From: an uncultured Bacteroidota bacterium
GTDB taxonomy: Bacteria; Bacteroidota; Bacteroidia; Bacteroidales; VadinHA17
Assembly: GCA_903844815.1 (NCBI GenBank)
Contig: CAIMVD010000117.1
Span: 1-40,076 of the forward strand
Reading direction: 5' to 3'
Length of the DNA: 40,076 bases
In this document: in pieces, positions 1-40,076 of the stretch
How positions within the stretch are numbered: the first letter of the stretch is position 1
Layout of the letters: every line of letters starts with the position of its first letter
The notes under the pieces: generated by a model
Seen by the model: the letters and a program-made list of their open reading frames with translations, nothing else
What the model was told of the DNA's origin: nothing
The model's database searches: none
Program-made: the position numbers and the translations under genes

Positions 1-125
1 AAGTTTTTTACTTTCTGCCATTTGCGACGATACCGGATAATAGTTCCTTCACTGCGATGGATGTCTCTCATATAGTCAAACATCACATTCATCAGATCGT
101 CAATAGTCTGTTTTTGATTTTCCAT
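1..125 (-). CDS. Tyrosine-recombinase/integrase, N-terminal part (runs off left edge)
   Basis: An open frame starts at the ATG at 125-123 and continues past the left edge; 41 codons are visible. The residues ending SEGTIIRYRRKW resemble the start of the SAM-like core-binding domain of tyrosine recombinases (pattern S-x-x-T-I-x-x-Y-x-x-x-W). The catalytic domain lies outside the window, so the family call rests on this short stretch. It points away from the truncated hsdR and is separated from it by about 170 bp that carry five copies of a 9-mer. That is the expected layout for the integrase end of a mobile element or of an invertible module. Alternative: an unrelated short helical protein. 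Confidence 0.5.
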   Translation of the reverse strand, partial: MENQKQTIDDLMNVMFDYMRDIHRSEGTIIRYRRKWQKVKN

Positions 126-175
126 TACCTTGAATATTTGGTTTCTGGCAATAGTGCCATATACAAGATAAAAAA

Positions 176-296
176 ATAATGTAAAGTGTTATTGTAACAA
201 AAAGGTCATTAATGCAGGTATTTAAGAGATTCTACGACCTCCACTTTACATTATCATATAGTTTACATTACCTCCGTAATGTAAAATTTTACATTA
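176..296. repeat. Cluster of five 9-mer recombinase-site-like repeats
   Basis: The 9-mer TTTACATTA occurs exactly five times: forward at 245-253, 262-270 and 288-296, inverted at 177-185 and 277-285. Copies 1 and 2 form a perfect 13-bp inverted repeat (176-188 with 242-254). Copies 3 and 4 form a perfect 10-bp inverted repeat around four bases. Copies 4 and 5 make a perfect 20-bp palindrome at 277-296 that ends one or two bases before hsdR homology begins. Clustered short sites in both orientations beside an integrase start suggest recombinase core and arm sites, or an autoregulatory operator. Confidence 0.6.
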
Positions 297-336
297 AACA
301 GGCAAAACGTATACAACGTTTCAAATTATATGGAGA

Positions 337-2046
337 TTGTGGAAGGCAAGGGTTGTGAAGCGCATCCTGTTTCTGGTCGACCGCAATATCCTCGCCGACC
401 AGACACTGATAAATGATTTCAAGCCATTTGGTTCGAAAATGACCAAGATAAAGAACCGGAAAATCGATCCTGCCTTCGAAATTTACCTCGGTTTGTATCA
501 GGCTATAACAGGGCCAGTTGAATCTGATAAAATCTTTAAAAACGTTTCACCCGACTTTTTCGACCTGATTGTTATCGACGAGTGCCACCGCGGAAGTGCG
601 GCGGATGATTCAGCCTGGCGTGAAATCCTGACCTATTTCTCTAATGCCATTCAGATAGGTATGACAGCCACACCAAAAGAAACAGAATACGTTTCAAACA
701 TTACTTATTTTGGAGAACCGGTTTATACTTACAGTTTAAAACAGGGAATTGCCGATGGATTCCTTGCTCCCTACAAAGTGGTGCGTATTGATATCGACAG
801 GGATATTGAAGGCTGGACACCGCCCCCGGGAATGAAGGATGATCTGGGTCAGGAAATCGAGGAACGTACCTACAATCAGTCCGATATGGACCGTATCCTG
901 GTGCTGAACCACCGGACAAAACTTGTCGCAAAACGGGTAATGAAACTTCTGAATGCCACTAACCCCTTCGATAAAACAATAATTTTCTGTGAAGATATCG
1001 ACCATGCTGAACGTATGAGGGTTGCAATTGTTAACGCTGCAGGAAAAATGGCCGCCGATAATCCAAAATATGTAATGCGTATAACGGGCGACAGTGTAGA
1101 AGGGAAGGCCGAACTTGACAACTTTATCGATCCTGAAAGTAAATTCCCGGTCATTGCAACTACTTCGGAACTTATGACAACGGGTATTGATGCAAAGACC
1201 TGCAAGCTGATTGTGCTTGATAAAACCATTCGTTCGATGACCACTTTCAAGCAGATTATCGGACGCGGAACCCGCATCGAGGAGGATTTCGGGAAGATGT
1301 TCTTTACAATTATGGATTTTAAAAAGGCAACAGAATTATTTCGCGACCCCGACTTTGACGGTGACCCGGTTGTAATTTATGAACCCGGTGATGATGACGA
1401 TCCTGTTCCTCCTGATCCTGAAGACCCGGACGATGATGGGGAAGGAGAGGAAGAAGACGAACATCCAGGGAGCAGAAAACTGTATGTAAGCGGAGTTCCG
1501 GCCAGGATTGTTGCGGAGAGAATCGAATATTATGGTGAAAACGGGCAGCTTATAACAGAATCGTACCGCGATTTCAGCAGGAAACAGCTTAAAACCGAAT
1601 ATGCTACACTCGATGACTTCCTTAAATCGTGGAATAACAGCATTAAGAAACAGGCTATTATCGACATGCTCGAAGATCATGGCATCATTCTCGAAAACCT
1701 TGCAGAAGAAATAGGCAGGGATTACGGCGATTTTGACTTAATTTGTCATATCGCTTTCGATCAGCCGCCATTGACCCGGAAAGAACGAGCGAATAACGTG
1801 AAGAAAAGAAACTATTTTACAAAATACGGTGAACAGGCCAGGTCTGTCCTGAATAATTTGCTCGACAAATATGCCGACAAGGGAATTGCTTCGATTGAAG
1901 ATACCAAAATCCTGAAATTGAAACCATTCAGCGAAATGGGGACTCCTGTTGAAATTATCAATCACGTTTTCGGAGGGAAAGCCAATTACGATAAAGCCCT
2001 TCAGGAACTGGAACACGAACTTTTTAATCAGAAAAAACTTGCATGA
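337..2046 (+). CDS. hsdR: Type I restriction endonuclease subunit R, 5'-truncated
   Basis: This is the helicase and C-terminal part of the HsdR motor/nuclease subunit. The visible start is a TTG at 337, but in-frame homology runs upstream to 298, where T-G-K-T (Walker A) is followed by [10 protein letters not shown]; the preceding codon is a TAA. DEAD-box motif DECH is at residues 81-84, motif III TAT near 110, and motif [10 protein letters not shown] near 305, followed by an acidic linker near 350-380 and an EcoEI-like C-terminal domain. The N-terminal PD-(D/E)xK nuclease domain and the start of Walker A are absent, so the fragment should neither cut nor translocate by itself. It overlaps hsdM by ATGA. 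Intact HsdR is usually 750-1000 residues, against 569 here. Probably a pseudogene, or one half of a switchable gene. Confidence 0.9.
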
Positions 2047-3506
2047 GTAATGTATCGGGCATAATTAAATCCATCCAGGATATTATGCGAAAAGACGTGG
2101 GTGTCGATGGTGATGCCCAGCGGATAAGTCAGCTGGTATGGATGTTTTTCCTTAAAATATTCGACGACCGCGAATCTGAACTGGAGCTGACAGAAGATGA
2201 ATATAAATCTCCGCTGCCCGGCCATCTCAGGTGGCGAAACTGGGCTGCAAATGCCGAAGGAATTACAGGTGATGAACTTTCTGATTTTGTAAACCTGCAG
2301 CTATTCCCGACACTTAAGGATAAACTGAATCTTCAGAACGCAAGGGCACAGGTAGTTCATAATGTTTTTGAGGATGCCTATAACTACATGAAATCGGGCA
2401 CTCTGATGAGGCAGGTAATAAACAAGATCAGCGAGATTGACTTCAATACGAAAAACGACAGGCATACCTTCGGAACCATTTACGAACAAATACTTAAAGA
2501 CCTTCAGAGCGCAGGGAATGCAGGTGAGTTCTATACCCCGCGAGCCGTTACAACCTTTATCGTCGACAGGGTAGCACCGCAGCTTGAAGAGCTTGTTCTC
2601 GATCCGGCAACCGGAACGGGTGGGTTCCTTACAAATGTGATTGAGTACAAACGCGATCGTTTTGTTCATACAGCTGCCGACGAATTGCTTCTTCAATCAA
2701 CAATTCACGGGGTTGAAAAGAAGACCCTCCCTCACATGCTTTGTACGACAAACATGATTCTGCATGGCATAGATACTCCAACCAATATCAGGCATGACAA
2801 TACACTTAGTCGTCCATTACGTGATTATGGCCCTAAAGACCGGGTTCATGTAATTGTAACCAATCCGCCGTTTGGCAGGATGGAAGAGGACGGGATCGAA
2901 AACAACTTTCCGGCGACCTTTCGTACCCGAGAGACTGCCGACCTGTTTCTGACACTTATCATTCACCTGTTAAAACCTCATGGCCGAGCCGCTCTGGTAT
3001 TACCCGATGGATTTCTTTTTGGTGAAGGCATCAAAACTCGTATCAAAGAAAAGTTATTCGAAGAATGCAACTTACACACCATTGTTCGGCTTCCAAATGG
3101 CGTGTTCAGCCCTTATACAGGCATAAAAACAAACCTCCTGTTTTTTACAAAGGGTAAGCCTACAGAAACTGTCTGGTATTACGAACATCCCTATCCCGAT
3201 GGAGTAAAAAGCTATAATAAGACTAAACCGATGCGTTTCGAGGAATTTCAGCCCGAGATTGTGTGGTGGGGCAGTGAGGCAGACGGTTTTGCGGCAAGGG
3301 TTGAAGACGATCAGGCATGGAAGGTATCGCTCGATGATATTAAAGCCCGTAATTATAACCTCGACATAAAAAATCCTCATATAGACGAACAAATAAGTCA
3401 CGAACCTGACGAGTTGCTGAAAAAATATCAGGAACAGCAGGAAAGCATTGGTAATTTGCGCAATAGATTGAAAGCCATTATAGGTGAGGCACTGAATACA
3501 GGATAA
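2043..3506 (+). CDS. hsdM: Type I restriction-modification methyltransferase subunit M
   Basis: This is the adenine-N6 DNA methyltransferase subunit, which acts with HsdS as an M2S enzyme using S-adenosylmethionine. The HsdM N-terminal helical domain covers about residues 5-130. SAM-binding motif I is DPATGTGGF at 187-195 and catalytic motif IV is NPPFG at 274-278. The length of 487 residues is normal. The ATG lies inside the hsdR stop (ATGA), so translation was coupled to HsdR. All motifs are intact, so methylation is probably still possible with the hsdS downstream even though hsdR is broken; such a system would behave as a solitary methylase unless the missing hsdR part can be restored. 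Confidence 0.95.
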
Positions 3507-3520
3507 AAAACTCTTTTGTC

Positions 3521-4360
3521 ATGAAAGATAAAGTTCAATTATTCGAAGAAAAAAAAGTTCGTACAGCCTGGGATGAGGAAACTGAAGATTGGTATTTCTC
3601 CGTTGTGGACGTAGTGGGCGTTTTAACCGACAGCCCCAATCCCAATAACTATTGGAAAGTGCTGAAAAACAGACTAAAAAAAGAAGGAAGTGAGTTGGTT
3701 ACAAATTGTAACCAACTGAAAATGGTCTCATCCGATGGGAAAAAGTATTTGACAGATGTGGTTTCTACTCAACAGCTTTTCCGGTTGATTCAGTCCATCC
3801 CTTCACCCAAAGCTGAGCCATTCAAGCTTTGGATAGCAAAAGTAGCCAAAGAACGTTTGGATCAGATGCAAGACCCGGAACTGTCAATTGAACAGGCTAT
3901 GCTGGACTATAAACGGCTGGGTTATTCCGACAACTGGATCAATCAACGCCTGAAAAGCATTGAGATACGGAAAGAACTGACCGACGAATGGAAATCGAGA
4001 GGCTTACAGGAAGGTGTTCATTTCGCCAGCCTTACGGATATCATTTATAAAACATGGGCCGATAAAACAGCCAGAGAATACAAAAATTATAAAGGGCTGA
4101 AAAAAGAGAATTTGCGCGACAATATGACCAATGCCGAACTGGTGTTGAATATGTTGGCCGAATTGTCAACCAAACAAATTTCGGAAGCAACCAATCCCGA
4201 TACTATGAATGAACATGTAAGGGTTGCCAAACAGGGAGGCGAAGTTGCCCGAAATGCACGCATTGAACTCGAAGAAAAAACAGGACAAAAGGTTATTTCT
4301 CCGATAAATGCCAAACAGGGTGTTTTGAAGAGCACTGATTTTAAAGAAATAGAAGAATGA
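3521..4360 (+). CDS. BRO-N / DinD-like protein embedded in the R-M operon
   Basis: The first 110 or so residues match the BRO-N (phage antirepressor/DNA-binding) fold: a WYFSVVDVVGVL start, then the YLTDVVSTQQLFRLIQSIPS signature. The C-terminal half (KTAREYKNYKGLKKENLRDNM, then QGGEVARNAR and EEKTGQKVISP) resembles DinD/BRO-C-like proteins. It starts 14 bp after the hsdM stop, and its own stop overlaps the hsdS start as ATGA, so it is a true operon member. BRO-N genes recur between hsdM and hsdS in many Bacteroidota type I systems; their job is not settled. By family it could regulate the operon or respond to DNA damage. There is no methylase or nuclease motif. Confidence 0.85.
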   Translation: MKDKVQLFEEKKVRTAWDEETEDWYFSVVDVVGVLTDSPNPNNYWKVLKNRLKKEGSELVTNCNQLKMVSSDGKKYLTDVVSTQQLFRLIQSIPSPKAEPFKLWIAKVAKERLDQMQDPELSIEQAMLDYKRLGYSDNWINQRLKSIEIRKELTDEWKSRGLQEGVHFASLTDIIYKTWADKTAREYKNYKGLKKENLRDNMTNAELVLNMLAELSTKQISEATNPDTMNEHVRVAKQGGEVARNARIELEEKTGQKVISPINAKQGVLKSTDFKEIEE

Positions 4361-6120
4361 TAAATTCATTTTTAACAGAACATATTCATATCTGGACCAC
4401 CGCCCAGGAACTGAAGACAAGCAATCGCGGTCTCAGCGCCGGGAACCAGAGCCTGCTGGGGATTAAGAAGCTGCGTGAGCTGATTCTGGAGCTTGCAGTA
4501 CGAGGCAAACTGGTTCCCCAGGACCCTGATGATGAACCGGCAAGTGTTCTTTTGAAAAAGATTGAAGAAGAAAAAAAGAGATTAATAAAGGAAGGTAAAA
4601 TAAAGAAAACTAAATTATTACCCAAAATTACTAGTGATGAAATCCCATTCATGTTGCCTAAAGGTTGGATTTTTGAAAGGTTAAATGAAATTGGAGAATG
4701 GGGAGCAGGTGCCACGCCAAACAGAAGTAAACAAGAATACTATGGTGGAGAAATATCCTGGTTTAAGTCAGGTGAATTAATTGGTGATTATATTTCTAAA
4801 TCTGAAGAGTTTGTAACTGAACTTGCATTAAAAGAAACTTCTCTGCGATATAATAAAATTGGCGATGTTTTAATAGCAATGTATGGAGCGACAATTGGAA
4901 AAACTTCAATTCTAGAGGTACCAGCGACTACAAATCAGGCAGTATGCGCTTGCACTCCATTTAAAGGAATTTATAATATATACCTCCTGTCCTTATTAAA
5001 AGCATATAAATCAAGGTTTATTGGAATGGGTGCGGGTGGAGCACAACCAAATATCTCAAAAGAGAAGATTATAGCTACCGTAATTGGTCTGCCTCCTCTC
5101 ACGGAACAGTACCGCATTGTCGCCAAAGTCGATGAACTGATGGCCCTTTGCGACGAGCTGGAAAAACAGCAAACTGTCACCAATGCCCTACATGAAACGC
5201 TAGTAACCAATCTTCTTGGCTCACTGACAGATGCCGGAAATTCAGACTCCTTTGACGAAGCCTGGCAACGAATTGAAAATAACTTTGATACCCTTTTTAC
5301 AACAGAACACAGCATCGATCAACTCAAACAAACAATCCTTCAGCTTGCCGTAATGGGTAAACTGGTTCCACAAAACCGGGAAGATGAGCCAGCCAGCGAA
5401 TTGCTAAAAAAGATAGCCAAAGAAAAGGTTCGGTTGGTTAAGGAAGGAAAAATCAAAAAACAAGCTCCTTTGCCTGAAATCACAGAAGATGAAAAACCGT
5501 TTGATCTACCGAAAGGTTGGGAATTTGTCCAATTAGCGTCATTAAGTAGCCTAATTACAAAAGGATCGTCTCCTAAATGGCAAGGCGTTTCATATACGGA
5601 AAATCCTGAAGATGTTTTATTTGTAACAAGTGAAAATGTTGGTAGCTATCAACTAATATTTGACAACAAAAAGTTTGTTGAAATGAAATTTAATGAGATT
5701 GAACCCCGATCTGTATTAATGAAGGGCGATTATCTTATGAACATTGTTGGAGGGTCAATTGGTAGAACGGCGATTTATAACATAGATGATTTAGCAAATA
5801 TTAATCAGGCCGTTTGTTTAATTCGTATTTTTCCTAATATTTTGGACAATCAGTACCTATTGCATTTTTTCAATAGTAGTGTATGTGTGTCCTTTATGTT
5901 TGACAAACAAGTTGATAATGCCAGAGCAAATTTAAGTATGGGAAATATATCAAAGTTTGTTATTCCCTTTCCACCTCTCGCCGAGCAACATCTCATTGTT
6001 TCCAAAGTCGATGAACTGTTTGCTATTTGCGATGCGCTGAAGGAGAGAATAGGTCTGGCCAGGGCGACACAGAATTTACTGGCAGGTGTGGTGGTGGAGC
6101 AGGCGCTAAAATCAGTTTAA
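4357..6120 (+). CDS. hsdS: Type I restriction-modification specificity subunit S
   Basis: HsdS chooses the bipartite DNA target for HsdM and HsdR. The 587-residue protein has two half-repeats. Each has a central helix that begins with a LILELAVRGKLVPQ-like or ILQLAVMGKLVPQ segment and continues through EGKIKK to LPKGW, then a target-recognition domain ending in a PPL-EQ-IV-KVDEL helix (near residues 245-265 and 545-570). The two conserved helix regions are clearly homologous to each other; the two recognition domains differ, so a bipartite asymmetric site is expected. The start overlaps the previous stop (ATGA). A second, homologous tail copy lies at 6480-6629, which suggests past recombination of recognition domains. 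Confidence 0.93.
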   Translation: MINSFLTEHIHIWTTAQELKTSNRGLSAGNQSLLGIKKLRELILELAVRGKLVPQDPDDEPASVLLKKIEEEKKRLIKEGKIKKTKLLPKITSDEIPFMLPKGWIFERLNEIGEWGAGATPNRSKQEYYGGEISWFKSGELIGDYISKSEEFVTELALKETSLRYNKIGDVLIAMYGATIGKTSILEVPATTNQAVCACTPFKGIYNIYLLSLLKAYKSRFIGMGAGGAQPNISKEKIIATVIGLPPLTEQYRIVAKVDELMALCDELEKQQTVTNALHETLVTNLLGSLTDAGNSDSFDEAWQRIENNFDTLFTTEHSIDQLKQTILQLAVMGKLVPQNREDEPASELLKKIAKEKVRLVKEGKIKKQAPLPEITEDEKPFDLPKGWEFVQLASLSSLITKGSSPKWQGVSYTENPEDVLFVTSENVGSYQLIFDNKKFVEMKFNEIEPRSVLMKGDYLMNIVGGSIGRTAIYNIDDLANINQAVCLIRIFPNILDNQYLLHFFNSSVCVSFMFDKQVDNARANLSMGNISKFVIPFPPLAEQHLIVSKVDELFAICDALKERIGLARATQNLLAGVVVEQALKSV

Positions 6121-6158
6121 AGTATGGAATACAAAAATCTTTATAATCCCTATCGAAA

Positions 6159-6479
6159 ATGGAGTTGTTAAAAATTCAGGATCCTTTAAATAATGAGATA
6201 TATTTTGATGTACAATCAATTGGTTTAGCTATAGGAAATTCAGAATTTAGTTCCTTCACGCATGATATAATCCGTAAAACTATAAGAAGCCCAACTGCAA
6301 TTCTCGAACTTGATAAGGATAATAGAAAATATATAGGTTTTGTGCTTAATTCTCATATTAGAATTGTCAATGTATTATTCAATGGAGACTATTGGTATGT
6401 AAAAGATGTGGATCTTGATAAAAGTAAAGATGAATTATTTCTATTAATCCAAAAAAATAGGGTAATCTATAAAAAGTAG
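6159..6479 (+). CDS. Small unknown protein downstream of hsdS
   Basis: This is a 106-residue AT-rich gene that I do not recognise. It has an N-terminal stretch (LNNEIYFDVQSIGLAIG), a central DKDNRKYIGFVLNSHIRIV beta-rich segment and a lysine-rich tail; there is no signal peptide and no membrane segment. Alternating strands around YIGFVLNSHIRIVNVLFNGDYWYV are loosely reminiscent of small toxin-like or DUF4258-like folds, but that is only an impression. It sits between hsdS and a leftover hsdS tail that begins in the same frame right after its TAG, so it may have been inserted by recombination. Base composition is more AT-rich than in hsdM. Confidence 0.5.
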   Translation: MELLKIQDPLNNEIYFDVQSIGLAIGNSEFSSFTHDIIRKTIRSPTAILELDKDNRKYIGFVLNSHIRIVNVLFNGDYWYVKDVDLDKSKDELFLLIQKNRVIYKK

Positions 6480-6629
6480 GAGACTATCCCCGTTGAAGAG
6501 AATTATCGCATTGTTACTAAAGTCGATGAACTGTTTATGATTTGTAATATCCTGAAAGAGAGAATCTTCCAGTATCAGACCACCCAAAATTTGCTGGCAG
6601 GGGCGATGGTGGAGATTGATAAAGACTAA
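6480..6629 (+). pseudogene. Remnant of a second hsdS C-terminal tail
   Basis: Directly after the TAG at 6477-6479, in the same frame, 49 codons read through to TAA at 6627-6629. They include VEENYRIVTKVDELFMICN and TTQNLLAGAMVE. This matches the end of the upstream HsdS (IVSKVDELFAICDALKER and ATQNLLAGVVVE) residue by residue, with diverged DNA. There is no start codon or recognition domain, so it is a relic of a duplicated or recombined specificity gene. Its last bases overlap the 3' end of the convergent ImmA/IrrE gene. Confidence 0.8.
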
Positions 6630-7261
6630 CGAAATACTTCCAGGATCATTTCCTTTATTAGTCTTTTTTCTATAACACTTACAGAAACATCAAAGTCTGG
6701 AGCAATAATTATCGCTGCCTCTGAAATCATTTTTTCATCCTCAATCTTCTCTGCATCCCAACCAGCATTCCTTCTCATTACAACTCTCCGAGCTTCTTTA
6801 AAGGAATCTAACAATTGATCGTAGGGAACAAGGAGTCTGCCTGCAAACTCAGATGCTTGTGACTCAAACCATCTCAGAGGTTCTTCCTGCAGATTCATTC
6901 TAAAGTGTTTCCATTCATCATCTGATAAAAATCTGACCATGTCAATTGTACTACGATGTAATACAAGATGTCCGATTTCATGTGCAATCGTAAATCTTAC
7001 CCGTTTGTAAAATCGATCATCAAGGTACATACTCTCATCAACATAAATTGATTTAAAATCCCTTGAAATAAATCCTTCCATATCACACTCACGATGAAGT
7101 TCTTTAATTGGTATAATACTTATACCCATTGTGGCTTCAATCACGTGTTCTATCTGGACAGGAATGGAATAGTTAAAAATGTATTCATTCCGAAAATTAT
7201 CAGCAATTTCCCTTATCTGAGGAAATGTTAGTTTAACGGGTACTATTTCTCTGGGGTCCAT
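6626..7261 (-). CDS. ImmA/IrrE-family metallopeptidase
   Basis: A 211-residue protein with the zinc motif HEIGH at residues 94-98 in TIAHEIGHLVLH, and a downstream acidic ligand in WFESQASEFAGRLLVP (E133). That is the ImmA/IrrE (COG2856) signature. Family members cleave or inactivate a partner XRE-type repressor in response to stress or phage signals. The gene starts inside the end of the upstream XRE gene (19-bp overlap, 7243-7261), so the two form a translationally coupled repressor-protease pair. Its 3' end meets the hsdS relic tail to tail. The substrate is inferred from the family, not shown. Confidence 0.9.
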   Translation of the reverse strand: MDPREIVPVKLTFPQIREIADNFRNEYIFNYSIPVQIEHVIEATMGISIIPIKELHRECDMEGFISRDFKSIYVDESMYLDDRFYKRVRFTIAHEIGHLVLHRSTIDMVRFLSDDEWKHFRMNLQEEPLRWFESQASEFAGRLLVPYDQLLDSFKEARRVVMRRNAGWDAEKIEDEKMISEAAIIIAPDFDVSVSVIEKRLIKEMILEVFR

Positions 7262-7617
7262 GATGACCTGATTTTCTCCAATAAATTACTAAGTTCAACT
7301 TCAGATGGTTTCTCTCCCCTTACTGTGCGAAAGAACACTGGTAATTGGTCCAGGATCTCAGATTCAATCAGTCCTTCCGGAATTGCAGATAGTGCGGATA
7401 GATCACACATTTCCTTATATTCCTCTCCTCCTTTAGGTATACTAAGTACAGAAGCAATTTCATCGAGGACATGTTTACTCTGAGGTGGAAGCGCCAATCC
7501 TCTTTCAATTTTACTCCAATTGCTGGCATCGAAACCGACTAGCCTGCAAAATTCGCGTAGCGTTAATCCCGAAGCAATCCGCTTTTCACGGATAAAATTA
7601 GCAAATGATGATTTCAT
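7243..7617 (-). CDS. XRE-family transcriptional regulator, partner of ImmA/IrrE
   Basis: A 124-residue protein with an N-terminal helix-turn-helix (about residues 8-62, including GLTLREFCRLVGFDASNWSK and IERGLALPP). The C-terminal part (LIESEILDQLPVFFRTVRG, SNLLEKIR) is common in XRE partners of ImmA-type peptidases. It probably represses its own two-gene operon, with the downstream metallopeptidase relieving repression by cleavage. It is the first gene of the pair; 83 bp separate its start from the PIN relic upstream. Confidence 0.88.
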   Translation of the reverse strand: MKSSFANFIREKRIASGLTLREFCRLVGFDASNWSKIERGLALPPQSKHVLDEIASVLSIPKGGEEYKEMCDLSALSAIPEGLIESEILDQLPVFFRTVRGEKPSEVELSNLLEKIRSSWTPEK

Positions 7618-7700
7618 GTTTAGTTTGGCTTGTGGTACAAAATTACCACACTTATTTTAAATTATCAATACCACGCCCCAATTTATTTTGATTATTTATT

Positions 7701-7859
7701 TCAATCAAGCGTATATTCGCTTTTCTGAACCGAGTTTGTAATTTCGTTATATACAAAATCCGTAGTGTGAATTTCAAGATCCAAAGCGAAAAACTCCGGA
7801 AGTATTTGCAAATGGTACAAGTCGAAAAATACACTTACATCTGTAATAACTATTTTCAT
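7701..7859 (-). pseudogene. Truncated PIN-domain protein
   Basis: Fifty-two codons start at the ATG at 7859, which overlaps the stop of the upstream XRE-ImmA gene (ATGA). MKIVITDVSVFFDL has the first PIN-domain aspartate (D7) and the hydrophobic strand; LEIHTTDFVYNEI matches the next PIN segment. PIN ribonucleases usually have 130-170 residues with three or four acidic residues; here the frame stops after one third and the later acidic motifs are missing. It is therefore a 3'-deleted relic. Coupling to an XRE-ImmA gene suggests the intact locus was an ImmA/PIN toxin-antitoxin-like module. Confidence 0.65.
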
Positions 7860-8929
7860 ACAAGCTGATTCATTTGTGACCTGAGTTCCCACGATGAGAT
7901 GCCGGCAAAATATGCAGCTTCATTGATTGTAAGAACTTCTTTAGCTAACCCTACATAAACCAATCGCTCCATTCGCACAGGTCTTTCTTTCCCGCGGAAA
8001 CGTCCTGGTTCCTTATTGGGCACATGATATTTTCGTGCCCTATAACCTATATTAAATCTTTTATACACGTTCTTGTCAATAATCCCTAATTGTAAGGCGC
8101 GACTGAAGGTTGCCGAAAATGAAATGCCCCACCTTTCTTTTATTAATCCAAGCTCATTTTCATAGAAGTGAAACCTTTCCTTTTGCATCTCCTTCCTTGC
8201 CATTTCAGCAGGATATAATAACGCACTTGCGAAAGCATGACAAAGCTTTTCTTCTTCCTTTTCACTTATATTTTCAGAGAATTTCAATGAATGATGAGCT
8301 AATTCATGGAGAGCGGTAAATCTTTTCCGTACAACATCATCATTAGGATTGGTTTTTCGAAGGGCGATTACTTTTTTGTCACCAACATCAGCTTTAAATC
8401 CATCAAAAGAATCGGGCGCTTCTATTTCAATAACTTTATACCCCTTATCTTCGAGCATATCTATAACATCAGGTATCGGATCATAACCCAGATTCCATTC
8501 CTGACGAAGTTGTATGGCAGCATTTTCCGCATCTTCGGGGATCGCTATTATATGGGGATAACTGAAATATTGTCTGTCATCTTCTGCATTTAAAAGATTA
8601 TCTAATCCGAAATACCTTTCAAATGCTTCTTTTGCTTTTTCCTTGATTGATTCTTCTTCAATTGGAGACAACTTTGAAGAATACTTCCTGAACTCGAGAT
8701 TCAGGAAGCTGATCTTAATTTCCGGTTCAGAATAGAAATAGTTAACCGGTACATTCAGAATATTTGAAATGGCAATAACCACTTCACTGTTGGGTCTCAT
8801 CTTGCCTTGCTCATATTTGTTCAGCGACTGCTTTGAAACGACATTGCCTAGCTTGTCGGCTAAACTTTGTAGCGATATTCCAGCCATCTTTCGGGCAGAA
8901 ATTAATCTGTTTGCAAAATTGGTTTTCAT
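7856..8929 (-). CDS. XRE-HTH / ImmA-IrrE fusion protein
   Basis: The likely start is the ATG at 8929 (MKTNFANRLISARKMAG), 19 codons inside the longest frame, because the HTH domain begins there. Residues 5-65 form an XRE helix-turn-helix (SLQSLADKLG, SLNKYEQGKMRP). The C-terminal half carries an ImmA/IrrE zinc site, HELAH at 208-212, followed by EEEKLCHAFASALLYP. This fused regulator-protease architecture is common upstream of PIN or other toxin genes; here the partner is a truncated PIN gene coupled by ATGA. A C-terminal helical region (EVLTINEAAYFAGIS) may be an extra DNA-binding or partner-binding part. Predicted role: antitoxin and regulator. Confidence 0.88.
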   Translation of the reverse strand: MKTNFANRLISARKMAGISLQSLADKLGNVVSKQSLNKYEQGKMRPNSEVVIAISNILNVPVNYFYSEPEIKISFLNLEFRKYSSKLSPIEEESIKEKAKEAFERYFGLDNLLNAEDDRQYFSYPHIIAIPEDAENAAIQLRQEWNLGYDPIPDVIDMLEDKGYKVIEIEAPDSFDGFKADVGDKKVIALRKTNPNDDVVRKRFTALHELAHHSLKFSENISEKEEEKLCHAFASALLYPAEMARKEMQKERFHFYENELGLIKERWGISFSATFSRALQLGIIDKNVYKRFNIGYRARKYHVPNKEPGRFRGKERPVRMERLVYVGLAKEVLTINEAAYFAGISSWELRSQMNQLV

Positions 8930-9041
8930 CGTTGCAGGTGAGTTGGTGTTGACAAAGATACAAAAAATATACGAAATGTCAACCATTTTTTAAAATCATT
9001 TTTCCCAGCAGACCCTCTTAGGATTCTATTTTCATACCCCG

Positions 9042-9164
9042 ATGCCTTTATGGACCTTCATTGCCGGACCTCTGATCTCATATATAGGTGCCATGCTGGC
9101 TGTTTGCCTGCAAAGCTGGAGGGCAGCTGCGAGGAATCCGGTTGCGTCATTGAGTTATGAATAA
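9042..9164 (+). pseudogene. FtsX/MacB-type permease C-terminal remnant
   Basis: The frame from about 9042 reads MPLWTFIAGPLISYIGAMLA, then LQSWRAAARNPVASLSYE and a stop. This is the last transmembrane helix plus the amphipathic tail (AA-NPV-L-YE) that ends FtsX-family ABC permeases. The other roughly 750 residues are missing, and the upstream frame meets a TAA near 8991. It is a relic at the right border of the defence island. The rest of the gap from 8930 to 9445 shows nothing else I can support. Confidence 0.7.
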
Positions 9165-9445
9165 TATTTCTATAAAATGCTGATTCAGGTTTTAGACAAA
9201 TAATAGTATGTTCATCATGACGATACCATCTGTATAGCAGGATCTTTTCCGGCTTGCCTTCGTGGGCTCAATAAATCTCCCGATTTTAAGAAATTTTAAG
9301 TCGTTATTTTAGCATAAGACTAAATTAAATTAAACCTTTAATCTGAAATTCTCTGGAGATTTCGATAGCCACGTATACACTGAATTGTTACAAATACTAT
9401 TCTGATTTATGTGTCTCTTTATTTAACTTATAACTTTTAACTACC

Positions 9446-9607
9446 ATGAAACAGCTATTTCTCTTTATTATGGTATTATTTGTAAGTGCATTTGGTAATG
9501 CACAGAAGGTTATACAGTCAGAGACTTTTGTGCCTAAAGCAGCGCCTGAGGGCCAGCAAAAAGATCCACGTTATGAAAAAGTAAAACGATTAAACAGTTC
9601 TCTTTAA
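9446..9607 (+). CDS. Small secreted peptide or gene relic
   Basis: A 53-codon frame with a clear signal peptide (MKQLFLFIMVLFVSAFGNAQ) and a short charged tail ending KVKRLNSSL. It lies 23 bp upstream of the carboxylesterase on the same strand. It is too short for any enzyme, so it may be the 5' relic of a secreted protein, or a small secreted peptide. No function is recognised. Confidence 0.35.
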   Translation: MKQLFLFIMVLFVSAFGNAQKVIQSETFVPKAAPEGQQKDPRYEKVKRLNSSL

Positions 9608-9630
9608 AAAATAAACTAAACTTATTTGTA

Positions 9631-11307
9631 ATGAAATCAAACAGACGTAAATTCCTTCGAAATTTTGGCACCGGGGCAGCGGGATTAACTCTCGGATCAT
9701 CAGCAATTTCACTGGCAGCAACGACATCAGTGACTGGTAAAGATGAAGACGGTCAGATACTCTTTATAGGCGATAATATTGCATTAGCTGAGACCGCATA
9801 TGGGAAAGTGAGAGGGTTTATTCATAAAGACATTTACAATTTTCTGGGGATACCTTATGGCGCCGGTACAGCTGGAAAAAACAGGTTTATGCCTCCTCAG
9901 AAACCGGATCCCTGGAAAGATATTTACCCGGCTGTTTACTGGCCCAATTCAGCGCCTCAGATACTCGACAACTTTTATTCTAACAGGTACCTGGCATTTA
10001 CCGACTACTGGCATTATGATGATATAAGTGAAAACTGTCTTGGGATAAATGTCTGGACTCCGGGTTATACTGAAAACATTAAGCGACCCGTTTTACTCTG
10101 GATGCACGGGGGCGGATATACGAGCGGGAACTCGATTGAACACCCCGAATATCATGGAGAGAACCTCAGCCGCCAGGGAAACATTGTTTTTTGTTCTCTG
10201 AATCACAGGCTTGGGCCCTTGGGTTTTTCAAACTTTGCGGGTATTGGAGGTGAGAGGTATGCAGCCTCGGGAAATGCAGGGATGCTCGATATAGTCGCTG
10301 CCCTGGAATGGATAAGGGATAATATCTCGAATTTTGGAGGCGATCCTGGAAACGTTACTATAATGGGTCAGTCGGGCGGAGGAGCGAAGGTTTGTACCCT
10401 CGCTGCAATGCCATCGGCGAAGGGATTGTTTCATAAAGCAGTAGCGCTGAGCGGGAACAGCCTGAACGGAGGACAAAAGGATTACTCTGAAAAACTCGGA
10501 TCGTATATACTTAATGAAGCAGGACTACAGGCATCACAAATTGATAAACTTCAGGATCTGCCATGGAAGGATTATTATGCAATTGCCAACAGGGCTTTGT
10601 TGAAATTAAGAACAGAATCGGGCATGACTGGCATGACTGGTGGATTCGGCCCTGTATCCGATGGTGTTTATCTTCCCCGGGAACCATATTTTTCGGGTGA
10701 GCTTTCCTCAAAAATTCCGATGATTATTTGCAGTACATTCTATGAAAGATCTCCCAGTTCATTCGATTCCTCCCTCGAGAATATTACATTGGATAAGGCT
10801 AAAGAGCTTGCAAAAACAACAAGAGGATTTGGAGCCTCTCTTGCTGAGAACGGGCCAAATATAATCGAAGCATATGCAAAGAATTTCCCCGACAGGAAGC
10901 CGATTGAAATATTGTCAATGGCAATAAGCAACCGGCGCCAGGCTATTGCCACGGCAAATGCAAAAGTGCAACAGCAGGCGCCTGTTTATCTCGCATGGTT
11001 TGGATGGAATCCGCCCCTCTTCGATGGCAGGCTGAGAGCCTTTCATACCATGGATATCGGCTTCTGGTTTTATAACACTGATGTTCAGATTTCCCATACA
11101 GGGGGAGGAGCAAGGCCAAGGAAACTGGCTTCAAAAATGTCCGATGCTCTCATTCGGTTCATGAAGACAGGTAATCCTGCCGGAACAGGAATTCCTGAAT
11201 GGCCAAAATATACGTCGGCAAAAGGGGAGACTTTAATTCTCGATGATAAGTGCGAGGTGAAAAATGACCCCGACAGGGAGGCAAGGAAGTCACTGGAGTT
11301 GAAATAA
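9631..11307 (+). CDS. Type-B carboxylesterase, exported
   Basis: A 558-residue alpha/beta-hydrolase that cleaves carboxylic esters. The N-terminus (NRRKFLRNFGTGAAGLTLG) is a twin-arginine-like or Sec signal, so the enzyme is exported. The type-B esterase series is present in order: ENCLGINVWTP, the oxyanion hole HGGG at 159-162, the nucleophile elbow GQSGG with Ser248, and a catalytic His in AFHTMDIGFWF near 471. Length and order match family PF00135. It precedes a GH3 relic and a secreted barrel protein, which suggests a role in processing plant- or algae-derived glycan esters. The true substrate is unknown. Confidence 0.92.
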   Translation: MKSNRRKFLRNFGTGAAGLTLGSSAISLAATTSVTGKDEDGQILFIGDNIALAETAYGKVRGFIHKDIYNFLGIPYGAGTAGKNRFMPPQKPDPWKDIYPAVYWPNSAPQILDNFYSNRYLAFTDYWHYDDISENCLGINVWTPGYTENIKRPVLLWMHGGGYTSGNSIEHPEYHGENLSRQGNIVFCSLNHRLGPLGFSNFAGIGGERYAASGNAGMLDIVAALEWIRDNISNFGGDPGNVTIMGQSGGGAKVCTLAAMPSAKGLFHKAVALSGNSLNGGQKDYSEKLGSYILNEAGLQASQIDKLQDLPWKDYYAIANRALLKLRTESGMTGMTGGFGPVSDGVYLPREPYFSGELSSKIPMIICSTFYERSPSSFDSSLENITLDKAKELAKTTRGFGASLAENGPNIIEAYAKNFPDRKPIEILSMAISNRRQAIATANAKVQQQAPVYLAWFGWNPPLFDGRLRAFHTMDIGFWFYNTDVQISHTGGGARPRKLASKMSDALIRFMKTGNPAGTGIPEWPKYTSAKGETLILDDKCEVKNDPDREARKSLELK

Positions 11308-11348
11308 GGATTGTTTTTACTGCTTTCCTCTGGCGCTTTTATCGAACA

Positions 11349-11447
11349 GGAAAAAGCAGCGCAAGGGGCAAAGACGGATCGGTAAATGAAAAACCATATG
11401 ATTCAGAGAATCCACTGTATCAGTTTGGATTTGGACTAAGTTATTGA
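11349..11447 (+). pseudogene. GH3-type glycosidase C-terminal remnant
   Basis: The frame reads VNEKPYDSENPLYQFGFGLSY and then TGA at 11445-11447. The PLY-FG-GLSY signature marks the start of the fibronectin-like C-terminal part of family 3 glycosidases. A one-base shift after the stop gives NFNTIKL, which resembles the next conserved strand. The catalytic domains are absent. It is most likely a frameshifted tail left after deletion of a beta-glucosidase or xylosidase gene. Confidence 0.6.
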
Positions 11448-11476
11448 ACTTTAATACTATAAAACTTCGACGAGAC

Positions 11477-11498
11477 GCCCGGAAAAATCCGGGCTTTT
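11477..11498 (+). terminator. Rho-independent terminator
   Basis: A perfect 6-bp GC stem, GCCCGG and CCGGGC, around AAAAAT is followed by TTTT. It lies downstream of the carboxylesterase and GH3 relic and upstream of the next gene. Confidence 0.8.
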
Positions 11499-11599
11499 CG
11501 TAATCGTAGCTGAACGTGTTGAAATATCTGACCTGTGCTTGGGGGGGCCAGATTATTATTATCTTTGAATATCCCGGGAAATAAATAAGTGATTTATCC

Positions 11600-13996
11600 A
11601 TGAAAAAGGCATTACTCGTAATATTTGCATTGACATTTGGAATATTCCTGATGGGGCAGAAAACGACCAACTCAGTTAGTGTAGTCGGATCCGAAAAACA
11701 GGGTTTGGTTGCCGAACTGAATGAGAATGGAACCATCCGAACCCTGAAGATAAGATATGCCAATGGATGGCAGGAAGTTAAGTTCCGTTCCGATGAATAT
11801 GGTGGCCCGGGATTCGGCAAAAAAGTAACCATGACCAGAAAATCGCCCGGAGAGCCTGTTTTTATAAGTGAAAACAATGGCATTAACTACTGTTTAGCCT
11901 ATACGGTCACTGACGGAAAGTTTCAGATCGAAGTGACTGTCGTAAATAATAGCGGAAAGGAATTTGCTCCCGGACAATTGCCCCTGATTCTGGGGATAGA
12001 TCACTTCATGGATAAATTTCCCGAGTGGAACACCCTTTATTTCCCAACCTTCCTTCGCTGCGAGCCGACTCATATCTGGGGGTATTTCATGACCCCACTT
12101 GGAAGGATTCTGGGGATATACTCCAATGAGCCTGTTGGCTCCTACACTGTGGGATACCGGGATATTATGTGGGACCACTACATCTACACCACAAGTCTTG
12201 ATCTCCTTCAGCAGCCACCGGTCCCGGATCATCATCCGGCATACAAGCCACTCGCAGCAGGGGAAAAGAGAAGCTGGACAATCGGTCTCATGGCAATTGA
12301 CCGGATGGATCAGATAACATCGAAATTGTCAGTGGCTGCTAAAGCGCCAATGGTTGACCTGTACAGCTATACCCTTGAACCGGGCGAGGCTGCTGAAATC
12401 GGAATAAATTCGACTTCTCCCGTAACCGGCACACTGACAACGCCTTACGGAAGGCAATTGCCCATTAAAATAACAGGTGATTCACAAAAAGGTAAATTTT
12501 CGTCTCTTTTTAATGAAACTGATGAGTACGGATATTACGATCTGAAGATCGAATCGGAAATCGGCAAAACCGCCACTGGCCGGTTCTATGTACGGCCTCC
12601 TTGGTCATGGTATATTAAAACTGCACGCCAGGAAGCGCTAAGACTGGTACCGAGAGCAGACCTTAACGGAGGTGCCGACGGATATTCGTGTGAAAATTAT
12701 TACGGGCTGCTTGGTTTCTGGCTGGCATCCAAATACTTTCCCGATCCGGCCATTGACCTGAAAGGTACCCGCATTCAGGAAAAGGTGCTGGAACGACTAT
12801 TCAGAGAAAAGGATGGCAAGTATTTCAGCGTAAATTCCGAACGGATTCAGAACGGCTCGTTCATGGTAAGCGTGCTTGTCGACAACTACCAGGCTACCGG
12901 CGATCCCGAAGCACTTAGGAAAGCCTGTGAATTTGCGGAGTTTATCCTTTCCCGCCAGCATGCCGACGGGTATTATGGCGGCTATGGAATGCATCCCTAC
13001 ACTTCGGTCCTTTACGTTGCCAAGTCAATCGTTGAGCTCATGGAGGTTGAAGCTGAGCTGGGTAAAACGGATCCTGTATGGATTGAAAGGTACAACAGGC
13101 ATTATCAGTCAGTGAAGCGGTCCATCGACGATCTAGTTAGCCGCAAACTGGATGTGAAAACTGAGGGAGGCGGTACCTTTGAAGACGGTTCGGTTTCCTG
13201 TACGGCCACTCAGATCGCCATGTTCGCACTGATGCAGGACGATCCGGCTGAAAGGAAAAGATACACTGATGTGGCGCTCGAAATCCTTGATGCCCACAGT
13301 TGCCTCACTCGTCTTCTCTCACCGGACACCCGTTCCAACGGCAGTACCATCCGATGGTGGGAAGCCTGGGCCGACAACAAGACCGAGGGACAGATGACCA
13401 CGTCGCCACATGGATGGTCAGGATGGAGACTATATGCGGTTTACTATGCCTACCTGCTTACCGGCGAGGAAAAATACCTCCGTGGTGTAATGAATGCACT
13501 CGGGTCATGTTCACAACTAATGGATTGGCCCTCCGGCCGACTGCGTCAGGCCTATGTAACCGACCCGCGCATTGCAGCGTGGAAACACGTACCTGACCCA
13601 AAAATACCAGAGGGTCTGCGTGTACCGAAAATATATGGCGAAGAATATCTCGAAACCATCGGAGAATGGTATGGGAGAAGCACATCTGGCGACACCTACC
13701 TCGACAAGGTGGAGTGGGGCTGGAACAGTGACCAGATCCCTTATGAGATCTTCAAGGCAATGGAGGAAATTGCCCTCACGTCAGCCTACGTAATGGAGCG
13801 GGCTGACGGGACACTTAAATCATACAACTGCCGCTGTTTCAAAAATAAAGGCATCCTAATTGTAAAGCCGTCGGAAAACATGGTCAGACAGGTGCATCTT
13901 AACCTGAAAACGCCGGCAGAGTGCCAGGTGATATTTCCAGATGGCAGAACAATAAGCGATCAGGTTTCCGGAATGGGATGGATCCGGAATAAGTAA
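11600..13996 (+). CDS. Secreted protein with probable alpha/alpha-toroid glycan-active domain
   Basis: A 798-residue protein with a signal peptide (MKKALLVIFALTFGIFLMG). Residues 20-250 look like a beta-sandwich (EQGL, WQEVKFR, FQIEVTVVNNSG). From about 330 to 720 there is a helical repeat domain rich in aromatic pairs (YYGLLGFWLASKYF, VSVLVDNYQATGDPEALRK, HADGYYGGYGMHPYTSVLYV, RWWEAWADNKTEGQ), the pattern of six-hairpin glycosidases and polysaccharide lyases. The C-terminus is a small beta domain. I cannot assign a CAZy family or catalytic residues. The neighbouring esterase and GH3 relic fit a carbohydrate-degradation role. Exported to the periplasm or beyond. Confidence 0.7.
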   Translation: MKKALLVIFALTFGIFLMGQKTTNSVSVVGSEKQGLVAELNENGTIRTLKIRYANGWQEVKFRSDEYGGPGFGKKVTMTRKSPGEPVFISENNGINYCLAYTVTDGKFQIEVTVVNNSGKEFAPGQLPLILGIDHFMDKFPEWNTLYFPTFLRCEPTHIWGYFMTPLGRILGIYSNEPVGSYTVGYRDIMWDHYIYTTSLDLLQQPPVPDHHPAYKPLAAGEKRSWTIGLMAIDRMDQITSKLSVAAKAPMVDLYSYTLEPGEAAEIGINSTSPVTGTLTTPYGRQLPIKITGDSQKGKFSSLFNETDEYGYYDLKIESEIGKTATGRFYVRPPWSWYIKTARQEALRLVPRADLNGGADGYSCENYYGLLGFWLASKYFPDPAIDLKGTRIQEKVLERLFREKDGKYFSVNSERIQNGSFMVSVLVDNYQATGDPEALRKACEFAEFILSRQHADGYYGGYGMHPYTSVLYVAKSIVELMEVEAELGKTDPVWIERYNRHYQSVKRSIDDLVSRKLDVKTEGGGTFEDGSVSCTATQIAMFALMQDDPAERKRYTDVALEILDAHSCLTRLLSPDTRSNGSTIRWWEAWADNKTEGQMTTSPHGWSGWRLYAVYYAYLLTGEEKYLRGVMNALGSCSQLMDWPSGRLRQAYVTDPRIAAWKHVPDPKIPEGLRVPKIYGEEYLETIGEWYGRSTSGDTYLDKVEWGWNSDQIPYEIFKAMEEIALTSAYVMERADGTLKSYNCRCFKNKGILIVKPSENMVRQVHLNLKTPAECQVIFPDGRTISDQVSGMGWIRNK

Positions 13997-14125
13997 AATA
14001 CATGGAAACCGGCTGCCTGTATCTGTATTCATTTAGCTGATAATGAGGCCATTTTCGCTTTGAATTAACTTTGTCGCCCAGTTCCTTTTAGCAGGAAACT
14101 TGTCGCCCGTTCGCCAGTCGCTTTT

Positions 14126-14818
14126 CTACGGGACTCTGAAAATATACCCGCTCCCTTTCAGAGTAATTATCTCAACCGATGGGTCAGCAAGAAAATGATT
14201 TCGTAATTTTCTGATATAAACATCGAGTATTCTGGAATTGAAATATGAATCATCTCCCCAGACAGTCATGAGAAGATCTTTTCTTGATATCACTCCGTTT
14301 CTGTTGGCATTTAGCATCCTAAGCACCTGAAATTCCCTGTTGGATAGTTTGATCGTTCCTGCCTCCGATCTTATCTCATACCTGGCTTGCTCAAAAATAT
14401 ATTGGCCAATATTCACGGCAGCCTCTCCGGCAGAAAGTGTCAGATCATGCTTCCCAAGTTTAAGCTGATTTTCAATTCTTGCAATCAGCTCTTCTATGCT
14501 GAAGGGTTTTCTGATATAGTCGGTACCGCCGCAGTCAAACCCTTTTACAAGATCTGCAGTCTCGGTCTTTGCTGTGAGAAAAATAACCGGGATCTCCGGG
14601 AACAACCCCCTTATAGTCCTGCACAGACTGTACCCGTCAATATTTGGAAGCATAATGTCAAGAACAATAATATCAGGAGTGAAATTTTCAAACTGGGAGA
14701 TAACCTTTGCGCCGTCAATTTCCCATAAGACTTCATAACCCTGTTTTTCAAGCGTAACATGTACGATTTTCCCTAGCGAGGGCTCATCTTCAATATACAG
14801 GATCTTTGTCCTTTGCAT
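14126..14818 (-). CDS. OmpR/PhoB-family response regulator
   Basis: The start is taken at the ATG at 14818 (MQRTKILYIEDEP); it shares one base with the kinase stop (TAATG), which indicates coupling. The receiver domain has acidic E10/D11, phosphoacceptor D54 in IIVLDIMLPNIDG and K104 in YIRKPF. The C-terminal winged helix contains KLSNREFQVLRMLNANRNGVI-type trans_reg_C features and the DVYIRKLR recognition region. At 230 residues the length is typical. It likely binds the 10-bp tandem repeats upstream of the divergent GLPGLI operon and responds to the partner kinase. Confidence 0.95.
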   Translation of the reverse strand: MQRTKILYIEDEPSLGKIVHVTLEKQGYEVLWEIDGAKVISQFENFTPDIIVLDIMLPNIDGYSLCRTIRGLFPEIPVIFLTAKTETADLVKGFDCGGTDYIRKPFSIEELIARIENQLKLGKHDLTLSAGEAAVNIGQYIFEQARYEIRSEAGTIKLSNREFQVLRMLNANRNGVISRKDLLMTVWGDDSYFNSRILDVYIRKLRNHFLADPSVEIITLKGSGYIFRVP

Positions 14819-16308
14819 TACGATAATGGGATTTTCAGCGTAAAGGAACATCCGTGGTCAGTATTTTTAACAATTATACTGCCACCATGTTTCTGCATCA
14901 CCAATGAAGCAAAACTGAGACCTAGCCCATAGCCTTTAACATTGTGTACATTATCTGCAGGCACTCTGAAAAATTTTTCAAATATCTTATTCTGATATTC
15001 TTCGGGTATGCCCGGTCCATTATCATTGACTTCAATAATTCCATAACCATTCTGAATACCTGAACTGATTAAAATGGATGGCTCCTTATCGCAATATTTT
15101 AAGCTATTATCAATCAGATTTATAAGTACGCCCCTGATATAAAGCGGGTCGCACTCCGCAAAAATACTTCCTGTCGCGATCCTGTATCCAATATTCCCTT
15201 TTTTCTCAACTCTGTGATGCATTGTCTCACCCGCCTCTCTTATAATATCATTGAGATCAATAGTAGTAATCTGCATCCTGAAATTATCTTCATCAAGTAC
15301 CGATTGATCAAGAACCTTATTAATAAGCTCTTCAAGCCTTTGTGTTTCTGCCGTAGCCAGCCGCATATACTCGTCCATTACAACGGGATCATTCCTGAGA
15401 TTATATTTACTAAGGGATTCGAGTGCTACTTTCAGGGTAGAGACAGGAGTTTTCAGTTCATGTGTGATATTGCTTACGAATTCATTTCGCAGACCGTTAA
15501 GTATCATTTGATTCCTGAGGCTTCTGTATGAAAACAGGAATGCAAGTGCTGTGATGAGTATCATTACAACTCCGAAAATGACCTGGGGAAGAATTTTTCC
15601 ATACAAGTATCCGCTGTAACCCCTGACTGCTGCTTCAAGAAGAGGAGAGCCCATAATGGGATTGATATAGAGGACATCCCTGCCGATGACTTGTGAAGGT
15701 AAAGTGCCGTTTTTTCCCCACCTGATATTGAAAATCATTCCTTTGTTTTGCAGCTTTTCATAGAAGAACTTTTTGAACATTGCTGTATCAATGTTCATGG
15801 CAATATTAAAGGCACCTGTAGCGCTGTTTTTCATAATAAGAGTGTCCTCCGATCGCGCAACAATAAGTCTAACACTTCTAAGAAGCATATCACTTGACAG
15901 TCCTTTGTTCTTAACTGTATCCGGGAACACTTTCACAGTATCACTTTTGCCACTTAGATTGACATTTATAATGCTTTCGTTGTTCTGGCTTTTTAACATG
16001 ATAGTTTCGTTCTGCACCGGAAGAATAAAAGACGATCTGGTAAAAGTGGAAGCAGGTCCTGAGTCTTGCCTTGTTGCCATAACTATTAGCCTGCTATCAG
16101 AAAGTACAGGGTTAACGTAAGTCTTGAATAACATTGAATCAAGGATAGCCTCATGCGACTCAAGATAGCAATTTCTTAAATCATTCACAAGCAATTCTCT
16201 TTCACCGCGGTATTGGGAGTTAAGCCACTGTGCTACAAAACCTGTCAGCAGAAGCTGGCTGGCAATCATAAGAATTAATATCCTCCTGTGCTTTCCTCTG
16301 TTTTTCAT
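14818..16308 (-). CDS. Membrane sensor histidine kinase
   Basis: The start is set at the ATG at 16308 (MKNRGKHRR), because a hydrophobic segment (residues 9-28) follows directly; a second membrane helix lies near 238-262, so residues 30-235 form a periplasmic sensor domain of no recognised family. The HisKA box is FVSNITHELKTPVS with H283; the ATPase domain has NLIDNSLKYCD, VNDNGPGIP and GYGLGLSF. At 496 residues it is a standard class I kinase. It is co-transcribed with the response regulator and divergent from the GLPGLI/outer-membrane operon, so it probably senses an envelope or substrate signal handled by that operon. Confidence 0.93.
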   Translation of the reverse strand: MKNRGKHRRILILMIASQLLLTGFVAQWLNSQYRGERELLVNDLRNCYLESHEAILDSMLFKTYVNPVLSDSRLIVMATRQDSGPASTFTRSSFILPVQNETIMLKSQNNESIINVNLSGKSDTVKVFPDTVKNKGLSSDMLLRSVRLIVARSEDTLIMKNSATGAFNIAMNIDTAMFKKFFYEKLQNKGMIFNIRWGKNGTLPSQVIGRDVLYINPIMGSPLLEAAVRGYSGYLYGKILPQVIFGVVMILITALAFLFSYRSLRNQMILNGLRNEFVSNITHELKTPVSTLKVALESLSKYNLRNDPVVMDEYMRLATAETQRLEELINKVLDQSVLDEDNFRMQITTIDLNDIIREAGETMHHRVEKKGNIGYRIATGSIFAECDPLYIRGVLINLIDNSLKYCDKEPSILISSGIQNGYGIIEVNDNGPGIPEEYQNKIFEKFFRVPADNVHNVKGYGLGLSFASLVMQKHGGSIIVKNTDHGCSFTLKIPLS

Positions 16309-16358
16309 ATGAATAACTTGATACAAAGATAAACACCATTGGTTACCGGCAGACAATC

Positions 16359-16388
16359 ATTAACCTTAATTAACCTTGATTAAACAAT
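16359..16388. promoter_or_regulatory. Three tandem 10-bp repeats, probable response-regulator operator
   Basis: ATTAACCTTA, ATTAACCTTG and ATTAAACAAT follow each other without a gap. Head-to-tail repeats at exactly one helical turn are the usual binding mode of OmpR/PhoB-type dimers. The site lies between the divergent kinase start (16308) and the GLPGLI gene (16443), 30 bp before a TATTTTTG -7 box. Confidence 0.7.
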
Positions 16389-16417
16389 TGTTAACAGTAG
16401 TTGAATCTGCGAGAGCC

Positions 16418-16425
16418 TATTTTTG
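16418..16425 (+). promoter_or_regulatory. Bacteroidota -7 box for the GLPGLI operon
   Basis: TATTTTTG fits the TAnnTTTG consensus and lies 18 bp before the ATG at 16443. No good -33 TTTG is present at the normal spacing, which fits an activator-dependent promoter with the tandem repeats upstream. Confidence 0.45.
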
Positions 16426-16442
16426 AAGAAAAAATTAAACTT

Positions 16443-17216
16443 ATGAAATTATTTCTACTCACAATTGCTTTTTCCATGTTTGCAGTTAATACATGGGGAC
16501 AGGGAAAGTCTGCTGCACAGATAACATCAGGGAAGATAACCTACGTGGAAAAGATTAGGTTAGAGATCAAACTGGAGGGAGAAGCAGCACAAATGGCAGC
16601 AAATTTTCCGAAAGAGAATATTTCCGAAAAAGAACTTCTTTTTACCAGTGAAGCAACTCTCTTCCAGGAAGGTAAGGACATTACAAATGAAATGAATGTT
16701 GAAAATCATGATGGAGTAATAATAAAAATTGCAAGTTCAGGTGAGGATAAAATATATGCAGACCTTAAGAATAATAAAATCATTGAGCAGCGCGATTTCA
16801 TGAACAGGATGTTTCTGATTGAAAAGCCAATTCCGGAATCAGCATGGAAGATTACCGGTAATCAGAAGGTTATTCTGGGTTATTCCTGCATGGAAGCTTC
16901 AAAGTCAGATAGTGCCGGACAAAAGACAGTTGTATGGTTTTCTCCTTCAATTCCTGTAAAAGGGGGTCCTGCGAGCTTTGTCAATCTGCCGGGGATGGTA
17001 CTTGAGGCTAACGAGAACAACAATTCACGGATCTATCTTGCAAAGTCAGTTGAACAGTTAACACCCGAAGAATTAAAAATTCAGAAGCCAAAAGATGGCA
17101 AAAAATTGACAGAGCTGGAATTTGAGGCTGTAGTGGCGGAAAAGATGAAAGAGATGGGAATGCCGGGCGGTAAAATGGGTAGCGGAGCACAGATGAACGT
17201 TATTATCAGAAATTGA
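16443..17216 (+). CDS. GLPGLI family protein
   Basis: The start is the ATG at 16443 (MKLFLLTIAFSMFAVNTWGQ), which gives a proper signal peptide. The 257-residue protein has the family features: a beta-rich N-terminal half, KVILGYSCMEASK, VVWFSPSIPVKGGPASF and the NLPGMVLE motif that stands for GLPGLI. GLPGLI proteins are Bacteroidota-specific secreted proteins of unknown function, regularly encoded next to a TonB-plug-type barrel, as here 12 bp downstream. The Met/Gly-rich tail (EKMKEMGMPGGKMGSG) is seen in relatives and could bind metal, but this is an inference. Confidence 0.9.
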   Translation: MKLFLLTIAFSMFAVNTWGQGKSAAQITSGKITYVEKIRLEIKLEGEAAQMAANFPKENISEKELLFTSEATLFQEGKDITNEMNVENHDGVIIKIASSGEDKIYADLKNNKIIEQRDFMNRMFLIEKPIPESAWKITGNQKVILGYSCMEASKSDSAGQKTVVWFSPSIPVKGGPASFVNLPGMVLEANENNNSRIYLAKSVEQLTPEELKIQKPKDGKKLTELEFEAVVAEKMKEMGMPGGKMGSGAQMNVIIRN

Positions 17217-17228
17217 GGCACTGATCTA

Positions 17229-19985
17229 ATGAGGATAGTGATAGGAATTGCTTTATTGTTGGTTTGTATTTCCGGAAATGGACAGAATGTTAAGCTCAGG
17301 GGAGAAGTCCTTGATGAGAAAGGACTCCCTTTGGTATCAGTTGCTTCGGTATTGCTAAACCCCGCCGACTCCACTCTTCTTTACTTCGGCATCACAGGAA
17401 ATGACGGCCGATTTGAGATTGCAAATGTCAAAAACGGAGCATACGTGCTTCAGGTTTCGTTCGTGGGGTATACAACTACATATAAAAACCTCAGTTTGCC
17501 ATTAAGTCAGGGAGATGATCTTGGGAGCCTGGTCCTGGTACCTAAAGTAGTCAATATTGGTGAAGTACTCGTTACAGGGGAACGGGTGCCGATAAAGATA
17601 AAGCGCGATACGATAGAATACAATGCCAAAGCCTTTAAGGTAAAAACTGACGGAGTTGCTGAAGATCTGATCAGAAAGCTTCCGGGCCTCGAAGTTGACA
17701 GGGCCGGAAATATCAAGGCGATGGGAGAGGATGTGAAAAATGTAACAGTAGACGGAAAAGAATTTTTCGGGAACGATCCCAAAGTTGCAACAAGAAACCT
17801 TCCTGCAGATGCAATTAGCAAAGTACAGCTTTTTGACAAGCCAACCGATGAATCAAAATTTACAGGAATAGATGATGGCGAACGCAACCCAACCCTGAAC
17901 TTTGTACTGGATGAGAATAAAAAGAAAGGAGTTTTCGGCGATGTAATGGCGGGAGCAGGAACGGATGATCATTATCAGACGAGCGCTAAAGTATACCGTT
18001 TCACAGGGAAAAGCCAGCTAGCCGCACTTGGGATGTTCAATAATATAAACCAGTTTGGATTCTCCATGGGAGATTTCATGAATTTCAGTGGCGGGATTTC
18101 AGCCTTGTCACAGGGATCTGGCAGGGTAGTTTTGGGAGGAGAAAGTTCCTTTCCCGTAAATTTTGGTCAACCAGTTTATGGGTCAGGTTCTAATGGTGCC
18201 CTGGGGCTAAACTACTCATATTCCCCTTCAAAAGACAACAGGTTCTTCATGAGCTATCTTGGAAACGGTTCCAACCGTGTGCTATCCGAAACTTCAATGA
18301 CGAGATATTTTACCCCGGGAGGTGATTATAATGTTAATGAGTCAAAAAATCAGATCAAACGCGATACAACACACAGGTTAAATTTCGGATTGCGAAAGAT
18401 GATAGGTACAAAACAAAACATTATAGTTAATGGAGGGATCTCATTTAACAGCGCTTCAAACCCGTTAAACTCATCATCGGAGAGTTTTGCCAATGATCTG
18501 AAGGTAAATTCATTTGAAGGATCCTCTGTTGATTTTGCCTCAAGATTATCAGGGAATGCGGATGCAGCATACCTGTTGAAAGTAAACGAGGGAAAAACCA
18601 TTTTGAAACTGTCAGGAAAAGGAAGCTATGCAGGAGGTAACTCAGATTCCCGTTTCCTCAACAGGACTGAGTTTCTCAATCCCTACAGTCTCGATATTAT
18701 CAACCAGTTTTATAATCTGAAGTCGGTTAATTCGAATAATACAGGAGCAATTTCTCTCACGCAAAGAGTCAGTAAGCAATCGTTTATCAATCTTGCTTTA
18801 AGTGGTGGTTATTCAACTGAAGATCTGGTAAGGAAACAGGGTAATTTAGAAACAGGCTGGGTCCCGGTTGATACCCTTAGCCCTGATTTTGGCAAATCAG
18901 AAACATATTTTCGTCCGGGTCTTACCTGGAAATTAAGTACAGCGAAGACCCAATTGTCTTTAGCCGTTCAGGCTTCGGCGGGCAGCTACAACACTATTCT
19001 TAATGGTGATTCAGGCCAAAAGAGCAAGTATTTTTACCTAAATCCTGAATTAGGCTGGGAGTATGAATACAGGTCAGGAAGAAGGCTTATGATTAACTAT
19101 GGAACCTCGGTAAAAACTCCGGGAGTCACTGAACTGCTTCCAGTTGTAAATAACATGAACTCACTTTCGCTTTTTTACGGAAACAGGAATCTGAAACCTG
19201 AATATATCCATAATGCTCATTTAGGATGGTGGCTTTTTGACCAGTTCTCTTTCACCTCATTTTTTGCAAACGTAAATGCCAGCTATACGCTTAATAAGAT
19301 TAACTATTCCAGGGTCATTGATGATAACCTCGGGCAGAAGATTTCTCTGATAAATGTAAAAGATGACTTGACTGCAGGTTGTGATATTGATTTTTCAACT
19401 CCCGTTAAGCCGCTTGGAATTATGATCAGTATTGCATTGAGTGAAAATTTCAACAGGGGTATCAGTATGATTAATAATTCCGGGAACATAAACACAAGCT
19501 TCAGCCACAAAATCTCACTTACTCTGGATAACAGTAAAAAAGATAAGTGGGACATTGAAACAGGGGCTGCTTTAACAATTACCGATTCTAGGTACTCAGT
19601 TCAAAAATCAATGAATAATGTGTACCAGGATATCTCATGGTTTTCCCAGGTCAGTTTTACTCCCGGAGTTCATTTCAACTTCAGAGCCTCGGCTGATATT
19701 ACAAGCTATTCGGCTAAGACATTTAATGAATCGCAGCTTATTCCGCTTTTAGGAGCAGAGTTTAACTACTATTTCCTGAAGAACCAGAGAGGTGTTATGA
19801 CTCTCGGAGGTGTTGACCTGCTTAACCGGAACAAGGGAATTGAGAGGATCAGCGAACTGAATAACCTTCTGGAAAGGAGATCAGATATTATTGGAAGATA
19901 CGTAATGCTTTCTTTCAAATACCGGCTTAATAAAATGGGGGATACAAGCGGAGGGCTTAATGTTAAGATCAGGAACAGGCGTTAG
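17229..19985 (+). CDS. Outer-membrane beta-barrel protein with carboxypeptidase-like domain
   Basis: A 918-residue outer-membrane protein. It has a signal peptide (MRIVIGIALLLVCISGNGQ), a CarboxypepD_reg-like domain at residues 22-105 (LRGEVLDEKGLPLVSV, GITGNDGRFEI), a plug-like domain around 110-215 (IKRDTIEYNAKAFKV, LIRKLPGLEV, VTVDGKEFFG), then an outer-membrane barrel of the OMP_b-brl_3 type to the end. No obvious TonB box is visible at the N-terminus. It forms an operon with the GLPGLI gene and is divergent from a two-component system, so the pair is probably induced by that system. The transported or bound substrate is unknown. Confidence 0.9.
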   Translation: MRIVIGIALLLVCISGNGQNVKLRGEVLDEKGLPLVSVASVLLNPADSTLLYFGITGNDGRFEIANVKNGAYVLQVSFVGYTTTYKNLSLPLSQGDDLGSLVLVPKVVNIGEVLVTGERVPIKIKRDTIEYNAKAFKVKTDGVAEDLIRKLPGLEVDRAGNIKAMGEDVKNVTVDGKEFFGNDPKVATRNLPADAISKVQLFDKPTDESKFTGIDDGERNPTLNFVLDENKKKGVFGDVMAGAGTDDHYQTSAKVYRFTGKSQLAALGMFNNINQFGFSMGDFMNFSGGISALSQGSGRVVLGGESSFPVNFGQPVYGSGSNGALGLNYSYSPSKDNRFFMSYLGNGSNRVLSETSMTRYFTPGGDYNVNESKNQIKRDTTHRLNFGLRKMIGTKQNIIVNGGISFNSASNPLNSSSESFANDLKVNSFEGSSVDFASRLSGNADAAYLLKVNEGKTILKLSGKGSYAGGNSDSRFLNRTEFLNPYSLDIINQFYNLKSVNSNNTGAISLTQRVSKQSFINLALSGGYSTEDLVRKQGNLETGWVPVDTLSPDFGKSETYFRPGLTWKLSTAKTQLSLAVQASAGSYNTILNGDSGQKSKYFYLNPELGWEYEYRSGRRLMINYGTSVKTPGVTELLPVVNNMNSLSLFYGNRNLKPEYIHNAHLGWWLFDQFSFTSFFANVNASYTLNKINYSRVIDDNLGQKISLINVKDDLTAGCDIDFSTPVKPLGIMISIALSENFNRGISMINNSGNINTSFSHKISLTLDNSKKDKWDIETGAALTITDSRYSVQKSMNNVYQDISWFSQVSFTPGVHFNFRASADITSYSAKTFNESQLIPLLGAEFNYYFLKNQRGVMTLGGVDLLNRNKGIERISELNNLLERRSDIIGRYVMLSFKYRLNKMGDTSGGLNVKIRNRR

Positions 19986-20043
19986 TAAATATTCATCAAT
20001 AATTTAATGGGTATGAAAGAAAAAATCCTCCTCATTTTTGCTC

Positions 20044-20085
20044 GGGATTCTTCTCTTGTTGACAAGAGGTTTAAATCAGGAAACC
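20044..20085. repeat. Dispersed intergenic repeat, partial copy A
   Basis: GGGATTCTTCTCTTGTTGAC, then AAGAGGTTTAAAT, aligns with the second half of the copy at 34361-34455. It lies just after the outer-membrane barrel gene. Confidence 0.45.
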
Positions 20086-20202
20086 GGACATGATATAGTT
20101 TAACTAAAGTGCTGATTTTTTTGAATACCTGTAAGTCAGTCCAAAACAATATTCAAAATCTAATAAATTGCTGTCAGACGAAATTTGCTTATCCATATTA
20201 AA

Positions 20203-20628
20203 TCAGCCGATGCCTTTTAACCGCCATCTTTGAAATGTCGGGTAACCCCTGCCTTTGATGTGCGATAAACATAACTTACCATATTCCAACACTGATTTGT
20301 CATCCGAATAGCCTGCCATATACTCAAAACCAACAAATACCCCTCCGGCCGAAAGTGGTATATTATATTTACTAAGATCAACAAAGGTTTTATTCTTCCT
20401 GAAATTTTCCGGTTCCCGATTGATAATAATATTCCTTTCTGTTAATTCTTTTCCTGGCTTATGCATAACAGGGTCATTTTCATAAATGTGAATCCGGAAA
20501 GCATGAGTTGAAGATTCTCTTTCATTTTCAGTATGGGAATATGAAGTGTTTAATGTGAAATATACTTTCTCAACGAATCCTTCAGTTATTGTGGGTGTGT
20601 TAACAAAATTTAGAACCGCCCTTATCAT
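20203..20628 (-). CDS. Fragment of a secreted Bacteroidota protein, unknown function
   Basis: A 141-residue frame with no signal peptide, preceded directly by two in-frame TAA codons. The pattern AFRIHIYENDPVMHKPGKEL, then ENIIINREPENFRKNKTFVDLSKYNI and VFVGFEYMAG, is familiar from the C-terminal beta domain of Bacteroidota carboxypeptidase-like regulatory proteins (FR-Y--D---GKPG-DL ... VDLSKYNI ... GF-VG-EW). The N-terminal domain and signal are missing, so it is probably a decayed gene. Function unknown. Confidence 0.4.
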   Translation of the reverse strand: MIRAVLNFVNTPTITEGFVEKVYFTLNTSYSHTENERESSTHAFRIHIYENDPVMHKPGKELTERNIIINREPENFRKNKTFVDLSKYNIPLSAGGVFVGFEYMAGYSDDKSVLEYGKLCLSHIKGRGYPTFQRWRLKGIG

Positions 20629-20778
20629 TTATTAAATGAGGATATGCCCGATTCACTTGCGATCCTTCCCGGGGTGCTTTACAAAAAAAATGCCAATAAA
20701 ATTATTAGTTGGTTTGGGCTTAAACAGAGCAATAAGGCAGTCTATAGGAATAAAGACACCTTGCGAAAAATTTGTATG

Positions 20779-20829
20779 TGTCGAATAGAATAGACAATAA
20801 TATTGTATATTTGTTGTATTGAATCGACA
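20779..20829 (+). promoter_or_regulatory. Inverted repeat bracketing the promoter of ATPase copy 1
   Basis: TGTCGA at 20779-20784 and TCGACA at 20824-20829 flank a TATATTTG -7 box at 20806-20813. The right arm ends 4 bp before the ATG at 20834, so the transcript leader is very short and no Shine-Dalgarno sequence is visible. The same arrangement occurs in copy 2. Confidence 0.6.
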
Positions 20830-20833
20830 TAAT

Positions 20834-22024
20834 ATGAATAACTTATTGGAATTTCAGGAAAATATACTTCGTCAGATAAAAAATGATTTCCGAAGATATC
20901 TGCATGGTAAGATAAACTGGAAGCATCGGATGATTGGGATTAAAGGACCCAGGGGAGCTGGAAAAACCACACTGATGTTACAGTATTTAAAATATGATCT
21001 CGGAATTCCATCAGAGGCACTTTATATCACAGCTGATCATAACTGGTTCTATAATCATACCTTGTTTGATGTGGCAAACGACTGGTACAAGCTGGGTGGG
21101 AAGATATTACTTATTGATGAAGTGCATAAATACCCCGGGTGGTCAGTGGAATTGAAGAATATTTATGATGGGTTACCAGAGATGAAGGTCGTTTTTTCTG
21201 CCTCTTCTGCATTGGACATTTACCGTGGGGAAGCCGATTTAAGCAGGAGAGTCATTACCTATTTGCTTGCAGGACTTTCTTTTCGTGAATTTTTATTATT
21301 TAACAGAGGGCTAAGTTTTGAGGCAATTACAATTGATGATATTATTAAGAATCATCAGAAGATAAGCAGGATGATAACTGAAGATTTTCGTCCTTTACCT
21401 CCATTCCACAAGTATTTGGAAGTTGGTTATCTGCCTTTTATTGCTGAAGGGGAAGATACCTATCTTATCAAATTGAAGCAAGTGATTAATACAATTGTCG
21501 ATATAGACCTTGCCTATATAGCTTCTTACAATTCGGGAACTGCAATAAAGGTCAAGAAATTATTGGGGGTAATAGCAGAATCGGTACCTTTTAAACCGAA
21601 TATTGCATCACTGGCCAGGAAGCTTGATTTAAGCAGAGACAGTGTCTATCAGTATATCTATCAGTTAAGAGATGCCAAATTGCTCAACACAATTAGTACT
21701 GAGGGAAAAGGTGTGTCAACACTGCAAAAGCCTGACAAAATATTTCTCGAAAACAGCAATCTGGCCTTTACATTAATGGAAAATCCGGATATTGGCAATG
21801 TCAGGGAAACATTTGTTTTGAATCAACTGCTTAATGCAGGTCTGAATGTAAATTCTCCCGCAGAAGGAGATTTCATTATCGGGGGGTTAACAATTGAGGT
21901 AGGAGGTAAAGGAAAGAATAGTAACCAGGTGAAGCATCTGGATAACTATTTGGTTGCATCGGATAATCTTGAAACAGGATCGGGAAACAAAGTACCTGTC
22001 TGGTTATTTGGTTTTTTATACTAA
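20834..22024 (+). CDS. AAA ATPase with DUF4143 domain, copy 1
   Basis: The start is the ATG at 20834 (MNNLLEFQEN), matching the second copy; a TTG 15 bp earlier is unlikely. At 396 residues it has Walker A GPRGAGKTT near residues 38-46, Walker B ILLIDEVHKYP near 92-102, sensor FSASSALDIYRGEADLS, a winged-helix region SLARKLDLSRDSVYQY, and the DUF4143 end with LTIEVGGKGK, a restriction-endonuclease-like motif. The family is widespread and often multi-copy in Bacteroidota, Archaea and Thermotogae; its role is unknown, with suggestions of mobile-element or toxin-antitoxin behaviour. It is about 94% identical to the copy at 34602 (25 differences by my count). Confidence 0.9.
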   Translation: MNNLLEFQENILRQIKNDFRRYLHGKINWKHRMIGIKGPRGAGKTTLMLQYLKYDLGIPSEALYITADHNWFYNHTLFDVANDWYKLGGKILLIDEVHKYPGWSVELKNIYDGLPEMKVVFSASSALDIYRGEADLSRRVITYLLAGLSFREFLLFNRGLSFEAITIDDIIKNHQKISRMITEDFRPLPPFHKYLEVGYLPFIAEGEDTYLIKLKQVINTIVDIDLAYIASYNSGTAIKVKKLLGVIAESVPFKPNIASLARKLDLSRDSVYQYIYQLRDAKLLNTISTEGKGVSTLQKPDKIFLENSNLAFTLMENPDIGNVRETFVLNQLLNAGLNVNSPAEGDFIIGGLTIEVGGKGKNSNQVKHLDNYLVASDNLETGSGNKVPVWLFGFLY

Positions 22025-22454
22025 CATAAAGCATGATTCAGGGAGGATTTTTTCATGATCCGTTTTCCTGTTTTTTTTAGCAGGGCGCCAAGATAATTGG
22101 AAGGAATGAATACTTTGTCTGGGCAGTAACGGACTGATGGCAACCCTGATTAGAGTGGCAACTCTTATAAAAAGTACTCATCCACAGCTTTCTCGAATCG
22201 GCCTGATACATCATTATTTACGTTACTCCTGATTCTAAACTGACGGTCAAAAAATCGCTTGCAATAATTAAAATACAAAAAAAGGGATGCTGAATTTGAT
22301 ATAGTGGTCCGGGAAAAAATATTAGCTTTTACAGCTATGATTACCTCATTATTTTAGTAAATTTAGCACGAAGCAAAATTAAAGGTTCAAATTCCTGTAT
22401 ACAGGCAGATACAATTGTGATTGGTTATCCTGTTAAAAATCTTATCTGAAATTT
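22025..22454. other. Intergenic stretch
   Basis: The first 40 or so bases (to about 22066) are the shared 3' flank of the ATPase cassette. The remainder is AT-rich and carries no frame, repeat or terminator I can support. A TAAATTTA sequence about 90 bp before the next gene is only a weak -7 candidate. Confidence 0.4.
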
Positions 22455-23828
22455 ATGAATTACCATAATAAATCGAAAAAGGAACTCATAGTTGAGCTTC
22501 TTAAAGTAAGGCAGGAGCTTTTTTCAAATAAAGAAACACCCAAAATCGAAAACAAGGATGTGGGGCAGCTTGAATTTGAACTTGGCGAAAGAATAAAAGA
22601 ATTGAATTGTCATAATGGGATGACTCAGCTTTTCCTGAATAAAAATCTTTCCATGGATGAGGTAATGGCAGAGCTGGTTCTTTTAATACCTGTTGCATGG
22701 CAGTTTCCGGAATTGGCTGAGGCTGTTGTTAAAGTCAGAAATAAAACATATAAGACAAAAGGGTACAAGAAGTCTGAGTTTTCCCAATTGAAAGAAATAA
22801 TTGTAAGTAATGAAGTAATAGGTTATATTGAAGTATGTTATCCGGTGCGTAAGTTGCCTCCTGCTGAGCATATTTTCCTGAAAGAAGAGTCAGACTTGCT
22901 AAGTTCTATAGCTGAAAGAACAGGAGATTATATTGAAATAGCAGAAAAGTCAGTCGCTCTTATAGAAAGTGAAAAAAGGTTCAGAAATATTGTTGAAAAT
23001 ATAAATGAAATTATTTACGAGTATGACGAAAAAGGTATTATCAGGTACATTAGTCATGTTACGGAAAAAATCCGCGGGTACTTCAGTCTGGCGAGACTTC
23101 CAGAGAGGAATATATCAATTTATGGAATACCATCGGAGCCGGAAAGGAATGGCACGGGACATCTCACAATAAGAGAAAAACAGGGGGAACTTTATTGGGA
23201 GTCGTCAACAATTGCCCCTGTATTGGATGAAGGAGGTAAGATTAACCATTATGTCGCAATCAAAGAAGATATTACAGAATGGAAACTTGCCGAGGAGGAA
23301 TTACGCAAGTATAAGACTATAGTTGACCAGGCGAACTTCGGAAATGTTCTTTCTGATCTTAACGGTGTATTGCTTTATTCAAATGATGCCTTCGCAAAGA
23401 TGCATGGCATGGAAGTGAATGAGATTATAGGTAAACATCTTTCAATACTTCACAGTGAAAAACAAATGATCCGTGTTGCTGAAACAATTGACTTATTGAA
23501 GACGAATGGTGAATTCAATGCAGAGGAAGTGTGGCGTACCCGGAAGGATGGTTCGGTTTTTCCATCCCTCATGAATGCAAAAATAATGGTTGACAATAAC
23601 AATGTTCCTCAGTTTATGACAGCAACTGTTCTTTACATTTCAATCATTAAGGATGCTGAACGTGCTATTCGCCTGAGTGAAGAGAACCTTAATTATGCCC
23701 AGGAGATAGCAGGGATGGGGAGCTGGCAGCTTGATTTAGCAACAGGCAAAACAACCTGGTCTGAAAATCTTTATAAAATCTTTGGACTGCAGCCGAAAGT
23801 TTTGACATTGAAGGGATATTACGATTGA
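22455..23828 (+). CDS. PAS/GAF sensor protein, product of a deleted hybrid kinase gene
   Basis: A 457-residue product. The N-terminal coiled segment and GAF-like domain (about 50-165: LIPVAWQFPELAEAVV, FLKEESDLLSSIAER) are followed by PAS domains at about 172-285 and 288-402 and the beginning of a third PAS that breaks at IFGLQPKVLTLKGYYD. No HisKA, ATPase or receiver domain is present. The bases from 23785 switch to the 3' end of a hybrid kinase gene, out of frame; the paralogue at 26853-31382 shows what was lost. So this is a sensor half without output. It could still be made as a stand-alone PAS protein. Confidence 0.85.
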   Translation: MNYHNKSKKELIVELLKVRQELFSNKETPKIENKDVGQLEFELGERIKELNCHNGMTQLFLNKNLSMDEVMAELVLLIPVAWQFPELAEAVVKVRNKTYKTKGYKKSEFSQLKEIIVSNEVIGYIEVCYPVRKLPPAEHIFLKEESDLLSSIAERTGDYIEIAEKSVALIESEKRFRNIVENINEIIYEYDEKGIIRYISHVTEKIRGYFSLARLPERNISIYGIPSEPERNGTGHLTIREKQGELYWESSTIAPVLDEGGKINHYVAIKEDITEWKLAEEELRKYKTIVDQANFGNVLSDLNGVLLYSNDAFAKMHGMEVNEIIGKHLSILHSEKQMIRVAETIDLLKTNGEFNAEEVWRTRKDGSVFPSLMNAKIMVDNNNVPQFMTATVLYISIIKDAERAIRLSEENLNYAQEIAGMGSWQLDLATGKTTWSENLYKIFGLQPKVLTLKGYYD

Positions 23829-23869
23829 TCAGACAGTATAAAGGAATTGTAGAAAGCATCAAAAAATAG
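23792..23869 (+). pseudogene. Out-of-frame 3' tail of a hybrid histidine kinase
   Basis: In the frame ending with TAG at 23867-23869 the codons read ESFDIEGILRLIRQYKGIVE and then SIKK. The intact kinase at 26853 ends ESFDITGILRLIRQYKAIVE and SIKH. The DNA shares GACTGCAGCCGAAAG (23785-23799 here; in the paralogue the same bases encode the end of its CheY-linked tail). The stop lies 2 bp before the next ATG, so the original kinase and phosphatase were coupled. Confidence 0.8.
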
Positions 23870-23871
23870 CA

Positions 23872-25083
23872 ATGGGAATTGATAACATTATTCTGGAACA
23901 GGATGAGAATTCACGCATCCTGATTGTTGATGACAATGTAAAGAACCTTCAGGTTCTGGGTGGATTTCTTCATAATGAAGGATATTCGGTTGAATTTGCA
24001 CTTGATGGAAATTCTGCACTTGACTGGATTTCAAGGAACAGCTTTGATCTTGTTTTACTTGACATCATGATGCCGGGAATTGACGGTTATGAAGTTTGCA
24101 GGGCAGTAAAAAAAGAGGAAAAAAACAAAGATCTTCCTTTAATCTTTCTGACGGCTAAAATTGATCATGAGAGTGTTATTGAAGGATTTGAAGCAGGAGC
24201 AGTAGATTATATTACTAAGCCCTTTATTAAAGATGAACTTCTTGCCAGGGTAAGAACACATCTGGAGATAAAAAAATCAAGAGACAGACTGGCTGAATAT
24301 CTGGGAGTTATTGAAGAGAAAAGCAGGAATATAACGGCCAGCATCGAATATGCAAAGAATATTCAGGAGGCGATGCTGAAAACTTCACTTGAGTTTAAAG
24401 AGCTTATCCCGGAACATTTTATTCTTTACCTCCCAAAGGATATAGTGAGTGGCGATTTCTACTGGTTTACCTGCATCGACAATCTGATAGTTATTGCTGT
24501 TATGGATTGCACGGGACATGGAGTGCCGGGAGCGCTTATGAGCACTCTTGGAATAACTTTGTTAAATGAGACAGTGCTTCGTGAAAAAATCCTCAGACCC
24601 GATCTGATACTTGAAAATTTAAGAGCTAAACTTATAAAGACACTCAGCCAGAAGGGATATCCGGGTATTATCAAAGATGGTATTGAAGGTTCCGTTTTTT
24701 GTTTCGACACTTTTATGAATCATTTCCATTATTCCGGTTCGTGCAATTCAATGATTATTATTCATGAAGGTGAATTGCAGGAGATAAAGCCTCAAAGAAT
24801 CCCAATCGGCTATAGCGATAAAGAGGTTGATTTCGAGAATGTTTCGCTGAGCCTCAGCAAAAACGACCTTGTATATATGTTTTCAGACGGATATCTGGAT
24901 CAGTTTGGCGGCCCTGAAGCAAAAACAAAAAGATTCATGATCAAAAGATTCAAGGAAATTCTTATGGCAAATCAAACATTGCCTCTGGAACAGCAGAGAG
25001 AAATACTCTTGTCCGAATTGCTGGCATGGAAAGGTGATTCAGATCAAACGGATGATATCCTTGTATTGGGAATCAGATTTTAG
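23872..25083 (+). CDS. Response regulator with PP2C (SpoIIE/RsbU-type) phosphatase output
   Basis: A 403-residue protein. The receiver domain (15-130) has D64 in VLLDIMMPGIDGYE and K116 in ITKPF; a helical linker follows. The PP2C-SpoIIE domain (about 165-403) carries the metal ligands in GDFYW (194-198), DCTGHGVPGALMS (212-224), SDGYLD (near 340) and QTDD (near 392). By family it would dephosphorylate an anti-sigma-factor antagonist or related protein when phosphorylated. It lies 2 bp after the tail of a deleted hybrid kinase, so it has lost its likely phosphodonor in cis; the paralogous kinase at 26853 is a candidate replacement. Confidence 0.93.
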   Translation: MGIDNIILEQDENSRILIVDDNVKNLQVLGGFLHNEGYSVEFALDGNSALDWISRNSFDLVLLDIMMPGIDGYEVCRAVKKEEKNKDLPLIFLTAKIDHESVIEGFEAGAVDYITKPFIKDELLARVRTHLEIKKSRDRLAEYLGVIEEKSRNITASIEYAKNIQEAMLKTSLEFKELIPEHFILYLPKDIVSGDFYWFTCIDNLIVIAVMDCTGHGVPGALMSTLGITLLNETVLREKILRPDLILENLRAKLIKTLSQKGYPGIIKDGIEGSVFCFDTFMNHFHYSGSCNSMIIIHEGELQEIKPQRIPIGYSDKEVDFENVSLSLSKNDLVYMFSDGYLDQFGGPEAKTKRFMIKRFKEILMANQTLPLEQQREILLSELLAWKGDSDQTDDILVLGIRF

Positions 25084-25095
25084 GTCCTGCCTCAC

Positions 25096-25140
25096 AAAGA
25101 AAAAATCAAGCTATGCTGTGCTTAGCTTGATTTTTTCTTT
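25096..25140. terminator. Bidirectional terminator with perfect 18-bp stem
   Basis: Bases 25096-25113 (AAAGAAAAAATCAAGCTA) pair perfectly with 25123-25140 around a 9-base loop. A-tract on the left and T-tract on the right give a rho-independent terminator for both the phosphatase gene and the convergent esterase gene. Confidence 0.9.
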
Positions 25141-25177
25141 GCAGGCAAGAGGCTCGAAATATCTAACTTTTATTTAT
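25131..25177. repeat. Dispersed intergenic repeat, partial copy B
   Basis: TTTTTTCTTTGCAGGCAAGA followed by GGCTCGAAATATCTAACTTT aligns with the end of the copies at 34361-34455 and 35836-35933. It overlaps the right arm of the terminator. Confidence 0.45.
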
Positions 25178-25197
25178 GGTCTGCAGACGGCTGGGAT

Positions 25198-26724
25198 TCA
25201 TTGCCCCCTTTTGGTTATTTCCCTCATCCATTTAATCAAACCTTCCGGATCACCATCGGCACAATGTCCTCCGTCCCAGAATACTGATGCATTCACAATC
25301 TTATTCCGGTTCTCGAGGCCTGTAGCCAGATTCACCATAACGGTTTGTGAGGTATGGTTGTCGCTGGAGCCATTCCTGAGCCACCAGTAACCTGCGCAAC
25401 CTTTGTTATCCTGTCTGATGAAATAATTTGCATTCATCAAATCAACAAGCATTTTTACTTCGTTGTCAATCACGGCATTCTTATCACCGGTTGAATGCTG
25501 CAGACTGAAATTTGTGAAATGCCTCGAATCAGTTGTCTTGTTGCCGAATAAATTTGGCTCGGGCTGTTTTTTGTCAAAATCGTCAAAGGCCGGCATCCCT
25601 TTCATCCGGCCGACATGTGATATATAGTCGGGGAATTCAAAAGTGGCACCTTTTTCATTCCAGGTAATCCATTTGTTACCGGAGAGGTACTCATTGCGTT
25701 TTTCCTCTGTGAGGCCATTTAGGTATTCATTTGCAGAAGGAATAAGGAAATAATGAAGGAGATACCTTTCGTAATTATCAGCGGTAAGGAAGCCAAAGCC
25801 ATTTTTGCCTTGAAGTTTCAATGACAATTGATATTCTTCATACATAGCTTTCAATTGTTTTGATAATTCCTGGTCAACAAGACCTGATCTCGATGGATAG
25901 GGGCCATACATCCACTCATAAGCACCGTCGGCATTTTCCAGATCAGTGATGGGACTGTAACAGACACTGCCGAAAATATTGTCGTTTGCATCGGCTGCCC
26001 CGATTTCTTTTAAGTAAGAGTCGTATAAAGGACTGTTGCCTGAAGTGCCAAGAAGAGCCGATACTGCGCCGCCCGCGCTGCAGCCGACGGAGATAATCTG
26101 ATCGGCATTACCAGGAAGGACGCCTTTATTGTGACGGATATAGCGTACGGCAGCCTTTAAGTCTACAATTGCAGCAGGAGCTTTTCCATAAAAGGTTCCG
26201 TCATCAGCTTTATTGTCGCGTCCCCTGCATCCTGGTGTTACTACAACGAAACCTGCAGCCAGAGCCAGATCAGGTCTGCTGCTTAATGAAGATGTTCCTC
26301 CCGGGCTGCCAGCCCTTGGCTGCATTCCGCCAGGCTGTACACCCGGTCCAGCGGGACCACCGGCAGCAGGGCCGGTACCGGTACGAGGTGTCGCAGTTCC
26401 CCCATTTCTGACCGACATGTAACCGCCAATGCCTATTGAAAAGAAAATCGGAGCATTTTTTGCTTCTATGGTTACATCATCTATTTTGACAGGAACACTT
26501 ACGTCAAGGCTCTGAAAGTCTTTGTCAACAGGTTTTGCAACATAAAGTATGTGCATGTAAGAGTGATAAGTGACCTTCTTTTCGCCTGAAGAGGTTCTTA
26601 CTATTCTGGTTTCAACTGTAAAGTTATCCTTTGGGAACAGGAGTGGGTCTTTTGACTGTCCTTCTGCCGTGGTCCAGAATAAACAATATGTTATTGCCGC
26701 TGTAATAATCGTTTTTTTAAACAT
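25198..26724 (-). CDS. Subtype-B-tannase-like secreted esterase
   Basis: The start is set at the ATG at 26724 (MFKKTIITAAITYCLFWTTA), which gives a signal peptide. The 508-residue protein follows the bacterial subtype-B tannase layout as I recall it from Lactiplantibacillus: AGFVVVTPGCRGRDN, KAPAAIVDLKAAVRYIRHNK, GVLPGNADQIISVGCSAGGA with nucleophile Ser216, ITDLENADGAYEW, RMKGMPAFDDFD with EPNLFG, then NGSSDNHTS (Asp) and DGGHCADGDPEG (His). Tannases hydrolyse galloyl esters; related members act on other aromatic esters. A Gly/Pro-rich insert covers about residues 108-148. Probable role: release of phenolic acids from plant material outside the cell. Confidence 0.82.
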   Translation of the reverse strand: MFKKTIITAAITYCLFWTTAEGQSKDPLLFPKDNFTVETRIVRTSSGEKKVTYHSYMHILYVAKPVDKDFQSLDVSVPVKIDDVTIEAKNAPIFFSIGIGGYMSVRNGGTATPRTGTGPAAGGPAGPGVQPGGMQPRAGSPGGTSSLSSRPDLALAAGFVVVTPGCRGRDNKADDGTFYGKAPAAIVDLKAAVRYIRHNKGVLPGNADQIISVGCSAGGAVSALLGTSGNSPLYDSYLKEIGAADANDNIFGSVCYSPITDLENADGAYEWMYGPYPSRSGLVDQELSKQLKAMYEEYQLSLKLQGKNGFGFLTADNYERYLLHYFLIPSANEYLNGLTEEKRNEYLSGNKWITWNEKGATFEFPDYISHVGRMKGMPAFDDFDKKQPEPNLFGNKTTDSRHFTNFSLQHSTGDKNAVIDNEVKMLVDLMNANYFIRQDNKGCAGYWWLRNGSSDNHTSQTVMVNLATGLENRNKIVNASVFWDGGHCADGDPEGLIKWMREITKRGQ

Positions 26725-26852
26725 AGATCGTTTTTTATAGAAGTGTATTTTATTCCGTAAATTCTGTTTGCAATTTAACATATTGCCGGTACATATCCGT
26801 GAAAAATACCTCTTTCGAACTTAAATACCGCACGCTTATTTAAGTGTTATAC

Positions 26853-29800
26853 TTAATGTTTTATGCTTTCTACAATTGCTTTATACTGTCTGATTAACCT
26901 GAGTATCCCTGTAATATCAAAACTTTCGGCTGCAGTCACAACATCTTCACCATAACTGATTATTGTATTGCAAACATGCTTACGGCCAAGAATTACAAGA
27001 TCTTTGCCGAATTTCTTTATTTCACCAAGTGGCTGCCTGGCACTAAATGTATCGCAGGTCTGAGAGTATTTGCCAAGGAGTTCCGCAATCAATCCTTCGT
27101 AATCAGTCATCATCTCATCCGGTCTCTCAGTAACCTCAGTAATTTCTGCATCTGGTTTCACTGTTAATTTATATGGAAGACTGTTCATCAGGGCCTGAAA
27201 AAGTTCTGAAATCCGTACAGGTTTTATAAGCAGGTCAGCAAACTCACTATTGAAAATCTTCACCTTCTGCTCTTTCATTACCGAAGCCGAATATGCAATA
27301 ACAGGAATATGCTTCAGTTTCGGATCAGACTTAATCTTTGTAAGTAATTCGAATCCATTCATCCCAGGCATTCTGATGTCGGATATAACAAGATCGGGCA
27401 TATTTTTATCCATTATCTCCAGGGCGGAAACTCCGTTTGCAGCTTCAAGAAGACTGAATTCTCTTTCCCGTAAAGCATCTTTAATGAATTTTCTGTTTTC
27501 ATCAACATCATCAACCACAAGAATGGTTGCATCCTCAAAAATGATATCGTCAGGATTTAATTCAACGTTTGATTTAATGCCTTCATAACTTCTCAGGAAC
27601 GGCAAATCGGGGATGAAAATTATAAATGTGCTTCCCTCACCTAACTCAGATTTAACCTTGATGGTTCCTTTCATAAGTTGTACAAGTCTTTGAGTTATAG
27701 CCAGGCCAAGGCCTGTCCCTCCCTGATTTAACCTGCTTTTAACCTGGATGAATGATTCAAAGATATCTTTAATGAATTCCTTCGGGATTCCGATTCCTGT
27801 ATCTGAAATTTCAATAACCAGATCAATAAGCTCCTCATGTTTGGTATCAGAATAATAAACCATGCGGGGATTCTCACTCCGGATTTTAATACTAATGACC
27901 CCTTTTTGGGTGAATTTCACAGCGTTACCAACAATGTTAAGAATCACCTGACGTAAACGGGGTCCGTCAAGGTAAAAAGAAGCTGGTGTTCCTGAAGCAA
28001 TATCTGTAGTGAACTTCAATCCTTTTTCAGACAATTTAAATGAAAAGATCTTCTCAAATTCAGTAAAAAATACCCTGGTTTCAATATAATCAAACTCCAG
28101 TTCCAGTTTTCCTGCTTCAATTTTGGAAAGATCGAGAATATCATTTATCAAAGTAAGGAGTGAACGTCCGCTGGAAATTATTGAATTAAGGAAATCTTTC
28201 TGAGTCCTGTCCTTGACAAGGTTCCCCAGTAATTCAGAATAGCCAAGAATTGCGTTCATAGGTGTTCTGATCTCATGGCTCATGTTAGCCAGAAATTCGC
28301 TCTTAGCAATGTTAGCCTGCTCGGCTTCCATGCGTGCATTTCTTAAAGTTTCTTCCGCAAATTTACGTTCTGTAATGTCTTCGAAGATGTAGAACCTTCC
28401 AAAATACTCGTCATTTTCGCCCCTTATCTGGGTTGAAAATCGACGTATAACCCGGTTTTTGGTGAAAGCAATTTCATCCTCAACAATAATACGGTTTGAT
28501 TCAGACTGAAGAGGTTTGCACGATTCGGCAAAGGCCTGTACGTCGGCCAATACAGGAATGCAATATGGAATGATGTCGTTGTTTTTAAATTCGCCGCGGT
28601 GCATTTGATCCTCTATATGCTCAATCTCCCAGATCTGGCAAAAACGTTTATTGATATAGAGGATCTCATCGTTACGGTTATCAACCACAAGAAATCCAAG
28701 GGGTGATGAATTGGACATTAATTCCAGAAACGATTTATTCCATTGCAATTCCTCTTCAACCTTTTTTCGTTCGGTGGTATCCTGATGAGTTCCCGACATC
28801 TTAAGCGGTTTGCCGTTTGCATCCCATTCGTGTACTTTCCCGCGGTCCAGAACCCAAACCCAGCTGCCATTTTTGTGTTTCATCCTGGATTCGAATGAAT
28901 AATAATCGGATTCTCCGGCAAAGTGCTTTTCTAGCAATTCTCCTGAAACTTTTAAATCGTCAGGGTGGGCGAATTTCATCCATGTTTCAATACTTACGGG
29001 AGAAATCTCATCCAGAGTATATCCTATAATATTCGCCCAGCGTTCATTGAAAATGGTTTCGCCGGTGGGTACATTCCATTCCCAGGCGCCAACATTGGTA
29101 CCTTCAATAATGGAGGCAAGACGCTGTTTTTCGATTGCCAGATTAGTTTCAACATGCTTTCGTTCTGTGATATCACTAATAAACCCGTGCCACATCACCG
29201 ACCCGTCTTCCTTGTGCTGCGGCATGGCATTGCCAGAAAGCCACCGGATGGTTCCATCTTCGAATTTTACCCGGTATTCATGGTTCCAGAGCTCCATTTT
29301 GCTTGCTGAAATCTGAATAGATTCACTCACTGCATCAATATCCTCAGGATGAAGGACGGCAAAGACTGATGAAGCATCATCTATAACATCCTGAGGACTT
29401 ACCCTGTAAATATCCCGGATTCCTTCACTTGCATAAGGAAAACAAGAAGTGCCGTCAGGACGTAACTGGTACTGATAAACCATGCCAGGTACGCGGTCGG
29501 CAATTTTACGCAGCCTTTCGAGTGCCTCCTCCATCTGAAATGTCCGCTCCTCCACTTTTTGCTCCAGAGTTGCATTCAATTCCAGAATCTGCTTTTCTGA
29601 CTCCTTCCGTTTAGTGATATCTTCCTCAACAGCCAGAAAATGTGTGATATTTCCGCTCGCATCGACCACCGGCGATATAAATGCCAGAACCCAGAAAAGT
29701 TCACCGTTTTTCTTTTTGTTATGAAATTCTCCCTTCCACTCCCTGCCGGCTTTAATTGTGTCCCAAAGAATTTGATATTCTTCCTCTGAAGTTTCACCCG

Positions 29801-31382
29801 AGCTGAAGATTCGGGGATTCGTACCCAGTAATTCATCCGCGGTAAACCCGGTTATTTCAACCACTTTGGGGTTTACATATTCGATAAAACCGGTTGTTCC
29901 CGTGATTACTGTCATTACCGGACTCTGCATTATTGCAAGGGAGAGTTTATTCAGCCCTTCCTCGGCCCCTTTGCGTTCGGTAATTTCCCAGGCCATATCG
30001 GCAACTAATGTCACAGTCTCGATATCTTTTTCAGTATAATCGGTAAGTTTATTGCCGATACCCACAACAGCCATTATTTTTTCGTTTCTGATCACGGGAA
30101 CCACCAGTTCACGTACAACCGGTGCGTGTCCTTCCGGGAGTCCCTGCCGGTGAGCAAGGTTCATGTAATCGTTGTGAATGACCGCTTTTCGCTGCCGCAC
30201 ACAATCTACCCAGACACCTGCCTTATCGATGCCATAGTGTTGACTGGCACCTTCAGCCGTGCACATGGTTTGTAAGGTGTTTGTGGACCAGCTTTGAAGT
30301 GTCAGCGTTTTTTGGTCGGCATCCACAGAATGAAAAAAACCTATACTGCTACCGGTCAAAACCTCCAGTTCATCCAGGAGCTTTTGCTGCAGCTCGTAGC
30401 GTGAATGCAATTGTGCAAACTCTGTCAGTTGTAACCTGATCTCCAATATCTTCTCCGATAGTTTGCGCTCCGAAATATCACGCAGGATACCGGTTATTTT
30501 CAATGGTTTGCCATTGTCATCACACACAAGTGCAGAAGATACAGCAGCATGTATTATTGAACCATCTTTGTTTCGAAGCCCCAGTTTATAATCTTTAACT
30601 ATTTTCTGTTCAAACAGTTTTGAAAAATAAATAGTCCGTTCATCAGGATTTGCATAAATCCCTGCAAATGATTTACCTATCATTTCATTTTTGCTGAACT
30701 GTCCTTTCGTGATTATTTCAATTGAAGGACTAATCTCCACGAGGGTTCCGTCCAGTAAGGCCTCGAAGTAAACTTCCTGTACACTTTCGAAAATGCTGTG
30801 GTATCTTTCTTCACTTTCGTGTAATGCCAATTCAGCTTTTTTGCGATCGGTTATATCTACTGCAGTTATCAGACAATGACAACCATCATCGGTCGTGGTT
30901 CCGCTCAGATGGGCATAGAGGGGCACACAGGCAGGTGCATCAAATACAACTTCGCAACTTTGCAGGCTTTTTTCACGAAATGTTTTTGAAAGAAAAACGA
31001 CAAAAGTATTTCCGGAAACGCTGCTAATAAAAAGTTCAAGTTTTTTGTTTATCAGTTTCCTGCGATCATTGCCAAGCATTTTTGCCGCCGTAAAATTTAA
31101 CTCAGCGATGTTGCCATCGGGATTAAGGGTAAAATAGGCAGTTGGCGCAAAGTCGAAAAGGCTTGTGTATTTTTCTTTGGCAAGTTCTTCCTGTTGTATC
31201 GCCAGAATGAGTTCCTCGTTCTGTAACTCAAGTTCGATTTGGTGCACCTGAAGTTCGTGAATGAGTTTCAGCGTATCTACATATGAAATTTCAGAAACTA
31301 TTTTTGTCGATTTCTTTTTCAATTCTTCTTCTGCCTTCTTTCGAAGCATTTCAGAAGATGCTGATTTTTTTTTTGACTTCAT
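26853..31382 (-). CDS. Hybrid sensor histidine kinase with six PAS and one GAF domain
   Basis: A 1509-residue protein without membrane segments. In order: coiled N-terminus (1-65), PAS (65-180), PAS (190-308), GAF (325-470), PAS (480-592), coiled coil (592-625), three further PAS domains (625-742, 750-872, 880-1006), HisKA with H1036 in LANMSHEIRTPMNA, ATPase domain with N1153, DTGIGIP at 1194-1200 and GGTGLGLAI, then a receiver domain with D1335 in DIRMPGMNG and K1387. The last 85 residues are a helical tail common in Bacteroidota hybrid kinases and not a classical HPt. The tail is shared with the deleted kinase at 22455. The ligand is unknown; GAF and PAS suggest cytoplasmic small-molecule or redox sensing. 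Confidence 0.95.
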   Translation of the reverse strand: MKSKKKSASSEMLRKKAEEELKKKSTKIVSEISYVDTLKLIHELQVHQIELELQNEELILAIQQEELAKEKYTSLFDFAPTAYFTLNPDGNIAELNFTAAKMLGNDRRKLINKKLELFISSVSGNTFVVFLSKTFREKSLQSCEVVFDAPACVPLYAHLSGTTTDDGCHCLITAVDITDRKKAELALHESEERYHSIFESVQEVYFEALLDGTLVEISPSIEIITKGQFSKNEMIGKSFAGIYANPDERTIYFSKLFEQKIVKDYKLGLRNKDGSIIHAAVSSALVCDDNGKPLKITGILRDISERKLSEKILEIRLQLTEFAQLHSRYELQQKLLDELEVLTGSSIGFFHSVDADQKTLTLQSWSTNTLQTMCTAEGASQHYGIDKAGVWVDCVRQRKAVIHNDYMNLAHRQGLPEGHAPVVRELVVPVIRNEKIMAVVGIGNKLTDYTEKDIETVTLVADMAWEITERKGAEEGLNKLSLAIMQSPVMTVITGTTGFIEYVNPKVVEITGFTADELLGTNPRIFSSGETSEEEYQILWDTIKAGREWKGEFHNKKKNGELFWVLAFISPVVDASGNITHFLAVEEDITKRKESEKQILELNATLEQKVEERTFQMEEALERLRKIADRVPGMVYQYQLRPDGTSCFPYASEGIRDIYRVSPQDVIDDASSVFAVLHPEDIDAVSESIQISASKMELWNHEYRVKFEDGTIRWLSGNAMPQHKEDGSVMWHGFISDITERKHVETNLAIEKQRLASIIEGTNVGAWEWNVPTGETIFNERWANIIGYTLDEISPVSIETWMKFAHPDDLKVSGELLEKHFAGESDYYSFESRMKHKNGSWVWVLDRGKVHEWDANGKPLKMSGTHQDTTERKKVEEELQWNKSFLELMSNSSPLGFLVVDNRNDEILYINKRFCQIWEIEHIEDQMHRGEFKNNDIIPYCIPVLADVQAFAESCKPLQSESNRIIVEDEIAFTKNRVIRRFSTQIRGENDEYFGRFYIFEDITERKFAEETLRNARMEAEQANIAKSEFLANMSHEIRTPMNAILGYSELLGNLVKDRTQKDFLNSIISSGRSLLTLINDILDLSKIEAGKLELEFDYIETRVFFTEFEKIFSFKLSEKGLKFTTDIASGTPASFYLDGPRLRQVILNIVGNAVKFTQKGVISIKIRSENPRMVYYSDTKHEELIDLVIEISDTGIGIPKEFIKDIFESFIQVKSRLNQGGTGLGLAITQRLVQLMKGTIKVKSELGEGSTFIIFIPDLPFLRSYEGIKSNVELNPDDIIFEDATILVVDDVDENRKFIKDALREREFSLLEAANGVSALEIMDKNMPDLVISDIRMPGMNGFELLTKIKSDPKLKHIPVIAYSASVMKEQKVKIFNSEFADLLIKPVRISELFQALMNSLPYKLTVKPDAEITEVTERPDEMMTDYEGLIAELLGKYSQTCDTFSARQPLGEIKKFGKDLVILGRKHVCNTIISYGEDVVTAAESFDITGILRLIRQYKAIVESIKH

Positions 31383-31625
31383 GGCTCGTGCAAATTATAT
31401 TTACGTAGAATCCCTATGGTCACTAATCATTTTGTAAAAATAAGCTGTTATTAATAATTTAGTAAATGGAAAGTAACAATATGAGAGTTAGGTAAGAAAT
31501 AAAAACCCAGGAACCCGATATGGCAGATTGATGGGAATCAAAGTAAAGTTACTAAAATAAAATGATTTTCCTGGTTTTACTCCCTCCTGCATTTTGCGTT
31601 AATATCATAATATATATTAAGTTCT

Positions 31626-32219
31626 CTACACTTTACCCAGAGGGAGTATTGATTTACCGTAAACCTCATTAAGTATCAGAGATGCAGAGGTATATATTGC
31701 AGATAATCCGCAGAAGATACCTTCAATTCCTGCAATTACCTTAATTGTGCTAATTCCGGTGAAATCACTAATAGAGAGAAGTAAAAAAAGTATTGCCAAT
31801 GATCCGAAAACAACTTGCAAAGCCCTGTTTAACCTGAGTGTGCCAATGAACATAAAGGCAGTGAAAATACACCACATCAGCAGAAACCAACCCATTGACA
31901 CCTCATCAGGTTTTAATCCAGCACCAATTGACGTTTTAGGAAGAAGCCAGATGGTAACCAAAGTAATCCAGAATGATCCATAAGCAGTGAAAGCTGTCGC
32001 TCCAAAGGTATTATTCTTCTTCCATTCCTGAATTCCTGCTATTATCTGGGCTATCCCTCCCACGAAAATTCCCATACCTATTATCATCGAGTTAAGCTCG
32101 TATAATCCGGCATTGTGAAGATTCAATAATACAGTTGTCATTCCAAATCCTAGAAGGCCCATGGGAGCAGGATTTGCTGTAGTATCCTTTATTGTTAAAG
32201 TGGCTTCGGTCGTGTTCAT
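31626..32219 (-). CDS. satP: Acetate uptake transporter, GPR1/FUN34/YaaH (SatP) family
   Basis: The start is the ATG at 32219 (MNTTEATLTIKDTTANPAP), because the family signature NPAPMGLLGFGMTT follows about 16 residues later. The 197-residue protein has six hydrophobic segments (for example MIIGMGIFVGGIAQIIAGIQ, FWITLVTIWLLP, GWFLLMWCIFTAFMFIG, VVFGSLAILFLLLS), as in hexameric SatP channels that carry acetate and succinate with protons across the inner membrane. It is monocistronic, downstream of no recognised operon, and divergent from the Gfo/Idh gene. A candidate TAATTTTG -7 box is at 32287-32280. Confidence 0.85.
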   Translation of the reverse strand: MNTTEATLTIKDTTANPAPMGLLGFGMTTVLLNLHNAGLYELNSMIIGMGIFVGGIAQIIAGIQEWKKNNTFGATAFTAYGSFWITLVTIWLLPKTSIGAGLKPDEVSMGWFLLMWCIFTAFMFIGTLRLNRALQVVFGSLAILFLLLSISDFTGISTIKVIAGIEGIFCGLSAIYTSASLILNEVYGKSILPLGKV

Positions 32220-32628
32220 TTTTCTATAGTTTAGATGGGGATAATATATCCCGAATGGTGAAGTTAAAACTTCCTTCGACAAAATTAAAATAAGATGCTA
32301 TTTATAATAGAAATTAATGGCAATATTCTATGAGATACCGGAACATATGGTCCTGTTTTATCTAATAGGATATAACTATGCATATAAGAGATACGGGGAA
32401 GATCATATCAAATATCCTGATCGTGTGATGGTCGGGACCGAAACCTGTGTATTATAAAGAGGTTTTAAGTATTATGAACCATAAAAAACCATTAAAGATC
32501 TTTTGAAAAGTCTAAAACCTCCTTATCTTTAATATATTATAAATCCTGATTCTGTTCTTTCCGGAATCGCAGAACAGGCACAACAACAATAAGCACACAT
32601 ATTAAATTAAATCATTAACCTGAGCATC
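32220..32628. other. Divergent intergenic region
   Basis: This 409-bp space between satP and the oxidoreductase is AT-rich. On the minus strand TAATTTTG (32287-32280) fits a -7 box for satP. Close to the oxidoreductase start an inverted repeat CTGTTC (32552-32557) with GAACAG (32572-32577) could be an operator. No gene was seen. Confidence 0.35.
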
Positions 32629-33954
32629 ATGAAACGACGAAATTTTGTTAAATCCGTTGCCGTAACAGGTGCCGGAATGATTATCCTGCCTGGCGGTATT
32701 CTATCAGGAAAAAGCCCAAGTGATAAGCTGAACATTGCACTGATCGGGGCACATGGGCGAGGCAGCCAGCATTACGGAGCGCTGGAGAGCGAAAATGTGG
32801 TTGCCATTTGCGACGTACATGCAGGTAATATGGCTTTGGCTGCAAAGCAATATCCCAATGCAAAGCAATACACCGACTGGAGGAAATGCCTCGATCAAAA
32901 GGATATTGATGCTGTAATGATTTGTACTCCCGATCACCACCATGCATTTATCAGCATCTGGGCCATGAACCGCGGCATGCACGTTTACTGTGAAAAACCG
33001 GTAGGCGAATGCGTTACCGAGGCGCGCGAGGTGCGGAAGGTGTACCTGGCAAACAAGAATAAGCTGGCTACCCAGCATGGGACACAGCGTCATGCCAACG
33101 AGAATTTTGACCGTGTTGCAGAACTGGTCCGTGGTGGAGCTGTAGGCGAACTTAAGGAGGTAATGGCATGGGGTGACAGGACTCATGACAAAACCGGATA
33201 TCTTCCGGAAGCAGGACCGGCACCCAAAGAGATTGACTGGGAACAGTGGATCGGACCTGTTAAGATGCATCCCTACAATCCGGGATACTTTGGCGCAAGA
33301 CCAGGTGCTGGCTGCCTCTTATGGAATATGTACCACGATTTCGGCAGCTGGCAGATAGGAGATATGGGCAGCCATACAATGGACCTTGCCTGGAACGCGA
33401 TAGATGCCGGTCAACCTATAAGCGCCCGGGCTGAAGGGGACCCATTCAACCCCGAAGTTGTTGCATCAAACATGCATACCAAATTTAATTTCCCGGCCAA
33501 CGATTGGAGAGGCCCGATAACTGTTGAATGGTACCAGGGTAAGTTAAGCCCGGCGTCTCCGAATCCTGCCATTGACATACTGAAAATTGATCATGGTGCG
33601 ATGTTCAAAGGTACCAGGGGAACTCTTATAGCTGACTTTAACATGCGAATGCTTCTCCCTGATCGCAGCGGAGCCGATATGACATATTATAAACCACCAA
33701 CCAAAGAGCAGGTTGCGCCTCCTATGGTCGGTTTCCAGCAACAATGGTTCAATGCATGCAAGGGTGACCTGAAGACTGATTGTAATTTTGACTACGCTGG
33801 CCGTATGATAGAGACATTAATGCTTGGGCTTGCTGCTCATCAGGCTGGCAAGGAATTGCAATATGACCCTGTTACCGGACAAGTGACGAATGATGCCGCT
33901 GCCAATGCATACCTGACTAAGGAATATCGCAAGGGTTGGGTGCTTAACGGGTAA
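32629..33954 (+). CDS. Gfo/Idh/MocA family oxidoreductase, exported
   Basis: A 441-residue protein. Its N-terminus MKRRNFVKSVAVTGAGMI is a twin-arginine-type signal, so the enzyme is probably folded with its cofactor before export. The Rossmann motif GAHGRG is at residues 40-45; CEKPVGECVTEA (EKP at 122-124) is the hallmark of the family, and the C-terminal half has the alpha/beta substrate domain. Such RR-signal members in Bacteroidota act on sugar derivatives, some as glycosidases via an oxidation step. The substrate here cannot be read. A terminator follows at 33989. Confidence 0.92.
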   Translation: MKRRNFVKSVAVTGAGMIILPGGILSGKSPSDKLNIALIGAHGRGSQHYGALESENVVAICDVHAGNMALAAKQYPNAKQYTDWRKCLDQKDIDAVMICTPDHHHAFISIWAMNRGMHVYCEKPVGECVTEAREVRKVYLANKNKLATQHGTQRHANENFDRVAELVRGGAVGELKEVMAWGDRTHDKTGYLPEAGPAPKEIDWEQWIGPVKMHPYNPGYFGARPGAGCLLWNMYHDFGSWQIGDMGSHTMDLAWNAIDAGQPISARAEGDPFNPEVVASNMHTKFNFPANDWRGPITVEWYQGKLSPASPNPAIDILKIDHGAMFKGTRGTLIADFNMRMLLPDRSGADMTYYKPPTKEQVAPPMVGFQQQWFNACKGDLKTDCNFDYAGRMIETLMLGLAAHQAGKELQYDPVTGQVTNDAAANAYLTKEYRKGWVLNG

Positions 33955-33988
33955 ATATTTGACCGCCCGGGCCTGCAATGAAAATCAG

Positions 33989-34023
33989 ACACTTACATTA
34001 TCAATTTGTGAGTGTTTTTTTTT
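33989..34023 (+). terminator. Rho-independent terminator after the oxidoreductase
   Basis: ACACTTACA (33989-33997) pairs with TGTGAGTGT (34007-34015), with 8 of 9 bases matching, followed by nine Ts. Confidence 0.75.
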
Positions 34024-34065
34024 GAACCTTTTTTACAATTGTCTCCCCAATTTATCAGGAAGCGC

Positions 34066-34246
34066 CATTCCGTCAGGATTCCAAATGAACAATTGGCTTG
34101 AGAATTATATTTACAGATCAAATGTTGGAATCACGGTATTGATTATGGCAGCTTTATTGACCATCTTAATTACCTTCCTGACTATTGGCTTTAAAGCATA
34201 CCAGGCTGCAATAATGAATCCGGCCAAATCGCTTAAGACAGAATAG
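34066..34246 (+). pseudogene. Second FtsX-type permease C-terminal remnant
   Basis: The frame reads IPSGFQMNNWLENYIYRSNV, a 20-residue hydrophobic helix (GITVLIMAALLTILITFLTI), then FKAYQAAIMNPAKSLKTE and stop. This is the last loop, last helix and A--NP-KSL--E tail of an FtsX/MacB permease. The upstream part is cut off by the terminator region of the neighbouring gene. It is a different paralogue from the relic at 9042. Confidence 0.72.
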
Positions 34247-34270
34247 TGTATTTCAATCGCCTCACCCCAA

Positions 34271-34312
34271 CCTCTCTATGAGACTTGGGGTTTGCCCCTC
34301 CCGGGAGAGAGG
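34271..34312. repeat. REP-like nested hairpin
   Basis: CCTCTCT (34271-34277) pairs with AGAGAGG (34306-34312), and inside it GGGG-TTTG-CCCC pairs at 34287-34298. It could terminate transcription through the permease relic or be a palindromic repeat element. Confidence 0.5.
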
Positions 34313-34360
34313 GTAAATAAAGTGGAGGATTACGCTCGATTCGCATTCGTGATCCTTTTA

Positions 34361-34455
34361 GGTAACTGCCAAGTTAAAATCCCTCATCCGCTTTCGGCGT
34401 CTGTTGGATTTTTTTCTTTATTGACAGGAGGTTTGAAATATCAACCTTGATTTAG
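34361..34455. repeat. Dispersed intergenic repeat, copy C
   Basis: About 95 bp, from GGTAACTGCC to CCTTGATTTA, including CCGCTTTCGGCGTCTGT that can fold as a small hairpin. Copy D at 35836-35933 aligns over its whole length in the same orientation, so the two copies flank ATPase cassette 2. Confidence 0.6.
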
Positions 34456-34546
34456 TTAGAGATATTTATAAAATTATTAGGAGGTGCAGGCTTAAACATC
34501 AAAAAAGCAGTCTATTGCATAAGATGCCTTGGTGAAAATTTATATA

Positions 34547-34597
34547 TGTCGAATAGAATAGGCAATAATATTGTATATTTGTTGTATTTAATCGACA
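34547..34597 (+). promoter_or_regulatory. Inverted repeat bracketing the promoter of ATPase copy 2
   Basis: TGTCGA (34547-34552) and TCGACA (34592-34597) flank TATATTTG (34574-34581). Spacing and arms are the same as in copy 1, although intervening bases have changed, and the ATG is 4 bp downstream. Confidence 0.6.
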
Positions 34598-34601
34598 TAA
34601 A

Positions 34602-35792
34602 ATGGATTACTTATTGGAATTTCAGGAAAATATACTTCGTCAGATAAAAAATGATTTCCGAAGATACCTGCACGACAAGATAAACTGGAAGCATCGGATG
34701 ATTGGGATTAAAGGCCCCAGAGGAGCTGGAAAGACCACGTTGATGTTACAGCATTTAAAATATGATCTCGGAATGCCATCAGAGGCACTTTATATCACAG
34801 CTGACCATAACTGGTTCTATAATCATACCTTGTTTGATGTGGCAAGCGACTGGTACAAGCAGGGAGGGAAGATATTATTTATTGATGAAGTGCATAAATA
34901 CCCCGGGTGGTCAGTGGAATTGAAAAATATTTATGATGGGTTACCCGAGATGAAGGTCGTTTTTTCTGCCTCTTCTGCTTTGGACATTTACCGGGGGGAA
35001 GCCGATTTAAGCAGGAGAGTCATTACCTATTTGCTTGCAGGACTTTCTTTTCGTGAGTTTCTGTTATTTACAGGAGGGATAAGTTTTGAGGCGATTACAA
35101 TTGATGATATTATTAAGAATCATCAGAATATAAGCAGAATGATAACAGAAGATTTTCGTCCTCTACCTGCATTCCGGAAGTATTTGGAAGTAGGCTATCT
35201 GCCTGTAATTGCTGAAGGGGAAGATACCTATCTTATGAAATTGAAGCAGGTGATTAATACAATTGTCGATATAGATCTTGCCTATATAGCTTCTTACAAT
35301 TCCGGAACTGCAATAAAGGTCAAGAAATTATTGGGGGTAATAGCAGAATCGGTACCTTTTAAACCTAATATTGCCTCATTGGCCAGGAAGCTTGATTTAA
35401 GCAGAGACAGTGTCTATCAATATATCTATCAGCTAAGAGATGCTAAATTGCTCAACACCATAAGTACTGAGGGAAAAGGTGTGTCAACCCTGCAAAAGCC
35501 TGACAAAATATTTCTGGAAAACAGCAATCTGGCCTATGCACTTAAGGAAAATCCGGATATTGGCAACATCAGGGAAACATTTGTTTTGAATCAACTGCTT
35601 AATGCAGGCCTAAATGTCAATTCTCCTGCTGAAGGAGATTTTATTGCTGATGGATTAACAATTGAGGTAGGAGGTAAAGGAAAGAATAGAAACCAGGTGA
35701 AGCATCTGGATAACTATCTGATTGCATCTGATAATCTTGAAACAGGATCGGGAAACAAAGCACCAGTCTGGTTATTTGGGTTTTTATACTGA
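34602..35792 (+). CDS. AAA ATPase with DUF4143 domain, copy 2
   Basis: A 396-residue paralogue of the protein at 20834, with the same length and no gaps. Walker A GPRGAGKTT, Walker B ILFIDEVHKYP, winged-helix SLARKLDLSRDSVYQY and the C-terminal IEVGGKGK motif are all kept. Differences are scattered, which fits an old duplication with both copies under selection. The homologous unit also covers about 130 bp upstream and 42 bp downstream. It is surrounded by direct copies of a dispersed repeat and by gene relics. Function unknown; a DNA-associated ATPase is the usual inference. Confidence 0.9.
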   Translation: MDYLLEFQENILRQIKNDFRRYLHDKINWKHRMIGIKGPRGAGKTTLMLQHLKYDLGMPSEALYITADHNWFYNHTLFDVASDWYKQGGKILFIDEVHKYPGWSVELKNIYDGLPEMKVVFSASSALDIYRGEADLSRRVITYLLAGLSFREFLLFTGGISFEAITIDDIIKNHQNISRMITEDFRPLPAFRKYLEVGYLPVIAEGEDTYLMKLKQVINTIVDIDLAYIASYNSGTAIKVKKLLGVIAESVPFKPNIASLARKLDLSRDSVYQYIYQLRDAKLLNTISTEGKGVSTLQKPDKIFLENSNLAYALKENPDIGNIRETFVLNQLLNAGLNVNSPAEGDFIADGLTIEVGGKGKNRNQVKHLDNYLIASDNLETGSGNKAPVWLFGFLY

Positions 35793-35835
35793 CATAAAGC
35801 ATGATTCAGTGAGAATTAATTCAAGATCCGTTTTG

Positions 35836-35933
35836 GGTAACAGCCCAAATTAAGATCCCTGCATCCGCCTTCGGCGTCTGTCGGGGATTCTAACTTATAA
35901 CGCAGGCTGCGAAAATATCTAACCTTGATTTAA
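35836..35933. repeat. Dispersed intergenic repeat, copy D
   Basis: GGTAACAGCCCAAATTAAGA, then ATCCCTGCATCCGCC-TT-CGGCG and a closing GGGGAT make a hairpin; the copy ends in AAATATCTAACCTTGATTTA. It aligns with copy C upstream of the ATPase. Confidence 0.6.
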
Positions 35934-35951
35934 TAAGCATAATATAATCTA

Positions 35952-36396
35952 TCAGAACCTTACAAAATAGCTGATGCTCGCTGCAAGTCTCCAGGCATTT
36001 ACATAGTTGGAATCGTGGTTACCTCCCGGACTGGTATGGATAGAGTTGTCGACTTTTGGAGCAATTTGTAATCCGGGCCCTATAACCAGGTTTATCCCTG
36101 TATTATTCTTTAAATTTATTGTTCTGCCAGCTTTTGCAAATACCAATAGCCTTCTATCGTTGTTTCGATACTGAGCATAATCTCCAATATCATAGACAGA
36201 AGTTATGTTTCCATATTTTAGAAGAATAAATCCACTGTTTAAATACCATGTTCCCCTTGTAGTATCCCCTGATATCTTCGGAAAAATGATAAGAAAAATC
36301 TAATACATATGTCCATAAATTCGTATTCGAAATGATGTTTAATGTATTATCTGGTTTATAAACCTCATGTTTAACCGGGAAGATCTCGAACCTGAA
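35952..36396 (-). pseudogene. Decayed outer-membrane beta-barrel gene (3' part, frameshifted)
   Basis: Two minus-strand frames join to one protein. The first (36396 to about 36270) reads FRFEIFPVKHEVYKPDNTLN, then LWTYVLDFSYHFSED; after a one-base shift near 36264-36272 the second reads GDTTRGTWYLNSGFILLKYG through to LAASISYFVRF and stop. Alternating aromatic strands and a final aromatic residue are typical of outer-membrane barrels. Upstream of 36396 the frame closes with TAG. The 5' part is missing. Confidence 0.6.
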
Positions 36397-36464
36397 CTAT
36401 TCTGATCCAGAGTCATAAATAAATATCATAGATTTACCTTAACACATTGATTACTAAATATTTT

Positions 36465-36487
36465 ATATAACGATCAAATCGTTATAT
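36465..36487. repeat. Perfect 10-bp inverted repeat
   Basis: ATATAACGAT and ATCGTTATAT around CAA. It is AT-rich and lies between the decayed barrel gene and the toxin-antitoxin pair; it could be an operator. There is no T-tract to support a terminator. Confidence 0.5.
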
Positions 36488-36598
36488 TTCAATTATTTAA
36501 TACCTGTTATCACCAAAACCTGGCAAGAAACCTGGCAAGATTTTGGATCACCAGATTTAGGAAAGGGCACTTCATTTTAAAAGAAGAAAATATTATGT

Positions 36599-36606
36599 TA
36601 AATTTG
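36599..36606 (+). promoter_or_regulatory. -7 box of the toxin-antitoxin operon
   Basis: TAAATTTG matches TAnnTTTG and lies 16 bp before the antitoxin ATG. No convincing -33 element is present. Confidence 0.45.
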
Positions 36607-36622
36607 TAAAAAATATTACTGG

Positions 36623-36817
36623 ATGAACACAACGAAAACTCCTGCCGTAAAAGCTGATAAAGAGCCGCTGGAACGGAACTGGGCAATACCTGATCAGGTA
36701 GTTTCATTGGAAGAGATTCAGACAGCCATAAAGAGTGCTGAGGCAGGGCCATTTATGAAGGTTCAGGAAGCAATGAACGATTTTGAGCAATGGCTGATAT
36801 CGAGAGAAAAGAAGTAG
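36623..36817 (+). CDS. Antitoxin of a ParDE/RelBE-like pair
   Basis: A 64-residue acidic protein that begins MNTTKTPAVKADKEPLERN and ends with a helix (FMKVQEAMNDFEQWLISREKK). It overlaps the downstream toxin gene by 28 bp (36790-36817), the standard coupled layout. It has no recognisable DNA-binding domain, so it may bind the toxin mainly through its C-terminal helix. It is identified as an antitoxin by position and size rather than by sequence family. Confidence 0.7.
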   Translation: MNTTKTPAVKADKEPLERNWAIPDQVVSLEEIQTAIKSAEAGPFMKVQEAMNDFEQWLISREKK

Positions 36818-37125
36818 TTCTGTCCACTGCAGCCCAAGCCGATATCAAGGCTATCTTTGTATTCGGGGCTGAAACTTTTGGGTTCATTGCAGCGAAAGCA
36901 TTTGTTGCCGAAGTATATATGAGCATCTGGGGCTTGGATTATCAGTACAATATGCATCCGGAATGCAGGTTCTTAATCACCAAAAACAAGATTTACCACA
37001 ATATAATTCAAGGTAGTTATCTTATTATATATCGTATCACCAGCGAACGGGTTGAAGTGCTAAGGGTACTTAACTCAAGGGTGTCTATCAGGAAGATACG
37101 GGGAGCGAGAGTAACTAAAGTATAA
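36790..37125 (+). CDS. RelE/ParE-family toxin
   Basis: A 111-residue protein with the RelE/ParE fold pattern: an N-terminal strand, STAAQADIKAIFVFGAETFG (helix pair), then FLITKNKIYHNIIQGSYLIIYRI and a VEVLRVLNSRVSIRK C-terminal strand, as in ParE (YRI...V-VLRV-H-R). RelE members cleave ribosome-bound mRNA; ParE members poison gyrase. Which applies is not visible. It is preceded by an overlapping antitoxin gene and lies near recombinase and barrel relics, consistent with an accessory module. Confidence 0.85.
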   Translation: MADIERKEVVLSTAAQADIKAIFVFGAETFGFIAAKAFVAEVYMSIWGLDYQYNMHPECRFLITKNKIYHNIIQGSYLIIYRITSERVEVLRVLNSRVSIRKIRGARVTKV

Positions 37126-37136
37126 AGACAAAATCA

Positions 37137-37313
37137 TTACATTTCCATCATACCTTTATTAATCTCCCACGTTTTATTCATATCCAGACTCGCCAGAAAG
37201 TGATCTGTCACCTGTGCGGTAGAATGTCCCATCATCTCACCGATCTCGTCCCTGGACTTCCCAGATCGTTTCAAGGTAGTAGCGAAGCTGTCTCGAGAGG
37301 TCTTTAACCTGAG
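37137..37313 (-). pseudogene. Tyrosine-recombinase C-terminal remnant
   Basis: The frame includes TSRDSFATTLKRSGKS, EIGEMMGHSTAQVTDHFLAS and a final helix. It aligns with the end of phage-type integrases (RHSFAT ... LGHSS--TT--YL). The catalytic Arg and the GH histidine are kept, but the His after Arg is Asp and the Tyr nucleophile position is Phe. The upstream part is replaced by a motif-rich sequence (37318-37345, CCTTTGCGCCTTCGCGGC-like). Inactive relic. Confidence 0.7.
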
Positions 37314-37502
37314 ATCAACTTCGTGCCTTTGCGCCTTCGCGGCAAATAAAAAGACTTTTCGGAGCAGGCTCAACCTTGAATTGATAAAAGATCAGTTTAT
37401 ATTTTCTTAACTTACCTCTCTTTAATTTAATTTTTTCTTTTAAAATAAATTATCAAATTTATACTTTGACTATTCCGTGAATTAAAAGGAAATTAATCCG
37501 AT

Positions 37503-38540
37503 ATGAAAAACAAAGCGTGGGAAGATCTTGTGAAGATGATTGAGGGTAAAAAACTCAATTACCAGCCTGCAGGTTTTATTATTGACAGTCCATGGATTCC
37601 GGGATGGTACGGGATCTCGAATATCGATTATTATGCTTCTGATGAAAACTGGGTGAAAGCAAACATAAAGGCAATTAACCTCTTTCCGGATGCCTGGTTC
37701 CTGCCTGGTTTCTGGTCGGAATACGGGATGTGCACAGAGCCTTCAGCTTTTGGAGCAAGAATGATCTGGCTTGAAAAGAACCTGCCTCATGCGGAAAAGA
37801 CCCTTCGCGCTGTTGAAGATATTGCCAGTATGCCGCAACCCAATATTAAAACTGACGGACTGCTTCCTTTCGTAATTAATCGTCTCAGAATCAGTGAACA
37901 GGAGATAAATGAATCAGGATCCCGGATTCGTTTTGCTATTGCCAGAGGTCCGCTGAATATTGCAAGTTTCCTGATGGGTACCACCGAATTTATGATGAGC
38001 CTTGCTATGAATCCGGATGAGGCGCAACATCTTATCGATAAGATTACAACATATATCTGTGAATGGATTGCTTATCAGAAAGAGTGCTTCCCGTCAATTG
38101 AAGGAATATTTATACTTGATGATATTATAGGCTTTGTCGGGGAAGATGAATTCAGGCAATTCGTTCTTCCTTCATTCAAAAAAATATTCAGTTCAATTGA
38201 TGCAAAAGCAAAATTTCTCCATAATGATGCACAGGGACTGATCACAGCAAGGTTTCTTAAGGAGATGGGTATCAATATGTTCAATTTTTCATTCGAACAT
38301 ACAATGAGTGAGATAAGGGAACTGGCCGGGCCCGAAGTAATTCTGGTCGGGAATATTCCTCCAAGAGATGTAATGGCAGCAGGAACACCTGCTCAGGTAA
38401 AAGATGCCGTGAAAAAAGCCATGAGTGAAATACAAGATCATTCAAATATTATCTGGTCAGTTGGCGGCGGTATGCCGCCGGACGTCAAAGACGAAAATAT
38501 CTTTGCATTTTTGGACTCAGTAAAAGAAAATTCAAAATGA
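37503..38540 (+). CDS. Uroporphyrinogen decarboxylase (URO-D) family protein
   Basis: A 345-residue cytosolic protein with URO-D-fold features: an N-terminal GWYGISNIDYY segment, RFAIARGPLNIASFLMG, and the barrel strands IEGIFILDDIIGF, FLHNDAQGLI, NMFNFSFEH and VILVGNIPPRDVM. Many such relatives are corrinoid- or thiol-linked methyltransferases rather than heme enzymes; true HemE also has a different N-terminus. The gene is 24 bp before a ThuA-domain gene and may belong to its operon. The substrate is not deducible. Confidence 0.85.
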   Translation: MKNKAWEDLVKMIEGKKLNYQPAGFIIDSPWIPGWYGISNIDYYASDENWVKANIKAINLFPDAWFLPGFWSEYGMCTEPSAFGARMIWLEKNLPHAEKTLRAVEDIASMPQPNIKTDGLLPFVINRLRISEQEINESGSRIRFAIARGPLNIASFLMGTTEFMMSLAMNPDEAQHLIDKITTYICEWIAYQKECFPSIEGIFILDDIIGFVGEDEFRQFVLPSFKKIFSSIDAKAKFLHNDAQGLITARFLKEMGINMFNFSFEHTMSEIRELAGPEVILVGNIPPRDVMAAGTPAQVKDAVKKAMSEIQDHSNIIWSVGGGMPPDVKDENIFAFLDSVKENSK

Positions 38541-38563
38541 GTTATTTATAAATATCTGTGATA

Positions 38564-39358
38564 ATGTTGAAAGTTAAACTGTCATTATTAATCTGCTTGT
38601 TTGCAGTAGCGTCCTTGTTAGCTGTTCCGACGGCACAGAAACGTATTCTGGTTTATACAAAAAACGGAACCGGCTATGTTCATGATAACATAAAGGCAAG
38701 CGTTGAGGCTTTAAAAAAGATCGGTGCAGAAAATAATTTGATTGTTGATGTCTCTGACGACCCTGCTGTTATGACTCCCGGAAACCTCGCAAGATACAAT
38801 TGTCTTGTATTTTCTAATACCAATAACGAGACATTCGCAACCGATGAACAGAGAAACGCATTTAAAGATTATATTCACAATGGTGGCGCATTTGTTGGTA
38901 TTCATTCCGCTTGTGGATCGGAAAGACAATGGCCCTGGTTCTGGTCTATGCTGGGCGGTAAATTCAGGAGGCATCCGAACTATCAGCCATTCGATCTGAA
39001 GATCATTGACAAGAATAATCCCGCAACTGAAATGCTTCCTGATATCTGGAAGTGGAAAGACGAATGCTATTACCTTGATAATCTGAATCCTGACATTCAT
39101 GTCCTGATGGTGGCAGATCTTAAAACTATCGAAGATCCACTGAAAGCTGAATTCCCCGGACAGGTTTTCGGAGATTATTTTCCACTTGCATGGTATCATA
39201 TATTTGAAGGAGCCAGAGTATTCTATACTGCAATCGGACACGATATTGCAGATTATTCCGACCCCTTATATGTAAAGCATATTACTGGAGGAATCCTGTG
39301 GGCGCTGGGGAAAGAAGTTAAAAGTAAAAAGAGTCGCCTGACGCGAATTAATTTGTAA
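38564..39358 (+). CDS. ThuA-domain (trehalose-utilization-like) secreted protein
   Basis: The start is set at the ATG at 38564; a GTG 6 bp upstream is the alternative. Signal peptide MLKVKLSLLICLFAVASLLA. The ThuA fold is recognised from RILVYTKNGTGYVHD, YNCLVFSNTNNETF, YIHNGGAFVGIHSAC, MLGGKFRRHPNYQPFD, PLAWYHIFEGARVFYTAIGH and GGILWALG, in that order, with the HP and WYH residues typical of the family. ThuA proteins occur with Gfo/Idh/MocA oxidoreductases in sugar catabolism, and one follows 28 bp downstream. The 264-residue length is normal. The function is inferred from family and neighbours. Confidence 0.88.
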   Translation: MLKVKLSLLICLFAVASLLAVPTAQKRILVYTKNGTGYVHDNIKASVEALKKIGAENNLIVDVSDDPAVMTPGNLARYNCLVFSNTNNETFATDEQRNAFKDYIHNGGAFVGIHSACGSERQWPWFWSMLGGKFRRHPNYQPFDLKIIDKNNPATEMLPDIWKWKDECYYLDNLNPDIHVLMVADLKTIEDPLKAEFPGQVFGDYFPLAWYHIFEGARVFYTAIGHDIADYSDPLYVKHITGGILWALGKEVKSKKSRLTRINL

Positions 39359-39386
39359 CTAAAAGTCGATCCATAACCAACAAATC

Positions 39387-40076
39387 ATGAAAAAACCGAA
39401 CGAATTAACCAGAAGAAGTTTTGTAAAGACTTCAGTATTTGGGACTGCAGGTGTATTTGTTGCACCAATGATCGTACCATCATCTGTTTTTGGGAAGAGT
39501 GCTCCAAGTAACATTATCAATATTGGACAGATCGGCTTCGGAAGGATAGCTATGACGCACGACCTTGCAGAAACACTTGCATTCGATAGCTGCAGGGTAG
39601 TTGCAGTGGCTGATTTCGATTCAAACAGGGTCGCTAAAGGCAAACAGTTCATTGAGAATTATTATAACACTAAGTCTGGTTCCACGGGTTCCGTTAATGT
39701 AAAAACCTACGGGGATTATCATGAAATTCTCGCCGACAAAAGTATTGACGCAGTTATAATCTCAACTCCCGACCACTGGCATGCTCAACCAGCAATTGAA
39801 GCAGCCCTGGCGGGGAAGGATATTTATGTTCAGAAACCTACTTCTCTTACTATTGCTGAAGGACGACTTTTAAGTAATGTAATACAGAAAACGGGTGTAA
39901 TTCTTCAGGTCGGGACACAGCAGCGTGCTATGCCACAGTTCAGGATTGCAGCTGAGCTGGTCAGGAACGGAAGAATTGGTAAGCTTCATACAGTGAAGAT
40001 CGGGCTTCCCGGTGATCCATCAGGCCCTGAGGCTGCTGAAATGCCTGTTCCTAAGAATCTTAATTACAGGGGATGG
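39387..40076 (+). CDS. Gfo/Idh/MocA family oxidoreductase, exported (cut by window end)
   Basis: The start is the ATG at 39387; 230 codons are visible, and the frame runs off the right edge. Twin-arginine-type signal: LTRRSFVKTSVFGTAGVFVA. Rossmann motif GQIGFGR near residue 48, then STPDHWHAQPAIEAALAGKD and YVQKPTSLT, in which the usual E of EKP is Q. It probably oxidises or isomerises a sugar derivative in the periplasm, together with the ThuA protein upstream. The C-terminal substrate domain is outside the window. Confidence 0.92.
   Translation, partial: MKKPNELTRRSFVKTSVFGTAGVFVAPMIVPSSVFGKSAPSNIINIGQIGFGRIAMTHDLAETLAFDSCRVVAVADFDSNRVAKGKQFIENYYNTKSGSTGSVNVKTYGDYHEILADKSIDAVIISTPDHWHAQPAIEAALAGKDIYVQKPTSLTIAEGRLLSNVIQKTGVILQVGTQQRAMPQFRIAAELVRNGRIGKLHTVKIGLPGDPSGPEAAEMPVPKNLNYRGW

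Follow-up and report, generated by a model that had tools for sequence, protein, structure and literature searches.

The analysed stretch of DNA (the window, 40,076 b) is the entire contig C117 of a source genome of 6.37 Mb in 411 contigs, with an estimated contamination of 3.78%, and it carries a type I restriction-modification operon whose first gene is broken at the Walker A motif. The G-K-T codons of this motif, GGC AAA ACG, lie at positions 301-309, and the hsdR frame continues from there to a stop at 2046. The retained 3' part of hsdR, of the EcoAI/FtnUII type (303-2046, plus strand), starts on the Lys side of Walker A. The fragment from its first start codon (337) covers positions 201-768 of the 768-residue EcoAI/FtnUII HsdR model, so that about 190-200 N-terminal residues are absent from the window. 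Since C117 is the whole window, the break in hsdR coincides with a contig end at a repeat. The genes hsdM (2043-3506), whose start overlaps the hsdR stop (ATGA, 2043-2046), a gene with a Bro-N domain between hsdM and hsdS (3521-4360; PADLOC PDC-S13) and hsdS, with two specificity domains (4357-6120), all lie on the plus strand. All three are open, and HsdM and HsdS are complete by Pfam coverage, in agreement with a preliminary description of this DNA in which the methylase and specificity genes were held to be intact. Genes for HTH and ImmA/IrrE-type peptidase proteins, matching PADLOC RmrA/capP models, adjoin the operon (6626-8986, minus strand).

The bases before hsdR are occupied by one end of a mobile element. 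From the window start, the features are the first 41 codons of ritA, encoding a tyrosine recombinase (3-125, minus strand; ATG at 125-123, the frame running off the window start); the subterminal stretch on the ritA side of the element, its L-end (126-240), which aligns with the L-end of the related locus L068; a terminal inverted repeat with the tip ...GTTTACATTA (241-270), whose inverted partner lies at the other end of the full copies L067, L068 and L075; a hexamer CCTCCG (h2, 271-276) between element tip and palindrome, which varies among copies; a perfect 20-bp palindrome, TAATGTAAAATTTTACATTA, consisting of two element tips back to back (277-296); and a hexamer AACAGG (h3, 297-302), which is the same at contigs C264 and C80 and is read here as a coupling hexamer carried by the element. 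The preliminary description had reported a cut inside Walker A, a TAA and a palindrome before the hsdR frame, and a recombinase-like start on the minus strand, and these were all borne out. The hsdR gene resumes at 303 within the G|KT codons, the TAA of the hsdR frame falls inside the palindrome, and the minus-strand ATG opens a RitA piece identical over 41 residues to the N-terminus of L068 RitA (against L059, 33 of 41 residues match by an eye count). The 41-codon piece gave no further match when searched against its own genome.

The earlier proposal of an integrase-bearing element inserted in hsdR also agrees with comparison to a full-length relative. Locus L068 (CAINLJ010000163.1, from another public assembly) has an element whose ritA frame ends early; window positions 1-271 are identical to its L-end at 265 of 269 aligned nucleotides, and the end of contig C278 of the source genome is identical to its other end (R-end) at 137 of 140. 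By its sequence, the window end is one end of a RIT (recombinase in trio) element of ~3.5 kb, a kind of element described since 2009. RITs are characterised by three adjacent tyrosine recombinase genes, a length of ~3,500 bp and terminal inverted repeats of ~28-34 bp accompanied by palindromic sequence, and further by two CB domains in RitA, an extra C-terminal helix in RitC and gene overlaps of 4-8 bp. The source genome assembly lacks the core of the element, and length was judged on the full copies L067, L068, L075 and L069, which measure 3510, 3505, 3492 and 3489 bp, respectively, between the outer repeat ends. Each of these has three consecutive recombinase frames in the same direction (with ritA ending early in L068). 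In L075, the trio on which Pfam was run, all three proteins match Phage_integrase (PF00589), and the recombinase frames overlap when compared as open frames. Pfam alone gives RitA one SAM-like domain, at 116-193, with about 115 residues ahead of it. A match to pHG1, a RIT-rich plasmid of C. necator, showed 28% identity over 89% of the query (E 1e-40). The trio, the length, the inverted repeat with its palindrome and the kinship of the recombinases were thus all found, and the identification as a RIT follows from the match in size, trio and repeat-plus-palindrome ends to the accessible text of the published description (PMC3414803).

An intein was considered as well and rejected. A TAA stands in the hsdR frame just before the junction, stops occur in all three minus-strand frames of window positions 1-330, and the genes of the relatives are recombinases. 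The window-end DNA, searched against 98 genomes, gave two weak matches besides its own genome (G052, E 5.8e-5; G018, E 3.5e-4); in G052, which carries a same-genus element, the host gene is presumably istA. Among 395 genomes of the class, L059 RitA had a single match at E <=1e-60, 36% identical, and the branch is therefore rare in that sample.

Within the source genome, the 30-mer end repeat is found without mismatch at five places, with 0 control matches, and all five are contig ends (C117, C122, C264, C80 and C278). As the repeat at the four other contig ends lies each time beside a Walker A half-motif, the association is more than chance. Window positions 135-273 recur identically at the end of C122.

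The preliminary description had called for a search for the missing hsdR 5' part, and a fitting candidate was found in the same assembly: most likely, judging from the comparisons below, the 5' part of the window hsdR lies on the separate contig C278. The hsdR half on C278 is joined to the R-end of the element and the window half to the L-end, and these opposite ends fit one ordinary insertion. The suggestion that the junction might be the boundary of an invertible module is not sustained by this arrangement, in which one junction has the R-end and the other the L-end, as in a single insertion. Comparison with intact relatives agrees with the pairing: the intact HsdR proteins in L148-L150 share 53-55% identity with C278 in their N-halves and 57-59% with the window in their C-halves.

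The junction sequence had first suggested C122 as the 5' partner, which would involve an inverted element pair or both orientations in the population. C122 reads LATGTG at its junction, within the N-half of an HsdR; the hexamer at its end, TACAGG, differs by one base from AACAGG. However, C122 and C117 would then both bear the L-end, and the intact HsdR proteins in L151/L152, which match the C122 N-half at 87-91% identity in their own N-halves, reach only 38-39% identity to the window in their C-halves. On this comparison of halves C122 was rejected, and we regard it as a highly improbable partner. It is probably a second hsdR of another type (hsdR-B), which the same end of the element interrupts at the identical Walker A codon. 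This second hsdR piece occupies bases 956-1503 of L003, and the assembly yielded no 3' half for it. When the own genome was searched with the window HsdR C-half, no other 3' half appeared at E 1e-60; a 3' half of the L151/L152 type would score ~1e-77 in that search. With C278 as the partner, it is very likely that a RIT element of ~3.5 kb, ritA-ritB-ritC, was inserted in the Walker A motif of hsdR (hsdR-A), leaving the 5' part on C278 and the 3' part on C117, and that its target was read as DNA.

The same position in the motif is used repeatedly. Nine insertion sites of this RIT branch were found, and in eight of them the element separates the last Gly codon of Walker A from the Lys codon; in the source genome all four interrupted genes (hsdR-A, hsdR-B, istB and an HprK-like gene) are cut at this boundary. 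In hsdR-A, the Gly side is on C278 and the Lys side on C117, as the proposed pair; in hsdR-B only the Gly side is present (C122), and in the istB gene of C264 (PF01695) and the HprK-like gene of C80 only the Lys side. The C80 piece itself has no Pfam match, and its HprK-like name rests on a 31% relative, L163, which reads SASGSGKST and matches TIGR04352 below the cut-off (55.8 vs 200 bits). Outside the source genome, the Gly side alone is seen in an istB gene in L059, and both sides, within one contig, in the istB genes of L067, L068 and L075. Both sides of the motif in one contig are thus available at three of the eight Walker A sites, with one side alone at C264, C80, C122 and L059. The RitA proteins of L067, L068 and L075 are 74-80% identical to L059 RitA, and that of L069, the ninth site, is 61% identical. 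L069 is not a Walker A site; its junction, GTGG^TAAAC, lies in the C-terminal part of a large protein, presumably helicase/methylase-like, and it fits a target at the DNA level rather than at the protein level.

Could such a pattern arise from artefacts or from chance? All five own-genome junctions are at contig ends, and assembly chimeras at a repeat might be suspected as their source. However, L067, L068 and L075, from independent assemblies, each contain a full element within a single contig, with both of its junctions at these codons, and chimeras would not respect a codon, which makes this explanation hardly credible for the junctions. The second explanation would be RIT insertion without any target preference, the Walker A position being due to chance or to survival in dispensable genes. 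Other RIT branches do interrupt many kinds of gene, and survivors would be favoured in dispensable genes, istB accounting for five of the eight Walker A sites. On the other hand, one codon boundary is used in eight of the nine sites of the branch and in three gene families, against a background in which 60 of 3109 GGNAAA sites (1.9%) lie in Walker A (81 sequences: 80 loci and the window), and four of four genes in the source genome are cut at that boundary. The corresponding P of 1.7e-13 is only nominal, since the five istB sites among the eight may have a common history. Insertion without preference is very improbable on these counts, although selection still counts as a contributor, as insertions in essential ATPases would go unseen. 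C122 or other contigs could also be foreign, given the estimated contamination. Taken by their sequences, the sites show a clear preference of this RIT branch for one codon boundary of Walker A, in ATPase genes of several kinds.

The junctions have a regular anatomy. Of 80 related loci, 41 gave a junction table and 39 were dropped (26 with weak or flankless repeats, eight too short and five with no repeat). Usable repeats were present in 49 loci, and 25 of these have a palindrome at a distance of exactly 6 bp outward from one end repeat; at any other offset from 0 to 30 it was found in no more than five loci of this set. In these 25 resolved copies, the hexamer at the bare junction equals the hexamer beyond the palindrome in 13 (among which the flanks of L072 and L074 are mutual inverted copies and the right flank of L101 is cut) and equals the reverse complement of the inner hexamer in eight. 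A strict 6-bp target duplication was rejected, as the hexamers are equal in just 13 of 25 and unequal in the proposed hsdR pair, where h1 is TACCGG (C278) and h3 is AACAGG (C117); hexamers are likewise unequal in 12 of the 25 resolved copies elsewhere. For this reason a strict duplication was replaced by an overlap hexamer that would come from either the target or the donor. AACAGG is common to C117, C264 and C80, and an intact relative of the C264 istB (368 of 400 nucleotides identical) has CCTGGG where C264 has AACAGG, so that the element most likely brought this hexamer with it, as far as the comparison with that relative goes.

Read as its reverse complement, the inner hexamer has GG as its last two bases in seven of seven cases of the Walker A branch: C117 CGGAGG, C264 TTGTGG, C80 AACAGG, L067 GTGCGG, L068 CTGCGG, L069 TTCTGG and L075 AGTGGG. 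This GG may be the record of a previous target or simply part of the element end.

At the Walker A sites the palindrome stands on the Lys side in six of six cases (C117, C264, C80, L067, L068 and L075) and is absent from the Gly side of C278, C122 and L059. The element runs in one direction in L067, L068 and C80 and in the opposite direction in C117, C264 and L075. Since the palindrome keeps to one side while the element occurs in both directions, it is the target that decides where the palindrome stands in this branch, and the element can point either way. When all branches are taken together the regularity is weaker: with the reading frame chosen roughly by the longest open run, the palindrome lies on the 3' side in 19 of the 25 flagged loci and on the 5' side in six (L080, L088, L098, L110, L113 and L132).

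These observations are consistent with the following mechanism. The RIT element, with ritA-ritB-ritC between inverted repeats of ~30 bp, would integrate between the Gly and Lys codons of the hsdR Walker A motif. The recombinases are supposed to act on a core site of two arms of ~10 bp around a 6-bp overlap, and the circular form of the element would carry a joint of tip-h2-palindrome-h3-tip, modelled here with two equivalent crossover sites, so that either of the core sites beside the palindrome could be used. The overlap hexamer would derive either from the target or from the site that the element occupied before, and the target sequence would fix on which side the palindrome comes to lie but would leave the element free to point either way. 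Recognition would be of the DNA itself (roughly nnnnGG^nAAA with its flanks), and Walker A would be struck since its codons spell this sequence. We lean towards the broader reading that this RIT branch homes on P-loop DNA in any fitting ATPase gene, with the side fixed, the direction free and the hexamer recording the previous host.

A different role for the element had been put forward in the preliminary description, namely a reversible switch between restriction and methylation-only states, in which the recombinases would excise or flip the element and toggle restriction while HsdM and HsdS keep methylating. Tyrosine recombinases are capable of excision and inversion, and hsdM and hsdS are open. 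Recombinase-driven excision and reintegration at a type I locus is known from the pneumococcal tvr locus, where hsdS is shuffled, according to the available excerpt of PMC6265443. However, the contigs of the assembly show neither an empty site nor a second orientation at the hsdR-A locus, and only one orientation fits its two halves. This element end is also found next to a second hsdR, istB and the HprK-like gene, which points to a repeated mobile element rather than to a switch dedicated to restriction-modification. RIT transposition has moreover not been reproduced in the laboratory, as far as the accessible part of PMC10214605 states. The overlap of the hsdM start with the hsdR stop means in addition that the insertion may be polar, that hsdM may need transcription or translation from upstream, and that loss of HsdR may not necessarily spare methylation. 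The sole match to the Bacteroidota promoter pattern in the window is at 5927-5954 on the minus strand, below the 2.5 expected by chance, and a sigma-70 scan of positions 1-700 was uninformative (four sites against 2.2 expected). For these reasons a switch seems very unlikely, and the insertion of a RIT with a Walker A target is preferred.

Other RIT branches split other genes. An automatic two-halves test on the 49 loci with a usable repeat returned Walker A at L067, L068 and L075 only. Among the genes split elsewhere are those for IS66 transposases (L082, L109) and rve transposases (L081, L099), a DDE_Tnp_1 gene (L137) and a topoisomerase gene (L121), and an element of another branch at 10266-11666 of L132 lies in an EcoEI-type hsdR of Prevotella sp. 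P6B1, away from Walker A. A Pfam search of the interrupted genes in L076, L115 and L146 gave no match. Parabacteroides gordonii has three RIT copies in one genome (L121, L122 and L123), which adjoin the reading KPSVAKDIA. The L121 gene being a DNA topoisomerase gene, this suggests that the P. gordonii branch also has a conserved-motif target. RITs of a further branch split the gene in L127 into the pieces FKGGTSLSKAW..RF and SRDKFSEDIDLAVD; the pieces in L138 are similar, as is L106 on the first side only, and these split genes resemble, and may be, genes for AbiEii-type nucleotidyltransferases. In L072, L074, L100, L114 and L134, inverted copies of the same flank, with arms of 77-292 bp, stand on both sides of the recombinase genes, which could be caused by both orientations in the population, by recombination between copies or by an artefact of short-read assembly.

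The kind of element is known, and the target is a new variant. In the accessible parts of the RIT literature (PMC3414803, PMC2864759, PMC10214605, PMC8138268 and PMC5385486), Walker A is not described as a target; the sites named there are radC, the tnpA of IS66 and the transposase gene of a Tn6049-like transposon. The available text of PMC10214605 lists target specificity and mode of movement of RITs as not tested. A search of the literature on transposons or RITs that target Walker A found no such target recognised, with a mention in Ricker et al. 2013 possible. The Walker A target and the junction anatomy of RIT elements were apparently not previously described. The RITs of Cupriavidus metallidurans CH34 and C. 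necator pHG1, in the portions of PMC3414803 and PMC2864759 at hand, share with the present elements the trio, the length of ~3.5 kb, the inverted repeat with palindrome, the occurrence in multiple identical copies and the insertion within IS and other genes; unlike them, the present branch has a repeated target, Walker A-coding DNA.

Other known systems resemble it in part. In tyrosine recombinase transposons of the Tn916/Tn554 type, a short overlap hexamer is carried from the previous site, as is proposed here; the RIT differs in its three RIT-type recombinases, in the palindrome unit on one side of the target and in its other targets. The phase-variable tvr locus likewise has a recombinase at a type I restriction-modification locus but shuffles its hsdS genes, in the excerpt of PMC6265443, whereas the present case is an hsdR gene broken by a self-contained mobile element. 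Inteins are removed from the protein by splicing and spread by endonuclease homing. P-loop inteins are the closest parallel in target choice, since they are also mobile elements in the Walker A codons of ATPases (TerL and MCM), as given in the accessible sections of PMC5050341 and PMC10643990. The TerL1-a and MCM-a intein sites given there follow the Lys, whereas the RIT sits before it, and the RIT, unlike these inteins, breaks the gene and carries tyrosine recombinases.

A codon-exact, repeated target and a readable junction code make the target choice and movement of RITs directly testable. A preference for Walker A would also explain the loss of type I restriction, with two hsdR genes affected in one genome, as a by-product of that targeting. 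It would be a case convergent with the P-loop inteins, in which highly conserved codons serve as a stable landing site for mobile DNA, and, if true, this RIT branch would be the DNA-recombinase counterpart of the P-loop inteins.
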